DNA of 64,000 nucleotides from Halobacteriales archaeon YIM A00010 (GTDB lineage: Archaea > Halobacteriota > Halobacteria > Halobacteriales > Haloarculaceae). Made by a program: the position numbers and the translations under genes. The stretch spans positions 1,116,001 through 1,180,000 of the forward strand of contig JAKCFJ010000001.1 in the NCBI GenBank assembly GCA_025041175.1, read 5' to 3'. How positions within the stretch are numbered: the stretch's first letter is position 1; each line of letters starts with the position of its first letter. Below, one piece after another: positions 1 to 64,000 of this stretch. The notes below the pieces were generated by a model. The model did no database searches. It saw only the letters and a program-made list of their open reading frames with translations, and was not told the DNA's origin.

Positions 1-188
1 TTGACGTGGTTGAAGGGTGCCAGCTGCTCGCGAACAGCCGAGGGGATCTGTCGGCCCGAGAGCCACTCGTCCATTGCAAACTGCGTGTCCACCACGGCGT
101 ACGTGTTCGACGCCGCGGCGTCGGGAAAGAGACGGCGCTTGGCGTGGGCGAGAACCATGGGTTCCGAAAGCGATGCTGCGCTTGCCAT
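1..188 (-). CDS. 5' end of an unrecognised gene, cut by the window edge
   Basis: An open reading frame on the minus strand starts at ATG 188 (a second in-frame ATG is at 158) and runs 62 codons to the window edge without a stop. The peptide starts MASAASLSEPMVLAHAKRRL and later contains DEWLSGRQIPSAV. I do not recognise the family. About 100 bases upstream lies an 8-4-8 palindrome resembling archaeal DtxR/SirR iron boxes (290-309), with a TATA-like stretch beside it, so an iron-responsive gene is a reasonable inference but not proven. The next gene is a cobalamin adenosyltransferase on the same strand. Confidence 0.5.
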   Translation of the reverse strand, partial: MASAASLSEPMVLAHAKRRLFPDAAASNTYAVVDTQFAMDEWLSGRQIPSAVREQLAPFNHV

Positions 189-289
189 ACGAACCCAGTA
201 TCCGTCGGTTTCGTATGAATTCATTGATCACGGGCACGAAATCACTCGGGGTAGTCGCTTCACACCACCGTAGCCAAAACACTTATTGT

Positions 290-309
290 TTTTTAGGCCA
301 ACCTAAAAA
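290..309 (-). promoter_or_regulatory. Palindromic iron-box-like operator
   Basis: The sequence TTTTTAGG-CCAA-CCTAAAAA is an inverted repeat with perfect 8-bp arms and a 4-bp spacer. It resembles the TTAGG-N4-CCTAA operators of DtxR-family metalloregulators (SirR/Idr) in haloarchaea. It overlaps or abuts a TATA-like stretch at about 281-290 reading toward the truncated gene at 1-188. Iron control is inferred from the motif alone. Confidence 0.55.
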
Positions 310-418
310 GTACGGCTCGGAGGAGAACCGGGCTGTGTGCATCGTTTGAAAACGACAGTGGGCGAAAAGTGCTGTCGGTTCGTGGTTCCATTCCGCCGGC
401 AGTGCGCGTCTGTCCTTC

Positions 419-952
419 CTAGTACGTGGGAGACTCTTCGGTGACATCGTCGCGTTCGTTCACGACCCGTGCGAAGACGAACAGCGCGTCAGAGAGCCGG
501 TTGAGGTACGTGATCGCCGTTTCGTTTACGGGTTCGTTCGTGCCGAGCGCGACGGCCCTTCGTTCGGCGCGGCGGACGACGGCCCGCGCGTGGTGGAGCT
601 TCGCGCCCGTCGTGCTCCCACCCGGTAGGATGAACGATTCGAGCGGATCGAGTTCCTCCTCGTAGCCGTCGATCCACGATTCGAGGCGGTCGATCTCCGA
701 TTCGTCGAGGCGTGGTCCGTCGCTGTCCTCGTCGGGATCGGCGAAATCGGCCTGAACGATGTGGAGGTGGTTCTGGATCTCTCGAAGATATTCATCGATG
801 TCGTCGTGGCCGGAGGGAACGACGACGCCGATGAGCGCGTTCGCCTCGTCCACGGTGCCGTAGGCCTCGATTCGCGGGTTCGTCTTCGAGACGCGGGACA
901 TGTTCCGGAGATCGGTCTGGCCTTCATCACCACGGCCCGTGTAGATCTTCAT
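419..952 (-). CDS. Cob(I)alamin adenosyltransferase, PduO type
   Basis: This 177-residue protein transfers the adenosyl group of ATP to cob(I)alamin to make adenosylcobalamin. The N-terminal TGRGDEGQT motif (residues 5-13), the FILPGGS segment (107-113), the Arg-rich RRAERR stretch (127-132) and the C-terminal YLNRLSDALFVFAR helix (149-162) are all hallmarks of the PduO/MMAB family, and the length is typical. It sits between an unidentified gene and deoC, all on the minus strand. The Btu-type transporter of this window lies about 10 kb away, so cobalamin salvage is a plausible shared theme. The cytoplasmic location follows from the absence of any signal or membrane segment. Confidence 0.93.
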   Translation of the reverse strand: MKIYTGRGDEGQTDLRNMSRVSKTNPRIEAYGTVDEANALIGVVVPSGHDDIDEYLREIQNHLHIVQADFADPDEDSDGPRLDESEIDRLESWIDGYEEELDPLESFILPGGSTTGAKLHHARAVVRRAERRAVALGTNEPVNETAITYLNRLSDALFVFARVVNERDDVTEESPTY

Positions 953-985
953 GCGTTGTTTCTCGGTCGCTGTGCCCTTATACTC

Positions 986-1609
986 TCACCTCCGGTCGTA
1001 CTCCTCGACGAGCTGAACACCGCTCGAGGCACCGAGGCGTTCGGCACCGGCGTCGAGGAGCGCTTTCGCTTGCTCGTAGGAGCCGATCCCGCCGCTTGCT
1101 TTCACTGGTAAATGCTCGCTCATGAGCGCCACATCGTCGACTGTCGCGCCTTCGTCCGCGAACCCTGTCGAGGTTTTCACGAACTCCGCGCCCGCAGCGG
1201 CCGCAGCTTCGCAGGCCCGGTGTTTCTCCTCGGTTTGGAGCACCGCCGTTTCGATGATTGCTTTCACGGGGATCGGGACCGCGTCGGTGACAGCTTCGAT
1301 ATCCGTTCGGACGGTCTCGATTTCGCCCGCTTTGAGTCGGCCGACGTTGATGACCATATCGAGTTCGTCACAGCCGTTCCGGTAGGCCTGCGCGGCTTCG
1401 ACGCGTTTGGTTTCGGGCGTATGATGGCCGTGGGGAAAGCCAATAACCGTCGTGAGGAGCGCGTCAGTCTCGATATCTCCAACATAACACGGCGGGATAC
1501 AGGCGTTCATCCCGTACCGCTCGGCGTCTCGAACGACGCGTTCGGCGTCGGTTTGCGTCGTCTCCACGCCGAGAACCGTGTGATCGATGCGTTCGGGAAA
1601 TGCGTCCAT
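986..1609 (-). CDS. deoC: Deoxyribose-phosphate aldolase
   Basis: The 207-residue TIM-barrel enzyme cleaves 2-deoxyribose 5-phosphate to glyceraldehyde 3-phosphate and acetaldehyde. The Schiff-base lysine is K145 in VKTSTGF, the second conserved lysine is K170 in VKASGGIG, and the acidic [10 protein letters not shown] segment (81-90) carries the conserved catalytic aspartate. Length and motifs fit short archaeal DeoC proteins. The gene ends 33 bases before the adenosyltransferase gene. A sugar kinase and a nucleoside phosphorylase occur 1-3 kb away on the other strand, which points to nucleoside-sugar catabolism in this neighbourhood. Confidence 0.95.
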
Positions 1610-1695
1610 ACCGGGTGGTGTCCACGAAGCGGAATACGTCCATTGGTCATCGGATGTCGGTAGGGCTTTGCCGCCGGCGTGGGACTCTCCGTTCG

Positions 1696-2502
1696 ATGCA
1701 AGGGCTGCTGTTACCCGAGGGGTTCGTGCTCCCGCCGCTTCCGTATCTGGTGGGCGTTCTCGTCGTGACTCTCGTGATCGTGGGCGTTCTGTACCGGCAG
1801 GCGCCGAGAATCACCGAACAGATCGTCGTCGCGCTCGCGCCGTGGATGGCGGTCGGCGCTGGCCTGTACGCGCTCGAACAGGCCCGCGCGATTCCGGAGG
1901 TGGTCGCTCCGTTTGCGAGTTCGCCCACCGTCTATCTCACGACGTTCGTCGTGGTGGGGACGATCGTCGCCGTGCTCGGGGATCGCCAGTCCGATCGGTT
2001 CGCGCCTCAAAGCACACCCGGTGTGGTGCTCGCCACGGGGATGGTGGCGTTCGTTTTCGTGTTTGCCACGGCAGCGATCGCGGCCCTCCGATCGCCGCCG
2101 GTGCGCGTGTTCTGGCCGGGAGCCGCCGTCGTGGGTGCTACCGCGGTCACTGGCGGGGTTGGGCTTTTGCTTCGTCGCTCCGTTCCGAGCGTCGCAGAGG
2201 AAACCGGAAGCGCCGGGCTGCTCGTCGTGTTCGGTCACGCGCTCGACGGCCTGTCGACCGCCGTCGGACTGGCGTTTCTGGGGTTCGGCGAGCAGACCCC
2301 TCTCTCGCGGCTCGTGATCGATGTCGGTGGCGTGTGGCTGTTCGTCGTCGTGAAGGTGGTGCTCGCGGTTCTGGTCGTCGGACTCCTCGCCGATTACGTC
2401 CGCGAGGAGCCGTCGGAGGGGAACCTACTGCTCGCTGCCGTCGCAGCCGTCGGATTGGGTCCCGGCGTTCACAACGCGATTCTGTTCTCCATCGTCGGGT
2501 AG
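1696..2502 (+). CDS. DUF63 family membrane protein
   Basis: This 268-residue polytopic membrane protein matches the archaeal DUF63 family, whose members begin with a motif like [16 protein letters not shown] and carry about seven to eight hydrophobic helices. The function is unknown. I chose ATG 1696 because the family-like sequence begins there; the frame is open further upstream to 1600, but that stretch is basic, lacks family features and overlaps the start of deoC. The next gene begins 52 bases downstream on the same strand, so the two may be co-transcribed. Confidence 0.85.
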
Positions 2503-2554
2503 GGTCGCGTTCGAAGAGGAGACGTTTTTGGGATGGTCGAGCTACGGTGTGATA

Positions 2555-3457
2555 ATGCGCGTTATCTGCGCCGGGCACGCCAACTGGGATGTCACGCTCC
2601 ACGTGGGTCATCTCCCGACGGCAGACAGCGAGGCACGAATCCACGAGCGCCACAGCGGCGGTGGGGGGAGTGCAGCGAACACGGCCGTGGCGCTCGCACA
2701 ACTCGGCGTCTCGACAGGGATCATCGCCAGCGTCGGGACCGACGCCAACGGCCGGGCGGCCCGCTCGGAGCTCCAAGAAAGCGGCGTGGACACCACGGAA
2801 CTACAAGTCGTGGAGGGCCAAACCGCGGTGAAATATCTGGTCGTCGCTCCGGCCGGCGAGGCGTTTGTTCTCGGCACCGACGGTGTGAACGAAGCCGTCG
2901 ATCCCGGTGCTGTTCCAGAATCGTACATCGGGTCCGGAGACCACCTCCACCTGACCGGACAGGACCCGGAAACCGCCGGGACTCTGGCCGAGATCGCTAC
3001 CGACACCGGTGTCAGCGTGAGCTTCGATCCCGGCCGTCGGTGCACCGGTCGGTCGTACGATCGAACGCTCGAGCTCGCCGACATCGTTTTCTTGAATCGC
3101 CGTGAATCCGAGATGATCGACATTCCCGAGGAGTGTGTCGTGGTCAGAAAGCACGGAGAGGGTGGTGCGGACGCACACACACCCGATGGAACCTATCACC
3201 ACTCGGGCTACGACGTTGACGCCGTCGATACAACCGGGGCGGGCGACGCCTTCGCAGCGGGGTTCATCCACACGCACCTCTCCAAGCCCGATTCGGGATA
3301 CCACCGCGCGCTCACCGTTGGTAATGCGTGTGGCGCAATCGCCGCTAGATCGAGCGGCACCCGGCCGGACCTGTCGTGGGATACGATCGGATCGATTCGG
3401 GACTCGGACGCCGAATCGACGGAGACCACCCGGTCCGATTCCCGGCCCGAGCGGTAG
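2555..3457 (+). CDS. PfkB/ribokinase-family sugar kinase
   Basis: This 300-residue protein has the PfkB fold markers: the N-terminal substrate-binding SGGGGSAANTAVALA segment (34-48) and the C-terminal signature DTTGAGDAFAAGF (225-237), whose D231 is the catalytic base. The start is ATG 2555, directly before the first beta strand MRVICAG. It is followed 57 bases later by a uridine phosphorylase-type gene, with deoC nearby. Haloarchaea are reported to degrade nucleoside ribose through ribose 1-phosphate and pentose bisphosphates using a PfkB-family ribose-1-phosphate kinase. That role is an attractive inference here, but adenosine, ribose or another sugar kinase cannot be excluded. The C-terminal 20 residues are a disordered charged tail. 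Confidence 0.85.
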   Translation: MRVICAGHANWDVTLHVGHLPTADSEARIHERHSGGGGSAANTAVALAQLGVSTGIIASVGTDANGRAARSELQESGVDTTELQVVEGQTAVKYLVVAPAGEAFVLGTDGVNEAVDPGAVPESYIGSGDHLHLTGQDPETAGTLAEIATDTGVSVSFDPGRRCTGRSYDRTLELADIVFLNRRESEMIDIPEECVVVRKHGEGGADAHTPDGTYHHSGYDVDAVDTTGAGDAFAAGFIHTHLSKPDSGYHRALTVGNACGAIAARSSGTRPDLSWDTIGSIRDSDAESTETTRSDSRPER

Positions 3458-3481
3458 CCGGGTCGTCAAAACGAAATCCGG

Positions 3482-3491
3482 CAAACGTTTG
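3482..3491. promoter_or_regulatory. CAAACGTTTG palindrome upstream of the phosphorylase gene
   Basis: A perfect 10-bp palindrome lies 24 bases before the ATG of the nucleoside phosphorylase gene, in the gap after the sugar kinase. It could be an operator or part of the promoter. Only the symmetry and the position support this. Confidence 0.25.
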
Positions 3492-3514
3492 TCCCCGCCC
3501 TTGAAGAAAAAGAC

Positions 3515-4246
3515 ATGAGCGGACGAAAACAGCCGCATCTACTCGTAGAACCGGGAGCAGTAGCCGACACCGCGCTGGTACCTGGCGATCCCGGTCGCGT
3601 CGACCGCATCGCCGAGCACTGTGAAAACACGGAAACGATCGCAGAAAACCGCGAGTACAGACTGGTCAACGCGGAGTACGAGGGCCGCGACCTCACCATC
3701 TGTTCGACCGGCATCGGTGCACCATCCGCAACGATCGCGGTAGAGGAGCTCGCCGCCGTCGGCGTCGAGACGTTCATCCGCGTCGGAACGACCGGCGCGC
3801 TACAGTCCGACATCGAGATCGGCGACATGATCGTAGCCACCGGAGCGGCGAAAGACGAGGGAACGACCAAACGCTACGAGTCGTCGACGATCCCGGCAGT
3901 GGCTGATTTTGAGGTGCTGTCGGCGCTGGCCGATGCGGCAAACCGGAACGACGAGACGGTCCACGTCGGCCCGATCGCGACGGACGACGCGTTTTACGCC
4001 GAGACCGACGAGCACGTGACCGCGTGGGAGGAGGCAGGACTGCTGTCGGTGGAGATGGAGGCAGCAGCGATCTTCACCCTCGCTCGCCGGAAGGGGCTGC
4101 GAGCGGGCGCGATCTGCACTGTCGACGGGAACCTCGTCCGCGGAACCCAGAAAGGCGAGACCGACGCCGAGGAGCTTCCCGAGAAGGCGAAGGACAACGT
4201 CGGCCGCGCGATCGAACTGACGCTGTCCGCAGCAACTAGGCTGTGA
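3515..4246 (+). CDS. udp: Nucleoside (uridine-type) phosphorylase
   Basis: This 243-residue protein belongs to the PNP/UDP phosphorylase family, which splits nucleosides with phosphate to give a base and (deoxy)ribose 1-phosphate. The phosphate-binding VPGDPGRV (residues 22-29), CSTGIGAPSA (about 63-72) and SVEMEAAAIFTLA motif with the ribose-binding Glu-Met-Glu are clear. The pattern is closer to uridine phosphorylase than to purine enzymes. Its product would feed the adjacent PfkB kinase or, after mutase action, DeoC. The gene ends 42 bases before the HPP-UspA gene. Confidence 0.9.
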   Translation: MSGRKQPHLLVEPGAVADTALVPGDPGRVDRIAEHCENTETIAENREYRLVNAEYEGRDLTICSTGIGAPSATIAVEELAAVGVETFIRVGTTGALQSDIEIGDMIVATGAAKDEGTTKRYESSTIPAVADFEVLSALADAANRNDETVHVGPIATDDAFYAETDEHVTAWEEAGLLSVEMEAAAIFTLARRKGLRAGAICTVDGNLVRGTQKGETDAEELPEKAKDNVGRAIELTLSAATRL

Positions 4247-4288
4247 GCGAACGAAACGGCTTTTCTCGGCCCGGACGAAACGAGCTGT

Positions 4289-5812
4289 ATGCTCGGGTGG
4301 GACCGACTGTGGGCGTCGTTCCGGAGACTCCGTCGGATCGAACGACGCGAACTCCGGGAGTTTCGTGCGTGGATCGAAACGACACGAAACCTCATCCGTC
4401 TCACGAGCCTGGTGGTGATCCCGTTGCTCCTCGCGTTGGTCACGCTCATCTCGCACGTGAATCCAGCGCTCTCGTTTCTTCTGTTTCCACCCCTCGCATC
4501 GGGGACACACACGCTCTTTTCCGATCCGGATGGCAAGTACTCCACGCCGTGGAACTTCGTCGGCGGACTGACGATCGGGGCGCTGTGTGGCTGGTTCACG
4601 CTGGTCGTCCCTCACCCCGAGTGGCTCCCGATCGGACAGTCGGTCGGTGGCGTCTCACCGGTAGGGGCAGCGCTATCGATCTTTCTCACCGGCGCGATCA
4701 CATGGGTACTCGACACGGAGCTCTCGGCGGCGTTCTCGACGGCGCTGCTCGTGCTTCTCACCGGGACGCCGGATCAAGCCGGGATCTACGTTCTGAGCAT
4801 TGGGGTGTCGAGCACGCTGGTTGCGGTCGTGTTCGTCCTGTGGCGTAAAAACGTCTATGCAGAACGCGCGGAGTATCTCTACCAGTCCACGAAGGGTGAC
4901 GACCACGTTCTCGTTGTGATGCGTGGCGATCATCCCAACGCGACCGCGATGCTCGGTGCGCGGCTCGCGGGTGCCCACGACGCCGGCAAGGTCGTGCTCC
5001 TCCAGATGGCCGACGAAGATTCGATCGAAACAGTTGGACGCGCCGGTTCGGACGGCGATGGAGACAGCGCCACCACGACCGAACAGACGGTGGCTGGCTC
5101 GGATTCGACTGTTGACGTGAACGAGGACGCGGACGTAGACCCGGACGCGGACGACCAACAATCGGTCGAGGAACGCGCTACATCGACGTTCGCGTCGGCG
5201 TTGGAGAAGCGGGCCAACATCATCCGGACGAAAGTCGGCGTGCCCTGTGAGGTGGTCGTTGCCAGCGAAGGAGCGAGTCCGGCCCGAACGGTGATGCAGA
5301 CCGCACACGAGACGAACTGTGATCTCATCACAGTGCCGTACGAAACGCGGTACGGCTCCCTGTCGCCGTTCCTCCGCGATCTGTTCAGGGGGGACACCGA
5401 CGTGCTCGTTCACCGGTCAGTCGAGGAACGCACCGACTGGAAACGCGTGCTGGTGCCCGTCCGACAGGAGAGCGACGTGGCACACAGCATGATCGACTTC
5501 GCCGTCCGGCTGGTCGGACGGACTGGAACCATCTCTGTTGCTCACTGCATTTCCGACGAGCGCGAACGACGGTCTGCGGAGGAGATGCTTTCTCATCTCA
5601 CGGAAACGGTGACGACCGCCTGTGAAACGCGCGTCGCTCGCGCCTCCATCGAGTCGTATCTCGATGGCTACACGCAAGGATACGATCTGGTTATCATCGG
5701 CGCAAGCCGGGATCGCAGCGCAGCCTCTCGGTTCGTCTCGCCACCGACCTTCCACCGAATTGACTCGCTCGACACCGACGTGGCCATCCTCGACCGGAAC
5801 TTCCGGATGTAA
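4289..5812 (+). CDS. HPP-family membrane protein fused to two UspA domains
   Basis: The 507-residue protein has an N-terminal HPP-type membrane domain with about four hydrophobic helices (roughly residues 45-190), including the LLFPPLASGTHTLF segment typical of the family. Two universal-stress-protein-like domains follow (roughly 200-380 and 385-505). The first is interrupted by an acidic low-complexity insertion near residues 255-300 (DVNEDADVDPDADDQQ). HPP proteins of cyanobacteria have been linked to nitrite transport and UspA domains bind nucleotides, but the role of the haloarchaeal fusion is unknown. A membrane transporter or sensor with a nucleotide-binding regulatory tail is an inference. 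Confidence 0.85.
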   Translation: MLGWDRLWASFRRLRRIERRELREFRAWIETTRNLIRLTSLVVIPLLLALVTLISHVNPALSFLLFPPLASGTHTLFSDPDGKYSTPWNFVGGLTIGALCGWFTLVVPHPEWLPIGQSVGGVSPVGAALSIFLTGAITWVLDTELSAAFSTALLVLLTGTPDQAGIYVLSIGVSSTLVAVVFVLWRKNVYAERAEYLYQSTKGDDHVLVVMRGDHPNATAMLGARLAGAHDAGKVVLLQMADEDSIETVGRAGSDGDGDSATTTEQTVAGSDSTVDVNEDADVDPDADDQQSVEERATSTFASALEKRANIIRTKVGVPCEVVVASEGASPARTVMQTAHETNCDLITVPYETRYGSLSPFLRDLFRGDTDVLVHRSVEERTDWKRVLVPVRQESDVAHSMIDFAVRLVGRTGTISVAHCISDERERRSAEEMLSHLTETVTTACETRVARASIESYLDGYTQGYDLVIIGASRDRSAASRFVSPPTFHRIDSLDTDVAILDRNFRM

Positions 5813-5904
5813 GCCGTCAGATGCGGTCCGCGCTGTGTCGCGGAGCAGATCGCTCGGCGGAACGGAACGACTACGCTCTTGTATCTCCCGGTGGTACAGG
5901 GCGT

Positions 5905-6183
5905 ATGCGCTGGAAGCTCTTCGCCACGCTGAGCGAGACTGCCGGTACGCGGGAGGTGTCGGTCGACACCGAATCGGGTGACACCGTCCGGGACGCGCTC
6001 GAGGCGCTGTTCGACGCCCACCCCGAACTTCGGGAGGAGATACTCGATGAGAACGGTGAGATCTACGACCACATCCGCCTGCTTCGGAACGGACACGATC
6101 CGTTCGCAAACGATGGAGGATTCGATACCGGGATTTCCGAGGGCGACGAGCTGGCCCTGTTCCCACCAGTGAGCGGCGGATAG
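5905..6183 (+). CDS. samp1: Ubiquitin-like small archaeal modifier protein SAMP1
   Basis: This 92-residue beta-grasp protein starts MRWKLFATLSE and ends ELALFPPVSGG, matching the Haloferax SAMP1 pattern. The terminal diglycine is needed for adenylation by the E1-like UbaA and for isopeptide attachment to target proteins; SAMP1/MoaD2 also donates sulfur in molybdopterin synthesis. I chose ATG 5905 because homology begins there; the frame is open further upstream to 5821 without family features. No E1 gene is in the window; a MoaB-type molybdopterin protein is encoded at 56.8-57.3 kb. Confidence 0.93.
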   Translation: MRWKLFATLSETAGTREVSVDTESGDTVRDALEALFDAHPELREEILDENGEIYDHIRLLRNGHDPFANDGGFDTGISEGDELALFPPVSGG

Positions 6184-6333
6184 CAACCGCCTGTGCGTTC
6201 GGATGGGATAGACAGAGAGATCATTTGTCGATTGCTTCCGAGATTCCTAGAACAATCACGAACTCGAGTACATCGTTGCTGACAAGATAACTGGTATCGG
6301 CAACTTTTTCCACCCTCTCAAAGAAAGACGTGT

Positions 6334-7287
6334 ATGGTATCCGTACTCATCACGGGCGGTACCGGATTCATTGGTTCGTACGTCGCCCAGGAATTCCTCC
6401 AGGCGGGTCACGAAGTGATCGCATACGACACGTCGACAGACACGCACATCCTACAGCAGCTCGGTGTGGCGGATCGGGTTTCGGTTCGTCGCGGGGACGT
6501 CACCGATCCGACCGATTTCATGGACGCGGTGTGTGAGACGGGCGCGACGCACGTCGTTCACCTCGCGGCGCTGTTGACGGGCAGCGCGCGCGAGCACCCT
6601 CGCGTCGCTCAGGAAGTCAACATCGGCGGCACGAACACGGTGTTCGAGTCGGCGCGCATCCTCGATGACCAGATCGAGCGGGTCGCGTGGGCCTCAAGCG
6701 CGGCAGTGTTCGCACCGCCGGAGAACTACGACGGCTGGGTCACCGAGGACGATCTCGTCTATCCCGACACGCTGTACGGAGCGACGAAGGAGTACAACGA
6801 GCACCAGGCCCGGGTCTACGCCGAGGAGTACGGCGTCTCCCACGTCGGTCTCCGCCCGACCGTTGCGTACGGTCCCTACCGGGAGACAGGCGGATCGGCG
6901 TTTCTCGCAAACCTCATCGAAAAGCCCGCGCTCGGCGAACCGTTCAGCGTCGAGTACGGCGATCAAGTCATCGACTGGCAGTACGTCAAAGACATCGCAC
7001 AGGCGTTCCGGCTCGCAACGCTTACCGACGACGCCCAGCTGTCGCGCCGGGTCTACAACGTCCGGGGGGAGTGTGCCACGATCCGCGAGGCCGCCAAAAC
7101 GGTCGAGACCATCCTCCCCGACGCCGATCTCACCGTCTCCGACGACGGTAAACTCCCGTGGACACAGCAGCTCGACATGAGCCCGATCGAATCGGATATG
7201 GGCTATGAGGTGGCCTACGACCTCGAACGCGGATTCAGGGAGTACATCAACGTCCTCAGGGAAGAACATGGATTGAAAACAGTGTGA
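6334..7287 (+). CDS. NAD-dependent epimerase/dehydratase (extended SDR)
   Basis: This 317-residue extended short-chain dehydrogenase has the nucleotide-binding GGTGFIGS motif (residues 8-15), a serine pair at 121-122 and the catalytic Y148-x3-K152 in LYGATKEYN. A substrate-binding C-terminal part follows. Such proteins act on nucleotide sugars or related aldehydes; the exact substrate cannot be read from the sequence. It stands alone: SAMP1 ends 150 bases upstream and a 325-base gap follows. A TATA-like ACTTTTTCC stretch lies about 30 bases before the ATG. Confidence 0.88.
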   Translation: MVSVLITGGTGFIGSYVAQEFLQAGHEVIAYDTSTDTHILQQLGVADRVSVRRGDVTDPTDFMDAVCETGATHVVHLAALLTGSAREHPRVAQEVNIGGTNTVFESARILDDQIERVAWASSAAVFAPPENYDGWVTEDDLVYPDTLYGATKEYNEHQARVYAEEYGVSHVGLRPTVAYGPYRETGGSAFLANLIEKPALGEPFSVEYGDQVIDWQYVKDIAQAFRLATLTDDAQLSRRVYNVRGECATIREAAKTVETILPDADLTVSDDGKLPWTQQLDMSPIESDMGYEVAYDLERGFREYINVLREEHGLKTV

Positions 7288-7612
7288 ACCGGCTCGATCG
7301 AACGGACAAGACCGGCAACATTGTTCATTGGTAACATTGATCTACTCACTCACGACGAGTGGGTCACAGTGCTGATCGGCTTCTTCAACCCTCGCCGCGT
7401 AGGCTGCCAGTCGTTGTCCACCCACGCCCGAAATGTATATATATTCCCGAGAAACACCCGATGGCAGTCGGTTTTGATGAGAAACCATTGCATAAGTTAT
7501 AGAGATGATTTTCGAAGATTTGCTTGAGGGTATGCCATGGCTACACCAGATGATACGGGTTGGTGACTGGGAAAGATTTATTAATGGAGAAAGCACTACG
7601 TTATGATAGACT
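7288..7612. other. 325-base intergenic region with a promoter at its right end
   Basis: No convincing gene is seen. It has AT-rich patches (a run of alternating TATATAT near 7435) and short imperfect repeats. The only clear signal is the TATA box that serves the next small gene. Confidence 0.5.
7576..7584 (+). promoter_or_regulatory. TATA box of a leaderless promoter
   Basis: ATTTATTAA is centred about 33 bases before ATG 7613. This is the spacing expected for a haloarchaeal promoter giving a leaderless or nearly leaderless transcript. Confidence 0.55.
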
Positions 7613-7864
7613 ATGACTGGATACTACGATCTCGTGCTAGGGCTGATACCGCTGTCACTTCTCGGTGTATCGGGCGCGCTGACCGTCGTTGGAGTAGAGG
7701 TAACCCTCGCTGTGATGGTCGCAGCAGCGATCGCAGTGGCGTTCATGGGTCACGCGTTGTTCGTCCGGTCACCGACCGACCAACAGCCAGCCGATCAGCT
7801 GTCGGTCGATCGATCCCCACAGCAGTCGTCCCGCGTCGAGACGAATCCAGTCAGATCCGATTAA
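7613..7864 (+). CDS. Small haloarchaeal membrane protein
   Basis: The 83-residue protein starts MTGYYDLVLGLIPLSLLGVSG, has two hydrophobic helices (about residues 6-26 and 29-50) and a polar Gln/Asp/Ser-rich tail. Proteins with this start and layout are widespread in haloarchaea and are uncharacterised. The well-placed TATA box and the conserved N-terminus argue that it is a genuine gene. It lies 54 bases before the ornithine cyclodeaminase-like gene and may share a transcript with it. Confidence 0.75.
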   Translation: MTGYYDLVLGLIPLSLLGVSGALTVVGVEVTLAVMVAAAIAVAFMGHALFVRSPTDQQPADQLSVDRSPQQSSRVETNPVRSD

Positions 7865-7918
7865 CGCTCCCGTCGTAGACACTATCCCTAAGTTCCGTGC
7901 CTGCGTTTCGTGGCATGT

Positions 7919-8908
7919 ATGACGGAGACGCTGTTTTTGACGAGCGAGGAACTCGCAGGGCTGGCAACGCCTTCGGAGTACGTGTCGGCGGTCCGTGAGG
8001 GGTACAGGCAGCAGGGATCTGCCGCTCCCCGGACGAAGCTCGTTTCCGAGGAGCAGGCGGGGATGCTCACGGGGTATTTGGCCATCCTTCCTGAGACGGG
8101 CGCGATGGGCGGATACACGTACGCAGCGGGATTCGGAGACGAGGACGTTCACTTTTTCCTGCCGTTGTTCGACGCCGACAGCGGGCAGCCGCTCGCGCTG
8201 TTAGATGGGGCGAGCCTCAACCCGTTCAAGACGGGAGCCACCGGGGCGGTCGGAGTCGATGCGCTCGCGCGCACGGATGCAGAAACGCTCGGACTGATCG
8301 GCAGCGGCGCACAGGCACGCGGACAGCTGCGCGCCACGATGACGGTCCGTCCGTTCGAGACAGTGACGGTGTACTCACCGACACCGGAGAACCGGGAGGC
8401 GTTCGCCAGCGATATGAACGACCGCTACGACGCCGCCGTTCGAGCGGTGGCAACGAGCGAGGCCGCCGTTGCGGGGTCGGACGTTCTCATCACGGCCACA
8501 AACGCCACGGAACCGGTGTTCGACGGAGACCGACTCGAGCCGGGAACCCACGTCACAGCGATGGGCCGGTACGATCCGAGCGCGCGCGAGATCGACGCGG
8601 CGACGGTCGAACGCGCGACGTACGTGCCCGATATCCGCGCTCGCGCGACCAGCGACGCGGGCGCATTCCTGCAGGCAATGGACGAGCGGGGACTCACGGA
8701 GGCACACATCCACGGCGATCTCGGAGAAGTGCTCGCCAGCGAGGTTCCGGGGCGAACGACGGACGAAGCGATCACGGTGTTCGACAGCGGCGGCACCGCA
8801 ATCGAAACCGTCGCCACAGCGTACATGCTGTACGAGAAAGCGCGCGAGCGCGGACTCGGTGAGTACATCGACATCGCGCCCGGAAGCGAAGCCCTGACCG
8901 GCGAGTGA
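7919..8908 (+). CDS. Ornithine cyclodeaminase/mu-crystallin family dehydrogenase
   Basis: This 329-residue NAD(P)-dependent protein has the OCD/mu-crystallin layout. A substrate-binding N-terminal part carries PRTKLVSEEQ and GGYTYAAGF. A Rossmann domain follows with GLIGSGAQARGQL near residue 125, and the C-terminal FDSGGTAIETVATA segment is a family hallmark. Members act as ornithine cyclodeaminase, alanine dehydrogenase or ketimine reductase, and the substrate cannot be decided here. ATG 7919 is preferred over the upstream GTG at 7910 because the family start MTETLFLTSEEL begins there. Confidence 0.88.
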   Translation: MTETLFLTSEELAGLATPSEYVSAVREGYRQQGSAAPRTKLVSEEQAGMLTGYLAILPETGAMGGYTYAAGFGDEDVHFFLPLFDADSGQPLALLDGASLNPFKTGATGAVGVDALARTDAETLGLIGSGAQARGQLRATMTVRPFETVTVYSPTPENREAFASDMNDRYDAAVRAVATSEAAVAGSDVLITATNATEPVFDGDRLEPGTHVTAMGRYDPSAREIDAATVERATYVPDIRARATSDAGAFLQAMDERGLTEAHIHGDLGEVLASEVPGRTTDEAITVFDSGGTAIETVATAYMLYEKARERGLGEYIDIAPGSEALTGE

Positions 8909-8927
8909 CGACACAGATACACGGGGA

Positions 8928-9926
8928 TTAGACGTACGGCGCTAGCCCGAGGGCGGTGAGGAGCGGAATCCCGCTTGCAAGTGCTCCGAGGAGGTAGCCG
9001 GCGATCGCGCCCCCGTTCAACAGCGGTAGCCCCGCGTGTGCCCGGCCCGCCACCACGAGCTTGATGAGCACGAGGAGACCGAGCACGGTGCCAGCCATCG
9101 CGGCGAGCACGGGGACAGAAAGCAAAAATCCCGGCACGATCGGCTCGGCGGGGAGGAAATACGCGGCGCTTGCGACCAACACCGACGGCATCACGGCATC
9201 ACCCAACCCGACGTACAGCGCATCCCGCTCGGGAAGGTCATCGGACAGCGATTCCGGCGTCTCGGTGGTCTCGGGAGCGGCGTCGGCCGACGCCTCGTGT
9301 TCGTCTCGGCTGGCAGCGTCGAGATACGAATAAGAACGCGTGAGCGGGATCACGAGCACGACCGGGATTTTGAGATCCATCATTCCCGAGGCCAGCGTGA
9401 GCATGTGTTCGGTTTTGTACACGCTGATCGCGTCGTACACCGCCAGAGCGAGCAACAGCAACAGCGCCGGCAGGAGACCGAGGCTGATCCCGAACAGCCC
9501 AGCGGCCCCCATCCCGATCACGACGCCAGCAGCGTCGATGACGTACCACTCGGGATACAGCCACAACGCACTCGAAAGCACGAGCGCAGCGACCGCGGCA
9601 GGGAGGTTCACGCCCCCGAGGAGCGCCGAACCGAGTTCGAAGGGTGGAAAGAATACCGAGAAAACGTAGTAGGCGAGCAACGCGCTCGCACCGACGATAA
9701 ACACCCGAACGAGCGCGTCGGCGTCGAACCTGAACGCGGCGAGCATCACACCAGTCACGAAGAACACGCCGAGCAGATACAGCAGCGTGTTTGTCGGATC
9801 GGCCGGATCCTCGACAGGTTGGTATCCGGCGGTACGAAACGGCTCGACCAGCGCCACCGCTCCGAGCTGAACGAGCACGAACGCGCAGATCGTCGCCCCC
9901 CCTGCGACGTACAGACGGTTGGTCAT
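8928..9926 (-). CDS. Presenilin-like A22 family intramembrane aspartyl protease
   Basis: This 332-residue protein has nine predicted hydrophobic helices and the GxGD protease signature. The first catalytic aspartate is D165 in AVYDAISVY and the second is D243 in VGLGDAVMP; a PAL-like GLPLL motif sits at 299-303. A Glu/Asp-rich loop (about 205-235) separates the catalytic halves, as in archaeal PSH proteins. These enzymes cut peptide bonds within the membrane. The gene lies 79 bases downstream of gar1 on the same strand, in a run srp19-gar1-protease, which suggests a link with membrane protein biogenesis. Confidence 0.9.
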   Translation of the reverse strand: MTNRLYVAGGATICAFVLVQLGAVALVEPFRTAGYQPVEDPADPTNTLLYLLGVFFVTGVMLAAFRFDADALVRVFIVGASALLAYYVFSVFFPPFELGSALLGGVNLPAAVAALVLSSALWLYPEWYVIDAAGVVIGMGAAGLFGISLGLLPALLLLLALAVYDAISVYKTEHMLTLASGMMDLKIPVVLVIPLTRSYSYLDAASRDEHEASADAAPETTETPESLSDDLPERDALYVGLGDAVMPSVLVASAAYFLPAEPIVPGFLLSVPVLAAMAGTVLGLLVLIKLVVAGRAHAGLPLLNGGAIAGYLLGALASGIPLLTALGLAPYV

Positions 9927-10005
9927 ACGGTGTGCTCACGGGGACGACCGATAAGTCTCCCTCTCGCATTGCGCTGTTCCAGTCCTGTGCTCGAACGCAC
10001 GGCTT

Positions 10006-10254
10006 CTATTCACCCTGTGGCCGGGCGTAGACGACGGCGCCGAGCAGCCCGACACGCTCGGCATTCGACGCCGGCGAGACCGCCACGTAGGGTCGTTCGA
10101 CGGGACCGAACACGTCCACAACCTGACCGACAGCATCGAGTTGCTCGTCGATCACAGCCGTTCCGGGGTCCGGATGCGACGCGTCCACCGCGCGGACGAC
10201 GACGAGACCTTGGGCCGTGTTCACGATGGTTCCGACCCGTTGGATGCTCGCCAT
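10006..10254 (-). CDS. gar1: H/ACA ribonucleoprotein subunit Gar1
   Basis: The 82-residue protein has the beta-barrel signature of archaeal Gar1: RVGTIVNTAQGLVVVRA near the N-terminus, then GQVVDVFGPVERPYVAVSP and a final RVGLLGAVVYA. With Cbf5, Nop10 and L7Ae it forms the RNA-guided pseudouridine synthase. ATG 10254 follows the srp19 stop codon (10257-10259) by two bases, so the two are translationally coupled; a GTG at 10260 overlapping the srp19 stop is the alternative start. Length is normal for haloarchaea. Confidence 0.93.
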   Translation of the reverse strand: MASIQRVGTIVNTAQGLVVVRAVDASHPDPGTAVIDEQLDAVGQVVDVFGPVERPYVAVSPASNAERVGLLGAVVYARPQGE

Positions 10255-10256
10255 TC

Positions 10257-10535
10257 TCACCCTCGGATTGCGGTCACGTAGGCTCCAACAGCTTGCAACA
10301 GATCGCTCTTGCTCGCGTCGTCGGCGTCTTGAACGAGCACGCGCCCACGGGGTTCGTACTCCCGGGAGTACGTCATATCCCGTTCGATGACGGCGTCGTA
10401 GCCGACCTGTTGGACGGCAGTGGCGATTTCGTCGACAGTCGGCTCTTCGACCGCGAGATCCAGCGAGACACGACGGCCGTCGCCCCGAGACAGCGTAGAA
10501 TCGAGCGCGGCTGGCCAGATCACGTTTTCGACCAT
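10257..10535 (-). CDS. srp19: Signal recognition particle subunit SRP19
   Basis: This 92-residue protein has the SRP19 start ([20 protein letters not shown]) and the conserved core [11 protein letters not shown]. It binds 7S RNA and promotes assembly of SRP54 for co-translational targeting to the membrane. It is the first gene of a tight minus-strand group with gar1 and the A22 protease. Its start is 51 bases downstream of the end of the transporter gene at 10587. No 7S RNA gene is in the window. Confidence 0.94.
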
Positions 10536-10586
10536 AGCTGTCCTACTCCAGGGATGGCAACGAATCTTACGGGTTCGTGGCCACGC

Positions 10587-11660
10587 CTACCGGCGGGCGA
10601 ACAACGCTCCTGTGAGCGTCAACACCGCGAGCAGCCCGGCGACGACGCCGAAGCCGGGACCCGTGGCGTCAGTCGTCCCCTCTCCGGGCGTTGCGGGAGC
10701 GTCCGCGTCATCACTGTCGGTCGACGCGTTCGTTCCCTCGAACGCGTCCGGGTGGAACGTCTTGGCGAGCGTTTCCATCGGGACCACCACCCGCGGCCCG
10801 GGTTGACTGACGTAGTTCGAATCCACAGTCACGGTCTGGTTCCGCTCGAGCGCGGTCGTTTCCGCGTACTCGGTTCGGTTCGGGATCGAGGACGTGTGGT
10901 CAGGGATGACGAGCCACTGGGGATCCTGTTCGATCACTGTTTCCGGATTGATCTGCTGGTAGCCCGTGATGTTGGCGTTCGCGGCGACGTTCTCTCCGCC
11001 CGCAGCCGTGATGATTTCGTGGATGAACGTCTCGTTGCCGGGCGTGTAGCCGTCGTCCATCACGTACAGCACGCGGGGACGGTCACGGTTCTCCGTGGCC
11101 GATTCGATCGACTCGACGGTTTCGTTCATCGCTTCGACGCGCTGGCTGGCCCCCTCACACGCGCCGACGAGCTGTCCGGTCCGGACCGTTTTGTTCGAGA
11201 CACCCGCGATCGATTCGCTCAAACCGAATTTGTACACGGTTATTCCCGCGCTACGCAGCGTCTCGACCGTTTCGTTCGGCACGGTGTTTGGCGCGAGCAC
11301 GAGATCCGGCTCTAGCGACACGACCGTCTCGACGGAGGTCGAGAAGCCGTCCTCCGCGGTGACGTCCGTCCGCGACTCCGAGTCGTTCAGATACGCGGTC
11401 GTCGGACCGATGGGCATCCCCACGACCGTCTCCTGTGCACCGATCTCCCACATCGTCTGTGCCGCGCTGGGCTGGAGCGCGACGACGCGCTCGGGCGCGC
11501 TGTCGACCGTCACGTCGGTCCCCGTCGCATCGGTCGCGCTGAACGGAAACGAACACGACGGCGGTGCGGACTGAGCCGCCCCTGACGCTGGTGCGCCGAC
11601 AGCCGCCGGAATCGTACCGAGCATCACCACAACGACGACGAACGCTGTCACTCTGTTCAT
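10587..11660 (-). CDS. btuF: PGF-CTERM-anchored ABC transporter substrate-binding protein (cobalamin/iron type)
   Basis: The 357-residue protein has an N-terminal signal peptide, a periplasmic-binding fold of the BtuF/FepB class (VVALQPSAAQTMWEIGAQ, then DLVLAPNTV) and a Thr/Asp-rich linker. It ends in a PGF-CTERM anchor (GPGFGVVAGLLAVLTLTG followed by basic residues), the archaeosortase A recognition signal. It would capture cobalamin or an iron chelate at the cell surface. ATG 11660 is used; a GTG at 11663 is in frame just before it. It is divergent from btuC with an intergenic gap of only 60 bases. The ligand is unproven; the symbol follows the class. Confidence 0.85.
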   Translation of the reverse strand: MNRVTAFVVVVVMLGTIPAAVGAPASGAAQSAPPSCSFPFSATDATGTDVTVDSAPERVVALQPSAAQTMWEIGAQETVVGMPIGPTTAYLNDSESRTDVTAEDGFSTSVETVVSLEPDLVLAPNTVPNETVETLRSAGITVYKFGLSESIAGVSNKTVRTGQLVGACEGASQRVEAMNETVESIESATENRDRPRVLYVMDDGYTPGNETFIHEIITAAGGENVAANANITGYQQINPETVIEQDPQWLVIPDHTSSIPNRTEYAETTALERNQTVTVDSNYVSQPGPRVVVPMETLAKTFHPDAFEGTNASTDSDDADAPATPGEGTTDATGPGFGVVAGLLAVLTLTGALFARR

Positions 11661-11687
11661 CACTCAATCGGACGGTTCGTTTGCAAT

Positions 11688-11695
11688 AAATATTT
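11688..11695. promoter_or_regulatory. Single palindromic TATA box shared by divergent btuF and btuC
   Basis: AAATATTT is a self-complementary AT core centred at 11691.5. It lies about 31 bases from the btuF ATG (minus strand) and 29.5 bases from the btuC ATG (plus strand). Both distances fit leaderless archaeal promoters, and no other TATA-like sequence exists in the 60-base gap. An imperfect operator-like TTGG-CTAAT-CCAA repeat (11694-11706) abuts it. Confidence 0.5.
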
Positions 11696-11720
11696 GGCTA
11701 ATCCAACCGAGCTTGTGAAC

Positions 11721-12818
11721 ATGGATCGATGGAAGCGGATTCTGGGGTGGTCGCTCGGTCTGTCGGCATTGCTTGTGGCGACCATCGTCTGGAGCGTTAC
11801 CGTCGGTCCGGTGGCTGTTCCGGCGTCGGTCGTTGTGAAGGCGACGCTCAACGCGGTGGCGGTTCCCGTGTCGGTGGCCATCGATCCCGGAACGAGCGCC
11901 ACCCTCGCCCACGTTCCGTGGGTTGGGTTCGACGTGTCGTTCGTCCGCCCGTTTTCGTTTTCCGTCCCGCGCGCCCAGCAGGTCATCGTTACGCGGATCC
12001 GTCTGCCCCGGATCGTGCTCGCTGCGGTCGTCGGGTTCGCGCTCGCCACCGCTGGTACCGTCATGCAAGGGCTGTTCCGGAACCCGATGGCCGATCCATC
12101 GATCATCGGCGTTTCCTCGGGCGCTGCTGTCGGAGCGGTCGCGCTCCTCGTCTTCGGGCTCTCGGTTCCGTTCGGGATACAGGGCGCTGCGTTCCTGTCG
12201 GCGCTCATCACCGCGTTTTCGGTGTACCTCATCGCCACGACGAACGGACGAACGCCCGTTGCGACGCTTCTTCTCGCCGGTGTGGCGGTCCAAACGTTTC
12301 TGGGGGCAGTCGTCTCGTACATGCTGTTGCAGGCGGGCGAGAGCGTCAACGCGGTGTTGCACTGGCTGATGGGCGATCTGGCCACTGCGAGTTGGGACGA
12401 CGTCACCGTTGCGCTGATCGTCGCCCTGTGTTCGTTCGCCGTGCTCCTCGTCTTCGCGCGGGATCTGAACGTTCTCTTGCTGGGCGAGGAGGAGGCTCGC
12501 ACGCTGGGCATCAACGTCGAACGGACAAAGCGCGTGTTGCTAGCGGTCGCAAGCCTCACGACCGCCGCTGCGGTGTCGGTCGCAGGCGTCATCGGCTTCG
12601 TCGGACTCATCGTCCCCCACATGCTCCGGTTGCTCGTCGGTCCCGACCACCGGATCCTGCTGCCGACCAGCGCCATCGCCGGCGCGGCCTTTCTCGTTGC
12701 AACCGACACTGTCGCGCGCGGCGGAGCCACACAGCTGCCCGTCGGTATCGTGACGGCCGCGCTCGGCGCGCCGTTTTTCCTCTACCTGCTGCGCCAACGC
12801 GAGGTGCATCGGCTGTGA
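11721..12818 (+). CDS. btuC: FecCD/BtuC-type ABC transporter permease
   Basis: This 365-residue integral membrane protein matches the FecCD permease family, with about ten helices. It carries the motifs RLPRIVLAAVVGFALATAG, GLFRNPMADPSIIGVSSGAA and GFVGLIVPHMLRLLVGPDHR, the last contacting the ATPase. It imports cobalamin, haem or ferric siderophores. ATG 11721 is preferred; in-frame TTG (11694) and GTG (11715) codons upstream are less likely because the shared TATA box predicts a start near 11720. The downstream ATPase gene overlaps its stop codon by four bases. Confidence 0.92.
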   Translation: MDRWKRILGWSLGLSALLVATIVWSVTVGPVAVPASVVVKATLNAVAVPVSVAIDPGTSATLAHVPWVGFDVSFVRPFSFSVPRAQQVIVTRIRLPRIVLAAVVGFALATAGTVMQGLFRNPMADPSIIGVSSGAAVGAVALLVFGLSVPFGIQGAAFLSALITAFSVYLIATTNGRTPVATLLLAGVAVQTFLGAVVSYMLLQAGESVNAVLHWLMGDLATASWDDVTVALIVALCSFAVLLVFARDLNVLLLGEEEARTLGINVERTKRVLLAVASLTTAAAVSVAGVIGFVGLIVPHMLRLLVGPDHRILLPTSAIAGAAFLVATDTVARGGATQLPVGIVTAALGAPFFLYLLRQREVHRL

Positions 12819-13624
12819 GCGACCCCCTGATCGACGTCGACAACGTGTCGGTGACGCTCGGTGACACACAGATTCTCCGTAACATCTCGTTTTCGGTGCC
12901 AGCCGGCTCGTTCGTTGCGCTCGTCGGTCCGAACGGAGCCGGGAAAACGACGTTGTTACGAACGGTCAACGGCGTTCTCTCGCCCGACGCGGGATCGGTG
13001 TCGGTCGATAGACAAGACGTGGACTCGCTGTCGCCCCGGTCGGTCGCGCGGCTGGTCGCAACGGTGCCACAGGACACCACCGTCTCCTTTTCGTTTTCTG
13101 TTCGGGACATCGTCGCCATGGGACGCACGCCACGCCAGTCGCGGTTCGGGCGTTCGGACCAGCAGGAGCCGGTCGAGCGGGCGCTCGAACGGACACGAAC
13201 GGCCGAACTAGCCGATCGATCGATCGGAACCGTGAGCGGCGGCGAGCGCCAGCGCGTCCTGTTGGCCCGGGCGTTGGCCCAGGAGACGCCCGCGATGGTG
13301 CTCGACGAACCGACCGCCAGCCTCGACATCACCCACCAGGTTCGGACCCTCGAACTCCTCAGAACGCTCGTGGACGAGGGAACGACCGCGCTCGCGGCCA
13401 TTCACGATCTCGATCTCGCTGCGCGCTTTTGTGACGCCCTGGTCGTGATTTCGGACGGCCGGGTGCTCGCTGACGGACCACCGGAGTCCGTTCTCACTGA
13501 ATCCGTCCTCGAACAGGCGTTTGGGGGAGACTCTCAGGTCCACATCCACGAGAATCCCGCCACGCATTCGCCGTCGGTCACGACGCTCCGGCCGGAGGAC
13601 ACCTATACACCCGGACACGAATAG
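12815..13624 (+). CDS. btuD: ABC transporter ATP-binding protein (cobalamin/iron type)
   Basis: The 269-residue ATPase has Walker A GPNGAGKTT (38-46), signature VSGGERQRVLL (140-150) and Walker B AMVLDEPTAS (160-169). It starts at GTG 12815, overlapping the permease stop codon (GTGA), which indicates translational coupling. It energises import with the BtuC- and BtuF-type proteins. The last residues, DTYTPGHE, are encoded by the left terminal repeat of a 115-bp inverted-repeat element, so the natural C-terminus may have been replaced when that element arrived. Confidence 0.92.
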   Translation: MSDPLIDVDNVSVTLGDTQILRNISFSVPAGSFVALVGPNGAGKTTLLRTVNGVLSPDAGSVSVDRQDVDSLSPRSVARLVATVPQDTTVSFSFSVRDIVAMGRTPRQSRFGRSDQQEPVERALERTRTAELADRSIGTVSGGERQRVLLARALAQETPAMVLDEPTASLDITHQVRTLELLRTLVDEGTTALAAIHDLDLAARFCDALVVISDGRVLADGPPESVLTESVLEQAFGGDSQVHIHENPATHSPSVTTLRPEDTYTPGHE

Positions 13625-13718
13625 CTCAACATGCAGGTGACCGCATCCATGACAACAGGATTGTTCCCGGCCAACCAGACGACGTATCGTTACATGAAGC
13701 GTGTCCGGGTGTATAGCT
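13603..13718 (+). repeat. 115-bp inverted-repeat element, copy A
   Basis: The segment is bounded by perfect 17-bp terminal inverted repeats (CTATACACCCGGACACG at 13603-13619 and its complement at 13700-13716). It matches the reverse complement of a second segment at 36081-36195 without gaps; by eye 90 of 115 aligned bases are identical. The ends are nearly invariant and the centre is less conserved, as in MITE-like elements. The left end overlaps the btuD stop codon. No transposase is encoded and I see no clear target-site duplication. Confidence 0.75.
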
Positions 13719-13820
13719 GATCGCTTGGATACTGCCGCAGTGTGTGAGTCGGTGTCGATCCCGGTACACTCCGGAATCCTTATACTGCTCTTGGGTCGAG
13801 TACTACGTGAAGTAGACCGC

Positions 13821-13893
13821 GCCAGTGTAGCTCAGCTGGCAGAGCGAATCCTTCGTAAGGATTAGGCCAAGGGTTCAAATCCCTTCACTGGCT
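13821..13893 (+). tRNA. tRNA-Thr (anticodon CGT)
   Basis: A complete cloverleaf can be drawn: acceptor stem GCCAGTG/CACTGGC with discriminator T, a D arm TAGCTCAGCTGGCAGAGC, anticodon stem AATCC/GGATT with loop TTCGTAA and anticodon CGT at 13854-13856, and a T arm with GGTTCAAATCC. The CCA end is not encoded. No intron is visible. The CRISPR remnant and hypothetical genes downstream suggest that this tRNA borders an accessory region. Confidence 0.95.
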
Positions 13894-14048
13894 CTGAACT
13901 TTTCATTCACAATCTTACGTAAATATCTCTCAGGAGGTAGCCGTATGACCTGCGATGCGGAGACACGGGTTATCCGCGGGAAAGATTATCGAACGGCAGA
14001 CCGATCTGTCTAAAGCGGAGGCGCTATGGTCAATGGGAAGAGTGGGAG

Positions 14049-14210
14049 ACTTCAACCCGTCTAGGGACCTGCTGTAACTCGGTTGCACTCTCGCAAAAGG
14101 CCCTGGACAGGCCATACTTCAACCCGACTAGGGTCCTGCTGTAACTCGAAAATCTCCCGCGTCTGTTCGATAATCGAGGTGCTTCAACCCGTCTAGGGTC
14201 CTGCTGTAAC
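14049..14210 (-). CRISPR. Three-repeat CRISPR remnant (two spacers), no cas genes
   Basis: Three 30-bp repeats occur at 14049-14078, 14116-14145 and 14181-14210, each of the form CTTCAACCC followed by TAGGG and CCTGCTGTAAC. Spacers are 37 bp (14079-14115) and 35 bp (14146-14180). The reverse complement begins GTTACAG and ends GGGTTGAAG plus C or T, the pattern of haloarchaeal type I-B repeats, so crRNA would be read on the minus strand with the leader on the right. The first repeat has an A in place of T in the GGGTCC block and the second has GACTAG in place of GTCTAG. No cas gene is in the window. Confidence 0.88.
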
Positions 14211-14263
14211 CATGGCCGATTTCTCGGCCGTATGGACTCTTGTGGGTAGTTTCATACAAGCGT

Positions 14264-14309
14264 TTCCGTCGACTCCCCTGGGGAATTCCAAGATAGGGAG
14301 TCGACGGAA
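14264..14309. repeat. Long perfect hairpin (14-bp arms)
   Basis: TTCCGTCGACTCCC at 14264-14277 pairs perfectly with its complement at 14296-14309, leaving an 18-base loop. It lies between the CRISPR remnant and the stop codon of a minus-strand hypothetical gene. It could be a terminator or an element end; there is no second copy in this window. Confidence 0.6.
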
Positions 14310-14315
14310 CTCCCT

Positions 14316-14666
14316 CTATTGGAACATGAACCGACCAGCAAGCCCATCGTCTTCGGTGACAATAAGACCTCCAGCTGCCAGATCGTAGGGGCTCTGCTCA
14401 CCGGCTATCGTACACGTGAGAATGGACATCCCTTCTTCATCGAATGTCTTTCGATCGATTCGATGTACTTGGCTTGGGATGGCTTCGATATCACGCACCG
14501 GAATGGTTACATCAGGATATGGATGAATTGAAAACTCTACACACGTGTGAAGAACCAAACGCCGCGCGGGCGGTGCGCCATCTCGTGGATGTTCGAAAAT
14601 CGGGCCTAATTTTCGCAGTCGATCAGAAATCTTGATTTCTGAGGACGGCGACAGCGCCAGCAGCAT
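14316..14666 (-). CDS. Hypothetical protein
   Basis: An open frame of 116 codons whose C-terminal two thirds look protein-like (VEFSIHPYPDVTIPVRDIEA, then GMSILTCTIAGEQSPYDLAA). There is no signal peptide or membrane helix and I recognise no family. It sits in the accessory stretch after tRNA-Thr, just beyond the 14-bp-arm hairpin. It might be an intact small gene or the remnant of an integrated element. The N-terminal start is uncertain. Confidence 0.45.
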   Translation of the reverse strand: MLLALSPSSEIKISDRLRKLGPIFEHPRDGAPPARRLVLHTCVEFSIHPYPDVTIPVRDIEAIPSQVHRIDRKTFDEEGMSILTCTIAGEQSPYDLAAGGLIVTEDDGLAGRFMFQ

Positions 14667-14844
14667 CCTCGCCGAGTTTCTTGGTCCCCCTGACAGCAGA
14701 GAGCGCAGTTCCGACTATTCGACTGACACACCAGTTCCACGGGCGTTGAGTTCGGCGGTAAAATAGCAACTGCTCGGCTACTCTCCTACCAACGGCTCCC
14801 CAGTTCTCGATGGCTCGAATTGGATTCGAACGTTCTGATTGGAT

Positions 14845-15222
14845 TTACTCGGATTCGATCTGCACGTCTTCGACCGTCACCGAGACGTCATCGAGGACGA
14901 TCGAGACCGAACAGAACTCGTAGGTCTGTCCGTTGAGCGTGACCGTGAGTCCGTCAGTCGTCATGGAAGCGTCGTGAATCGAGTACGTTCGTTCCTGAAT
15001 GTCCACGGTCGGAAGTCCCGATCCGCTGGCGTGGACGCCACTCACCGTCGCGTGCTCGTTGGAGATCTCGATGTCTACCTGTCCGATCTGCTTGGCATCG
15101 GCCTCATCGCTGGCAGCCGATGCACCGCTTCCAGCCCCGGCAACCATACCCGTCGCTCCGAGCGTCACGACAACAAGCATCACCGCGACAGCAGTCTGTC
15201 TGAAGCTCGGTCGGAATCGCAT
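14845..15222 (-). CDS. Small secreted protein with signal peptide
   Basis: The 125-residue protein begins MRFRPSFRQTAVAVMLVVVT and has a hydrophobic signal segment to about residue 30, with an Ala/Ser/Gly-rich cleavage zone. The exported part is short, beta-rich and acidic (IGQVDIEISNEHATVSGVH, and later LTVTLNGQTYEF). I recognise no family. ATG 15222 is chosen over 15231 because the basic n-region of the signal begins there. It is divergent from the AhpD-like gene. A surface or periplasmic role is inferred from the signal peptide only. Confidence 0.65.
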   Translation of the reverse strand: MRFRPSFRQTAVAVMLVVVTLGATGMVAGAGSGASAASDEADAKQIGQVDIEISNEHATVSGVHASGSGLPTVDIQERTYSIHDASMTTDGLTVTLNGQTYEFCSVSIVLDDVSVTVEDVQIESE

Positions 15223-15436
15223 ATCTACCAATTGGGGACGGAGCGATAAGTCTCTTTAGGCTCCATCATCGAACCACAGCTTCCATCGGTGGCTATAATT
15301 CGACGGTAGAGCCATTAACACGTCGATATAAGATCGTCCCCTCGTTGGCGACACTCACCACAGCAGACGTATTCCATCCCGAACGCGCGGTATTGGTCTC
15401 GTGGTTTTATACGTATTCCCCGGCTCAGTCTCCGGT

Positions 15437-16000
15437 ATGTCCGAACCCATGACCAACTTTCCCGCGCCCGACCACGACGAACTTCCGGACGATCTCCGCG
15501 AGCGGATCGAGGAGGAGACCGAGCGCGCGGGGTTCACGCCGAACGTGTTCAGCGCCTTCGGCTACAAGCCGAGCCACTTCCGCGCCTTTTTCGCGTACCA
15601 CGACGCGCTGGTCGAAGACACCACGCTCGAACGCGAAGAGATCGAGATGATCGTCGTCACCGTCAGCGGCGTGAACGACTGTCTGTACTGCGTCGTTGCA
15701 CACGGCGCGCTGGTGCGGATCCACGCCGAAGCCCCGAGGCTCGCCGATCAGCTCGCCACCAACCACCGGGCCGCAGATCTCGGTCCCTACCACCGTGAAA
15801 TGCTCGATTTCGCGGTGAAACTCACCGAAACGCCGGAGGAGGTCACCCGAGAGGATCTCGCACAGCTCCGGAACGTCGGCTTCTCCGAAGCCGAGATCTG
15901 GGACATCGCAAGCGTCGTCGCCTTCTACAACCTCTCGAACCGCATGGCTACCGTTGCCGATCTGCGACCCAACGAGGAGTTTTACGAACTGGGTCGGTAG
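15437..16000 (+). CDS. Peroxidase-related (AhpD-like) carboxymuconolactone decarboxylase family protein
   Basis: This 187-residue protein has the AhpD/CMD fold with the redox motif C-x2-C in VNDCLYCVVAHGAL and the later EIWDIASVVAFYNLSNRMA helix typical of uncharacterised peroxidase-related enzymes. It probably reduces peroxides or alkyl hydroperoxides in the cytoplasm. ATG 15437 starts MSEPMTNFPAPDHDELP, the usual family start; the frame is open to 15401, but that stretch overlaps promoter-like DNA. It is monocistronic. Confidence 0.88.
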   Translation: MSEPMTNFPAPDHDELPDDLRERIEEETERAGFTPNVFSAFGYKPSHFRAFFAYHDALVEDTTLEREEIEMIVVTVSGVNDCLYCVVAHGALVRIHAEAPRLADQLATNHRAADLGPYHREMLDFAVKLTETPEEVTREDLAQLRNVGFSEAEIWDIASVVAFYNLSNRMATVADLRPNEEFYELGR

Positions 16001-16254
16001 GTTCCTCCCGCCTAACCCTCCCCGAACGGCGGTATCGTGTTCCAACTTCGAGGAACGCATCTCATCACGGTCGGTGTGATATCCACCGAGCGCGAACGTG
16101 AGAACGACGACTCTCCACCCTAGTATTCACTGTATAAGTACTATAAACGAATGAGAACTGCCCGTAGCCATCGCTACTACACTAGATGTTTGTTTTGTTG
16201 TTGTTGTGTTAGCCTAGATAGTTATCCTATCGGAGCGGTTCTCATCACGATCAA
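16001..16254. other. Intergenic region between convergent genes
   Basis: No gene is seen in these 254 bases. There is a T/G simple-sequence run (TTGTTTTGTTGTTGTTGTG) at about 16190-16208. The region lies between the stops of the AhpD-like gene and the coiled-coil gene. Confidence 0.4.
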
Positions 16255-17010
16255 TCACCCCCCACGGACCGTGGCTATCACACCGTTCGTGTGCACCCCG
16301 TCAATCTCGTCGTTGTCGAGCTGTTCGGCGCGATCCAGCTGTTCGACCAGATCGGGTTCGAACACGAGCTTCTTTCGTTTCCTCCCCTGTTTCAATCGCA
16401 CGTCTTCCCCACCCATCTCGTCGAGGAACTCCATCACCCGACCCACCGTCTGGTGGTGAGCCTTGCTGTACGTTTCACGGAGCTTGTTGCGAATTGCCCG
16501 CGAATCGATCACTTTCCGGCCGTGCATCGCGTGGTCCCAATCGACGCTCGTGATCTCGCTGGCGATCGCCCGGCTCCGGAGTTGGTTCTTGGAGAGCGAT
16601 TCGGTGGCGATCTCATCCGGGAGTCGTACGATCTGTTCCAGCGAGCTGCGGCCGCCGTTGACCCGTTCCAACTCGCCGGAGATCTCTTTCACTTTGGTGT
16701 TGAGTTTGTCGATGACGTTGAGATTGACCGATGCTCGTTCGTCGGCGTCGGTGAGCGTCCCGCGAATGTCCGCTTTGTCGCGTTCGTTTTCCTCGCGGTA
16801 GGCGGACAGCTCACCTTCGAGCGAATCGATGCGATCGTCCTGCTCCTCGATCGTCTCCTGTTGCTCGCTCACCGTCGCTTCTAGCTCGCTCACTCGCTCT
16901 CGCGTCTCGTGAAGCGCACTAATAAGCTTATCAACAATAGCGCCGGATTCATTACTGTTAACTGTGCTTCGCTCGTCGGTATCGTTGGGTTGGTCGAACA
17001 TTGTCATCAT
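16255..17010 (-). CDS. Coiled-coil protein with a C-terminal winged-helix-like region
   Basis: From ATG 17010 this is a 251-residue protein starting MMTMFDQPND. A long heptad-rich coiled coil covers about residues 25-120 (ETRERVSELEATVSEQQ, then RIDSLEGELSAYREE). The C-terminal half, with KNQLRSRAIASEITSVDWDH and TVGRVMEFLDEMG, resembles haloarchaeal DNA-binding-like proteins common in accessory and plasmid regions. The function is unknown. The frame extends to 17106, but the extra N-terminus is unlike the rest. An alternative start is ATG 17001. Confidence 0.65.
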   Translation of the reverse strand: MMTMFDQPNDTDERSTVNSNESGAIVDKLISALHETRERVSELEATVSEQQETIEEQDDRIDSLEGELSAYREENERDKADIRGTLTDADERASVNLNVIDKLNTKVKEISGELERVNGGRSSLEQIVRLPDEIATESLSKNQLRSRAIASEITSVDWDHAMHGRKVIDSRAIRNKLRETYSKAHHQTVGRVMEFLDEMGGEDVRLKQGRKRKKLVFEPDLVEQLDRAEQLDNDEIDGVHTNGVIATVRGG

Positions 17011-17282
17011 CAACCCACCCTCGGACGTGCTTGTTACACGTTCGGGGGAACCGGTTTTCCGGTTCGCACCGATCGGATGAGTATACGTACCACGTGATAC
17101 CCTCACTATTTAGTAGTGTCGAAATTCCGGTAGTGGCGGATAGCTGTTTCTCGCGCGACTGCCGTCGATATTCGATCGAACGAGACGTTCACGAACAGAG
17201 ACAATAAAGCCACAGTCACGCGCACATCGACACCGCTCTGCGATGGTGGTGGCGCTCCAGAACGGTTAGTCGACGATAAAAT

Positions 17283-18908
17283 TCACAGATAGCCGAGATC
17301 GGCCAGTCTGCTTTCGACGGCTTCATCAGCGACGCTGTCCCCGGTATCGTCGCCGTATTCGGGGTACTCGCTCGCGCCGGTGTCCTCGACGACCGGGAGG
17401 ACGCGCCCGTCCATTCGATCGCTGTAGGGAACCCCGAGCGCGGCCATGATCGTCGGAGCGACGTCGTACAGATGGGCGTCCTCGACCGACATGGAGTCAT
17501 CGACACCCTCACCCATCGCCGCGAACACCCCATCGCGCTTGTGGTTCCACGGCTCGGTGGGCGGACCGAACTGGTTCCCGAGCAGCTGTGCCGACAGGAA
17601 ATACTCGAAGTCCTTTGGAACAGTCACGATGTCGACGGCGTTCTCGCTGTAAGCGCCGTCGTAATACTCCTCCCGAGGGGCGACGGTCTCGAACATCGGT
17701 TCACCCTCGGGCGTCTCCACGCCTTTGAGCCGGTTGATGAGATCGGACCGTACCGGCTCGTACTCGTCTTGGGCCACGACGCCCTCCGGTTCGCGTCCTT
17801 GGAGGTTGATCCTGACACCCAGCTCGATGCGGGCGCGCATGTACGCCGTCGACTCGGGGAAGTCCACCTGTTCGCTCGCCGTCCGCGCGACGTTGTCGGG
17901 CATGTACTGCTTCACGATGTGGTTGAGTCCGAGCCGCCGGAGACCGTCGCCGACCCGCGAAGCAGTAACGCCGTGTTGGGCCACTTTCGCCGCTAGCCGC
18001 TCGAAAACGTTGGGTTCCCACGTTTCTTCGTTTTCACCCTCTCGAAGCTGGTTCCGGATCGGATTCCACGAGGGCATCCCTTTGCCGCCCTGGGTCGTCA
18101 CCACGAACCCCTCGTCTTTGAGGAACTCGTTCATGCGGAACTCCTGTTTGTCGTACGGACCCATCCCGTGGTCGCTCGCAATAAAAACGCGTTTCGCGTC
18201 GCACTGTTCGAGGATCTTCCCGATCTGGCGATCGGTCTCCTCGTACACCGTTTTCACCATCTCCCAGTCGCCACGGAACTCGTGAAACACGGTGTCCGGT
18301 TTTTGGAACTCGACGAATCCGAACTCCGGTTCGAACCGCCCGTCAAGATACCGGAACGCCTCGCCGCGCATCCGAATCAGCGTCGTGTACTCGTCCATCT
18401 TCTCCGCGTCCGACCACGCCTCGTCGTCGCGCTCGTAGATCGGGTACACTCGATACTCCCCGATCTCCTCTCGAACGTCCTCGAGAACTCCGTCTGGGTG
18501 TGATTCTGGGTGCTCCGGTCCGATGAATCCGGGAATGATCGCCCCGTCAATCTCGTCGGATGGATGGGTCACCGGCACGTTCACCACGACGCTCGACATG
18601 TCGTGTTCTTCTAACAGCGTCCACATCGCGTGCTCGCGGACGTGATCGGCGCTCACAACGCGCCAATCGTAGCCATCGTAATCGACGAAACCGAACGTTC
18701 CGTGCTTGCCCGGATTCACTCCGGTGTACATCGACGGCCACGCGCTGGGCGTCCACGGCGGGATCTGAGAGGTGAGCGGTCCGGAAACGCCTTGCTCACA
18801 GATCGACTGAATGTTCGGTACGAGATCCTCTTCGAACAGACGCTCGAACACCGGCAAACAACCGGCGTCGATCCCGATCAACAACGCTTCCATTCGGTGA
18901 TCACTCAT
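17283..18908 (-). CDS. Type I phosphodiesterase/alkaline phosphatase superfamily protein
   Basis: The 541-residue cytoplasmic-type protein has the alkaline-phosphatase-superfamily metal site: D14 in LIGIDAG, the likely nucleophile T53 in PPWTPSAWPS, the SDHGMG motif near residue 245 and a late His (EPWNHKRDGVF). Such nucleotide pyrophosphatase/phosphodiesterase-like proteins are frequent beside haloarchaeal surface-polysaccharide genes. No signal peptide is visible. It follows the GT2 and GT-C genes on the same strand after a 209-base gap. A role in cleaving nucleotide-sugar or lipid-linked phosphodiesters is inferred. Confidence 0.88.
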   Translation of the reverse strand: MSDHRMEALLIGIDAGCLPVFERLFEEDLVPNIQSICEQGVSGPLTSQIPPWTPSAWPSMYTGVNPGKHGTFGFVDYDGYDWRVVSADHVREHAMWTLLEEHDMSSVVVNVPVTHPSDEIDGAIIPGFIGPEHPESHPDGVLEDVREEIGEYRVYPIYERDDEAWSDAEKMDEYTTLIRMRGEAFRYLDGRFEPEFGFVEFQKPDTVFHEFRGDWEMVKTVYEETDRQIGKILEQCDAKRVFIASDHGMGPYDKQEFRMNEFLKDEGFVVTTQGGKGMPSWNPIRNQLREGENEETWEPNVFERLAAKVAQHGVTASRVGDGLRRLGLNHIVKQYMPDNVARTASEQVDFPESTAYMRARIELGVRINLQGREPEGVVAQDEYEPVRSDLINRLKGVETPEGEPMFETVAPREEYYDGAYSENAVDIVTVPKDFEYFLSAQLLGNQFGPPTEPWNHKRDGVFAAMGEGVDDSMSVEDAHLYDVAPTIMAALGVPYSDRMDGRVLPVVEDTGASEYPEYGDDTGDSVADEAVESRLADLGYL

Positions 18909-19117
18909 CGTGACTCACCACCCGCTCTCGTTCCATTATCGTGTTTCGTATCCGTTCGTCCATAAACCGTCCGTCCAAGATCCGGTCGACGAGAGAGTGA
19001 TCTGACTGACATCCATATGTTTCTCATTATTGTTTCGGATCGCTCCGTGTGCACTTATTCCTTCCTTCCTTCCGTTCGATGAGGCCGAATCCGGCACATA
19101 CCAGGGTTGTGCCGCTT

Positions 19118-21112
19118 CTAGGCTCCTGGTGGACTACATATTTTCACATCGTCGTTGCTGTATATTATATTCATGTTCTCCCCGCACGTCTGTTTTGTGT
19201 TGACAGACGGTTTGTACGCCGTACTCGCGTTGTTGTGATAGAACTCGAAATGCGCCGCGCCGTCCCGCTGATAGTCCCGATAAATGACGGCTTGGCTGTC
19301 GTTCATGGTCTTGTTGCCGGTGGCGTCTTCCCCAACCCTGCCTTGGACAGAGCCGTTTCTAAACGCCGTCATCGTTATGTTTTCGTGTGCCTCCGTGCGG
19401 TGGAACACCGTGTAATAGGGTTGGTCGCTCGTCCACACCTCGTTCGAATTCTCGGAGTAGGTGTCGACAGCGTTCACGGCAGCCAGTTCCGCTTCGGTGT
19501 AGCTGTACCGGGTCTGGGAGTCCGAGAACGGCGGACTGTCCTGTGTGCTGTCGCTCGCGAGGAACGACGCCGCCGGAAAGACGACGACGAACACCAACAG
19601 AACGACCACGACGGCCGACGGGTTGGCGTTGTTCACGAGGTACGACAGCCCGATCGCCGCGACCACCACCATCGGTGCCGCGACGAACGGGAACCACCGG
19701 CCGGGCACGAACGTCCGAACGCCCAGAATCGGGAAGCCGAAGACGAACACGAGCATGGCGACGGTGGCGACCACGCTCGTGAACATGGCGTGTGAGATGT
19801 TCTCCTGGCGGATGATGTAGTAACAGCCGACGATCGTCAACAGCAACACCAACAGGAATCCCAACACGTCGAGATACTCTATGAGTGTGGACATGAGCGT
19901 GGGCTGGGGTGCAACGCTCGGTGGAATGGTGTCCCCCGCCAGCTCACCGACGCCCCCGGATTCGAACGTTTCGGCGAAGTAGCCGACCATCACCGTCAGG
20001 AACGTTCCGTTGTGTTGTGGAGTGAGCGACCACATGAACGTGATCAGCCCGAGGTCGAACACCAACAGGCCGGTGAGATTCACCGACTCCCTCGTCGAGG
20101 AGCGCGCCCAGTTGGGCCGTCCGATGTCGAACAGACCGAGCCCGAGCGCGAAGTACGCGAGCAGCCCGGATCCGGTGAACACCAGCATGATGAACGCTGA
20201 GATCTGGTGGGTGAGAATGACCGCAACGCTGAAGAAGACGACCAGCCCGAAATCTCTCGGCTTGTAGTCGATCCGTAACATCCGACCGAGGCTGTAAAAG
20301 ACGGAGAGGAAGAAGATCAACCCCAGACTGGTCGGGATGATGTGGATTCCCCACTCGATCACCGCAGCGCTCATCGAGTAAATCGCCGTGGCGAACACCG
20401 CCCACCGCTTGCGGACGAAAAACGTCGCCGTCGAATAGATGAGCAGCACCGAAAGGGGCATCGACACCCCGAGGACGAGATACAACGCTGTTTTGATCGG
20501 AACGTCCAACAACAAGCTCGACCCCACGACCAGCAGGTGGTACAGCGGGGCAGCGTAGTACTTTCGATTGGAGATCGGCTGGAGTGATCCCGCATCGAGG
20601 ATGGACGGTGCCCAGTTTCCCATGTGGGTCCAGATGTCGATCCCGATATACCCGGGCGTCGTGTACAGCGCGGTGAACCGCAGCACCAGTCCGAACAGGA
20701 CGATCAGAAACAACAGCAGCGTCGGGGAGAAGTAGTCACTGTCCACGAACAGGATCGTCACCAATAGGGCCGACCCAATGGCTGCGGCGATGTCGTAAAA
20801 CAGGAGCGATCGCCCGCCCTCGAGCCCCGCGAGCAGAATCAACAGTGCTGATCCCAGAACGATGAGCGAGGGAAGCAACCGTGACATCGTGGTCGACAGC
20901 GTCGGTAGCTCACCGGGATACTCGTCCCTGGCCGCGATCAGATACAGCAGCGATGCGACGCCGAGCACGACCGGAAGCGTCCGGACGTACACGTCGTCCA
21001 GGAAGAGCTGCAAGGGCAGCATAGCGATCGCTGCCAGCAGTCCGAGCAAACCCGCGATAATATCGAGACGGCCCTGTCGTACCATCCCGATGAGGCCAGG
21101 TCGAGTACTCAT
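19118..21112 (-). CDS. GT-C-like polytopic membrane protein with an extracellular C-terminal domain
   Basis: This 664-residue protein has about 13 hydrophobic helices. Early loop sequences such as IGIDIWTHMGNWAPS resemble GT-C glycosyltransferase-type membrane proteins. It ends in a soluble domain (about residues 505-664) with several N-glycosylation sequons (NIT, NGS, NKT, NDS, NAS), so that domain probably faces the outside. It starts nine bases after the GT2 stop codon, so the two genes are co-transcribed. Transfer of a sugar from a dolichol-linked donor is inferred; a flippase or polymerase role is the alternative. Confidence 0.72.
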   Translation of the reverse strand: MSTRPGLIGMVRQGRLDIIAGLLGLLAAIAMLPLQLFLDDVYVRTLPVVLGVASLLYLIAARDEYPGELPTLSTTMSRLLPSLIVLGSALLILLAGLEGGRSLLFYDIAAAIGSALLVTILFVDSDYFSPTLLLFLIVLFGLVLRFTALYTTPGYIGIDIWTHMGNWAPSILDAGSLQPISNRKYYAAPLYHLLVVGSSLLLDVPIKTALYLVLGVSMPLSVLLIYSTATFFVRKRWAVFATAIYSMSAAVIEWGIHIIPTSLGLIFFLSVFYSLGRMLRIDYKPRDFGLVVFFSVAVILTHQISAFIMLVFTGSGLLAYFALGLGLFDIGRPNWARSSTRESVNLTGLLVFDLGLITFMWSLTPQHNGTFLTVMVGYFAETFESGGVGELAGDTIPPSVAPQPTLMSTLIEYLDVLGFLLVLLLTIVGCYYIIRQENISHAMFTSVVATVAMLVFVFGFPILGVRTFVPGRWFPFVAAPMVVVAAIGLSYLVNNANPSAVVVVLLVFVVVFPAASFLASDSTQDSPPFSDSQTRYSYTEAELAAVNAVDTYSENSNEVWTSDQPYYTVFHRTEAHENITMTAFRNGSVQGRVGEDATGNKTMNDSQAVIYRDYQRDGAAHFEFYHNNASTAYKPSVNTKQTCGENMNIIYSNDDVKICSPPGA

Positions 21113-21121
21113 CGATATCGA

Positions 21122-22180
21122 TCAGTCGTCGTCGGCTGGAATCGCTTTCGACTCGGTGCGTCCGTTCTTAGAGACGTCGGTCGTAGGGAGCGACGTCGGC
21201 GTCTCCCTGACCTGCACGCCTTTCTCCTCGTTTTCCATCCGGTCGATCACCATCGCTGCCAACAGGAGCACGATCCCCGACAGCGCTGTGAAGAACCAGT
21301 TATTCGACTGTTCACGCTGGAGCGCAAGCGTTGACAACAGTTTCGCGACGCCGAGACCGGTGACGCCGGCACCGAGATAGTACGCCGCTGCGAACGGACG
21401 GAAATCCTTGAGGATGTACTTCTGATTCAGCCGCCACAAAAAGCGGTGGAGCAGCATGTACGACACCTTCGGGACGTACGCGGAGTAGTTGATGTGGCTC
21501 TTCCAATCGTCGCCGTAAACGGTGTCCGCCGAGTGAACGACGTCGGCAACGCGACAGTCCGCGAGGTTGAGCCGAACCAACAGATCGTTGCAGTAGCCGT
21601 AGTACTCGTACATCCCATCGATGTCGGCGCGCTGGAGCGCCTCCTGGGAGATGGCGGTGTAGCCGTTCTGTGGGTCGGAGATGTTCCAGTAGCCGCTCGA
21701 TATCTTCGTCAGCAGCGAGAGGACGGTGTTGCCGAACAGCCGGAACCGGGGCATCGCATCGAGGGTTTCGAATTTCATGAAGCGGTTCCCTTTCGCGTAG
21801 TGGGCTTTCCCCTCGACAACGGGATCGATGAATTTCGTTAGTACGTCCGGATCCATCTGTCCGTCACCACCCATCACGGCCGTGACGTCGATACCGTCCT
21901 CCAACGCCTGTAAGTAGCCGGTTTTGATCGCACCACCGACGCCACGGTTCACCTTGTGCTGAATGGGGACGACGCGGGCATCGTACCCGTTCGTCGCCGA
22001 ATGTGCTGCGTTGTACTCCGTGGCGTGCTCGGTTATTTCGAGCCACGTGCCGTCCGTCGAGCCGTCGTCTATGACGTACGCCCTATCGACAAACGAGGGC
22101 AGCGTGTCGACCACCTCGCCTACGTAGCCTTCCTCGTTGTACGCCGGTATGACGACGCCGATCGTGTGTTCGTGATACAT
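21122..22180 (-). CDS. Family 2 glycosyltransferase with C-terminal membrane helices
   Basis: The 352-residue protein has the GT-A start GVVIPAYNEEGYVGEVV, the nucleotide-binding DDGSTDGT (38-45) and the metal-binding region MGGDGQMDPD (103-112). Two hydrophobic helices near residues 262-285 and 297-315 anchor it to the membrane. It resembles dolichol-phosphate sugar synthases and archaeal AglJ-like enzymes. It is the first gene of the minus-strand glycan group and is divergent from a GT4 gene. It probably charges dolichol phosphate with a sugar for the neighbouring GT-C-like protein. Confidence 0.88.
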   Translation of the reverse strand: MYHEHTIGVVIPAYNEEGYVGEVVDTLPSFVDRAYVIDDGSTDGTWLEITEHATEYNAAHSATNGYDARVVPIQHKVNRGVGGAIKTGYLQALEDGIDVTAVMGGDGQMDPDVLTKFIDPVVEGKAHYAKGNRFMKFETLDAMPRFRLFGNTVLSLLTKISSGYWNISDPQNGYTAISQEALQRADIDGMYEYYGYCNDLLVRLNLADCRVADVVHSADTVYGDDWKSHINYSAYVPKVSYMLLHRFLWRLNQKYILKDFRPFAAAYYLGAGVTGLGVAKLLSTLALQREQSNNWFFTALSGIVLLLAAMVIDRMENEEKGVQVRETPTSLPTTDVSKNGRTESKAIPADDD

Positions 22181-22500
22181 ATATCGCGTGTCTACTCTCT
22201 CGTCTCCTGTTTGATGGCGAAGGGGTATTACAATACACCCCCTAAACCCGGAGACCCGGTCTTACTAGATGCATAGCTCCCTACGGTCTTATTATCGTTT
22301 CTAGATCGAACGACAGACGACAGACGCGCGTCTAACGGAGATACCGACGGGTACACGCGCAGCTATGGGTCATTTGGAGGAACACTAATCTGAGTATACT
22401 GGTACCACGCATCACGAAAGCCCGTCGGGGAAAGCAAGTAGTCAAGAGTCAGGAGCCGAGACCGGACAGACATGACCGAGGTCACACGGGGTGGAAACGC
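22181..22500. other. 320-base divergent intergenic region in the glycan locus
   Basis: No gene is supported. The region must hold the divergent promoters of the GT2 and GT4 genes. AT-rich patches occur at about 22225-22235 and 22290-22300. I see no strong inverted repeat. Confidence 0.4.
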
Positions 22501-23751
22501 GTGAGTGAACGGTTGGACGTCGGCTTCGTTCCTGCGGAGTGCCCGGGCGCGGCCGGAACCGGTGCCGTCCGCACGTCGACGTTGCTCATCGAACGGCTCT
22601 CGCAGCACCACGATCTGACCGTGTACGTGTCGAGCCAGATGGATTCATCGACGGCATCGTTACCCGCCGAGGATCGGGTCGACTACGTGATACACGACAA
22701 TCTCCCCAAGCTTCCCCACCCGCTCACGAACAAGATCGACACGTTGGGTGAGGAGATCGACGCGCTCGAACGACACGAGCTGGTGCATTCGTACTCTTCG
22801 GCGTTCATCCCCGTACTCGCTGAGATCGAGACACCGACGCTCTCGACGCTCAACTCCTATCTTCCCGTCTGCCCGAAAGCGGACATGATGTACCACGGCG
22901 AGCGCAAATGTTCGGGACCGGGTCGGCTGAAATGCGCCAGCTGTGTCCCGGCAACCGCGCTCAAACGCCGGCAGGGGGTCGATGCGGAACTCCGGGGAGG
23001 GTACGTTTCGCTCGGTCAGATCGGATTCGTGTTCGAATCGATCGATCGGGCGTGGGAGATCGACGCGTACCACGCGCTGTCACCGCATCTGGTCGAGGAC
23101 TTCGGGAGCCTGGGCTTTCCAGACGACCGGATCGAGGTTATTCCCCACTTCTACGACGAAGCGTTCGCAACCATCGGTGACAGTCCTGAAGGAACGACGC
23201 CGACGCCGGGAGACGACGGTCCGATCACGCTCCTGTACGTGGGTGCCCTACAGGATATCAAGGGCGTCCACGTGCTCGTGCGCGGACTCGCCCACGTTCT
23301 CAATCGGGGCTACGACGCGGAGCTACACGTCGCTGGCTCGGGACCCTACGAGGAACAGCTCCACGAGCTGGCCCGAGAACTCGGGGTCGACGCCGACATC
23401 CAGTGGCTCGGGTACGTCGATCACGACGAGCTGGCGACCGTCTACAACGACGCGGACGTGTTCGTGTATCCGGGGCTTCTCGACGAACCATTCGGGCGCG
23501 TGCTGCTCGAGGCGCTGTCGACCCGAACGCCGATCCTCGCTTCCGACGTGGGGAGTACCGACTACATTGTCGGCCCAGCTGGAGAGCGGTTTACCGCCGG
23601 TGATCCGAGCGCGCTCGCAGACGCCTTCGAACGGCTCACCGAGGAGTACACCGCCCACTACGACGCCATTCCCTCCCACATCGAACGGTTCGCACCGGAG
23701 ACGGTCGAACAGGCGTTTTCGGAGCGGTACCGCGCCGTCGCAGCCGAGTAG
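22501..23751 (+). CDS. Family 4 (group 1) glycosyltransferase
   Basis: The 416-residue GT-B protein has the C-terminal nucleotide-sugar domain with LLYVGALQDIKGVHVLVRGL and the DEPFGRVLLEALSTRTP motif carrying the E-x7-E retaining signature. The N-terminal acceptor domain has an unusual cysteine cluster (VCPKADMMY, then KCSGPGRLKCASC), as in some glycosyltransferases with a structural zinc or disulfide. It starts at GTG 22501; an ATG is not available nearby in frame. It is divergent from the GT2-led group. Confidence 0.88.
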   Translation: MSERLDVGFVPAECPGAAGTGAVRTSTLLIERLSQHHDLTVYVSSQMDSSTASLPAEDRVDYVIHDNLPKLPHPLTNKIDTLGEEIDALERHELVHSYSSAFIPVLAEIETPTLSTLNSYLPVCPKADMMYHGERKCSGPGRLKCASCVPATALKRRQGVDAELRGGYVSLGQIGFVFESIDRAWEIDAYHALSPHLVEDFGSLGFPDDRIEVIPHFYDEAFATIGDSPEGTTPTPGDDGPITLLYVGALQDIKGVHVLVRGLAHVLNRGYDAELHVAGSGPYEEQLHELARELGVDADIQWLGYVDHDELATVYNDADVFVYPGLLDEPFGRVLLEALSTRTPILASDVGSTDYIVGPAGERFTAGDPSALADAFERLTEEYTAHYDAIPSHIERFAPETVEQAFSERYRAVAAE

Positions 23752-23758
23752 CTTCGTC

Positions 23759-23785
23759 CGTTGCGTTCGTTGCATTCGTTGCATT
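23759..23785 (+). repeat. 9-bp tandem repeat, three units
   Basis: CGTTGCGTT, CGTTGCATT and CGTTGCATT follow one another between the stop codons of the convergent GT4 and lipoprotein genes. It is a short variable-number-type repeat with no visible coding role. Confidence 0.6.
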
Positions 23786-23815
23786 CAGTTTCGTTTCCGG
23801 TTCGAGCCACGCTGT

Positions 23816-25153
23816 TCACGGGGGGATATCCACGATCCCGATCGTCCACAGATCTTCGGGGGATCCTTGTGCACGAACACCATCGACGGCACAGCGCCAC
23901 CCCTCGTCCGGACCGCGCCACCACGGATCGAACGTGTGCATCCCGTTGTTCGCCCAGCCGGTACCGAACTCGTACAGCACTGGCGAACCGGACACCTCCC
24001 GGTCCTGGTATCGTGAGGGCGACAGCGAGGTTACTTCGTAGCACCGGATGGCATCGCCGTAGTTCTCCACGGAGTCCTGGAAGTAGAGAAACAGCCGATC
24101 CCCGACCACCATCGGCCGGCCACCCTGCCGTCCTGCTCGCAGTCGATCGGTGACGACGGGGTTTTGTCTGTGGGGTGTCCACCCCTCGCGTTCGAGATCC
24201 CGCGAGTGATACACCATCACGCTGTCGTTGCCGCGGTCGGTGAACAGCCACCACCGTCCCTGGTACCGGACGAACGTCGGATCGTGTGGGTAGTAGTCCA
24301 CATCGATCGCGTTCCCGATGTGGCGCCAGTCGGTGGGAAACCGGCGGGCTTTGTACAGTTCCACGCGCTTTCCGGTCGGCGGACACATGTAGTAGTCGCC
24401 CCGCTGTTTCCAGACCAGTGGAAAGGACGTGTGATATCGCTTCGTGAGAACGACCTGGTCGTACGTCCAACGTAATCCATCCGGACTGGTGGCGTGGCCG
24501 ATCGGTGCGTCGGGCGTTCGATCCTCGTTGACGATCTCGAAAAACATGTGCCACGTCCCCGCTTCGAGGAACATGAACGGATCAGCCACGTAGTCCACGC
24601 TCCCGTAGTCGGTCACGTCCCGAGCGCGCAACACTGGCGTGGCGGTTGATGGCCGAAAGTTGACTCCTGTCGGTGGCGCTGTCCCCACAGGAGCGTGGGG
24701 GAGCTGCGGAATCGTCTCACCAACGTGCAGTGGCTCTGCTGTTTCCTGCCCGTCCGCCGGCTCATCCGTTTGCTCTAACTCCACTACCTCCCTCTCCTCT
24801 GTCGGCTCATCCGTTTGTTCCACCCCCGCCACCTTCCCTTCCTCCGTCGGTTCCGCTCTCTCCGTCCCATCCCCAGACTCGGTCTCGGATCGGGTGCTGG
24901 GCGGTGTCTCAGTTTTGGTCCCTGTTTGCGGATCGGTCTCCTTCGAGTGGATCGTCGTCCGGACGTCCGGAGGCGACGAAGTCGGTACTGGTGCTGATCG
25001 AGTACTGGAAGATCCTGTCACTGTAGTGGTTTGTCGATGGGTGGCAGTACTAGTGGTGGTCGTCTGCGTCGATTTGTCTTCAGACTGTTGACACCCAGTA
25101 ACTGCAGCCATTAGTGCTGTACTCCACAGAAACCGGCGGCGTGTCCAATCCAT
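23816..25153 (-). CDS. Tat-exported lipoprotein with a five-bladed beta-propeller (GINT1-N/GH43-like) domain
   Basis: From ATG 25153 the 445-residue protein begins with a Tat lipoprotein signal: twin arginine in DWTRRRFLWS and lipobox VTGC with Cys21. A long Thr/Ser/Glu-rich linker with internal repeats (EQTDEPTEEREVVELEQTDE) reaches about residue 140. The folded domain contains DPFMFLEAGTWHMFFE, GHATSPDGLRW, DPTFVRYQGRWWLFTDRG and a GGRPMVVGDRLFLYFQ blade. This matches the propeller found in glucosamine inositolphosphorylceramide transferases and GH43-like proteins. It is probably a cell-surface protein that binds or cleaves glycans. Catalysis is not established. Confidence 0.8.
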   Translation of the reverse strand: MDWTRRRFLWSTALMAAVTGCQQSEDKSTQTTTTSTATHRQTTTVTGSSSTRSAPVPTSSPPDVRTTIHSKETDPQTGTKTETPPSTRSETESGDGTERAEPTEEGKVAGVEQTDEPTEEREVVELEQTDEPADGQETAEPLHVGETIPQLPHAPVGTAPPTGVNFRPSTATPVLRARDVTDYGSVDYVADPFMFLEAGTWHMFFEIVNEDRTPDAPIGHATSPDGLRWTYDQVVLTKRYHTSFPLVWKQRGDYYMCPPTGKRVELYKARRFPTDWRHIGNAIDVDYYPHDPTFVRYQGRWWLFTDRGNDSVMVYHSRDLEREGWTPHRQNPVVTDRLRAGRQGGRPMVVGDRLFLYFQDSVENYGDAIRCYEVTSLSPSRYQDREVSGSPVLYEFGTGWANNGMHTFDPWWRGPDEGWRCAVDGVRAQGSPEDLWTIGIVDIPP

Positions 25154-25180
25154 TACTCCAATATCAGACACAATTACCAT

Positions 25181-25442
25181 TAATCTACCGGATCACAACT
25201 ACATTGTATGAATATCCAACACTAAACAATAGTAACACACAATGAACAATAGCTATTATATTATTATATAACATTAATTTTGATAGCTAGTGTGTGATAT
25301 TACCTACAGTGTATACAATATGAAGATGGGTGCAGTTCATCGACCGCCGCGCGGTGACAGCGGTCCATCTCGCACCATACCTATACGAGATTATGAATTA
25401 GATTATAAAGTGTTTTGTCTCCGTTAGAAGAGAGTACAACCA
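25181..25442. other. AT-rich divergent intergenic region
   Basis: These 262 bases are very AT-rich, with long A/T runs at 25240-25290 and near 25390-25410. They separate the two divergent lipoprotein genes and must hold both promoters. No gene is seen. Confidence 0.45.
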
Positions 25443-26747
25443 ATGAGGCGCCCAACGACCCGCCGAACATTGCTTGCAACGCTCGGAGCAGCCAGTACGT
25501 TCTCGATCGCCGGTTGTTCAGGGGTGATTCCGACCGGTCCCGACGACGATAGCGGGGCTGCAGACCCCTCCTCTACGGGCACGCCAAACGGATCCGAAAC
25601 GGATACCTCGGACGGGTCGGGATCGTCAGGACCCGGTGGCTCGTCTATCGATGATTTCGAGGGAAACGTCGGAGACCGGTGGGGGGAGCCAGAGAACGGC
25701 AAGTACACGACAGACACGGAAAACGCGTTCGAGGGGGACCAATCGCTCGTGTTGCAGGCCGAGGAAGGCGACGCACCGAACGTTACCATCACTCGTTTGT
25801 TCTACTCCGATTCGGAGGAAAACAGCGGGCTCGACCTGAGCAGCCACGACCTTTCGCTCGCAGTCAGGTTCGAACAGCCCTCGAACGGTTACATCTCGAT
25901 CGAATGCCTCGCTCCGGCGGAGGGTGATAAACTCACCTGTCGTCGGTTCATTCCCCAGGAGCTCAAGGGCTGGACGCGGTTCGATCTCGGCTACACCGGA
26001 AAGGAGGGCAACCCAGAGCCACAGTCCGTGGTCGAGATACGGATCAGCGTCACGACCGATGGGGAGCCGATCAAAGTCGGGATCGACGACCTCCGGAAGA
26101 TCCCGAAAGCAGACAAAGGGAAGGTGATGTTCCAGTTCGACGACTCGGTCGCGTCCGCCTACAACACGGTGTTCCCCATGTTCAAAGAGCGCGACTGGCA
26201 GGCCGGCGTGGCGATCATCCCCGACGAGATCGGATCACAGGATTCGTTGACGACACCCAACATGCGTGAGATGGCGGACGCGGGCTGGGACATGATGTCT
26301 CACACCTCGACAGACAGATTACCCACACGATCGGAGCAAGAACAAAAGAGAGCGATCAAACGATCGAAAGAGCAGATCAAGTCGCAGGGGTTCAAGAGCG
26401 GAGCCCGACACTTCGTCGCTCCCAACGGCCGGGTCGACACGACGACCCTCGATCTCATTCAGGAGAATCACGAGACGAACTTCATGTTCGGAGCCGGGCC
26501 GAGCAACGCCAAACAGCCAACCAACATGTTCACAATTCCTCGGGTGATGGGAAGTTCTCCGGACGCGGTCGTCGAACTGCTCGACTTGGCCGAGGAGTTC
26601 AACCAGTTGGTCGTCATTCAGTACCACGGGGTCGGTGATGGAAAGGAAACGACGACAGCGGCCTTCGAACAGGTAGTCAACCACGTGGATAAAAAGGACA
26701 TGGACGTGGTCTCGCCGTCACAGTTCCTCGACTCGGTCGGGAACTGA
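25443..26747 (+). CDS. Tat lipoprotein with a polysaccharide deacetylase (NodB-like) domain
   Basis: The 434-residue protein has twin arginines in TTRRTLLATLG and lipobox IAGC with Cys25. It continues with a Ser/Gly/Asp linker, a carbohydrate-binding-like beta domain (about 69-215, from IDDFEGNVGDRWG) and a C-terminal deacetylase domain beginning VMFQFDDSVASAY (229-240), which holds the catalytic Asp pair. The second motif is SHTSTD (286-291), where the usual H-x3-H metal ligands have one His replaced by Asp291. It probably modifies surface polysaccharide in step with the adjacent propeller lipoprotein, or has become a binding protein. Confidence 0.85.
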   Translation: MRRPTTRRTLLATLGAASTFSIAGCSGVIPTGPDDDSGAADPSSTGTPNGSETDTSDGSGSSGPGGSSIDDFEGNVGDRWGEPENGKYTTDTENAFEGDQSLVLQAEEGDAPNVTITRLFYSDSEENSGLDLSSHDLSLAVRFEQPSNGYISIECLAPAEGDKLTCRRFIPQELKGWTRFDLGYTGKEGNPEPQSVVEIRISVTTDGEPIKVGIDDLRKIPKADKGKVMFQFDDSVASAYNTVFPMFKERDWQAGVAIIPDEIGSQDSLTTPNMREMADAGWDMMSHTSTDRLPTRSEQEQKRAIKRSKEQIKSQGFKSGARHFVAPNGRVDTTTLDLIQENHETNFMFGAGPSNAKQPTNMFTIPRVMGSSPDAVVELLDLAEEFNQLVVIQYHGVGDGKETTTAAFEQVVNHVDKKDMDVVSPSQFLDSVGN

Positions 26748-26839
26748 TAGCTATCACGAACGACCACCGTAGAATCCATTACCGTCGTCCGGCCGACCCA
26801 AACCAAACTTAAGGACTCGTCGCGTTTCCGAAATCGACC

Positions 26840-27583
26840 ATGGACGTTCACCTGCTCGAAGCGACCGACGCCCCCGAGCGCGTCATCTGTACAGCCGCGA
26901 GAAACGACTACTCGAGCAGTTTCGTCGGTGAACAACCGTTCGAGTCCACAATGGAGCCGGTCGAAGGAGAAACGATCGAGGAGAAAAAACGCACGCTCAT
27001 CGGCCGACTTCTCCAGCACGGTCACTTCGGACCGTTCGAACACGTTCACGCGACGTTCGCCGTGAAAGGCATTAGCCGCTCGTGTATGGCCCAGATCACC
27101 CGTCACCGGCACGTGTCGTTCGACATCCAGAGCCAACGATACGTGTCGTTCGACGACATCGATCTCGAAGACGTACGCGAGGGTGAGCTAGTCGTTATGC
27201 CGCCCTCAGTGAGCGACGCCGACTGGATCGGTCGTAACCAACAGGGCGGCTCCGTCTCCGAGGAGACTCTCCGCGAGCGCGAACGGGTGTTCGAGGAGTC
27301 GATCGTTCGCTCGGTCGAGTCGTATCAGCGCCTCCTCGATCTCGGACTCCCCCCCGAAGACGCGCGGTTCGTTCTGCCGATCGGAAGCAAAGTAAACATG
27401 GTGATGACACTCAACGCCCGAATGTTGATGCACGTGGCCGACATGCGATCGGCTGCTGACAGCCAGTGGGAAATCCGACGAATGACGGAACAGGTACTGG
27501 ATCTCGCCGGGGAGTGGTGTCCGATCACGTTCGACCACTACGAAAAACACATGAAAGGACGGAAGAATAGATTAGCACCATGA
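26840..27583 (+). CDS. thyX: FAD-dependent thymidylate synthase
   Basis: The 247-residue protein makes dTMP from dUMP with methylene-tetrahydrofolate and FAD. The ThyX motif RHRHVSFDIQSQRY is at residues 88-101, including the RHR-x2-S core. HFGPFEHVHATFAVKG (62-77) and RFVLPIGSKVNMVMTLN-like sequence later complete the family pattern. A TATA-like CTTAAGG lies about 30 bases before the ATG, consistent with a leaderless transcript. It stands alone between the deacetylase and a membrane regulator. Confidence 0.96.
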   Translation: MDVHLLEATDAPERVICTAARNDYSSSFVGEQPFESTMEPVEGETIEEKKRTLIGRLLQHGHFGPFEHVHATFAVKGISRSCMAQITRHRHVSFDIQSQRYVSFDDIDLEDVREGELVVMPPSVSDADWIGRNQQGGSVSEETLRERERVFEESIVRSVESYQRLLDLGLPPEDARFVLPIGSKVNMVMTLNARMLMHVADMRSAADSQWEIRRMTEQVLDLAGEWCPITFDHYEKHMKGRKNRLAP

Positions 27584-27768
27584 CATCGGTCGTCTGCACC
27601 CAACGGGAAACCGATCCAGCCGGCTCCGTGAAAACAGGAGGCGAGAGCGGTTCCCCTCCGACGAGCAGTCGCCACCGAACCGATCATGTAACGATAGTAG
27701 ATAGAATGGGTGCGATAGCACGGACGAGTCACACCTGTTTTATATCCGCACGGGAAGAGTAACGAACG

Positions 27769-28869
27769 ATGCTACGGGTGCTCGTCGCCGTGGTCCTCGT
27801 GGTCACAGCCACTGGTGTGGCAACGGTAGCCGAGCCACAGCCGTCACCCTCGTCATCGCCCAGCGTGCAGACGCAGCTGGTCGCCGACGGACAGGAGTTC
27901 GATCGGCAGACGTTCCGGATCGATGTCCACAAGAACGGATCGGTACGGTGGACGTACGTGTATCGGCGCGATCTGGCAACCCAAGCGGAGCGAGAGCAGT
28001 TCACGTCGTTTGCCGAGCAGTTCAACGGGCAAGAAAACCCGGAGCTGTACGCTAATTTCGAGCAGGGTGCGCGGCTGTTGACCGAGAAAGGGACGAATCA
28101 GACCGGGCGGCAGATGAACGCGTCGTCGTTCACCCACGAAGCCTACGTGAGTCGGCTCGACAACTCCGGGATCGTCGAGATGTCCTTTCTGTGGTCGAAC
28201 TTTTCGGAGGTCGAGGATGACCGGATCATCATCGGTGACGTTTTCAAAGGCGGGCTGTACATCCGCCAGAACCAACGGGTCGAAATATCGTGGAGCGACG
28301 AGCTGACAGTTACAAACGCCAGCCCACAGCCGGACGATCGGTCGTCGGACACCATCACGTGGGTCGCACCGAACACCAGCCGGCAGTTCTACGACGGGAA
28401 GCCGAACGTCGTGTTCGAACGAGGCGCGAGCGGAGGCGCATCCGGGTACGCCACGACAACGAACCTGTTGGCCCGCCCCTGGCTCGTTGGGACCGGCGTG
28501 TTGCTGATCGTTGGACTCGGTGTCGTGATCGCGTTCCGGCGCGGTGTGATCGCGCTCGACGCGCCGTTCGAACGGCGCGATCGATCCACAGAAAAAGAAC
28601 GATCCACCGACGAGGTGCCAGCCATCGCTGAAGCGGAACTGATGACCGACGAAGACCGCATCCTGTCGCTGCTCCGTGACAACGGGGGCCGAATGAAACA
28701 GGTGAAGATCGTCGAACAAACTGGCTGGTCGAAATCAAAGGTCAGTATGCTCCTCTCGGAAATGGAAGAGGAGGGACAGATCAGCAAGCTCCGCGTGGGA
28801 CGAGAAAACATCATCAGTCTCGTGGGCAATGAACCGGACGCCGCCCGATCACCGTTCGAGAAGAAATAG
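27769..28869 (+). CDS. Membrane-anchored winged-helix protein (DUF7345/DUF7343 type)
   Basis: The 366-residue protein starts with a signal peptide (MLRVLVAVVLVVTATGVATV). An extracytoplasmic beta-rich domain (about 35-230) has a DVHKNGSVRWTYVYRRDL segment. One membrane helix follows (about 236-256), and a cytoplasmic winged helix (about 290-350) contains RILSLLRDNGGRMKQVKIVE and TGWSKSKVSMLLSEMEEEG. This is a common haloarchaeal one-component layout that could pass an outside signal to a DNA-binding domain. Its targets are unknown. ThyX ends 185 bases upstream. Confidence 0.85.
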   Translation: MLRVLVAVVLVVTATGVATVAEPQPSPSSSPSVQTQLVADGQEFDRQTFRIDVHKNGSVRWTYVYRRDLATQAEREQFTSFAEQFNGQENPELYANFEQGARLLTEKGTNQTGRQMNASSFTHEAYVSRLDNSGIVEMSFLWSNFSEVEDDRIIIGDVFKGGLYIRQNQRVEISWSDELTVTNASPQPDDRSSDTITWVAPNTSRQFYDGKPNVVFERGASGGASGYATTTNLLARPWLVGTGVLLIVGLGVVIAFRRGVIALDAPFERRDRSTEKERSTDEVPAIAEAELMTDEDRILSLLRDNGGRMKQVKIVEQTGWSKSKVSMLLSEMEEEGQISKLRVGRENIISLVGNEPDAARSPFEKK

Positions 28870-29191
28870 GATCGATCGGGTTCCCATCGATAGCCATACG
28901 GACCACACCACAGCCACAACTTCACACATCTTCCCACCAATCAGCTCCACCACGAGAGAGCGTCGAGATCGATACCCAAATTATTGTGAAACACACCCAC
29001 ATATCAGTAGTAATTAGTAACCTATTACGTCGCCCTCTGGTGTTATTACCGTCCTACATCAGATATTATATTATTTTGTTTACAAAGGCAGGTATTTATG
29101 CTATGGGACCATTGAATACAGTACGAGAGTCACGGAGTACTGACTCTCAGCCCGCGATGCTCGGGCGGTGGCTCTCGGGGTGAGTGTAACC
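28870..29191. other. AT-rich intergenic region
   Basis: No gene is supported in these 322 bases. The stretch from about 28975 to 29110 is strongly AT-rich and contains several TATA-like sequences (for example ATATTATATTATTTTG near 29065). It may include the promoter of the next hypothetical gene. Confidence 0.4.
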
Positions 29192-29653
29192 ATGCAAACA
29201 ACGGAGGCAGACGGACACGACTCCAACGAACAGGAATCCGGGCAGGACCAGAGTGACACCTACGAGTGGTGGTGGGACGATCGATTGATGACGTTCCTTC
29301 AAACTGCCGACGACATCGCTGAGACGTGTCTCAACCAGGTGTTTGGTTCGGCAGTAGAGGATCACGTTCACGTGGACAACCTTGCCGGCATAGAGGATAT
29401 CGACGTGTATCATGAAACGCTTTCGTCCCATCGGTTCATCGAAAGCGACGAAGGGACGTACGATCTCGATTGGGAAATCGAGACGACCGACGGGATCGTC
29501 TCCGACGTGTATCTGACGTGTCACGCTGAGTACGTCGATGAGAACCGTGAACTGTCGACAGAGGTCGACGTTGCGATCGTTGCCAACGCTGACGCGGCTG
29601 GAACGGAGTGTGTAACCGAACCACACATCATCCACCGGCCGAACAGCACGTAG
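29192..29653 (+). CDS. Acidic hypothetical protein
   Basis: This 153-residue acidic protein starts MQTTEADGHDSNEQESGQD. Its ordered core contains YEWWWDDRLMTFLQTADDIA and VYLTCHAEYVDENRELSTEV. It has no signal peptide, membrane helix or recognised domain. ATG 29192 is used; a GTG at 29168 in the same frame is the alternative. It is convergent with sucD. Its composition is typical of the host, so it is unlikely to be a recent import. Confidence 0.55.
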   Translation: MQTTEADGHDSNEQESGQDQSDTYEWWWDDRLMTFLQTADDIAETCLNQVFGSAVEDHVHVDNLAGIEDIDVYHETLSSHRFIESDEGTYDLDWEIETTDGIVSDVYLTCHAEYVDENRELSTEVDVAIVANADAAGTECVTEPHIIHRPNST

Positions 29654-29704
29654 ACGGCTGATAGTTGGCGAAAAGAGGGATAGTGAGCAGGGGGGTAGAA
29701 GTTC

Positions 29705-30574
29705 TTACAAGCGGTTCTCGACGTTCTCAGCGACTGCTGCCGGCGTATCGCCGACAGGGACATCTGCGCTTTCGAGCGCGTCGATCTTGCTCTCTGCGGT
29801 ACCAGTCCCCGAGCCACTCACGATGGCACCGGCGTGTCCCATTCGCTTTCCAGGCGGTGCGGTACGGCCGGCGATGAACCCGACGACGGGCGTCGCGACG
29901 TGGTCGTCGATGTACGCGGCGGCTTCCTCCTCGTCCTCGCCGCCGATCTCCCCACACATCACGATGGCGTCGGTGTCGGGATCAGCCTCGAACAGCTCCA
30001 ACGCGTCGATGAAATCGGTGCCGATGATCGGATCGCCGCCGATGCCGATCGCGGTCGACTGGCCGATGTCGCGCTGGGTGAGGTTGTCGACGACCTGGTA
30101 GGTGAGCGTTCCCGACCGAGAGACGAGTCCCACGTTCCCCGCAGTGAAGATGTTTCCGGGGAGGATTCCGAGTTTGGACTGTCCCGGTGTGATGATCCCG
30201 GGGCAGTTGGGACCGATGAGCCGCGTGTCGGTCTCCTCGAGGCGTCTGTAGACGCGGCTCATGTCCTGTTGTGGCACGCCTTCGGTGATCGTGACGACGA
30301 GATCGACGCTGGTATCGAGCGCCTCGAACATCGCGTCCCCCGCGAACGCTGGCGGGACGAACACCACGACGGCGGTCGCGTCGTGTTCGGTCACCGCCGC
30401 CTGGAGGGTGTCGTACACCGGCACGCCGGAGACGCGCTCCCCGCCACGCCCGGGGACGGCACCGGCGACGACGTTCGTGCCGTATTCGATCATCTGGTCG
30501 GCGTGAAATCGTCCTTCCCCACCGGTGATACCCTGTACCACGACGCGCGTGTCATCGTCGACTAGTACGCTCAT
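29705..30574 (-). CDS. sucD: Succinyl-CoA synthetase alpha subunit (ADP-forming)
   Basis: The 289-residue subunit has the CoA-binding Rossmann part (VVVQGITGGEGRFHADQM) and the ligase part with GLVSRSGTLTYQVVD. The phosphohistidine motif is GHAGAIVSGSGTG. With SucC it converts succinyl-CoA, ADP and phosphate to succinate, CoA and ATP in the citric acid cycle. Its start overlaps the sucC stop by four bases (ATGA), so the two are translationally coupled. Length is typical. Confidence 0.96.
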   Translation of the reverse strand: MSVLVDDDTRVVVQGITGGEGRFHADQMIEYGTNVVAGAVPGRGGERVSGVPVYDTLQAAVTEHDATAVVVFVPPAFAGDAMFEALDTSVDLVVTITEGVPQQDMSRVYRRLEETDTRLIGPNCPGIITPGQSKLGILPGNIFTAGNVGLVSRSGTLTYQVVDNLTQRDIGQSTAIGIGGDPIIGTDFIDALELFEADPDTDAIVMCGEIGGEDEEEAAAYIDDHVATPVVGFIAGRTAPPGKRMGHAGAIVSGSGTGTAESKIDALESADVPVGDTPAAVAENVENRL

Positions 30575-31713
30575 CTGTCTGCCTCCTGTGCGTTTTCGAC
30601 GGCGTGTTGGACGGCCGCCTCGAGCGTTTCCTCCACCGAAACGAGATCGGTGTTCAGTATCTCCCGTCCTTCTTGGGCGTTGGTGCCCGCCAGCCGGACG
30701 GTGACGGGTTTGGGGATCTCATCGAACTGTCCGAGCGCTTCGTTGATCCCCGCCGCAACCTCGTCGCCGCGGGTGATGCCGCCGAAGATGTTGAACACGA
30801 CCGACTCGACGTTTTCGTCCGAAAAGACCATATCCAGCGCGTTCGTCACCCGTTCGGCTTTCGCCCCGCCCCCGATGTCGAGGAAGTTCGCGGGCGCGCC
30901 GCCGTAGTAATCCACGAGATCGAGCGTCGTCATCACGAGCCCCGCACCGTTGCCGATGATGCCGACGTTTCCGTCGAGACGGACGTAATCGAAGTCGTAC
31001 TCGTTTGCCTTCCGTTCGAGATCGTCGGCCGCGGCCTCGCTTTCCATCTCGGCGAGATCGGCGTGGCGAAACAGGGCGTCGTCGTCGACGTTCATTACTG
31101 CGTCGGCGGCGACGACCTCGCCGTCGGCGGTGACCATCAACGGGTTGATCTCCACCTCTGTCGCGTCCTGTTCCTCCCACAGCTCGTACAACGTGGACAG
31201 CACACGAGCAACGTCTGTGGCAACCTCGCCAACTCCGGCGTCGAACGCCGCACGCCGTGCCTGGTAGGGGTGTAGCCCGAACGCCGGATCGACGTGTTCG
31301 CGGACGATCGCATCAGGTTCCTCGGCAGCGACCTCCTCGATGTCGACGCCGCCACGGGCGGACACCATCGCAACGGGTTTTCCTTCGCCCCGGTCCATCG
31401 TCACGCCAACGTACAGCTCATCGGTAAAATCGACCGCCTCCTCCACGAGAACTTGCTCCACGCGCAACCCCTTGAGATCCATTCCAAGGATGTCGCTGGC
31501 TGCCGAACGGGCCTCGTCTTCGTCTTCGGCGAGTTTGATCCCGCCGGCTTTTCCACGTCCACCCACGTGTACCTGAGCTTTGATGGCGATGGGATAGCCG
31601 ATCGATTCGGCCGCGTCGACCGCCCCCTCGACGCTCGATGCGAGCTGTGAGGACGGTGTCGGAATGCCCGTATCCGCGAACACTCCCTTCGCCTGATGCT
31701 CGTGTAACTTCAT
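30571..31713 (-). CDS. sucC: Succinyl-CoA synthetase beta subunit
   Basis: The 380-residue ATP-grasp subunit starts MKLHEHQAKGVFADTGIP. It contains VHVGGRGKAGGIKLA (nucleotide binding), EINPLMVTADGEVVAADA and GNGAGLVMTTLDLV with the ANFLDIGGGA segment. It binds ADP/ATP and, with SucD, performs substrate-level phosphorylation in the citric acid cycle. ATG 31713 is chosen over the TTG three bases upstream. It is the first gene of the sucCD operon. Confidence 0.96.
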   Translation of the reverse strand: MKLHEHQAKGVFADTGIPTPSSQLASSVEGAVDAAESIGYPIAIKAQVHVGGRGKAGGIKLAEDEDEARSAASDILGMDLKGLRVEQVLVEEAVDFTDELYVGVTMDRGEGKPVAMVSARGGVDIEEVAAEEPDAIVREHVDPAFGLHPYQARRAAFDAGVGEVATDVARVLSTLYELWEEQDATEVEINPLMVTADGEVVAADAVMNVDDDALFRHADLAEMESEAAADDLERKANEYDFDYVRLDGNVGIIGNGAGLVMTTLDLVDYYGGAPANFLDIGGGAKAERVTNALDMVFSDENVESVVFNIFGGITRGDEVAAGINEALGQFDEIPKPVTVRLAGTNAQEGREILNTDLVSVEETLEAAVQHAVENAQEADR

Positions 31714-32002
31714 CAATCGATTAGTCGACCGTCACGCGCATAAATCCCGTCCATTTGTCGTTGAAGATGGTCTTTGATCATGAAGAACCTTCAGCTCTGT
31801 TCGTCTATCGGTGAATAAGCGGGTATTCCACGATTCAGTTGTATGATCGATCGTTGGTGGTGCACAGCGACACGCGTTATTCCGTTTCGTTCGAAGCTGG
31901 GGCAGCCGCGGGCGAGGGGAGCAGGAGTCGGTTTGGGTGAACGACTTGCCACGAACAGCGATCCGACCTAGATTTATCCGATGGACGGCCGTGATCGTCG
32001 GT
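31714..32002. other. Divergent intergenic region between sucC and an SDR gene
   Basis: These 289 bases hold the promoters of both flanking genes. No gene, repeat or strong palindrome is seen. The frame of the downstream SDR gene stays open to 31937, but the extra sequence is not conserved-looking. Confidence 0.35.
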
Positions 32003-32722
32003 ATGAGTCGATCCTTCGACGTGGATTTCAGCGATTCTGTCGTGGTGGTAACGGGTGCCAGCGGCGCGCTCGGAAGCGCGGTCGTCGATCGGTTCGTGGA
32101 CGCCGGTGCAACGGTCTGTGGAGCGGACGTCGTGGAACCCGACGAGGAGGACGCGCTGCTCGACGCCACGCCCGAGTCGGTCCACTTCTACAACGGCGAC
32201 TTCACGGACGAAACCGATGTCGAGCGCGTGATGAGCGAGATTACCGACGACCACGGGGGTATCGACGCCCTCTGTGCCATCGCCGGCACGTGGCGCGGCG
32301 GCAATCCCATCGAGGAAACCGACGTGGAAGCGTTCGAATCGCTGTTGGATATAAACCTCAAAACGATGTTTCTGGCCGCGAAACACGCACTCCCGGCGCT
32401 CCAACGATCCGAAGGCAGTGTCGTCGCCGTCTCCTCGCGCTCCTCGCTCGAAGGCGGCGAGGGCGACGGCCCGTACCGCGCCGCCAAGGCTGGCGTCAGA
32501 CGCCTCACCGAAACCATCGCCGCCGAGAATACGGGAACCGTCCGAGCGAACGCGATCATGCCCAGCGTCATCGACACACCGATGAACCGCGAAATGATGC
32601 CCGACGCCGACCACGAATCGTGGGTCGATCCCGCTGACATCGCCGATGTCGTCGCCTTCCTCTGTAGCAACGGGGCAACTGTCACCAGCGGAGCGGCCGT
32701 CCCTGTCTACGGCACCGCCTGA
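32003..32722 (+). CDS. Short-chain dehydrogenase/reductase
   Basis: The 239-residue classical SDR has the cofactor motif VVVTGASGALGSAVV near residues 13-27 (TGASGALG type), the CAIAGTW segment in place of NNAG, a catalytic serine in AVSSRSSL and YRAAK as the Tyr-x3-Lys pair. The C-terminal substrate part is short. It reduces or oxidises an alcohol or carbonyl of unknown identity, in the cytoplasm. ATG 32003 is chosen because the classical SDR start lies just after it. It is monocistronic. Confidence 0.9.
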   Translation: MSRSFDVDFSDSVVVVTGASGALGSAVVDRFVDAGATVCGADVVEPDEEDALLDATPESVHFYNGDFTDETDVERVMSEITDDHGGIDALCAIAGTWRGGNPIEETDVEAFESLLDINLKTMFLAAKHALPALQRSEGSVVAVSSRSSLEGGEGDGPYRAAKAGVRRLTETIAAENTGTVRANAIMPSVIDTPMNREMMPDADHESWVDPADIADVVAFLCSNGATVTSGAAVPVYGTA

Positions 32723-32955
32723 CGCCCATCCGAAACCACACCGGCGAAAACATCCAGACCCAACACATTCATCATGATCATACGTTACATTGAACTGTAA
32801 AAATAATAATAAATTATCAAATAGTATTGATTACTACTGGTTAGAACGGCCCCCTTCCGGTGGTTGTGTGGTGTAATTCCCATGGTATTGTGATATTGTG
32901 TGCCACGTCACGCATCGTCGCACTTATATGGATCCGTTCATTCAGGCAAATGTTA

Positions 32956-34317
32956 ATGGCTGAACGAGAGACTTGGACGACACGACTCGGATTCATTTTG
33001 GCAGCGGTCGGCAGTGCTGTCGGACTCGGGAACATCTGGCGATTTCCGTTTCTCGCCGCGGATTCAGGCGGTGGGGCGTTTCTCGTCGTGTACCTGATCG
33101 CAATACTCATCGTCGGCATCCCGGCGTTGCTCGCGGAGTTCGTGATCGGTCGGCGTGCCAACGTGGACGCCATCGGTGCGTTCCGTGAGATCGGCAAGGG
33201 GAACTGGCGGTTCATCGGTGCGGTCGGCGTGCTCGCCAGCTTCTGGACGCTGTCGTACTACAGCGTCATCGGAGGGTGGGTGTTTCGGTACGTGTTCGGA
33301 AGCGCTACCGGATCCGCGCTCGCCGAACCGGAGGCGTACTTCGGGGCGGTTTCGGTCGGTAGCAGTTCGGTGTTGACACACATCGTGTTCATGGCGATCA
33401 CGATCGGGGTCGTGGCGTTCGGGATCGAGCGCGGGATCGAGCTCGCGACGAAGTTCATGGTCCCCAGCATCGTCGTACTGTTGCTCGGTCTCGCGGCGTA
33501 CGCGTTCACGCTTCCGAATGCGGCACCGGGGTATGAGTTCCTGTTTAATCCGGATTTCGGAACCATCAGTTCCAATCTCGCACAGATCATTCCGGCTGCG
33601 ACAGGACAGGCGCTGTTTTCGTTGTCGGTCGGATTCAGCGTGATGATCACGTACGCCTCCTATCTTGGCGAGGACGACAGTCTCGGGGCAGACGGGCTGA
33701 CGATCGCCGTCACGAACACGTTCATCGGCATCCTCGCCGGGATGGTCGTGCTCCCGTTGCTGTTCGCCGGTGGGCTGTCGGTGGGGGCCGCCGGGGGAGG
33801 CGGTCCCGGTGCCGTGTTCGTGGCTATCCCGATCGCGCTCGGTGATTTCCCGTCGTTGATCGGCCAGATCATCGGGATCGTGTTCTTTTTCGTGGTGTTG
33901 ATCGCGGCGCTTTCCTCCGCAATCAGTTTGTTGGAGGCCCCTGTCGCCTACGTGGTAGACGAGTTCGGCGTTCCCCGAATGCAGGCCACGGCAGGCATCG
34001 GCGGGAGCGCCTTCGTGCTCGGCATTCCGTCCGCATGGGACACCGCATGGCTCACGTGGTTCGACGGACTCGGGGTCGCGCTGTTGCTTCCCATCACGGT
34101 GCTGTTCGTCGTGATATTCGTCGGCTGGATCCTTGGAGATGACGCCATCGATGAGATCAAAAAGGGCATGGGCGGCGACTCCTTCGGAACCGTCTGGCTG
34201 TGGTCGCTGCGGACGTTCGTGCTGCTAGCGGTCGTCGTGGTGTTCCTCCTGAACATCCACGATCTGTTTTTCACCGTGGATGAAGGGACGTACATCATTC
34301 CGCCGCCGTTGCAGTAG
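32956..34317 (+). CDS. Sodium-dependent transporter, SNF (NSS) family
   Basis: The 453-residue protein starts MAERETWTTRLGFILAAVGS and has the NSS signature AVGSAVGLGNIWRFPFLAA in helix 1, the Na+-binding unwound helix. About 11-12 hydrophobic helices follow. It imports an amino acid or related solute with Na+. The substrate cannot be read directly. ATG 32956 is preferred over earlier starts in the same frame because the family begins with a short charged N-terminus. It is preceded by an AT-rich promoter region (32760-32840). Confidence 0.92.
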   Translation: MAERETWTTRLGFILAAVGSAVGLGNIWRFPFLAADSGGGAFLVVYLIAILIVGIPALLAEFVIGRRANVDAIGAFREIGKGNWRFIGAVGVLASFWTLSYYSVIGGWVFRYVFGSATGSALAEPEAYFGAVSVGSSSVLTHIVFMAITIGVVAFGIERGIELATKFMVPSIVVLLLGLAAYAFTLPNAAPGYEFLFNPDFGTISSNLAQIIPAATGQALFSLSVGFSVMITYASYLGEDDSLGADGLTIAVTNTFIGILAGMVVLPLLFAGGLSVGAAGGGGPGAVFVAIPIALGDFPSLIGQIIGIVFFFVVLIAALSSAISLLEAPVAYVVDEFGVPRMQATAGIGGSAFVLGIPSAWDTAWLTWFDGLGVALLLPITVLFVVIFVGWILGDDAIDEIKKGMGGDSFGTVWLWSLRTFVLLAVVVVFLLNIHDLFFTVDEGTYIIPPPLQ

Positions 34318-34378
34318 GCGTACGCTCCACGGGTATTTTTCAAAGCTGACCGATCTACTCGATCAGTGCCGACAGTCC

Positions 34379-35002
34379 CTACCGGACGTGATACGGTTCG
34401 TCGGTCGGGAGAAATCGGCCGAGATCGGCCTGGCGGTAGTAGTCGGAGGCCCGTAGCTCCGACAGTGAATCGATGAGCCGCTCTTTTTCGTCGTCGGTCC
34501 ACTTGTGGGGATCGAGGATCGGACAGACGAGAAAGCCGCTCCCACGGATCTCCTGAGCGTGTCGCTGTGCGAGCGTCGAACCGTCCGCCGACCGGGCGGT
34601 GTACGTTTCGAGAACGTGCCGCGTCGCGCGCGTGCCGACCGGCAACAGCACGTGGGCCGCAATGGCCCGAAGCTCCGCGTCGAAAAACCGTTCCATATCC
34701 GTGTATGCGTGCTCTGTCGGCTCGCCGTCGGGCACACACTGGTGCAGATACGAGAGAAACGTCCCGTTCACTGTGGGGCGCTCGCCCGACTGCTCGATCA
34801 GGCCCGCCGCGGCGAGCGCGCGCTGGAGCGACAACCCGGCCGCGTTCGTGAACGGCACGCCGGTGTCGCAACCCCCGTGGACGCCAGGATGATCCCCGAT
34901 GACGTGAAAATCGGCGTTGGCGTCGCCGTAGCCGGGAACGTACCGGTCACAGGACGGCGTCATCCCGAACGGGTTGCTGGTGCGATCGGTTACGTTTTCC
35001 AC
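34379..35002 (-). CDS. Uracil-DNA glycosylase superfamily protein
   Basis: The 207-residue protein has the UDG-superfamily active-site region FHVIGDHPGVHGGCDTGVPF (about residues 32-51), a central HVLLPVGTRATRHVLE strand and a late motif ILDPHKW that corresponds to the DNA-intercalating loop. This is a distinct haloarchaeal group related to families 4 and 5. It probably removes uracil or another damaged base from DNA. The iron-sulfur cysteines of family 4 are not evident. It is convergent with the SNF transporter. Confidence 0.78.
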   Translation of the reverse strand: MENVTDRTSNPFGMTPSCDRYVPGYGDANADFHVIGDHPGVHGGCDTGVPFTNAAGLSLQRALAAAGLIEQSGERPTVNGTFLSYLHQCVPDGEPTEHAYTDMERFFDAELRAIAAHVLLPVGTRATRHVLETYTARSADGSTLAQRHAQEIRGSGFLVCPILDPHKWTDDEKERLIDSLSELRASDYYRQADLGRFLPTDEPYHVR

Positions 35003-35110
35003 ACCTAACTAGTCACTCGCAACCACTAAATGGTCCACGGTTCGACAGTATCCATCACGATAGATGAGGATCATCTTCGGTCTCATACTTATGACGAACG
35101 ACGGCCACAC

Positions 35111-35521
35111 ATGAACGTGATGCCAGAGGGAAAGCCCCGGGTCGAGTTCGACGCTCCGATGTCGCTGGTAGAACGGGCCGACACCGTCGCCGATCTGCTC
35201 GATACCTCCCGAACGAGTCTCCTCATCGATGCACTACGCGACGAACTCGACGATCTCGTTGCCGATAAACGGTTCCAGCGCCAGCTGAAAACGGCGTACT
35301 ACGCCGAACGCACCGGCTTCGAAACGGTCGAATCGGTACTCGGGACCGAAGAAGCGATACGGAGGAAACTCCTTCGGGATTCGCTGGACTGCGAATCCCC
35401 GAAACCCGCGGACACCGAACAACGGACACAAACGGAGTTCTACGCCGGATCCGTCTCGGAATGGACTCCCGGTGATGAGGGTGAAAACGCAGACGAAACC
35501 GATTCGGAATCGCGTGGGTAG
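35111..35521 (+). CDS. Ribbon-helix-helix-like antitoxin
   Basis: This 136-residue protein has an N-terminal ribbon-helix-helix-like segment (PRVEFDAPMSLVERADTVAD, then RTSLLIDALRDELDDL) and an acidic C-terminal tail. It lies two bases before a PIN-domain gene, the standard order for a VapBC-like antitoxin-toxin operon. It would bind DNA at its own promoter and neutralise the toxin through the tail. ATG 35111 is chosen because the DNA-binding region begins shortly after; the frame is open to 35030. Confidence 0.7.
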   Translation: MNVMPEGKPRVEFDAPMSLVERADTVADLLDTSRTSLLIDALRDELDDLVADKRFQRQLKTAYYAERTGFETVESVLGTEEAIRRKLLRDSLDCESPKPADTEQRTQTEFYAGSVSEWTPGDEGENADETDSESRG

Positions 35522-35523
35522 CG

Positions 35524-36081
35524 ATGGGGGCTACCGCCACCATTGTCGTCGATACGAACGTCCTTCTGAACCTTGCAACTCCCGTCGTCGACGGGCGTTC
35601 GAACGCCCAAACGGGCGCGGACCCACTCATGGCCGTTCTCACGTCCTACGACGTGCACGTACTAGCTTCGGTTCTCGGCGAGATAAGCGAAGCGACGGGA
35701 AGCGACGATCTTCTCTCTGTCGCTGCGGACGCCGGTGTGAGCGCGTCGGATCATCTGACGACCCACGCCGTCGAATCCGATCTCGACGGACCGCTCGAAT
35801 ACGGTCTCGATCCGGGCGAGTCCCACGGAATCCGACTGGCGAACGAGATCGACGCCGAGATGTTCGTCACCGACGAGTTCAACACCACCAATTACCTCCT
35901 GGTGTCGCTGACGCTTGCCGACCGCAACGCCCTCTTCACCACACCACACGTGCTGTGGGCGTTGGCCGAACACGGTGTTATCACGGGCGAATACGTCGAT
36001 AGCGCACTCACCTACTACGTCGAAACCAAAGACTGGGACCGCGAGTGCGTCGAGCGGTTCCGTCACAACCACCTCTGGTAG
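35524..36081 (+). CDS. PIN-domain toxin-like ribonuclease
   Basis: The 185-residue protein starts ATATIVVDTNVLLNLATPVV. The acidic PIN residues are D10, E99 in GLDPGESHGIRLANEIDA and D117 in FVTDEFNTT. PIN toxins cleave RNA. It is the second gene of the pair with the RHH-like protein, two bases apart. The stop codon (36079-36081) touches the end of the second copy of the 115-bp inverted-repeat element, so its C-terminus may have been shaped by that insertion. It is longer than typical VapC (about 130-140 residues). Confidence 0.75.
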   Translation: MGATATIVVDTNVLLNLATPVVDGRSNAQTGADPLMAVLTSYDVHVLASVLGEISEATGSDDLLSVAADAGVSASDHLTTHAVESDLDGPLEYGLDPGESHGIRLANEIDAEMFVTDEFNTTNYLLVSLTLADRNALFTTPHVLWALAEHGVITGEYVDSALTYYVETKDWDRECVERFRHNHLW

Positions 36082-36195
36082 CTATACACCCGGACACGAT
36101 TCATTCAACGAGACGGTGCCTGACGGACTGGAAACAATCGCGCTGTCAGGGACGCACTCACATGGGTGTTAACCTATTCGTGTCCGGGTGTATAT
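36081..36195 (-). repeat. 115-bp inverted-repeat element, copy B
   Basis: The terminal repeats TATACACCCGGACACGA (36083-36099) and its complement (36178-36194) match those of copy A at 13603-13718. The subterminal sequences show that copy B lies in the opposite orientation: its reverse complement aligns to copy A over 115 bases with no gap. It starts at the stop codon of the PIN gene. No open frame of useful size is preserved in both copies. Confidence 0.75.
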
Positions 36196-36410
36196 CCATT
36201 CGACGCGGCATAGTATCATTCAATAAAATATCGATTCTGTGTCCTCGGAGTACTGTTTGGTTCGAAGAACGAGTGAATCGAGCGACTGGAGCGGTACAGC
36301 GATAGAAATAATTATTCAATAATATATTAGAGACGGAATAGAAACTCCGAGGATGTTTTCGTGGTTCGGTATCCTTTTGCTTTCGGTGGTGAAAACCACG
36401 GTATTCAGCC
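36196..36410. other. AT-rich intergenic region with a 10-bp inverted repeat pair
   Basis: Downstream of copy B, TCCTCGGAGT (36242-36251) and its complement ACTCCGAGGA (36344-36353) bound a 112-base, AT-rich segment. The promoter of the acyl-CoA carboxylase gene lies at the right end. No gene is seen. Confidence 0.4.
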
Positions 36411-37961
36411 ATGACCATGGACGAGAAGATCGAGGCGCTGCGCGAGAAGAAAGAGCGCGCGCTGCTCGGCGGCGGAGAGGACCGAATCGAAGCCCAACAC
36501 GAGAAGGGGAAGATGACCGCCCGCGAGCGCATCGAGTACTTCCTGGACGAGGAGACGTTCGAGGAGTTCGACCAGCTCCGCACCCACGACTGTCACAACT
36601 TCGATATGGAGGGGTCAGAAATTCCCGGCGACGGCGTCGTGACCGGCTACGGTGAGGTCGACGGCCGCACGGTGTTCGTGTTCGCCCACGATTTCACGGT
36701 GTTTGGTGGCTCACTGGGCGAAGTGTTTGCCGAAAAGGTGTGTAAGGTGATGGACCGGGCGATGGAGGTTGGCGCGCCGATCATCGGGTTGAACGATTCG
36801 GCCGGTGCCCGCATCCAGGAGGGCGTCGACTCGCTGGCGGGCTACGCGGACATCTTCCACCGGAACCAGCTCGCAAGCGGCGTGGTTCCACAGATCTCGG
36901 CCATCATGGGACCGTGTGCCGGCGGCGCGGTGTACTCGCCCGCCATCACGGACTTCATCTTCATGGTCAAAGAGACCAGCCACATGTTCATCACCGGTCC
37001 GGACGTGATCAAAACGGTCACGGGCGAGGAGGTCGGTTTCGAGGAGCTTGGAGGCGCACAGACCCACGCCAGCGAGAGCGGGGTCGCGCACTTCTCGGTG
37101 GACGCAGAAAAGGAGGCGCTGGACGACATCCGGCAGCTGCTGTCGTACCTCCCACAAAACAACGTCGAGGATCCCCCGCGCGTCGAGCCGTGGGACGACC
37201 CCGAACGGGCCGACGACGAACTCACGGAGATCGTGCCCGACGAGCCACAGAAGCCCTACGACATCACGGCGGTCGTCGACCACGTGGTGGATACGGATTC
37301 GTTTTTCGAGGTCGCCGGGGAGTTCGCTCGGAACATCGTTACGGGGTTCGCCCGCCTGGACGGACACAGCGTCGGCGTGGTCGGCAACCAACCCCGAGCG
37401 AACGCGGGGACGCTCGACATCGATGCGAGCCTGAAGGGATCGCGGTTCGTCCGCTTCTGTGATGCCTTCAACATCCCGATCGTGACGTTCGTCGACGTGC
37501 CGGGATTCATGCCCGGTACCGACCAGGAGCACGGCGGGATCATCAAACACGGCGCGAAGCTGCTGTACGCCTATTCGGAGGCGACCGTCCCGTTGCTCAC
37601 GGTCATCACCCGGAAGGCCTACGGCGGCGCGTACGACGTGATGGCCTCGAAGCACGTTGGTGCGGACGTCAACTACGCGTGGCCGACCGCCGAGATCGCC
37701 GTGATGGGGCCACAGGGAGCGGTCAACATCCTGTACGACGACGAACTCGACGCGGCCGAGGACGTAGCGGAACGCAGACAGGAGCTCATCGACGAGTACC
37801 GCGATGCTTTCGCCAACCCCTACACCGCTGCGGATCGGGGCTACGTGGACGACGTGCTCGAACCACCCGAAACCCGACGACGGCTCATCGCTGATCTCGA
37901 AATGCTGCGGAGCAAACGCACTGATCACCCGTCCAGAAAACACGGAAACATTCCGCTGTAG
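36411..37961 (+). CDS. pccB: Acyl-CoA (propionyl/acetyl-CoA) carboxylase carboxyltransferase subunit
   Basis: The 516-residue subunit has both crotonase-like halves of the biotin-dependent carboxyltransferase. The first contains [32 protein letters not shown] and [16 protein letters not shown]; the second contains [21 protein letters not shown] and [18 protein letters not shown]. It transfers CO2 from carboxybiotin to acetyl- or propionyl-CoA. The biotin carboxylase partner is not adjacent. ATG 36411 and ATG 36417 are equally possible starts. Confidence 0.93.
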
Positions 37962-38298
37962 GGCCGGTCTCCGAACACCAAGCGAACGCCGTCAGCGCGG
38001 ATCTGTTAGTGATGGGAGCAATCGATCGTTGTGACTCGTTGTCCATCCAGCACGAAGTACCGCGAAAAGTACCGCATTGGGAGAGGGGAATCGGAACGCC
38101 AGACACGGAGATGAGTGCCGTTCGACCCGCACAGGTCGATGAGGCTTGGGATGTCAGCCCTGGGGGGTGTGTCTGTACGACGCCCGATTCATGTTGATGA
38201 GGGATTGACTGCTATAAGTGTTTTGTGGCTTACCTTATCGGAACACGCGACAGGGCGTCCGTGAAGAGCCAACAGTTCCCCCGTGGAGAGAGGAGACC
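37962..38298. other. Intergenic region without a convincing gene
   Basis: The 337 bases between the carboxyltransferase gene and a minus-strand hypothetical gene contain a 62-codon plus-strand frame (38009-38197) that is rich in Cys/Pro/Arg and lacks a family match. A direct repeat of AAGTACCGC occurs near 38055-38076. Nothing else is supported. Confidence 0.35.
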
Positions 38299-39120
38299 TC
38301 ACGGTTCGTGTGATTTTCCCTCGCGGGCATCGGCGTTCAGCCGCCGGAGCGTTGCTCGCGCGGTGCTCGCGTCGTAGCCGAAGAAAACGTCCTTCGCGTA
38401 GGCCTGTGCGACCTCGCTGGCCGCGATGAGGTTGTCGATGTCGACGTTCACGGCGTACAACTCGATGCTGAAGGGCGTCGTGAGCGCATCGACGAACCCG
38501 CTGGCAAGGATTTCGAGCCAGTACGTTGTGGAGTACGCCATGTCGTATATCGGAACGACGAACTCGTCCACACAGTCGAGTGCCGCCACATCGATTCCCG
38601 TTCGTCGATAGAGGTGGTCGGGGTATGGGTCGGGGTACAGCGTGAGATACAGCCGGCCTGGAACCCGTTGGCGAGCCGCCCGAACGAACGACTCGATGAC
38701 GGACGCGCGCCACGCGAACCGATCCTCGAACTCGCTGTCCCCGAAGGCACGCTCACACCGCTCGCAGTGACAGTACTCCGCACGAGGGAATCCCACGTCG
38801 TCTAGTCGAACGTCTCCGTTGACCTCTGCACAGTCCTCGATCGTCTCCAACAGCCCTTGTTGGTATGGCTCGTGGCTCGGACAGACGTGTGCCCAATCGA
38901 AGTACGGCTGCTCGCGGGTGGCGCGCTCGCCGGTTTCGCTCACCGGAACGATATCCGGTGAATCGCGCGCAGCAGCGTTATCGGCGAAACACGACACCAT
39001 GTTCACCGCGTTGGGCTGTGGAGCCTCGGCCCGTCCCGAGACGGATTTCACTTCATAAAAGGTCGAATCGAACTCCGGCCACGTCAGCTCCTCCTCGTTA
39101 CGGGTGACGACGCCGTACAT
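38299..39120 (-). CDS. Conserved-looking hypothetical protein (possible TIM-barrel, glycosidase-like)
   Basis: The 273-residue protein starts MYGVVTRNEEELTWPEFDST and contains an EYCHCERCERAF cysteine cluster that could bind zinc. Barrel-like strands follow (GRLYLTLYPDPYP, then DEFVVPIYDMAYSTTYW, SIELYAVNVDIDN and KDVFFGYDASTARATL). The order of strands and acidic ends recalls glycoside-hydrolase-like TIM barrels annotated as hypothetical in haloarchaea. There is no signal peptide. The function is unknown. Confidence 0.65.
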   Translation of the reverse strand: MYGVVTRNEEELTWPEFDSTFYEVKSVSGRAEAPQPNAVNMVSCFADNAAARDSPDIVPVSETGERATREQPYFDWAHVCPSHEPYQQGLLETIEDCAEVNGDVRLDDVGFPRAEYCHCERCERAFGDSEFEDRFAWRASVIESFVRAARQRVPGRLYLTLYPDPYPDHLYRRTGIDVAALDCVDEFVVPIYDMAYSTTYWLEILASGFVDALTTPFSIELYAVNVDIDNLIAASEVAQAYAKDVFFGYDASTARATLRRLNADAREGKSHEP

Positions 39121-39195
39121 ACCAGGGGTTCACGGAGCCGTCGGGTAAGTCGTTCGCTCGTAAGAAGTGAAAGCAGCTGTGTGTCGACACGCTAC

Positions 39196-39267
39196 TATCG
39201 TTTCACGACGAGCGCGGCAACGACAACTGCAACCAGTGCGAACGCAACGAGTATTTTCTTGGACATC
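39196..39267 (-). CDS. 23-residue membrane microprotein
   Basis: A 23-codon frame encodes MSKKILVAFALVAVVVAALV followed by V, K and R. It has a basic N-terminus, one hydrophobic helix and a basic C-terminus, the layout of a single-pass microprotein. It lies 40 bases after the thiC stop codon on the same strand. Such very short genes are easily missed; the near-perfect membrane-helix composition argues for reality, but no homologue can be checked here. Confidence 0.5.
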
Positions 39268-39306
39268 ACGCTACCGGTCGTCTCCGACAGCTAAATCCTT
39301 TTCTAC

Positions 39307-40731
39307 TCAATCGTCGGCCGTGTGCTCCTCGATCGGCGGCTCGGGCAGTCGATCCGTGTCGTGGGTTCCGACCGGCGGACGGTTCACCTCCGCGGCGGAG
39401 GAGGCGTCGGGGTCCGTCTTCTCGTCGAGCGAGTCGAGCGAATCGAGGTCACCTGCTTCGCGGGCGTCCTGGTCGATGCGCATCGAACAGAACTCCGCGC
39501 CACACATCGCACAGAAGCGCGCGTCCTTGTAGTTGTCGCCCGGCAGCGTCTGGTCGTGGTAGGACTGTGCCCGCTCGGGATCGAGCGCCAGATCGAACTG
39601 CTCGCGCCAATCGAAGGCGTACCGGGCTTCTGACAGCGCGTCGTCCCAGTCGCGCGCGCCGGGCAGCCCGTTGGCCACGTCCCCAGCGTGGGCGGCGATC
39701 CGATACGCCGCCAACCCTTCGCGCACGTCGTCCTCGTCGGGCAGCCCGAGATGTTCTTTGGGCGTTACATAACAGAGCATCGCAGCCCCGGCACGGGCGG
39801 CTTCGGTCGCTCCGATGGCGCTGGTGATGTGGTCATACCCCGGTGCGATGTCCGTCACCAGCGGTCCGAGCACGTAGAACGGCGCGCCGTCACACACTTC
39901 CTGTTGGCGCTCGACGTTCCCCTTGATCTGGTCCATCGGGACGTGGCCCGGCCCCTCGACCATCACCTGCACACCGTGGTCCCACGCCGTCCGCGTGAGT
40001 TCGCCAAGCGTGTCGAGCTCGGCGAACTGGGCCGCGTCGCTCGCGTCCGCCAGGCTCCCCGGACGAAGCCCGTCCCCGAGGCTGAACGTCACGTCGTGTT
40101 CTTCGAATATTTCACAGATCGATTCGAATTCGGTGTACAACGGGTTCTGTTGCCCGTGTTCTTCCATCCATTGGGCGAGGATCGACCCACCGCGCGAGAC
40201 GATCCCGGTCGTTCGACCCTCCGTCAGCGGGAGATGCTCCATCAACACCCCGGCGTGGATCGTCTGGTAGTCCACACCCTGCTCGGCCTGCTTCTCGATC
40301 ACGTCTAACAACAGCTCCGGGGTGATCTCTTCGACGCTGTCTGCCCGCTTGAGCGCCTCGTAGATCGGAACCGTTCCAATGGGAACCGGCGAGTGCTCTA
40401 TGTGCATCGCCCGAATGGGATCGAGTCCCGCTCCCGTACTCAGATCCATCACCGTGTCCGCGCCGTGGTGAACCGCTGTGTGGAGTTTTTCTAACTCTTC
40501 CTCCCGGCTGCTCGTCGTCTCGCTGTTGCCGATGTTCGCGTTCACCTTCGTCGCAAACTCGCGACCGATGACCATCGGATCGAGCGACTCGTGGCTGTGG
40601 TTCGACGGAATGACCGCCTGACCCGTTGCGACCTGCTCACGAACGAACTCGACGCTTCTGTTCTCGCGCTCGGCAACCCGCTCCATCGCCGCCGTCGACT
40701 CACCGGCGCGTGCTCGCTGTAGCTGCGTCAT
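39307..40731 (-). CDS. thiC: Phosphomethylpyrimidine synthase ThiC
   Basis: The 474-residue radical-SAM enzyme converts aminoimidazole ribotide to HMP phosphate for thiamine. The C-terminal cluster motif CAMCGAEFC (C-x2-C-x4-C) and the conserved [22 protein letters not shown] and [12 protein letters not shown] segments are clear. ATG 40731 is chosen ([20 protein letters not shown]) because it is the family start and lies about 30 bases from a TATA-like element. The frame remains open to 40983 without homology. A 7-1-7 palindrome overlaps the core promoter. Confidence 0.95.
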
Positions 40732-40745
40732 CAAAAACCTAGTGG

Positions 40746-40760
40746 TATTACTGAGTAATA
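40746..40760 (-). promoter_or_regulatory. Perfect 15-bp palindrome at the thiC promoter
   Basis: TATTACT-G-AGTAATA is a perfect 7-1-7 palindrome, 15 bases upstream of the thiC ATG. It overlaps the TATA-like ATATTTATTACT sequence on the minus strand, so a bound repressor would block transcription initiation. Archaeal thiamine genes are known to be controlled by HTH-CBS regulators of the ThiR type; assignment to ThiR is inference. Confidence 0.5.
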
Positions 40761-40985
40761 AATATTGGTGTCGTCGTACCGAAGGAATAAACCGAGATCG
40801 GGGAGCCGGGGGGTCACACCAGTACGTGTTTGATACTGTCGGATCTGTGGACGGAGTGCGACGGAATAGCCAGCTGCTGTCTGGCAATTCACCAGCAGCC
40901 GAGACGCGATCACCGCTGTCCGACAGTATGAAATGTCCACCCACGGGTGAGAACAGATATACGTCACGACCACCATTCACCAATA

Positions 40986-41111
40986 ATGACAGATTTCAAA
41001 CAGTGCTTCGAGTGTGGGAGCGGAAACGTGAACGAGTACAACGGGAGTCAGTACGAAGACGGCTGTTTGGTGTGTGACGACTGCGGTATGCTCATCCCGA
41101 AGTGGCGCTAG
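40986..41111 (+). CDS. 41-residue zinc-finger protein
   Basis: A 42-codon gene encodes a protein starting [20 protein letters not shown], with two C-x2-C knuckles (CFEC and CDDC) and the end GMLIPKWR. It resembles the small zinc-finger proteins that are abundant and mostly uncharacterised in haloarchaea. A TATA-like AGATATACG lies about 30 bases upstream. The stop codon is inside an 11-bp-arm hairpin (41096-41123). Confidence 0.75.
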
Positions 41112-41123
41112 TGCCACTTCGGG
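41096..41123 (+). terminator. 11-bp-arm hairpin over the stop codon of the zinc-finger gene
   Basis: CCCGAAGTGGC (41096-41106) pairs perfectly with GCCACTTCGGG (41113-41123) around the loop GCTAGT, which holds the stop codon. It may end the transcript or stabilise its 3' end. There is no U-tract, so a classic intrinsic terminator is uncertain. Confidence 0.45.
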
Positions 41124-41244
41124 GCACGAATCGCCACGCTCGTGACGATCGCCACGCACACCGCAAACCAGTCATTCCTTCACATTATAATACTTGCATA
41201 TCCCAATAATATAAAATACCACCATCGTGTATCTAGTTACGATT

Positions 41245-41499
41245 ATGGACGGCGATCGGTCCCCGAGGGTGATGGACGGCAGTGTGGAGGTCCGCGTGAT
41301 GACGTACGTGGACGACGAGATGGAGTGTACGATGGACGCCGAGGAGTGGGCGACGCTCAAAGACGACACTCCCACTCTGTACGGCTGTGCGGCGTGTGAA
41401 CTTCTCTCCGAAAGCACCCGGCCCTACCCAGGCGCGTGGAGCAAATGCCCGGAGTGTGACAGCCGAATGGCCGAGGTGAAGTACATGATCAGGGAGTAA
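41245..41499 (+). CDS. 84-residue zinc-ribbon-like protein
   Basis: The protein starts MDGDRSPRVMDGSVEVRVMT and carries two C-x2-C pairs (YGCAACEL and KCPECDS) suited to a zinc ribbon. An acidic N-terminal half precedes them. No known family is recognised. It is preceded by an AT-rich promoter region and stands 134 bases after the other small zinc-finger gene. A regulatory or protein-binding role is typical for such proteins but is not shown. Confidence 0.7.
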   Translation: MDGDRSPRVMDGSVEVRVMTYVDDEMECTMDAEEWATLKDDTPTLYGCAACELLSESTRPYPGAWSKCPECDSRMAEVKYMIRE

Positions 41500-41535
41500 C
41501 TCTCGGGGACAGTACAGCGACCGAAGGCAGGTCGG

Positions 41536-42015
41536 TCACTCGGTGTGGATGTGGTCGGTGAGATCGTCGCGCACGATGGTGTCACAGTAGACACACCGCA
41601 CGCCGTCGTCGAGTACATCGAACCGAGAGACGACGGGTTCGTCCTGGGCCGTGATGCAGTTACGGTTTGGGCAGGCAACCACGTCGGTCACGGACGTGGG
41701 ACGATCGACGCGGCTCTTCTCGACGACATCGAACTCGCGGATGATGTTGATCGAGGCATCGGGCGCGATGAGGGAGATCACATCCACCTCGTTCTGGCTC
41801 AGTTCGTGGCCCTCGACTTTCACGATATCCTTTCGACCGAGCTTTTCGCTCGGGACGTTCATGCCGATGCTGACGGTCTCCCCGCCTGAACCGTCGATGT
41901 CGAGGATCGCAAGCACCTTGAGCGCCTGTCCGCCAGGAACGTGATCGATGACGGTGCCGTTTTCGATCTTGCTGACGCGGAGTTCGCGGTCGTCGTTGTG
42001 AGTGGGACTGTTCAT
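41536..42015 (-). CDS. pyrI: Aspartate carbamoyltransferase regulatory subunit
   Basis: The 159-residue subunit has the allosteric domain ([20 protein letters not shown]) and a zinc domain with C-x4-C in ACPNRNC and C-x2-C in CVYC. It binds nucleotides and assembles with PyrB trimers. Its ATG overlaps the stop codon of pyrB (ATGA). The gene looks complete even though the upstream pyrB is truncated. Confidence 0.94.
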
Positions 42016-42680
42016 TGGGTCTCACCTCGGAGGAGCAGATCCAGCAGCGCCATCCGAACAGGGACGCCGTTGTGTGCCTGCTGGAAATACTTCGCGTGTG
42101 TCGTTTCGTCGACCTCGGGCGCGATTTCGTCCACGCGCGGGAGCGGGTGCATCACGATGAGGTCGTCGTCGGCCCGTTCGAGGAGATCGGCGGTAATGTG
42201 GTACTGGCCGGCGACTTTTCGGTACTCGTTTTCGTCGTGGAACCGCTCGCGCTGGATCCGGGTGACGTACAGCACGTCGAGCGAGGAAAGCACGTCCTCG
42301 ATCTCGGTGTGTTCGCGCACGTTCGCGCCCGCTTCGTGGAGATCGTACCGGACCGAGCGGGGCAAACGGAGGCTTTCCGGGCTGATGAAATGCTGTCTGG
42401 CGTCCAGCTTCGTGAGAGCGTGAGAGAGCGAGTGGACGGTCCGCCCGTACTTCAGATCGCCCATGATGCCGATAGAAAGATCCTCGAAGCCGACGTTTTC
42501 GCGGATGGTGTACAGATCCAGCAGCGTTTGGGTGGGGTGGTGGCCGGCCCCGTCGCCAGCGTTGATGAGTGGCACGTCCACGAACTCGCTGGCCATCTTC
42601 GCCGCGCCTTCGCTCGGGTGTCGGAGCACGATCGCGTCGGCGTATCCCTCGGTGACGCGGACAGTCGACGCGAGGCTTTT
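42012..42680 (-). pseudogene. pyrB: 5'-truncated aspartate carbamoyltransferase catalytic subunit
   Basis: The frame encodes the C-terminal two thirds of ATCase: [38 protein letters not shown], the aspartate-domain GRTVHSL and [12 protein letters not shown], and [10 protein letters not shown]. Recognisable homology stops at about 42680, at KSLASTVRV, which corresponds to the usual KGESLADTVRV. About 80 N-terminal residues, including the carbamoyl-phosphate loop STRT, are absent, and no other part of them is present upstream. It is therefore unlikely to be catalytic. It lies head-to-head with another N-terminally truncated gene, which indicates a deletion or an assembly join. Confidence 0.85.
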
Positions 42681-42829
42681 CGTTCGTCGAAGCGCTCGCG
42701 GCGATATCGTGTCTGACCGGCGCGGCGATGCTCGCCACCGTGCGACCGCGGGAGCCCGCCGGACGACCCTCAGTCATTGCGGCAACCGCGCGCGATCGGA
42801 AGGGACCGGACTCGACCGACGCTGCGGGC

Positions 42830-44023
42830 ATGCTCGACTACTGGGTCGATCTGATGGGCCTGAACGAGAAGATTCCCGAGTGGGTGAAACGTCGTGAGTT
42901 GAAGGGGACGGTGTTTCACGGGCCGAGCGAGTCGGTAACGATTCGATCGTCGGGAATGGACAGCACGTATCCGAACTTCGGGTTCACGTTCGACCGGGCG
43001 CGGTTCGACGACTGGTTGCGCGAGCGCGCGGAGGACGCCGGGGCGGTCTACCGCGTCGGCAACGGCGTTCGAAGCGTCGACGTGGATCCTCGTGACGGGC
43101 ACACGCTCGCGCTTCGAGACGGCGCAGAAGTGACCGCCGAGTATCTCATCCTTGCGGACGGACCCCAACGCACCGTTACGAGCCGGGTGCTCGACTCGCT
43201 GCTCCCCGCCGGGGAGATCGATCGGCTCGCTTCCACGCGGGCGAATCACATCGCCTACCAGGAACACCGCGAGTTCCCCGAAGACGTGTTCGAGGAGGAT
43301 CTCCTCAGCTTCTGGTGGGGCATCATCCCCGGACACACGGCGTATCCGTGGGTGTTCCCCAACGACGGCACGATCGCCCGTGTCGGGCTCACGATGCCGA
43401 TCGGGCTAGACCTCTCGACGGTCGACGACCGCGAGGAGTACGCGCTGCTTCGGGAGAACGACGACACCGTTCCCGCCGGCAACGTGTACGTTCGCCGCCT
43501 GCTCGAACGCGAGTACGGCGATCGGTTCGATGTCGAAACGGCGTTCCCGATTGTCGAGGATCGGGGAAAACAGGGGGGCACCGAAACGTACCCCATCTCC
43601 TCGACGCAGCCGATCGACTCGCCCACAGCGGCGAAGATCGCGGTTGTCGGCGGGGCGATGGGCGCAACGTCGGCGTTCCACGAAGGCGGCGACCACGTCG
43701 CGGTCCGCACGGGAACGATCGCCGGCCGCCTCGCCGCGCTCGGGGCGCTGCGGGCGTACAACTCCGAGTGGAAACACGCCATCGGCGAGGAAATCCGCCG
43801 CAACGTCTCGCTCGCGGACGTGGTCCGGGAGTACGAACCGGACGACTGGGACCGTGCCTTCGGCGTCGTCGACCAGATGTTGAACGACGGCGAATACCAC
43901 ACCCGCAACGCGCTAACGTCCGGACTCCGCGGGCTGGGACTGCTCGGCACCTACGAATGGACGAAGTTCGGCTACCGGGACCACCGGTACGTCCAGATCC
44001 GGGAAGAACAGTACGAACGGTGA
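42830..44023 (+). pseudogene. FAD-dependent geranylgeranyl-reductase-like protein lacking its N-terminus
   Basis: From ATG 42830 the frame encodes 397 residues of a geranylgeranyl-reductase family flavoprotein: FTFDRARFDDWLRERAEDAG, YLILADGPQRTVTS, FWWGIIPGHTAYPWVFP and AVVGGAMGATSAFHEGGDHV. The mandatory N-terminal FAD-binding GxGxxG segment is missing. In relatives about 50-60 further residues precede the part seen here. The frame stays open to 42728, but that sequence is Arg/Pro-rich and not flavoprotein-like. The break faces the pyrB break within about 150 bases. The enzyme would be unable to bind FAD normally. Confidence 0.75.
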
Positions 44024-44158
44024 CCCGATCGCAGCAATACAAACAAACATTGATAACTCGCTGTAGTAGTAGTTGGCAGTGACGTGAAACCGACCTGGGC
44101 TGTATCGGAGCGGAGCACCGGACACCGTGACAGGGATTCCGAGCTGTGAACACGTGAT

Positions 44159-45733
44159 ATGACGGAGACACCAACCATCGGCATCGATCTCGGGACGACG
44201 AACAGCGCGATCGCGCACGCCGAGGACGACGACATCGACATCCTCCCGGCGGCGATGGGCGACCGGACGACGCCCTCGGTGGTAGCGTTCGACGAGATGG
44301 CCGGGGAGGCACTCGTGGGCAGGCAGGCAGTGAATCAAGCCGTCGCCCACCCCGACCGAACCGTCTTCGCCGTCAAGCGCTTTATGGGGACCGAAGAGAC
44401 GATACTCCTCGGGACGAGAGCGTGTGAGTTCACGCCGGAGGAGCTGTCCGGTCTCATCCTTCGGAAGCTGAAACGCGACGCCCAAGCCTATCTGGACCGG
44501 TCCATCGAGAACGCGGTCATCACGGTGCCGGCGTACTTCAACGACCGTCAGCGCCAAGCGACCAAGCACGCCGGAGCACTCGCCGGGCTGGACGTCGACC
44601 GGATCATCAACGAGCCGACGGCGGCCTGCCTCGCCTACGGGCTCCAAACAGCCCAGAACAAAACGGTGTTGGTGTACGATCTCGGCGGGGGGACGTTCGA
44701 CAGCTCATTGATCGAGATCACCGACGGGGTCTTCGAGGTCATCGGAACCAACGGCGATACGCGGCTGGGCGGGAACGATTGGGACGCGCTCATCGTCGAA
44801 TGGCTCGAAGACCGGATCAAGCGCGAACACGACATCTCGGTCTCAGACACGCCGCTGGCGGAGTCGCGGCTGTTCGACGCGGCACAGACCGCCAAACACG
44901 AGCTGTCGACGCGACGAACCACGACGATCACGATCCCGTTTTTAGAACACGAGGACGGCGCCACCGACATCGAACAGACGCTCGACCGAGAGACGTTCGA
45001 ACGGATGACCCACGAGCTGCTCGATACGACGATCGAACGCTGTGAAACGCTGTTCGATCAGGCCGGCTACGACCGATCCGAAATCGACGAGATCCTGCTG
45101 GTCGGCGGTGCGACGCGGATGCCACAGGTCAGACGCCGGATCGCAGATCGATTCGGTGTCGAGCCATCCAAGCGCATCAATCCCGACGAAGCCGTGGCGA
45201 TCGGCGCAGCGGCACAGGCAGCGATTCTCGACGGAGAGCCGCTACCGGGCGAACCCCAACAGCCACACACCTCTCCGACCGAAACGGCGCTCGTCTCGCC
45301 CTCGGACAACGTGGTGTTGCTCGACGTTACTCCCCAGTCGTTCGGCGTCGAGTTGATTGACAGACAGACGTACGAGCCGTACTACCACGTCGTCATCGAG
45401 CGCAACTCCCCGATCCCGGCCCGAAACTCCTACATGACGACGACCGCGCGAGACAACCAAACCGAAATCGAAATCCCGGTGTACCAGGGGCACAACGAAC
45501 GACTCGAAGAGAACGAACTCCTCGACTCGTTCGAGCTCGGACCGATCCCACAACGACCGGAAGGCGTACCGAACATCGAAGTCAAGTTTATACTTGATGA
45601 GAATGGAATCTTGAACGTAAGTGCGAGGGATGTCGATCACGAGATCGGTGATGCGATCGAAATCCAATCTGTGTTCGGCTTCACCGACGATGAACTCTCG
45701 GTCATGCAACAGAATTTACCGGAGATCAGATAG
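44159..45733 (+). CDS. Short Hsp70 (DnaK-like) chaperone
   Basis: The 524-residue protein has a complete ATPase domain (GIDLGTTNSAIA, NAVITVPAYFNDRQRQATK, YDLGGGTFDSSL, LVGGATRMPQVRRRI) and a beta-type substrate domain (GVELIDRQTYEP, then NGILNVSARD). It ends shortly after the substrate domain, about 100 residues earlier than canonical DnaK, so most of the helical lid is missing. It differs from the host's main DnaK by that truncation. A J-domain membrane protein follows 65 bases later, forming a dedicated Hsp70/J pair. A GrpE gene is not adjacent. Confidence 0.88.
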   Translation: MTETPTIGIDLGTTNSAIAHAEDDDIDILPAAMGDRTTPSVVAFDEMAGEALVGRQAVNQAVAHPDRTVFAVKRFMGTEETILLGTRACEFTPEELSGLILRKLKRDAQAYLDRSIENAVITVPAYFNDRQRQATKHAGALAGLDVDRIINEPTAACLAYGLQTAQNKTVLVYDLGGGTFDSSLIEITDGVFEVIGTNGDTRLGGNDWDALIVEWLEDRIKREHDISVSDTPLAESRLFDAAQTAKHELSTRRTTTITIPFLEHEDGATDIEQTLDRETFERMTHELLDTTIERCETLFDQAGYDRSEIDEILLVGGATRMPQVRRRIADRFGVEPSKRINPDEAVAIGAAAQAAILDGEPLPGEPQQPHTSPTETALVSPSDNVVLLDVTPQSFGVELIDRQTYEPYYHVVIERNSPIPARNSYMTTTARDNQTEIEIPVYQGHNERLEENELLDSFELGPIPQRPEGVPNIEVKFILDENGILNVSARDVDHEIGDAIEIQSVFGFTDDELSVMQQNLPEIR

Positions 45734-45798
45734 CAGAGAGAGAACGAGTGTGAACACGAGCATGAACGGGGGTGTGAGACATCCATAGTCCGACCAGA

Positions 45799-47259
45799 AT
45801 GACCGATTCGTATTACGAGCTGCTTGGCGTCAGCCCGAACGCCTCCGAATCCGAGATTCGGAAGGCCTACCGCGCGCAGGTAAAGCAACACCATCCGGAC
45901 GTGAGCGACGAGCCGGACGCGCGCGAGAAGATCATGCAGATCCGCGAGGCCAAGGAGGTGTTGACGGACGAGCAACAGCGGGCGGAGTACGACCGTCAGA
46001 ACCCCGCCTCGAACGGGACTGACGAGAGACGGGGCGCGAGCGCGAGTCCGGGGTCCAGCGTGGGCCAACATCGGGGTGGATCGGAGGGAGACCGGTGGTG
46101 GACGCGAACGCGCGCGAGCCGGTGGACTCGCACGCGAACGCGCGAGCGCGAGGAGACTGCGAGCACGGAGCGCGTCGCTCCCACGCTGCGCGAACAGGTC
46201 GAGTGGGCCGCCGATCGATTCCGGGGAGCGACAGCGTTGTTCGTTCGGGCGATCACGGAACCACCGCCAAATCCCCTGCCGTTCGTTCGGGAGTGGGTCG
46301 GTGGGAAAGCAGGGTCACCGACAGCGATTCGTCTCGGGTTCGCGGCGTTGCTCGTGCTCACGTTCACTCAGAGCATCCCCCCCGTGGTCGATGCGTACCC
46401 CCCGGGCGATCGCGTGGCCGGACTGTGGATCGTGCTCGGTTCCCTGCTCATCAGCTACGCTGGGTACGAGCTCGTCTCACCCTTGCCGTTCGAGTCTTCC
46501 CGGCACCGCGAGCGGTACAAACCCGCCGGAAAGCGGCGTCTCTGGCCGATCGTCGGTGCGAACCTCTTCAGCCTCGCGGTGATCGCTCTCGGGTATGCGA
46601 TGGGAGCGGACGACGGTGGGATCGGCTTTGCTGCCGCGTCGGTGCTCGTGTTCGCGGTGTTTTTCGTCGTGTTGCCCTCCCTGTTTGGCAACGGGCTGCG
46701 GCTGCTCGTCGGCGGGGACGACGACGTTACCAGACACACCACATGGGTCGGCGTCGGTCTCGGGGTGTTCACTGCGATCGGCGTGTTGTTCACACCGGCC
46801 GGTGGAGACCCATTCGGGCGATTGATCTCCGTCGTGGGCGATCCATCCCCGACGCCGTGGATCGATCCGTTGCTCGTCGGGCCGATCCGGGTTGGAACCC
46901 TCCTGAACTTCCTGCTCGGGATGGCGCTGATCAGCGGTCTGCTCTGGAGCATGGCGGCAATGTGGCGCGATCTCACTGCCGCTCCGTGGAGCGACCGGTA
47001 CGATCACGGCTACCGCATCCATCCCGGCGTCTGGAACGCCGTCCTCGCAGCGCCGTTTGCTGTCCTCGTGTGGATGGTCGGGTCGGACATCGCTCAGATC
47101 CCTATTCCACTGCCCCTTCTCGACACACTCACGATCACACGCCACAGCATGGTTTCGCTCATCGTGCTGTTTCCCGCGGTGCTCACCGGCGCGTACATCC
47201 TTCGTCGGCGCGCCGAGCCGCTGCTTCGGGAACGGCTGTACGACCAACGGGAGTCTTGA
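45799..47259 (+). CDS. Membrane-anchored J-domain protein
   Basis: The 486-residue protein starts with a J domain (SYYELLGVSPNASESEIRKA, HPD motif at 32-34 in KQHHPDVSDEP). A basic Arg-rich linker (about 75-130) follows, and a C-terminal region has about eight hydrophobic helices. The HPD motif stimulates Hsp70 ATPase activity. Being right downstream of the short Hsp70 gene, it probably recruits that Hsp70 to the membrane. The substrates are unknown. The membrane part matches no transporter family that I recognise. Confidence 0.85.
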   Translation: MTDSYYELLGVSPNASESEIRKAYRAQVKQHHPDVSDEPDAREKIMQIREAKEVLTDEQQRAEYDRQNPASNGTDERRGASASPGSSVGQHRGGSEGDRWWTRTRASRWTRTRTREREETASTERVAPTLREQVEWAADRFRGATALFVRAITEPPPNPLPFVREWVGGKAGSPTAIRLGFAALLVLTFTQSIPPVVDAYPPGDRVAGLWIVLGSLLISYAGYELVSPLPFESSRHRERYKPAGKRRLWPIVGANLFSLAVIALGYAMGADDGGIGFAAASVLVFAVFFVVLPSLFGNGLRLLVGGDDDVTRHTTWVGVGLGVFTAIGVLFTPAGGDPFGRLISVVGDPSPTPWIDPLLVGPIRVGTLLNFLLGMALISGLLWSMAAMWRDLTAAPWSDRYDHGYRIHPGVWNAVLAAPFAVLVWMVGSDIAQIPIPLPLLDTLTITRHSMVSLIVLFPAVLTGAYILRRRAEPLLRERLYDQRES

Positions 47260-47534
47260 CGGGAACCCTCCGAAACCAATAGCAGTCGTGTTCCCGCAAG
47301 TGCTTAGTTTGTCTCGCTGTTAGTGGGATTGCGTGCCGTTAGTCCCCGCCCGAGTACACCCCCAGTGGGTGCGATGACAGCGCGGCGAACCCAGGCACGC
47401 GACACACCTGACACGAGGGTTTCCCGGCCGACGCGGCCAACGCGCCACGGGATGACGCCGGACGTTAGTGTCTCGGGTGATATTTCGTACGTCGAACCGA
47501 TACGCTCGACCCGATCGAAGAAGGACCTACCTCA
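47260..47534. other. Intergenic region between convergent genes
   Basis: No gene is supported in these 275 bases. They are GC-rich and lack strong repeats. The flanking genes are convergent, so the stretch should hold both 3' ends and terminators. Confidence 0.35.
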
Positions 47535-48353
47535 TCAGCCGCTGCCGTTCGACGTTTCGTCGTCCCTCGTGAGTCGAACGCTCTCGAAAACGAACCCCTT
47601 GTACTGCGCTTCGGCCTGTTGACCGTCCACCGTTTCGATCAGATCGGGACCGTCGGGGCTGAAATCGATCGTGGTCGTGTCGAACGCACCAGCCTCACCG
47701 CTCGTCCCGAGTCGCGCGTACGCGGCATACGTATCCTCCTCCGGGATCGGAACCGAGAGAGACGCTGTTGCGGTGCTGTTGCGGACGATTGCCGTCCCGT
47801 CCCGTACCGCCTGGTCGAACAGCTTCCGTTCCTGAATGGCGTCTGTGGAGAACGTGGGAGGCTCGTCGACTCCCAGCGCAGCCCCATACACGTCTTCGTA
47901 GGGACCCACGCCGTAAACCATACTCGCCGTCACCGACGAATCCTCTCCCGCTCGAAGCGCCCCGTTGTACCGCCCATTGAACCCGACAGAGAGGTCGACC
48001 GACTCGTCGGTGGTAACGGTGAACGGCGCACCGATCACTGCGGTCTGCGTGAACTCCCCAGTGTGCTGATCCGGAACGGTGGCGTACGCCGTGGCTCGAT
48101 CCGTCGAGGTGTGTGCAGCCTGCTCGGTCTCGACGAACTGCCCGCTGGTAGCTTCGACACCCCAACCGATGGACGCTCCCATGATGAGGAGCTCCTTGTC
48201 CTCGGCTGGAGCGAACGTCGGCATCGTTTGGGAGGACTGGGAACGATCCCCGCTGCTACCGGCACTGCCTGCGATGGCAGGAACGAACGAGACAGCTGTG
48301 AGACCGGTGAGTGAACCCAACACCCCCCGTCGAGTGGACGTTCTAGCACCCAT
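47535..48353 (-). CDS. Tat-exported protein of unknown function
   Basis: From ATG 48353 the 272-residue protein starts with a twin-arginine signal (ARTSTRRGVLGSLTGLTAVS) and an Ala/Gly-rich cleavage site near residue 31. The mature part is a beta-rich secreted domain with GASIGWGVEATSGQFVETEQ, VIGAPFTVTTDESVDLSVGF and TASLSVPIPEEDTYAAYARL. I recognise no family. There is no lipobox. An alternative start at 48362 adds three residues. Confidence 0.7.
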   Translation of the reverse strand: MGARTSTRRGVLGSLTGLTAVSFVPAIAGSAGSSGDRSQSSQTMPTFAPAEDKELLIMGASIGWGVEATSGQFVETEQAAHTSTDRATAYATVPDQHTGEFTQTAVIGAPFTVTTDESVDLSVGFNGRYNGALRAGEDSSVTASMVYGVGPYEDVYGAALGVDEPPTFSTDAIQERKLFDQAVRDGTAIVRNSTATASLSVPIPEEDTYAAYARLGTSGEAGAFDTTTIDFSPDGPDLIETVDGQQAEAQYKGFVFESVRLTRDDETSNGSG

Positions 48354-48532
48354 ACATCCCATTGCGTGGCGACACCACTAATAAATTTTTCACAATATTA
48401 TGGATGAATATATGCCACATTGTGCGCCGTGACGGACGGACGAACGCCGGTCGGCGGCAGTCACTCGGGTCCGGTGGTGGGGACAATCGCTCGAACGACA
48501 ACTGCTATTTCGCTCACTCAACACGAGTCAGT

Positions 48533-49246
48533 ATGAAGCTCGCGCGCATTGAGACGACGGACGGAATCGAGACGGGCGAATACGTGGACGGGACGGTTGT
48601 CACGGAGAACGACCGGTACGAGCCGGCGGAGTACGCGCTTCGCGCGCCCTGTGAACCGTCGGCGTGTTTCTGCGTCGGACGCAACTTCGGCGAGAAAATC
48701 GACCAGATGGAGTACGACGTGCCCGAGGAACCCGACTTTTTCGTCAAGCCACCGATCGCAGTGCACGCTCCGGAATCGCCGATCCAGTATCCCGGATTCA
48801 CGTCCGAGCTCACCTACGCGGGTGAGCTGGCGGCCGTCATCGATCGGGAGTGTTCGCACGTCCCGAAAACGGCGGTCGATTCGGTCGTTCGGGGGTACAC
48901 CGTCCTAAACGATCTCGACGCACTGGATCAACCCCGGCGCACGGCCCGCAAAGCCTTCGACGGAAGCGCACCGCTCGGTCCGTGGATCGAAACCGACGTC
49001 GATCCCGTGGGCATCGAGATGCGGACGCTCATCAACGGCGAGCAGCGCCAGTCGGACAACACCGAACGAATGTTTATCAAACCGGATGCAATCATTTCGT
49101 TCCTCTCGGAGCGTGTTACGTTCCAACCGGGCGACGTCGTCTCCTTCGGGAGTCCCGCAAACCCTGGGCTCCTCGAACCGGGCGATACCATCGAGATCAC
49201 CTACGACGGGATCGGAACGCTCAGAAACACCGTCACCGAAGCGTGA
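48533..49246 (+). CDS. Fumarylacetoacetate hydrolase family protein
   Basis: The 237-residue protein has the FAH fold with FCVGRNFGEKIDQM, DFFVKPPIAVHAP, LTYAGELAAVIDREC (the E-x-E metal site region), GYTVLNDLDALDQPR and ISFLSERVTFQPGDVVSFGS. Members hydrolyse or isomerise acylpyruvates and related beta-diketones. The usual DVTARD motif appears as NDLDALD, so the specificity may differ. ATG 48533 begins the family start MKLARIETTDGIETG. An IS200/605-type element lies immediately after the stop codon. Confidence 0.88.
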   Translation: MKLARIETTDGIETGEYVDGTVVTENDRYEPAEYALRAPCEPSACFCVGRNFGEKIDQMEYDVPEEPDFFVKPPIAVHAPESPIQYPGFTSELTYAGELAAVIDRECSHVPKTAVDSVVRGYTVLNDLDALDQPRRTARKAFDGSAPLGPWIETDVDPVGIEMRTLINGEQRQSDNTERMFIKPDAIISFLSERVTFQPGDVVSFGSPANPGLLEPGDTIEITYDGIGTLRNTVTEA

Positions 49247-49250
49247 ACTG

Positions 49251-49330
49251 CCCCGAGGTCAAGTCAAAGGAAATCGAAGATTTCCCGTATCCAGCAAATC
49301 ACTCCGTGATTTGCGAGACCTCGGGGCTTC
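49251..49330 (-). ncRNA. Probable TnpB guide RNA (reRNA/omegaRNA) 3' part
   Basis: For this family, the 3' end of the tnpB transcript with the right-end hairpins forms the guide scaffold, and the guide is the flanking host sequence. Here the two perfect hairpins at 49269-49314 form the scaffold end; the guide would be read from the 3' end of the FAH gene. The 5' limit is unknown and the assignment comes from knowledge of the family. Confidence 0.45.
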
Positions 49331-50549
49331 CTGCTTCCACGACGCGCTTTGCATCCACTTTCGAGGACGTGAACGTAGGGAACGCAGTCTGCACAGGCGT
49401 TGATTCGGAGCGTCCCGCCCCTATCTCTGTGAGACCGCGAGAAAGAATGTTTTTGGCCGCATTCAGGTCTCTGTCGTCCGTATGACTGCACGCCGGACAG
49501 GAATGTTCCCGAACCCAGATTGGCTTTGTCGTTTCCACACCGCACCGCGAGCACTCTTTAGTTGTGCCACGCGCATCCACCTGAACGACGTGTGTCCCGT
49601 GCAAGTCGCCTTTATACGCCAACAGGTCGAGAAACCGCGACCATGCGGCATCCTGCTTGTTCTTGGCGTTCTGCGAGTCCTCTAACATCGGCTTCACATT
49701 CAAATCTTCGACTGCTACCAGGTCGTACTCTTTGACGAGCCACGACGAGAGCTTGTGCTGGTAGTCCAGCACCTGCCGCTTGATGCGACGCTTCGCCGCG
49801 GCGACCTTCTGGCGCTGTTTCTCCCAATTGGCTGATCCGTGTTCTTTCCGGTCAAGCGTCCGTTGGGCGCATGCGTAGCGGTCGTACGACTCGGATAGGT
49901 CAAGCATACCGACTGAAAGGTCGTCGGAGGTGTGGATGTACGACAGGATGCCGAGGTCCACGCCCACACAGTCTGCTTTGTCGATCTCATCCGGGTTGGG
50001 TTTCTCGGGGAGTTTATCGTCCGGGATTTCGGTGATGAAGGAAACGAACCACTCGCCGGTCGCCTCTTTTTTCAGAACGACGCGCTTGATGTCTTCTGTT
50101 TCGGGAATGTCGCGGTGTTCCCGCACGGAGATCCACCCGATTTTAGAGAGTCTGACACGCACGTATCCGTCACGGCCCGTGTTGTGATCCACGTCGAAGC
50201 CTTCTGACTGATACGCGACCGATCGGAACTCTCCCGTGCCTTGCCACTTGAGACATCCGGTCTTGTAGCCGTTCTCTCGGCGGCCTTTCAGCGTTTCAAC
50301 GTCTTTGTGGATTTGCGAGAGCGTCTGTTGGGCGGCGTGGGCTGACACTTCCGCGAAGGTCGGCCACTGCCGTTTCCACCTGGTGAGTTTGTTGTGTTGG
50401 TCGTACGCACTCGGCCGATTGCCTTTGGCGTACGAGTAGTAGTCCCGAACGCCGTGGTTGCGGATTTGGCGGTGGATGTCGATGTGACGCCACGCCTCGC
50501 TGGCAGTTCCCTCGTCCGGGTCGGCACGACAGCGAAGCGCAGTGTCCAT
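49299..50549 (-). CDS. tnpB: TnpB RNA-guided endonuclease (IS200/605 OrfB)
   Basis: The 416-residue protein starts MDTALRCRADPDEGTASEAW. It has the RuvC-like residues of TnpB: aspartate in CVGVDLGILSYIHT, glutamate in LVAVEDLNVKPM and the last aspartate in HTDDRDLNAAKNILS, plus a zinc finger (CSRCG and CPACSH). TnpB cuts DNA guided by an RNA derived from the 3' end of its own gene and the element's right end. All catalytic residues are present, so it may be active. The 3' hairpins fit a reRNA. Confidence 0.92.
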   Translation of the reverse strand: MDTALRCRADPDEGTASEAWRHIDIHRQIRNHGVRDYYSYAKGNRPSAYDQHNKLTRWKRQWPTFAEVSAHAAQQTLSQIHKDVETLKGRRENGYKTGCLKWQGTGEFRSVAYQSEGFDVDHNTGRDGYVRVRLSKIGWISVREHRDIPETEDIKRVVLKKEATGEWFVSFITEIPDDKLPEKPNPDEIDKADCVGVDLGILSYIHTSDDLSVGMLDLSESYDRYACAQRTLDRKEHGSANWEKQRQKVAAAKRRIKRQVLDYQHKLSSWLVKEYDLVAVEDLNVKPMLEDSQNAKNKQDAAWSRFLDLLAYKGDLHGTHVVQVDARGTTKECSRCGVETTKPIWVREHSCPACSHTDDRDLNAAKNILSRGLTEIGAGRSESTPVQTAFPTFTSSKVDAKRVVEAGSPEVSQITE

Positions 50550-50555
50550 CGGTCG

Positions 50556-50714
50556 TTACTCCGGCTCTCCGTCGTCGTCGTCGGATTCAGAAGTGCGGAT
50601 GACTTTCACGTCAGCCCCAAGCCACCGCTTCGGGACGAGGACGTATGCCCCGTTCCCGGTGGGTTTGGCTGTTCCGGTGTGCACTTCGTGACCCTCGATC
50701 GTGTACTGATCCAC
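50556..50714 (-). CDS. DUF2080-family transposon-encoded protein
   Basis: A 53-codon gene starting at GTG 50714 encodes a protein reading VDQYTIEGHEVHTGTAKPTG at its start, then NGAYVLVPKRWLGADVKVIR and an acidic tail. This is the small AbrB-like protein usually encoded beside haloarchaeal IS1341-type tnpB genes. Its role is unknown; DNA binding and control of the element are plausible. It lies six bases upstream of the tnpB start. Confidence 0.75.
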   Translation of the reverse strand: MDQYTIEGHEVHTGTAKPTGNGAYVLVPKRWLGADVKVIRTSESDDDDGEPE

Positions 50715-50922
50715 TATCTATGTTAAGACTTCGTAAAAACATAAGTGTTCCGGTGGGTCTGTGGGCCGGCCGACCACTGCGGCGACTGTGGAGCCACTGT
50801 CGGCATTCATCCCCAACCCTTGAGGTCGGGGCACTCTGCCTTGACCACAAGTAGTCGACTCTCACGACGAGCGGTCGTTCCATCGGACGAACGTTTTTGT
50901 CGCATCTGGTCGATCAGGAACC

Positions 50923-52089
50923 ATGGCAACCAGCCTCCCGCCGTCGGAGTATCAAAAGCGGATCGCAACGGCCCGTGATCGACTCGGGGAGACGGACGCC
51001 GACGCAGCCGTGTGGTTCGACGCGACGAGCATCCAGTATCTGACCGGGTTCCACCACGTCCAAACCGAGCGACCGGTCGTGCTCGCTGTCACGGACGACC
51101 AATGTGCGATCACCGTTCCCCGGCTCGAAGTCGAGCGCGTCGATCCCAATCCACACGTCGACACCGTCGTCAGCTACTTCGATTATCCCGGCAGTGAGCC
51201 GATCGAAACCGCTGTGGAGCTGCTGGAGGGGCTGGGGGCGTCGTCGATCGCCGCCGATAGCAGTGGCGCGCCCGCCACGATGGGGTACGAAGGACCGTCG
51301 CTCTCTGCGTTCTTTTCCGTGGAGATCCAGGCGTGGGTCGACCGGATGCGGTGGTCGAAATCGGACGCGGAGATCGATCTACTCCGCGAGTCCGCCCAGT
51401 GGGCCAATCTCGGCCACCAGCATCTCGCGGAACACGCGGAGCCGGGCGCACACCCAGCGACAGTGAGCCAGCGCGCGTCAATGGACGCTTCCCGAGCCAT
51501 GCTCGACGCGCTCGGCGAGCGGTACGTGGCGTGCGTTCGCGGGGATGGACCGGTCTCGGTGGGCTTCATCAGCGGGCGACAGACCGCGCTTCCCCACGGT
51601 CACACGGCGAACCGACGGCTACAGGACGGCGACGTGCTAATCACCGGTGCAACGGCTGTCGTGGACGGCTACCGGTCGGAGCTCGAACGGACGATGTTCG
51701 TCGGGGAGCCGACGGACGAACAGAAGCACAACTTCCGGCTCATGCTCGAAGCCCAGTCGATCGCGCTCGACGCGCTCGGACCGGGGGTGTCGATCGCGTC
51801 AGTCGACCGAGCGGTGTGGGAGTACTTCGAAGAACAGGGCGTCACCGATCTCGCGCGACACCACGTCGGCCACAACATCGGACTCGGTGCGCACGAACCA
51901 CCGTACATCGACCGGGGGTGGAACGGTGCTGAGGAGACGATGCAGCCCGGACACGTGTACACGATCGAACCGGGACTGTACACGGAAACAGCAGGATACC
52001 GTCACTCCGATACCGTCGCAATCACCGACAGTGGAACAGAACGGCTGACGTACTTCCCCCGCGAACTGCAAGACAACGTGATCCGGTGA
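50923..52089 (+). CDS. M24 (Xaa-Pro dipeptidase/creatinase-like) protein with altered metal site
   Basis: The 388-residue protein has the creatinase-type N-terminal domain (VWFDATSIQYLTGFHH) and the pita-bread domain with HHVGHNIGLGAHEPPYID and VYTIEPGLYTE. Of the five metal ligands expected in aminopeptidase P-type enzymes, H317 and E349 remain. The D-x-GA aspartate is Ile240 (LITGA), the GY-x-SD aspartate is Glu253 (GYRSELERT) and the last Glu is Ser362 (YRHSDTV). It may thus be a non-metal hydrolase like creatinase, or non-catalytic. The IS element ends 91 bases upstream. Confidence 0.85.
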   Translation: MATSLPPSEYQKRIATARDRLGETDADAAVWFDATSIQYLTGFHHVQTERPVVLAVTDDQCAITVPRLEVERVDPNPHVDTVVSYFDYPGSEPIETAVELLEGLGASSIAADSSGAPATMGYEGPSLSAFFSVEIQAWVDRMRWSKSDAEIDLLRESAQWANLGHQHLAEHAEPGAHPATVSQRASMDASRAMLDALGERYVACVRGDGPVSVGFISGRQTALPHGHTANRRLQDGDVLITGATAVVDGYRSELERTMFVGEPTDEQKHNFRLMLEAQSIALDALGPGVSIASVDRAVWEYFEEQGVTDLARHHVGHNIGLGAHEPPYIDRGWNGAEETMQPGHVYTIEPGLYTETAGYRHSDTVAITDSGTERLTYFPRELQDNVIR

Positions 52090-52192
52090 GGACAGCGTGG
52101 TCCGGTTGTCGCCGGCTACCGCTGTCGGGAACCCGCCGCCCTGGCGACGACCGCCCCGGATCCGACGCGCGCTATGCGGCGACGATCGCCGT

Positions 52193-52339
52193 TCACTCCT
52201 CCAGCGTCGAAATAGTGTCCGAACGGATCCACGCGTTCGGATTATCGTGCTCGTACACCACGAGGAGCCCCTCACGAGTTTCGAAGCGTCCGTAGTTCTC
52301 GTACCGACCGTCCGTCCGTGCGTGAGATCTTTCTTCCAT
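52193..52339 (-). CDS. 48-residue small protein (DUF7331-like)
   Basis: A 49-codon frame encodes MEERSHARTDGRYENYGRFE, then TREGLLVVYEHDNPNAWIRS and a short acidic end (DTISTLEE). The pattern of a glycine-aromatic repeat followed by VVYEHDNPNAWI is like that of the small DUF7331 proteins frequent in haloarchaea. Their role is unknown. It is convergent with the M24 gene and preceded by a TATA-like GATATATTGG about 30 bases upstream. Confidence 0.65.
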   Translation of the reverse strand: MEERSHARTDGRYENYGRFETREGLLVVYEHDNPNAWIRSDTISTLEE

Positions 52340-52827
52340 GGCGTTTCGTTGGTGGCAACCGGACGGATAGCCAATATATCAACGCCGACTGGCCGTCAAC
52401 CACCGTCGAAACATCGCGTCAAACTATTATCACGACAACCGCCCGGTATCCGTGTGTGGATCGATAAGTCTTGCAGTTATAAGGATGTTCCTAAATCATT
52501 TTGGATTCATTTATACTTAGTTAGAGTGAAATAATTATGTTCTGTCAAAACAATAGCGGACTCTTATGCTCGTTGGAAGCCGTCTTGTGTCGCACTGGTT
52601 CCTAGAAATAAAATAAATCATCATATCCATAGTTTGTCCGTTTCACTTATTATATTTATATTATATATTTTAAATAATATGTTGTTGGGAAATCATTTAT
52701 CGTCGATACAGGCTCATCACTCGTGGAGGCGTGAGAGAGTGTGCGGTTCGCCACGGCACGCGAACCGCACCGTCAGCCCATTTCGGGATCGGGAACGGAC
52801 GCCACAGCTGTGCAGTGGCGTCGTTTC
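52340..52827. other. AT-rich intergenic region downstream of orc1
   Basis: No gene is supported in 488 bases. From about 52480 to 52700 the DNA is very AT-rich. A perfect 11-bp-arm hairpin lies at 52741-52770. The AT-rich part contains several promoter-like stretches but no matching gene. Confidence 0.5.
52741..52770 (-). terminator. 11-bp-arm hairpin downstream of orc1/cdc6
   Basis: GTGCGGTTCGC (52741-52751) pairs perfectly with GCGAACCGCAC (52760-52770), loop CACGGCAC. It lies about 60 bases after the orc1 stop codon, where a transcript end is expected. No U-tract follows on the minus strand, so the terminator role is inferred from position. Confidence 0.4.
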
Positions 52828-54033
52828 TCAGGTCCGGGTGGTGCCTTCCTCTTCGATCTCTTTTCGGGCAGTGAACACAGCGTCGGCATCCATCGCCAGT
52901 TCGTACTCGTAGTAGGCACCACCGGCTCTGCCGTCGTTTCGCTCCGTCCGGCTGAGAAATCCCAGCATCTTGAGTTCCGAAAGGTGGTCTTGTACGCTGC
53001 GCAGCGAAGAGAGCGGATCCGTTCCCCAATACGTGGCGACCTGTTCGTAGGTGCTTTGGATGGTTTTCGATCGGACCGGGGTCTCGTGGCTCTCTTCGAG
53101 TTGAGCGATCGCTTCGAGGATCAGTTGTGCGTGTGGGGTCTGGTCGCGGATCTTGTTACGGACGCGCCCGCGCTGAACACGGGTTTCGGCAGCCATAATG
53201 TGATCGTCAGTGACGGCGTCGTCGCCGCAGTCTTCAGCAATATCGCCGCCCGTACTGAGGAGATCGAGCGCCTGCCGGGCGCTTCCAGTGTCCTGTGCGG
53301 CCTTCGCTGCACAGAGGGCGATCGCGCTCTGGACGTAAGCGTCGTCCACGAACGCTTTTTCCGCCCGGTGAGAGAGGATCGTCCGGAGTTCGTCGGCGTC
53401 GTACGGCGAAAAGGAGAGCTCTTTCTCCATCAGGGTGCCTTTGACTTTCGGACTGAGACTGTCACGGAATCGATAATTATTGCTAATACCGATGACACCG
53501 ATGTTCGCGTGGTCGAGGTGACCGTTCGATCTGGCACGAGGAATCTCGTAGAGCAGCGAATTGACCTTTGCGAGATGGTCGATCTCGTCGAGAACGAGCA
53601 GAAACGTTCCCCCGATCCCATCGAGCAGCGAGTAGAACTCCTCGAGCGCGTCGCTCGTCGACAGTCCTTTTTTGGGGAACTGCGGGGCGCTATCGTCCCG
53701 AAGCGTGTTGATGAACGCGCGGAGCGTCCCGTAAGCGGAGTCGTTGTTACAGTTGTGGAACAGAACGTGGAGCATGTCGGCTTCCTCCCGCTTGTCGACC
53801 TGGTTCTGCAGGGCGTCCATCATGTATCTCGTGACAGCGGTTTTCCCGACGCCGGTCTTGCCGTAAATGAATATATTCGACGGGCTACGGCCGAAAAGAA
53901 CGTCCTTGAGGGCGTTTCGGTACGCTTCTATCTCGGCCTCCCGTTCGAGAATGGTTTCCGGGTCGTAGTCCTCTTCGAGTACGTGTTTGTCTTCGAAAAG
54001 TTGACCAGTGAGTCCCTCGAATGGATCGTTCAT
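52828..54033 (-). CDS. orc1: Orc1/Cdc6 replication initiator
   Basis: The 401-residue protein has the AAA+ core: Walker A IFIYGKTGVGKTAVTRYM, Walker B TFLLVLDEIDHLAKV, sensor-1 region IGVIGISNNYRFRDSL and the arginine/lid region GSARQALDLLSTGGDIA. A C-terminal winged helix follows. It binds origin recognition boxes and loads MCM. The repeats 50-460 bases upstream of its start match such boxes, so it probably acts on this adjacent origin. Haloarchaea usually have several orc paralogues with their own origins. Confidence 0.93.
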   Translation of the reverse strand: MNDPFEGLTGQLFEDKHVLEEDYDPETILEREAEIEAYRNALKDVLFGRSPSNIFIYGKTGVGKTAVTRYMMDALQNQVDKREEADMLHVLFHNCNNDSAYGTLRAFINTLRDDSAPQFPKKGLSTSDALEEFYSLLDGIGGTFLLVLDEIDHLAKVNSLLYEIPRARSNGHLDHANIGVIGISNNYRFRDSLSPKVKGTLMEKELSFSPYDADELRTILSHRAEKAFVDDAYVQSAIALCAAKAAQDTGSARQALDLLSTGGDIAEDCGDDAVTDDHIMAAETRVQRGRVRNKIRDQTPHAQLILEAIAQLEESHETPVRSKTIQSTYEQVATYWGTDPLSSLRSVQDHLSELKMLGFLSRTERNDGRAGGAYYEYELAMDADAVFTARKEIEEEGTTRT

Positions 54034-54120
54034 GTCAGCCTCTTAGACTAGGTGGGTTTTACACAGCAAGCATAAATAGATACCGTTCGTCTGTTTCGTG
54101 TGTTCTCGATCTTTAAGTAG

Positions 54121-54149
54121 GAGACACACAGTACGTTTCGTCTGTTTTT
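54121..54149 (-). repeat. Origin recognition box, minus orientation
   Basis: The complement of this segment reads ACAGACGAAACGTACTGTGT plus GTCTC, the consensus of the boxes in this origin. It is the box nearest to orc1 with the full motif and faces the other boxes. Confidence 0.8.
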
Positions 54150-54231
54150 CGCCTGGAAAACACCCCCCTAGTCTCTCGAGAATCATATTGCCGCTACCAC
54201 AAGATTCAAACTATACTGCTAGGCTTCCGTC

Positions 54232-54259
54232 GGAACAGACGAAACGTACCGTGTCTCTC
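54232..54259 (+). repeat. Origin recognition box
   Basis: GGAACAGACGAAACGTACCG followed by TGTCTCTC differs from the consensus by a single C for T in the TACTG part and a shortened tail. It is oriented oppositely to the box at 54121. Confidence 0.8.
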
Positions 54260-54373
54260 ACGCGGTCGGAGCGGTGGGGTGCTGATAGAGAGACGGAGTC
54301 CTCAAGAGATGGAGAGCAAAAGGAGGAGAAGAAGAGAGAGAAGGAAGAGGGGGGAGGGGGAATCAGCTGCATA

Positions 54374-54404
54374 GAAACAGACGAAACGTACTGTGTGTCT
54401 CCCC
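54374..54404 (+). repeat. Origin recognition box
   Basis: GAAACAGACGAAACGTACTG followed by TGTGTCTCCCC is the fullest copy of the box, including the terminal C-rich stretch. Confidence 0.85.
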
Positions 54405-54436
54405 TCACTCTCACAGCAGTCCGACGCCTACACCCC

Positions 54437-54464
54437 AAAACAGACGAAACGTACTGTCTGTGTG
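54437..54464 (+). repeat. Origin recognition box
   Basis: AAAACAGACGAAACGTACTG followed by TCTGTGTG keeps the core and has a variant tail. A partial copy, GAAACAGACGAAAATA, follows at 54475-54489. Confidence 0.8.
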
Positions 54465-54604
54465 TTCGCGGGACGAAACAGACGAAAATATCTATTGTAT
54501 TCGAACAGGTCAGCGCTGTAATTCTCCTGCTCGGAAGCGGCCGACAGCACGGACGACAGAAATTGAACGCAGGGATTAGTTATCCAAGGTTGTTAAGTTA
54601 CGGT

Positions 54605-55396
54605 ATGCTCTCACACGACTCCGCTCGATTCCTCTCTGACTCCCCTAGCCGGATCGAGCTACTCGCACACCTCCGAACCGCTCCGGGACGACCGAGCACC
54701 ATCACCGAGGAGCTGTCGATGTCCCACCGCAGCGTTCAGCGCAACCTTTCCGAGCTCAGAGAGCGGGGGTGGGTCGAGAAACGCGACGGTGTGTACCAGC
54801 TCACGACGACCGGCGCACTCATCACGAAGGAGCACGAGGCGTATCTCGGTGCGCTCTCGAACGTCGAGGCGTTCGACGGATTTTTTCGGGAGCTTCCGGA
54901 TACCGAGCACGCCCCCGATCCCGAGTGGTTGCACGAGGCGACGCTCATCGAGGCGACCTCGACGGATCCCCACGCGCCGGTAGACCACTACGTGCACAGC
55001 GTTCGCGGGTTCGACGTGGATCGCGTACGGATGCTTTCACCGGTTCTGAGCCGGCTGTTTCACGACGCTCACGCGGCGTTGGCGGTTCGAGGCACCCACA
55101 CTGAACTCGTGTTGTCGGACGCGCTGGCCGACCGTGCACGCGAACTGAATCCGCTCGAGTTCGATCTGCTCGTGTCCCTCGCACCGCTCGATCTCTATCG
55201 CCACCCCGATCCCATCGGGATCGGTCTCACACTCGGTGACCGACACGTGCTGGTGGGAGCCTACGACGACCACGGGCGGATGTGTGCTTGCGTGGAATCC
55301 ACCCATCCCGAGCTGTTCGAGTGGGCAACGACGCTGTACGAACGCTACCGAACCCAGTCGACGCGCGTCGAATCGACGCGCGCACTCTCCCCGTGA
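54605..55396 (+). CDS. Winged-helix transcriptional regulator with FilR1-like domain
   Basis: The 263-residue protein begins MLSHDSARFLSDSPSRIELL and has an N-terminal winged helix (PSTITEELSMSHRSVQRNLS, then RERGWVEKRDGVYQLTTTG). A C-terminal ligand-binding-like domain (about 95-250) resembles the middle domain of the methanogenesis regulator FilR1, found in many haloarchaeal regulators. ATG 54605 is chosen because the winged helix begins there; the frame upstream runs through the origin boxes and is not protein-like. Its promoter must overlap the right side of the origin. Confidence 0.8.
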   Translation: MLSHDSARFLSDSPSRIELLAHLRTAPGRPSTITEELSMSHRSVQRNLSELRERGWVEKRDGVYQLTTTGALITKEHEAYLGALSNVEAFDGFFRELPDTEHAPDPEWLHEATLIEATSTDPHAPVDHYVHSVRGFDVDRVRMLSPVLSRLFHDAHAALAVRGTHTELVLSDALADRARELNPLEFDLLVSLAPLDLYRHPDPIGIGLTLGDRHVLVGAYDDHGRMCACVESTHPELFEWATTLYERYRTQSTRVESTRALSP

Positions 55397-55474
55397 TCGC
55401 GTCCGTCGTGTGCGCCACCCCTTGTCAGCCGCGCCAGGGGGTGCCGTAAGGACGACGGAGGACCACGATCACCC

Positions 55475-56362
55475 ATGAACGTACTCGTCGTCGGTGGTAC
55501 CGGGTTCGTCGGCCGCTCGCTGGTGAGAGAGCTGATCGATCGTGGACACGACGTTGCTGTCCTCTCTCGCTCACCAGCAGCTTCGTCGCTTCCTGACGTG
55601 GTCGAGACGATAGCAGGTGATGTGAGACATCCCGAGTCGATCGAAGACGCCTTCGCGGGCAGGGACAGCGCAATCAACCTCGTGGCGCTCTCGCCGCTGT
55701 TCGAGCCGCCGGACGGGAGCACTCACGAGGCGGTTCACCTCGACGGGACCAAACACGTCGTCCGAGCCGCCGAAACACACGGTGTCGACAGATTCGTCCA
55801 GATGAGCGCGCTCGGTGCCGACCCGGACGGACCGACGGCGTACATCCGTTCGAAAGGGCGGGCCGAGACCGTCGTCGAGGAGTCGTCGCTCGACCGGATC
55901 ATCGTCCGCCCGTCGGTCGTGTTCGGCGACGGTGGTGAGTTCATCTCGTTCACCAAGACGCTGACGACGCCGTATCTGACGGGACTACCCGGCGGCGGTT
56001 CGACGCGGTTCCAGCCGATCTGGATCGGTGATCTCGTTGCGATGCTCGCGGAGACGGTCGAGACAGACGATCACACCGGCAACATCTACGAACTGGGTGG
56101 GCCGGACGTGCTGACGCTCGCTGAAATCACGAAACAGGTGTACCACAGCGACGGAACGGGCGTCGCAGTGGTTCCGATCCCGATGGTGTTCGCCCGGATC
56201 GGACTCACGATCGGGGGAATGGTTCCTCGATTCCCGATGGGAGCCGATCAGTACCGGTCGCTCCGGTTCGACAACACTGTGAGCGAGAACGACGTGACGG
56301 CGTTCGATCGACGCCCTGACGGTCTCCGGACGCTGGCCGACTACCTCGGTCTCGAGCGGTAG
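55475..56362 (+). CDS. NAD(P)-binding atypical SDR (NDUFA9/complex I type)
   Basis: The 295-residue protein has the motif VVGGTGFVGRSLVRELIDRG (residues 5-24) and lacks the SDR Tyr-x3-Lys catalytic pair, having YIRSKGRAE in that region (Y-x3-K-like). Segments RIIVRPSVVFGDGGEF and YELGGPDVLTLAEI match the NDUFA9-like atypical SDR group. Such proteins bind NADPH and often serve structural or quinone-related roles. It lies 36 bases before a cupin gene on the same strand. Confidence 0.87.
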   Translation: MNVLVVGGTGFVGRSLVRELIDRGHDVAVLSRSPAASSLPDVVETIAGDVRHPESIEDAFAGRDSAINLVALSPLFEPPDGSTHEAVHLDGTKHVVRAAETHGVDRFVQMSALGADPDGPTAYIRSKGRAETVVEESSLDRIIVRPSVVFGDGGEFISFTKTLTTPYLTGLPGGGSTRFQPIWIGDLVAMLAETVETDDHTGNIYELGGPDVLTLAEITKQVYHSDGTGVAVVPIPMVFARIGLTIGGMVPRFPMGADQYRSLRFDNTVSENDVTAFDRRPDGLRTLADYLGLER

Positions 56363-56398
56363 AGCAACACACATACCGACGCCGGTAGACGATCCAGT

Positions 56399-56722
56399 AT
56401 GGGTCTCGATCAGTACGAGCCGCCCGCTGTGGAACCGGGTGCGATCGAATCGACGGAACTTCACGTCACCGACGACGCGCTGGTGAAACTGTTCGCGCTC
56501 GGGCCAGGAGCCGAGTTATCGGCCCACGAGCACGCGGATTCGTCCAACGTCTTCCACATCCTCGAAGGGACGGTAACGGTCATCCAGGGCGACACCGAGG
56601 AGGCCGTGGACGCTCCGGGCGTCGTGTTTCACGAGCGCGGCGTTCCCCACGGCGCGCGCAACGACACCGACGCTATCGCCGTGTTGACCGCGAGTCTCTG
56701 CCCGCTGCCAGGATCGGGGTGA
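56399..56722 (+). CDS. Cupin-domain protein
   Basis: The 107-residue single-domain cupin has the first motif GAELSAHEHADSSNVFHILEG (split over residues 38-58, metal-binding His pair and Glu) and the second FHERGVPHGARN (about 77-88) with its His. Small cupins bind a metal and may act as isomerases or dioxygenases; the substrate is unknown. It is probably co-transcribed with the upstream SDR. Confidence 0.87.
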   Translation: MGLDQYEPPAVEPGAIESTELHVTDDALVKLFALGPGAELSAHEHADSSNVFHILEGTVTVIQGDTEEAVDAPGVVFHERGVPHGARNDTDAIAVLTASLCPLPGSG

Positions 56723-56752
56723 CCGGTGGATCGATCTCCGCGGCTCACTCGG

Positions 56753-57319
56753 TCACGCTCGCTGTGCCAGCCCGACGAGGTGGGGAAGTTCGTGGGCGAT
56801 GATCTCTCTCACCCCGAGCCGCACCGCGTTCTCGCTTCCCGGTAAACAGAACACCGGTACGTCGTCCACGACACCCGCAGTGGCGCGCGTTCCGACGACC
56901 CGCGTTCCGATCTCATCGTACGAGAGCCGTCGGAACAGCTCCCCGAAGCCGGGTAGTTCCTTCGTGAACAGCGACGAAACCGCCTCGACGGTCACGTCGT
57001 CGGGGGTAACTCCCGTTCCACCGGTCGTGACGACGGCATCGACGCGCTCTGCGGCGGCGTACGCCTCGATGCGCGATCGAATCGCGTCGTGCTCGTCGCC
57101 GACCAGCTCGCGCTCGACAACGCGGTGGTCGGCGGCGTGGAGCGCGGATTCGATCGCGTCTCCGGATGGATCCTCGTGAACCGACCGCGAGGAAGAAACG
57201 GTCAAAACGGCCACAGACGGCTCGCTCACGTCGTGATGATGGTGATCGTGAGTGTGGTTGTGATCGTGACTGGTGGGCGATTCGTGTTCCTCGGATTCGT
57301 CGTGTGGATCAGTGTGCAT
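56753..57319 (-). CDS. moaB: Molybdenum cofactor biosynthesis protein (MoaB/MogA family) with His-rich N-terminus
   Basis: The 188-residue protein has the molybdopterin-binding motif VVTTGGTGVTPDDVTVEAV and FCLPGSENAVRLGVREI, as in MoaB/MogA, which adenylates molybdopterin before metal insertion. The N-terminal 30 residues are His/Asp-rich (SHDHNHTHDHHHHD at about 17-30) and absent from bacterial enzymes; they could bind a metal. ATG 57319 is chosen; the frame is open to 57343. It is divergent from the dehydrogenase gene. Confidence 0.88.
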   Translation of the reverse strand: MHTDPHDESEEHESPTSHDHNHTHDHHHHDVSEPSVAVLTVSSSRSVHEDPSGDAIESALHAADHRVVERELVGDEHDAIRSRIEAYAAAERVDAVVTTGGTGVTPDDVTVEAVSSLFTKELPGFGELFRRLSYDEIGTRVVGTRATAGVVDDVPVFCLPGSENAVRLGVREIIAHELPHLVGLAQRA

Positions 57320-57429
57320 ACTCGTGGTTGGGGTGGTCCACACAAGTGGTTTGATCCCTCGATGAGAAACGCAATCTCGGAAGCCGAAACCATCAACAGT
57401 GTTTTGCGTCCAGCCACGGAGTTCCGACC

Positions 57430-58476
57430 ATGAAGGCTGTGCAGTTCACCGAGCACGGCGACAGGAGCGTTCTGTCCTACGAGGAACACCCCGATCCCGA
57501 AATCTCGGCCGACGAGGTGCTGGTCGATGTCAAAGCAGCCGCGTTGAACCACCTCGACATCCACACCCGTCGTGGACTGCCCGGCGTCGACCTCGCGATG
57601 CCCCACATTCCGGGGAGCGACGCGGCCGGCGTCGTCACCGAGACCGGATCGACCGTGACCCGATTTTCGGAGGGCGACCACGTCGCCGTCTCGGCGGGAC
57701 GCTCGTGTGGGACGTGTGAGTACTGCCGCCACGGTCAGGAGTCGACGTGTGAGTCGTTCCATCTGATCGGAGAGCACGTAACCGGCGTTCACGCCGAGCT
57801 CGCCGCCGTCCCAGCCGAAAACCTCATACCGGTTCCCGAAACGGTCGACTGGCCCACTGCCGGTTCGGCCGCGCTGGTCTTCCAGACCGCGTGGCGGATG
57901 CTCCACACCCAAGCCGAACTTTCGGCCGGCGAGCACGTCCTCGTTCACGGCGCTTCGGGCGGCGTCGGTCACGCAGCGGTCCAGATCGCGGACCACGCGG
58001 GCGCGGAGGTGTACGCGACGGCGAGCAGCGGGGCGAAACTCGATCACGCACGCGACTGCGGCGCGGACCATCCCATCAACTACGAAGAAACCTCGTTCGC
58101 CGACGAGATCTACGACCTGACCGACGGGCGGGGCGTCGACGTGGTCGTTGATCACGTCGGACCCGCAACGTGGGAGGACTCGCTGAAATCCCTCGCCAAA
58201 GGCGGGCGACTGGTCACCTGCGGTGCGACCACCGGTCCGAGCGCCGAGACGAACATCAACCGCGTCTTCTGGAACCAACTCCGAATCATCGGCTCGACCA
58301 TGGCGACACCGGGAGAGACCGACGACGTGCTATCGCTCGTCTGGGACGGAACGTTCGAACCGCACCTCCGGACGACGCTCCCGATGAGCGACATCGCCCG
58401 CGCCCACGAACGCCTCGAACAACGAGAGGGGTTCGGCAAGGTCGTCGTCGTTCCAGATAGTGAATATGACGGATAA
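57430..58476 (+). CDS. Zinc-binding medium-chain dehydrogenase
   Basis: The 348-residue protein has the MDR fold with the catalytic-zinc region HIPGSDAAGVVTETGS, a structural-zinc lobe with cysteines CGTCEYCRHGQESTC, and the NAD(P) motif VHGASGGVGHAAVQIADHAG. The conserved alcohol dehydrogenase Cys near residue 40 is replaced by LNHLDIH, so it may be a quinone-reductase-like or crotonyl-CoA-reductase-like member. The last codons overlap the start of the next small membrane gene. Confidence 0.9.
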   Translation: MKAVQFTEHGDRSVLSYEEHPDPEISADEVLVDVKAAALNHLDIHTRRGLPGVDLAMPHIPGSDAAGVVTETGSTVTRFSEGDHVAVSAGRSCGTCEYCRHGQESTCESFHLIGEHVTGVHAELAAVPAENLIPVPETVDWPTAGSAALVFQTAWRMLHTQAELSAGEHVLVHGASGGVGHAAVQIADHAGAEVYATASSGAKLDHARDCGADHPINYEETSFADEIYDLTDGRGVDVVVDHVGPATWEDSLKSLAKGGRLVTCGATTGPSAETNINRVFWNQLRIIGSTMATPGETDDVLSLVWDGTFEPHLRTTLPMSDIARAHERLEQREGFGKVVVVPDSEYDG

Positions 58477-58801
58477 CGACGACGGATACGTCCACGATCC
58501 CGAGTCGTTTCGGGAGCGAACGGACGCCGACCAGCCCGAGTCGCGGACGACGAAAGCGTATCTCAGCGGTCCCGACCGGAGTGATCCCTCCGACCGGGAG
58601 TTCGGCCGACGCGGCTGGCTCCTCGTTGGAACCCTGGCCGTCGCCTTCGTCCTCGTTCCTGCGACGATACTGTATCTCCCGCACGCAGAACCCGCTGCTG
58701 TCGGGCTGACGTTTCGGGACGCGTATCTCGTTCTCCCACTCGTTCCCGCGCTCGCTCTCGGCGCGGTGGCCGTGTGGACTGCGATCGGTGGATCACAATG
58801 A
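58466..58801 (+). CDS. Small two-helix membrane protein
   Basis: The 111-residue protein starts MTDNDDGYVHDPESFRERTD, has an acidic disordered N-terminal half (about 1-50), then two hydrophobic helices (about 52-73 and 85-108). It starts inside the end of the dehydrogenase gene (11 bases of overlap), so the two are translationally coupled. A membrane-associated partner of the dehydrogenase is possible but not shown. No known family is recognised. Confidence 0.65.
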   Translation: MTDNDDGYVHDPESFRERTDADQPESRTTKAYLSGPDRSDPSDREFGRRGWLLVGTLAVAFVLVPATILYLPHAEPAAVGLTFRDAYLVLPLVPALALGAVAVWTAIGGSQ

Positions 58802-58875
58802 CCGGACGCACGACCGAAGAAAAACCGGGGCAGGAGGGTTGTTCGAGTGATCTGCCCCGTCGAGACCAAACGTAG
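58798..58875 (+). CDS. 25-residue frame overlapping the membrane gene stop
   Basis: A 26-codon frame (MTGRTTEEKPGQEGCSSDLP start) begins in the stop codon of the membrane protein gene with an ATGA overlap. It also contains a GGGGCAG/CTGCCCC 7-bp hairpin at about 58829-58860. The overlap favours translation, but the peptide is unremarkable and the hairpin may simply be a terminator. Low confidence. Confidence 0.25.
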   Translation: MTGRTTEEKPGQEGCSSDLPRRDQT

Positions 58876-59099
58876 ATCGCAGACTGCCCGTCCGTCGTAC
58901 TACTATCGTACATCGTCTCGGGTGTTCAATCGATGGACAGTCTATTCGGTCGGTTTTCCTCGATCAGTAAAAACGCATCGAAATACACCCATAAATAATG
59001 AATTATTAACAATTATCTAGCGAATCGATCGCTCATTCACTGTGTGGTTCGAGACTCATCCCGCAACACACGAAAAAACGTGCGTTCGAACAATCGGTG
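58876..59099. other. Intergenic region between convergent genes
   Basis: No gene is seen in these 224 bases. An AT-rich patch (58990-59015) lies in the middle. The region precedes the stop codon of the first Asp-rich secreted microprotein gene. Confidence 0.35.
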
Positions 59100-59321
59100 C
59101 TACAGGAGGTCTAAGAGGTCCTTATCGTCGTACCCGTCATCGTCGCTACGATCGTCGTAGTCGACGACGACATTACCTCCCTTATTGTCGACATCTACGT
59201 CGTCGTTGTCGTCACCATCGGCGATCTTACAACTGTCCGCTGCAGCAGGCGCCGCGCCGGCCCCTGCGACCATGCCCAACAGCATGAGAGCGACCAACGC
59301 AACGTGAATTGCTCGTTTCAT
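59100..59321 (-). CDS. Secreted Asp-rich microprotein 1
   Basis: The 73-residue protein starts with a signal peptide (MKRAIHVALVALMLLGMVAG, Ala-rich cleavage zone near 26-28). It continues with an Asp/Asn-rich mature part containing NVVVDYDDRSDDDGYDD and ending LLDLL. The paralogue at 60382-60603 has the same length, signal peptide and layout. Forty-plus acidic residues in a mature part this small suggest cation (Ca/Mg) binding or a surface role; this is inference. Confidence 0.7.
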   Translation of the reverse strand: MKRAIHVALVALMLLGMVAGAGAAPAAADSCKIADGDDNDDVDVDNKGGNVVVDYDDRSDDDGYDDKDLLDLL

Positions 59322-59653
59322 GGGTAAGTTGACTGGAAACGGACCACCAGGACCGCTTTGCACGAATGGATCGGGTGGTGCTCGCCCAGCGAATATGCAT
59401 TCGGAGGTGTGTACAATAAATATTCTCCTAAGTAGTAAAAGTTTAAGAATTCACTGTAGCTATTGTATTATTGTGACACCACGACGCTTGTGAAGAACTA
59501 CCGCGTCGGAGAATGGTTGTTGCTTCAATTCGTATAGAATGGGTGATATTACCGAAATAAAACGCCACTCAATCCACATTATAATTGTATCAAATAAAAA
59601 TAGTAGGGAATAGTATGGAAAACGTTTAATCCGGAGACGAGGGGACGTGATGC
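59322..59653. other. AT-rich divergent intergenic region
   Basis: The 332 bases hold the promoters of the first Asp-rich gene and the DoxX gene. From about 59400 to 59640 the DNA is AT-rich. No other gene is supported. Confidence 0.4.
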
Positions 59654-60085
59654 ATGGGAACAAGTACGAAGTTCGGCACTCAAGGACCGGCATCGCTGAT
59701 CCTCATCAGGCTACTAGTCGGTGGGGTTTTCATCACAGAAGGCCTGCAAAAGCTCCTGTTTCCGGGGATACTCGGTGCAACGCGCTTTGCTGAGCTGGGC
59801 TTTCCCGTTCCGCGGGTCATCGCTACAGTCGTGGGCGCGGTCGAGATCGTTGCGGGGGGCGCCGTATTACTCGGCCTTGCGACGCGGTTGGCCGCGGTCT
59901 TTCTGTTGCTCATCGCGCTCGGCGCAATCATCACGACGAAGTTCCCGATCCTCGTCGGACAGGAAATCTGGGTGTTCCCGCTTCCGGAGACTGAACGCAA
60001 CGGCGTATGGGGGTTCCTTCACGCGTGGCGTGGTGATATCGCCATGCTGCTCGGGTCACTCTACTTACTTATTGCAATAGATTGA
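59654..60085 (+). CDS. DoxX family membrane protein
   Basis: The 143-residue protein has four hydrophobic helices. The DoxX core appears as ILIRLLVGGVFITEGLQKLL, FPGILGATRFAELGFPVP, IVAGGAVLLGLATRLAAVF and FLHAWRGDIAMLLGSLYLL. DoxX-like proteins are linked to thiosulfate:quinone oxidoreduction, but most are small membrane proteins of unknown use. It lies between the two Asp-rich microprotein genes, which are on the opposite strand. A surface-stress link is only positional. Confidence 0.85.
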   Translation: MGTSTKFGTQGPASLILIRLLVGGVFITEGLQKLLFPGILGATRFAELGFPVPRVIATVVGAVEIVAGGAVLLGLATRLAAVFLLLIALGAIITTKFPILVGQEIWVFPLPETERNGVWGFLHAWRGDIAMLLGSLYLLIAID

Positions 60086-60381
60086 TATTCTTCCCTCATG
60101 GATGAATGAACACGTATCCAACGCGTCTCCCGGGCGCAGTTCATCCGTGGTATCCGAGCCGCTGTGCGGATCGATCACAGCGTTCGGGAGGCGGATCGTC
60201 AGCACGATCACACCGACCAGCTCGGCCGCTTCTCGAACGTGTGTGAGACACAATCATAGCATATAATACGCTGCCCGAGTATCCTTCCAGTGGGTCGGTC
60301 GCAAACGGCCAGTACGGAATCAACCCTCGACGACGGCAAACGCAGGCGTCAACGCCGATAAAAACGATGACCTCCTACACC
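60086..60381. other. Intergenic region without a convincing gene
   Basis: Between the DoxX stop codon and the second Asp-rich gene stop there are 296 bases. A minus-strand 62-codon frame (60065-60253) has one hydrophobic run but overlaps the DoxX end and has no clear signals. I see no repeat here. Confidence 0.35.
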
Positions 60382-60603
60382 TTACAGGATATCCAGGCCG
60401 AGGTCTAGGACGTCGTTGTCTTCGCTGTCGTCGATGACGACGTTAGACGAATCGTCGATGTCGATGCCGTCGTTGTCGATACCGTTGTTGTCGTCGTCGT
60501 GGGTGACATCTGTACCACTCGCTGCAACGGGTGTCGCGCCGGCCCCCGCAATCATGCCCAACAGCATGAGAGCGGCCAACGCAACGTGGATTGCTCGTTT
60601 CAT
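60382..60603 (-). CDS. Secreted Asp-rich microprotein 2
   Basis: The 73-residue protein is a paralogue of the one at 59100-59321. The signal peptide is nearly identical (MKRAIHVALAALMLLGMIAG) and the mature part is Asp/Asn-rich (HDDDNNGIDNDGIDIDD, NVVIDDSEDND), ending LDLGLDIL. The 74-bp stretch covering the start and signal differs at 5 positions from the first copy (60535-60608 against 59253-59326), while the mature parts have diverged more, which indicates duplication followed by change in the acidic part. Confidence 0.7.
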   Translation of the reverse strand: MKRAIHVALAALMLLGMIAGAGATPVAASGTDVTHDDDNNGIDNDGIDIDDSSNVVIDDSEDNDVLDLGLDIL

Positions 60604-61297
60604 GGGTATCGTCTGGGACGGGACACCACGTTGCCGATTCTTCCGAACCTGTCGACGGATCCTGAATCGTTCGTAGTATCCTCCCAGTACAATCCTATTG
60701 AAACACATATACTATAAACTTTACTACTCAGACTGGACATAGACTATTACTGTACAGTTCTGCTATCTGTGTCTAGATCTGAATCGAACACCCTCCACAT
60801 CCACCGTTTTCTAGTTAATTCCCCAACAACTAACTAGTCGTATAAACAATACGTGCCCACATTACACCGTAGCACATACATCATAACTATTTATCACTAT
60901 ACGCAGTGAGATGGAATAGCCAGCGGCAACCACTGACCGGGAGGCGTACCGAGAGTTCGGGATGACCAACGATCAAATCCCCGTTAGATCCTCGCGAACG
61001 CCTTTGTACCCGCCCTCCATAGCAACGGTCGCCGGACCATGGCAAAGCAGCCCTGAATCCCCACGGCGGAGGAGTGTCCGCCGTTCACTTCCGGTGGGTT
61101 CATTGATCGACGTGACCCTTCCCTCTACGCCACCCTCCGTTCGACTAGTTGCTCGGTGATCGATCAGTTCCGAAGGACGGGACCGACCACCGACAGCGGA
61201 CTGGTGCGAGTGTGACACCACACGGCAACGCAATGGACTTGAACGGTAGTTCAAGATGGGTCGAAACGTTTGAGGGACGGGCCAGTCAGATGTGGAT
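60604..61297. other. 694-base intergenic region with an 8-bp-arm hairpin
   Basis: No gene is supported. The left part (60700-60910) is AT-rich and holds promoter-like DNA. The right part is GC-rich and contains ACGGCGGA (61063-61070) paired with TCCGCCGT (61077-61084), loop GGAGTG. I suspect degraded insertion-sequence DNA here but cannot name it. Confidence 0.4.
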
Positions 61298-61789
61298 ATG
61301 GACGTAGACGAAAAGGACATCGACATTTTGAAAACCATCGCGGACGCGGAAACGCGGAGTCCCGATCACATTTCAGAAGAGACGGGGATCCCGCTTTCGA
61401 CCGTGAACTACCGGTTAAAACAGCTTCGGGAGGCGGGCATCATCCGCAACGACCACTACGACATCGATCTCGAGGCCCTGGGCTTCGAGATCACGTTCGT
61501 GATCCAGATCATCGCTGATTACGAGGAGGACACCTACAAACCACTCGGGGAGAAGCTCAGCGGTATCGACGGCATCACTCACGTTTACTTCGCGGCGGGA
61601 GACACCGACTTCTTCGTGATCGCGCAGCTGACTGATCCCGGGATGGTCGAGGAGCTCATCACTACGCTCGAACGCCTCGATAGCGTCGAGCGGACGATCT
61701 CCACGTACACGATCAGCACGCTGCTCGACGGACACGAACCGCTCCAACAGATATCTCGAGAAACGATGCGCGACCGGCTCCTCGATTGA
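61298..61789 (+). CDS. Lrp/AsnC family transcriptional regulator
   Basis: The 163-residue protein has an N-terminal helix-turn-helix (IDILKTIADAETRSPDHISE, then GIPLSTVNYRLKQLREAG) and a C-terminal RAM-type effector domain (VIQIIADYEEDTYKPLGEKL, THVYFAAGDTDFFVIAQLTD). Lrp/AsnC proteins of haloarchaea sense amino acids or metabolites. ATG 61298 is chosen over GTG 61292. It lies upstream of an EamA transporter gene, which could be a target. Confidence 0.9.
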   Translation: MDVDEKDIDILKTIADAETRSPDHISEETGIPLSTVNYRLKQLREAGIIRNDHYDIDLEALGFEITFVIQIIADYEEDTYKPLGEKLSGIDGITHVYFAAGDTDFFVIAQLTDPGMVEELITTLERLDSVERTISTYTISTLLDGHEPLQQISRETMRDRLLD

Positions 61790-61876
61790 TATCGAATTTC
61801 CATACGATATAATTCGAATTCGTGATATAGGAGTCTAATCAATAGATATATAATACACTACAGTCTAATATCTCCT

Positions 61877-61951
61877 ATGACACGTACAGTCCTTTCGCTA
61901 CTCAGTATCGGCGGTGTGCGTTCCGTTCGCTGTCGGGAGCGTGGTCGATGA
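61877..61951 (+). CDS. 24-residue leader frame before the EamA gene
   Basis: ATG 61877 opens a 25-codon frame (MTRTVLSLLSIGGVRSVRCR start) that ends in a TGA overlapping the ATG of the EamA gene (ATGA). Such an overlap suggests translational coupling. The peptide is otherwise unremarkable, and its start lies downstream of the AT-rich TATATAATAC promoter-like DNA. It could also be an untranslated leader. Confidence 0.35.
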   Translation: MTRTVLSLLSIGGVRSVRCRERGR

Positions 61952-62919
61952 GCCGACGGCTGATCGGGGCGTTTTTGCTCCTCGGGACGCTATGGGGGAG
62001 CTCGTTCGTCGCGATCGATATCGGGCTAGGATATTTCCCACCGATCGAGTTCGCTGCGCTGCGGTATCTCATCGCGGGCGTCGTCGTGCTCGGCTACGCG
62101 GGGTACTCGACGCCGCGGTGGCGTCCTCAGACGCGCAGGGAGTGGCTGGTGGCAGCGGTCGCCGGGAGCTTTCTCATCGGTGGCCACCACGCGTTTCTCT
62201 ACCTCGGCCAACAACACGTCAGTGGAGCGGTCGCGGCCGTAATCGTCAGCCTTGGACCGGTGTTGACCGCGCTGTTTGCGGCCGGCGTGCTCGGTGATCG
62301 GGTGACGTCGCTGGATTTCGTCGGGTTCGCACTCGGCCTTCTGGGCGTCTTTTTCGTCGCCCAGCCGGGAGTGCCCGACGGCATCGGTCAGTCGTTAGTC
62401 GGGCGGTTTCTGGCGTTGGATCCGAGTGCGCTGTTGGTGGGCGACGGGATCGGGGTTGCGACGGTGTTTCTCGGTGCCGCCTGTTTCGCGCTCGGTGCGG
62501 TGTTGACCGAACCCATCGAGACCACGCTTCCGCCCCGGACGGTGCAAGCGTGGGCGATGCTCATCGGTTCAACGCTGCTGTTCGTCGCTGGCGTCGTTCG
62601 CGGGGAGTCGCTAGCGGCGATCCAGTGGACGCCGGTCGCGAGCCTGTCGCTCCTGTATCTCGGGGTCGTCACCGGTGCGGGCGCGTTTCTCCTGTATTTC
62701 GAACTGCTCGACCGGATCGGACCGACACAGATAAACCTCATCGGCTACCTCGAACCCGTTTCGGCCACGGTTCTCTCGTGGCTGGTGTTGGACGATCTGA
62801 TCGATCCGCTCACAGCGTGTGGCTTTCTCACGATCCTCGCCGGGTTCGTCTGTATCCAGCGGCGCTCGTTCGTCCCTGCCGTTGCGTCCCGGCTTCCCTC
62901 CATCGCTCGCCAGTGGTGA
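61948..62919 (+). CDS. DMT family (EamA) transporter
   Basis: The 323-residue protein has ten hydrophobic helices in two EamA repeats. The first contains LLLGTLWGSSFVAIDIGLGY and AAVIVSLGPVLTALFAAGVL; the second contains GAFLLYFELLDRIGPTQINL and YLEPVSATVLSWLVLDDLID. Such exporters carry amino acids, metabolites or drugs. Start ATG 61948 is immediately before MSRRLIGAFLLLGTLWG. The Lrp-type regulator lies upstream. The substrate is unknown. Confidence 0.9.
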   Translation: MSRRLIGAFLLLGTLWGSSFVAIDIGLGYFPPIEFAALRYLIAGVVVLGYAGYSTPRWRPQTRREWLVAAVAGSFLIGGHHAFLYLGQQHVSGAVAAVIVSLGPVLTALFAAGVLGDRVTSLDFVGFALGLLGVFFVAQPGVPDGIGQSLVGRFLALDPSALLVGDGIGVATVFLGAACFALGAVLTEPIETTLPPRTVQAWAMLIGSTLLFVAGVVRGESLAAIQWTPVASLSLLYLGVVTGAGAFLLYFELLDRIGPTQINLIGYLEPVSATVLSWLVLDDLIDPLTACGFLTILAGFVCIQRRSFVPAVASRLPSIARQW

Positions 62920-62986
62920 GTGCGGCGAACGTGGTGAGACGACGGAGGCCAATCCTTTTCCGGTGGTGTGGCCTACCAATGCACCG

Positions 62987-64000
62987 ATGGAGGCCGACGA
63001 TTCGGTCGAGCCGCCGGTGTCGTTCCGTGAGCAGATGAACCGTGTGGATTCGGATCTGCGATCGCAGGCGTCCGATGGACCGTGGGACGCGGCTAGTGAC
63101 CTTCTCGACTGGTTTGAGCCGTACGATTCGGTTCTACCGGACGACCACCCCCCGTTCGACTGGTTCGCGGGCGGCCGGCTCAACGCTAGCCACGAGTGTC
63201 TCGATCGGCATCTCGACGCGCGGAAAAACCGTCTCGCGCTCCGTTGGGAGGGCGAGCTGGGCGAGACGCGTCGTTACACGTACCTCGATCTCCACCGCGA
63301 GGTGAACGCGATCGCTGGGGCACTCAGGGACCTCGGCGTCGAGTCCGACGACGTGGTCACTCTTTACATGCCCGTGCTTCCCGAGCTGGTCGCGTCGATG
63401 CTTGCGTGTGCCCGCCTCGGCGCGCCCCACAACGTCGTGTTCGCAGGACTGTCAGCCGACGCGGTGGCCGCTCGGATGGAGCGGGCGGATTCGGCGTGTC
63501 TCATCACGTGTGATGGCTACTACCGCCGCGGCGACGCGATCAATCAGAAGCGCCGGGCGGACAACGCCCGGATGGCCCTCGACCACGATCTCCACGACAC
63601 CGTCGTCGTCGAGCGGCTCGGGGAGCCGTCTCTCGGTGAAAACCAGCACAGCTACGACGCGCTGCTTTCTACGTACGCCGGCAGTACGGTCGATCCCGTC
63701 GTCCGTCGGTCGGAGGACGTTCTGTTCCAGTTGTACACGTCGGGCACCACCGGTGAGCCGAAACGAGTCACCCACACCACGGGCGGCTATCTCTCCCACG
63801 TCGCATGCACCGCCCGGAGCGTGCTCGACGTCACGCCTGAAGACACCCACTGGTGTACCGCAGACATCGGCTGGATCACCGGCCACTCCTACGTCGTTTA
63901 CGGCCCGCTCGCGCTCGGCACCACCACCGTGATGTACGAGGGCACGCCCGACCATCCCGATCCGGACCGCATTTGGTCGATCATCGAGCGCAACGCTGTC
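62987..64000 (+). CDS. acs: Acetyl-CoA synthetase-like enzyme (AMP-forming), 5' part
   Basis: The gene starts at ATG 62987 (MEADDSVEPPVSFREQMNRV) and is open for 338 codons to the window edge. The ACS N-terminal domain is seen (PYDSVLPDDHPPFDWFAGGR, then ALRWEGELGETRRYTYLDLH). The A3 ATP-binding motif LYTSGTTGEPKRVTHTTGGY and WCTADIGWITGHSYVVYGPL follow, as in acetyl/propionyl-CoA synthetases. It activates acetate or propionate with ATP and CoA. The C-terminal part lies beyond the window. ATG 62979 is out of frame. Confidence 0.93.
   Translation, partial: MEADDSVEPPVSFREQMNRVDSDLRSQASDGPWDAASDLLDWFEPYDSVLPDDHPPFDWFAGGRLNASHECLDRHLDARKNRLALRWEGELGETRRYTYLDLHREVNAIAGALRDLGVESDDVVTLYMPVLPELVASMLACARLGAPHNVVFAGLSADAVAARMERADSACLITCDGYYRRGDAINQKRRADNARMALDHDLHDTVVVERLGEPSLGENQHSYDALLSTYAGSTVDPVVRRSEDVLFQLYTSGTTGEPKRVTHTTGGYLSHVACTARSVLDVTPEDTHWCTADIGWITGHSYVVYGPLALGTTTVMYEGTPDHPDPDRIWSIIERNAV

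Follow-up and report, generated by a model that had tools for sequence, protein, structure and literature searches.

The locus and its two microprotein genes

The window analyzed here is a stretch of 64,000 nucleotides from the genome of Halobacteriales archaeon YIM A00010 (G000; 5.97 Mb, seven contigs). At the locus under study two microprotein genes, A and B, enclose a gene for a DoxX-family membrane protein, and conserved genes anchor the arrangement on both sides:

57430..58476 (+): zinc-binding alcohol dehydrogenase, conserved left anchor of the locus
59100..59321 (-): microprotein A, 73 aa; predicted signal peptide at about residues 1-28; core DDVDVDNKGGNVVVDYDD; orthologue in G003
59654..60085 (+): DoxX-family membrane protein, between A and B, 143 aa; PF07681 match with E=1.6e-14 and 54.7 bits (cut-off 23.6)
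60382..60603 (-): microprotein B, 73 aa; predicted signal peptide at about residues 1-28; core DNDGIDIDDSSNVVIDDSEDND; tail VLDLGLDIL; paralogues and orthologues
61292..61789 (+): Lrp/AsnC-type regulator, conserved right anchor beside B

An earlier note on this DNA had described a duplicated pair of genes for secreted, Asp-rich proteins of 73 residues with near-identical signal peptides, separated by a DoxX gene on the opposite strand. All of this was recovered, secretion being predicted. Over roughly 70-74 bp running from TACCC-ATG into the signal region, A and B show 5 differences; downstream of this region their DNA sequences diverge, with gaps. The mature parts contain 15-18 Asp and at most one Glu and have a net charge of about -14 to -17. 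Their length is 52 aa with the automatic cut and about 45 aa with the likelier AxA cleavage. A has one Cys and B has none. Since the orthologues of A and B in genome G003 are gap-free and show many synonymous codon changes, and since further paralogues sit at conserved places, we conclude that A and B are real genes.

Searches of A and B against Pfam and NCBIfam gave nothing above the curated cut-offs, in agreement with the earlier statement that no such family has been described. The mature part also gave no Pfam match to an EF-hand or other curated Ca2+-binding profile, nor to a thrombospondin type-3 loop. AlphaFold returned no confident fold for B (pLDDT 57), with helices only at the signal and the C-terminal tail, and modeled the related T type, described below, as unstructured.

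The resemblance of the signals had been read as a recent duplication in which the signal is conserved and the acidic part varies. The recent date was not borne out: orthologues of both A and B occur at the same locus in G003, so the duplication is older than the split between G000 and G003. When the substitution patterns of signal and mature part were compared, the contrast was seen between A and B but was absent among orthologues, in which both parts are similarly conserved. Signal and mature identities of B orthologues were 89 vs 84% and 93 vs 89%. The mature DNA identity between the G000 and G003 orthologues was 72% for A and 84% for B, and in the trp-locus copies of these two genomes the signal (79%) was the less conserved part, with the mature part at 85%. 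The A signal of G003 is 92% identical to that of B of G000 and only 82% identical to that of A of G000. A hypervariable mature part was rejected because the mature parts of orthologues are about as conserved as their signals. On the same comparison of orthologues we rejected a recent duplication, and also gene conversion of the signal, of which there was no indication.

In five genomes (G000, G001, G003, G004 and G005) B is enclosed by the genes for the alcohol dehydrogenase and the AsnC-type regulator, and these genomes also have a second B copy, beside trpC/trpB of the trpCBA locus. At the alcohol dehydrogenase/AsnC locus, DoxX is present in G000 (between A and B), G003 (beside A) and G002 (beside an array of N-type members) and absent from G001, G004 and G005. 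As these three genomes have the locus without DoxX, it is not a fixed partner, and the notion of a stable partner was dropped.

A salactin-family actin homologue (PF25229) adjoins B in four genomes, intact in G003 and G005 and diverged in G001 and G004. These neighbours were located at L036:7021-8082, at L039:6557-7759, and near B in L037 and L038. The genomes of the genus carry 2-4 salactin copies each, and no trace of a salactin relic was found in the window.

A multi-copy family in one haloarchaeal genus

The A/B pair is part of a larger, previously undescribed, multi-copy family that occurs throughout the genus. G000 has about eight members: A, B, a 90% identical B copy that adjoins the trp genes, two B-like copies on replicon C4 and three T-type genes. 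The six other genomes of the genus, which include those of the published hypha and spore formers Halocatena pleomorpha (G005) and Actinarchaeum halophilum YIM 93972 (G001), gave 2-10 matches each, so that the family is present in all seven. Two of the seven, G002 and G006 (the latter listed with 9% contamination), have the same 3,915,224-base main contig C1 with identical match coordinates and are therefore probably one organism. Beyond the genus, 146 genomes of the taxonomic family and 391 of the class yielded weak matches only, nearly all in much longer ORFs. The haloarchaeal search for proteins combining this type of signal with an Asp-rich mature part, which the earlier note had put forward, thus succeeded in seven genomes and found no convincing member in about 400 others. 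As judged from these sequences, the family is confined to the clade that contains the known hypha- and spore-forming haloarchaea. Plasmid and phage collections gave no family match.

Subtypes A, B, T and N have the signal peptide in common and share, less strictly, the core D-x-[VI]-D-[VI]-[DA]-[DN]-[ST]-x-x-N, which is least clear in the N type. The core is DNDGIDIDDSSNVVIDDSEDND in B, DDVDVDNKGGNVVVDYDD in A and NDNDLVDVDDTLNNISTNVLGVQVDD in T, a type with a two-domain form (T1) and one-domain forms (T2, T3); the N type has the Asn-rich NNPVIVVDNENNNTN. A fifth, Cys-rich type, C, occupies the A position in Actinarchaeum. The profile of one subtype finds the others, as in the matches of the T profile (E=1.2e-7) and the N profile (E=6e-9) to a B gene. 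A comparison of the mature-part profiles of B and T aligned 11 columns with a probability of 5%; because this mature-only comparison is weak, the homology of the B and T mature parts rests on the core motif and the full-length profile matches.

Several members have features of their own. Four tandem Asn-rich members (NNPVIVVDNENNNTN...), repeat-like and possibly beta-prone, are found beside the DoxX gene in G002 (L041:7547-8909). The Cys-rich relative at the A position in A. halophilum and G004 (L037:9327-9710 and L038:9300-9689) has 14-17 Cys and a VDVDVD run, and is preceded by its own CUGC...GCAG leader hairpin. T-type pairs, in which a two-domain gene is followed by a one-domain gene (TEINSGETTVVNDNDLVDVDDTLNNISTNVLGVQVDD), occur at L046:7955-9034, L071:6849-7933 and L074:6105-7070. 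The two B-like copies on C4 (L044:7895-8128 and L045:7758-7991) are near-identical, lie about 395 kb apart and have a different upstream hairpin. Outside the family described here, a genome from another haloarchaeal family (G369; L079:1495-1905) encodes a secreted protein of 134 aa whose N/Q-rich repeats appear curlin-like by eye (QTNNNAQVGIAEANA, VDQNNTATVDQNAETGDNEA).

Predicted leader hairpin and promoter module

The upstream regions of family genes have the arms CTGGG and CCCAG in common. In the window the following elements precede A and B:

59333..59389 (-): predicted 5'-leader hairpin of A, CUGGG...CCAG, ending 11 nt before the AUG; weak on its own energy (z=-0.6)
59417..59422 (-): TATTTA, the TATA-like box of A; the hairpin starts 33 nt downstream
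60613..60687 (-): predicted 5'-terminal leader hairpin of B, CUGGG...CCCAG, 75 nt, ending 9 nt before the AUG
60713..60718 (-): TTTATA, the TATA box of B; the hairpin starts 31 nt downstream
60734..60742 (-): putative upstream activating site CTATGTCCA, with position and sequence common to other B and N genes

For 21 leading genes of types A, B, C and N, taken from five genomes and one small contig of a sixth, a single long hairpin of 42-84 nt was predicted, usually CUGGG...CCCAG and ending 9-19 nt before the AUG, with most z values between -1.7 and -4.6. The leader of B has a folding energy of -33.9 kcal/mol (z=-4.4; 0 of 200 shuffles as stable) and matches the covariance model. The A leader of the window is no more stable than its shuffles, and that of its G003 orthologue has z=-3.1. 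The distance from the first TATA base to the hairpin start was 31.9±1.3 nt despite the variation in hairpin length, which places the hairpin at the expected start of the transcript.

The inner arms, with the conserved five-base arms left out, paired with -16.8 kcal/mol in the cognate combination and with -10.9±0.8 kcal/mol after swapping, and none of 20,000 permutations was as good. In subsets from which near-identical orthologues, or the members picked by fold, were dropped, the counts were 0/20,000, 1/20,000 and, for B only, 6/20,000. Since inner arms pair far better with their own partner than with those of relatives, pairing is maintained by compensatory change.

A descriptor combining TATA box, hairpin, ATG and ORF retrieved 20 distinct ORFs from 519 kb around family genes, the background thus being their neighbours, and 19 of the 20 were family genes. 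With the covariance model, applied to six whole genomes with the best 150 candidates per genome scored, all 15 matches at E<0.02 were family genes; as these mostly belong to the training set or are close orthologues, the point of this result is the absence of other genes. The simple pattern CTGGG-N40-70-CCCAG-N6-18-ATG was discarded as sole regulon finder. It is unspecific alone (66 matches vs 35 for the control) and therefore useful only together with the TATA and pairing criteria. Rfam 15 contained no match to the leader at E<=1 for window positions 58000-62000.

Among the subtypes, A, B, C and N have a clear leader, as has T3 of G001/G004; in T1 of these two genomes the leader is recognized by its predicted fold. 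No clear CUGG/CCAG leader precedes the C4 copies or the majority of T genes in G000/G003. In the N tandem array the internal genes have no hairpin, as expected for an operon.

Promoters of B- and N-type genes contain the motif CTATRYCYA 14-17 nt before TTATA. The combined pattern CTATRYCYA-N14-17-TTATA occurred once in the window and in none of 100 shuffles. Both of its matches in the G000 genome belong to family genes, as do 8 of 13 in six genomes; a control pattern gave 4 matches. Because visual inspection of these promoters had revealed the motif in the first place, the evidence lies in its rarity elsewhere. A first candidate for a protein that would bind it is the AsnC-type regulator next to B. 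The signature proposed for the family, consisting of signal peptide, Asp/Asn-rich core, 5'-terminal hairpin and a TATA box at about 32 nt, was found, with the leader seen in A, B, C, N and some T members.

The predicted leaders resemble most leadered transcripts of Haloferax volcanii, as described in PMC3986360, in being 5'-UTRs without a Shine-Dalgarno sequence. They differ in carrying a family-specific hairpin at the transcript end, which had no match in the Rfam scan of the window and of which we found no description. In Haloferax 72% of the transcripts are leaderless, and highly expressed genes typically are (PMC4983044), so the presence of a leader alone is no argument for high expression.

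Proposed role and alternative explanations

Hyphae, aerial hyphae and spores have been described for this clade by Tang et al. 2023 (PMC10067837), whose main text lists among the gained genes of the clade secreted proteins with aspartate-rich repeats and suggests that these bind Ca2+. Such proteins and the present family agree in clade, secretion, Asp-richness, lineage-specificity and suggested Ca2+ binding. The paper specifies for them, in its main text, neither a family nor a sequence, and neither their place in the genome nor their regulation.

Starting from the family, its distribution and conserved loci, the pairing of the leaders and the promoter module, all of which were established by computation, we infer a transcription start, export, cation binding, a surface location, a developmental role and an action of the hairpin. 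The members would be co-regulated, disordered, cation-binding surface or matrix proteins of hypha- and spore-forming haloarchaea, equipped with a hairpin leader and promoter module, a reading that we consider credible though somewhat short of probable. Each gene would be transcribed from its own promoter, which in the B and N types would comprise the activator-like site CTATRYCYA, a spacing of 14-17 nt and the TATA box, and the mRNA would begin with the predicted hairpin that ends shortly before the AUG. The signal peptide would direct export and release a disordered, Asp/Asn-rich chain of 45-80 residues that holds the core motif and usually has a C-terminal tail that is short and hydrophobic. 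This chain would most likely reside at the cell surface or in the extracellular matrix, where its Asp clusters may bind divalent cations and its tail may associate with the S-layer or with itself, making the protein a coat or matrix component. The leader hairpin would most likely protect the 5' end of the transcript or tune translation, which would give all copies a joint response. For A and B themselves, Ca or Mg binding and coating of the surface, as the earlier note had suggested, remain plausible.

We favor the surface or matrix role with cation binding because the chains are very acidic and Asp-rich, have no confident fold, and agree with the features given for the clade in the main text of PMC10067837. 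The clade restriction of the family and the distinctive hairpin at the start of most of its genes make the members good candidates for co-regulated surface proteins. Asp-rich composition is common among haloarchaeal proteins, which counts against this reading, as do the missing match to a canonical EF-hand or thrombospondin type-3 loop, the A leader of the window that does no better than its shuffles, and the T and C4 genes without a clear leader.

A bolder version, in which a 5' RNA leader of a type unknown in archaea and the activator site co-ordinate a regulon of hyphal or spore-coat microproteins as the archaeal counterpart of the chaplin system, is in our view doubtful. Like the chaplins and rodlins of Streptomyces, which belong to aerial hyphae and spores, the microproteins are small, secreted and present in many copies with one- and two-domain forms (the T type here); the mature parts are acidic and disordered, whereas those of chaplins and rodlins are hydrophobic. 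Homology to chaplins was rejected, as no G000 protein scored over the PF03777 cut-off (best 14.9 bits vs 21, E=0.15, outside the family genes).

The Asp clusters and the strong negative charge of A and B would also suit general buffers of divalent cations or metals in the envelope, unconnected with differentiation, and the Cys-rich C type and a His-rich type, A_C2, suggest metal binding in some members. Such a function seems unlikely, for it leaves the restriction to a genus with morphogenetic haloarchaea unexplained while other haloarchaea meet the same ions.

The main alternative having a specific test is that the microproteins are precursors of signalling peptides, which would be exported, trimmed to C-terminal peptides and re-imported by an oligopeptide ABC transporter. 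According to the main text of PMC10067837, the peptide permease operon ORF_2669-2673 of YIM 93972 is tied to differentiation and aerial hyphae and complements a Streptomyces bldK mutant, and the peptide that it imports is unknown. The architecture of a small secreted precursor, the many copies and the conserved short tails (DLGLDIL, DLLDLL) are in keeping with this idea. However, orthologues conserve the mature part over its full length, beyond any short peptide, and the loci compared contain no peptidase or receptor gene as fixed neighbor. Furthermore, the imported pheromones known to us are unlike the very acidic mature chains. We regard signalling precursors as decidedly improbable.

The upstream inverted arms might instead act as DNA, for example as an operator or cruciform. 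Computation does not separate DNA pairing from RNA pairing, but the hairpin starts about at the expected transcription start and ends before the AUG, and its arms stay paired while their sequence is free to vary, unlike a protein operator. To a role as DNA we assign little probability.

That DoxX and both peptides form one module, for instance for maturation of a copper-binding RiPP of the HvfX type, is very improbable: DoxX adjoins members in three genomes, has distant similarity to HvfX and recalls HvfX systems in that a DoxX-type membrane protein stands beside a short secreted peptide, but its score of 34.4 bits is far below the HvfX cut-off of 80, for which reason the assignment was rejected, A and B have no Cys-rich core, the DoxX neighbor is inconstant and missing from the trp-locus copies as well, and no gene resembling a partner enzyme is named among those locus neighbors that were examined.

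The favored reading, that of co-regulated surface or matrix proteins, bears on the origin of branching hyphae, aerial filaments and spores in some haloarchaea. YIM 93972 is reportedly without a genetic system. A clade-restricted, multi-copy family of proteins predicted to be exported and placed under a common signature provides defined surface-protein candidates and a cis-element, both of which can be checked against published data sets for YIM 93972, the transcriptome GSE168067 and the proteome PXD023481, that contrast aerial with substrate hyphae. The leader would moreover be a rare example, among the mostly leaderless transcripts of haloarchaea, of a 5' hairpin that is specific to one gene family and maintained through compensatory change.
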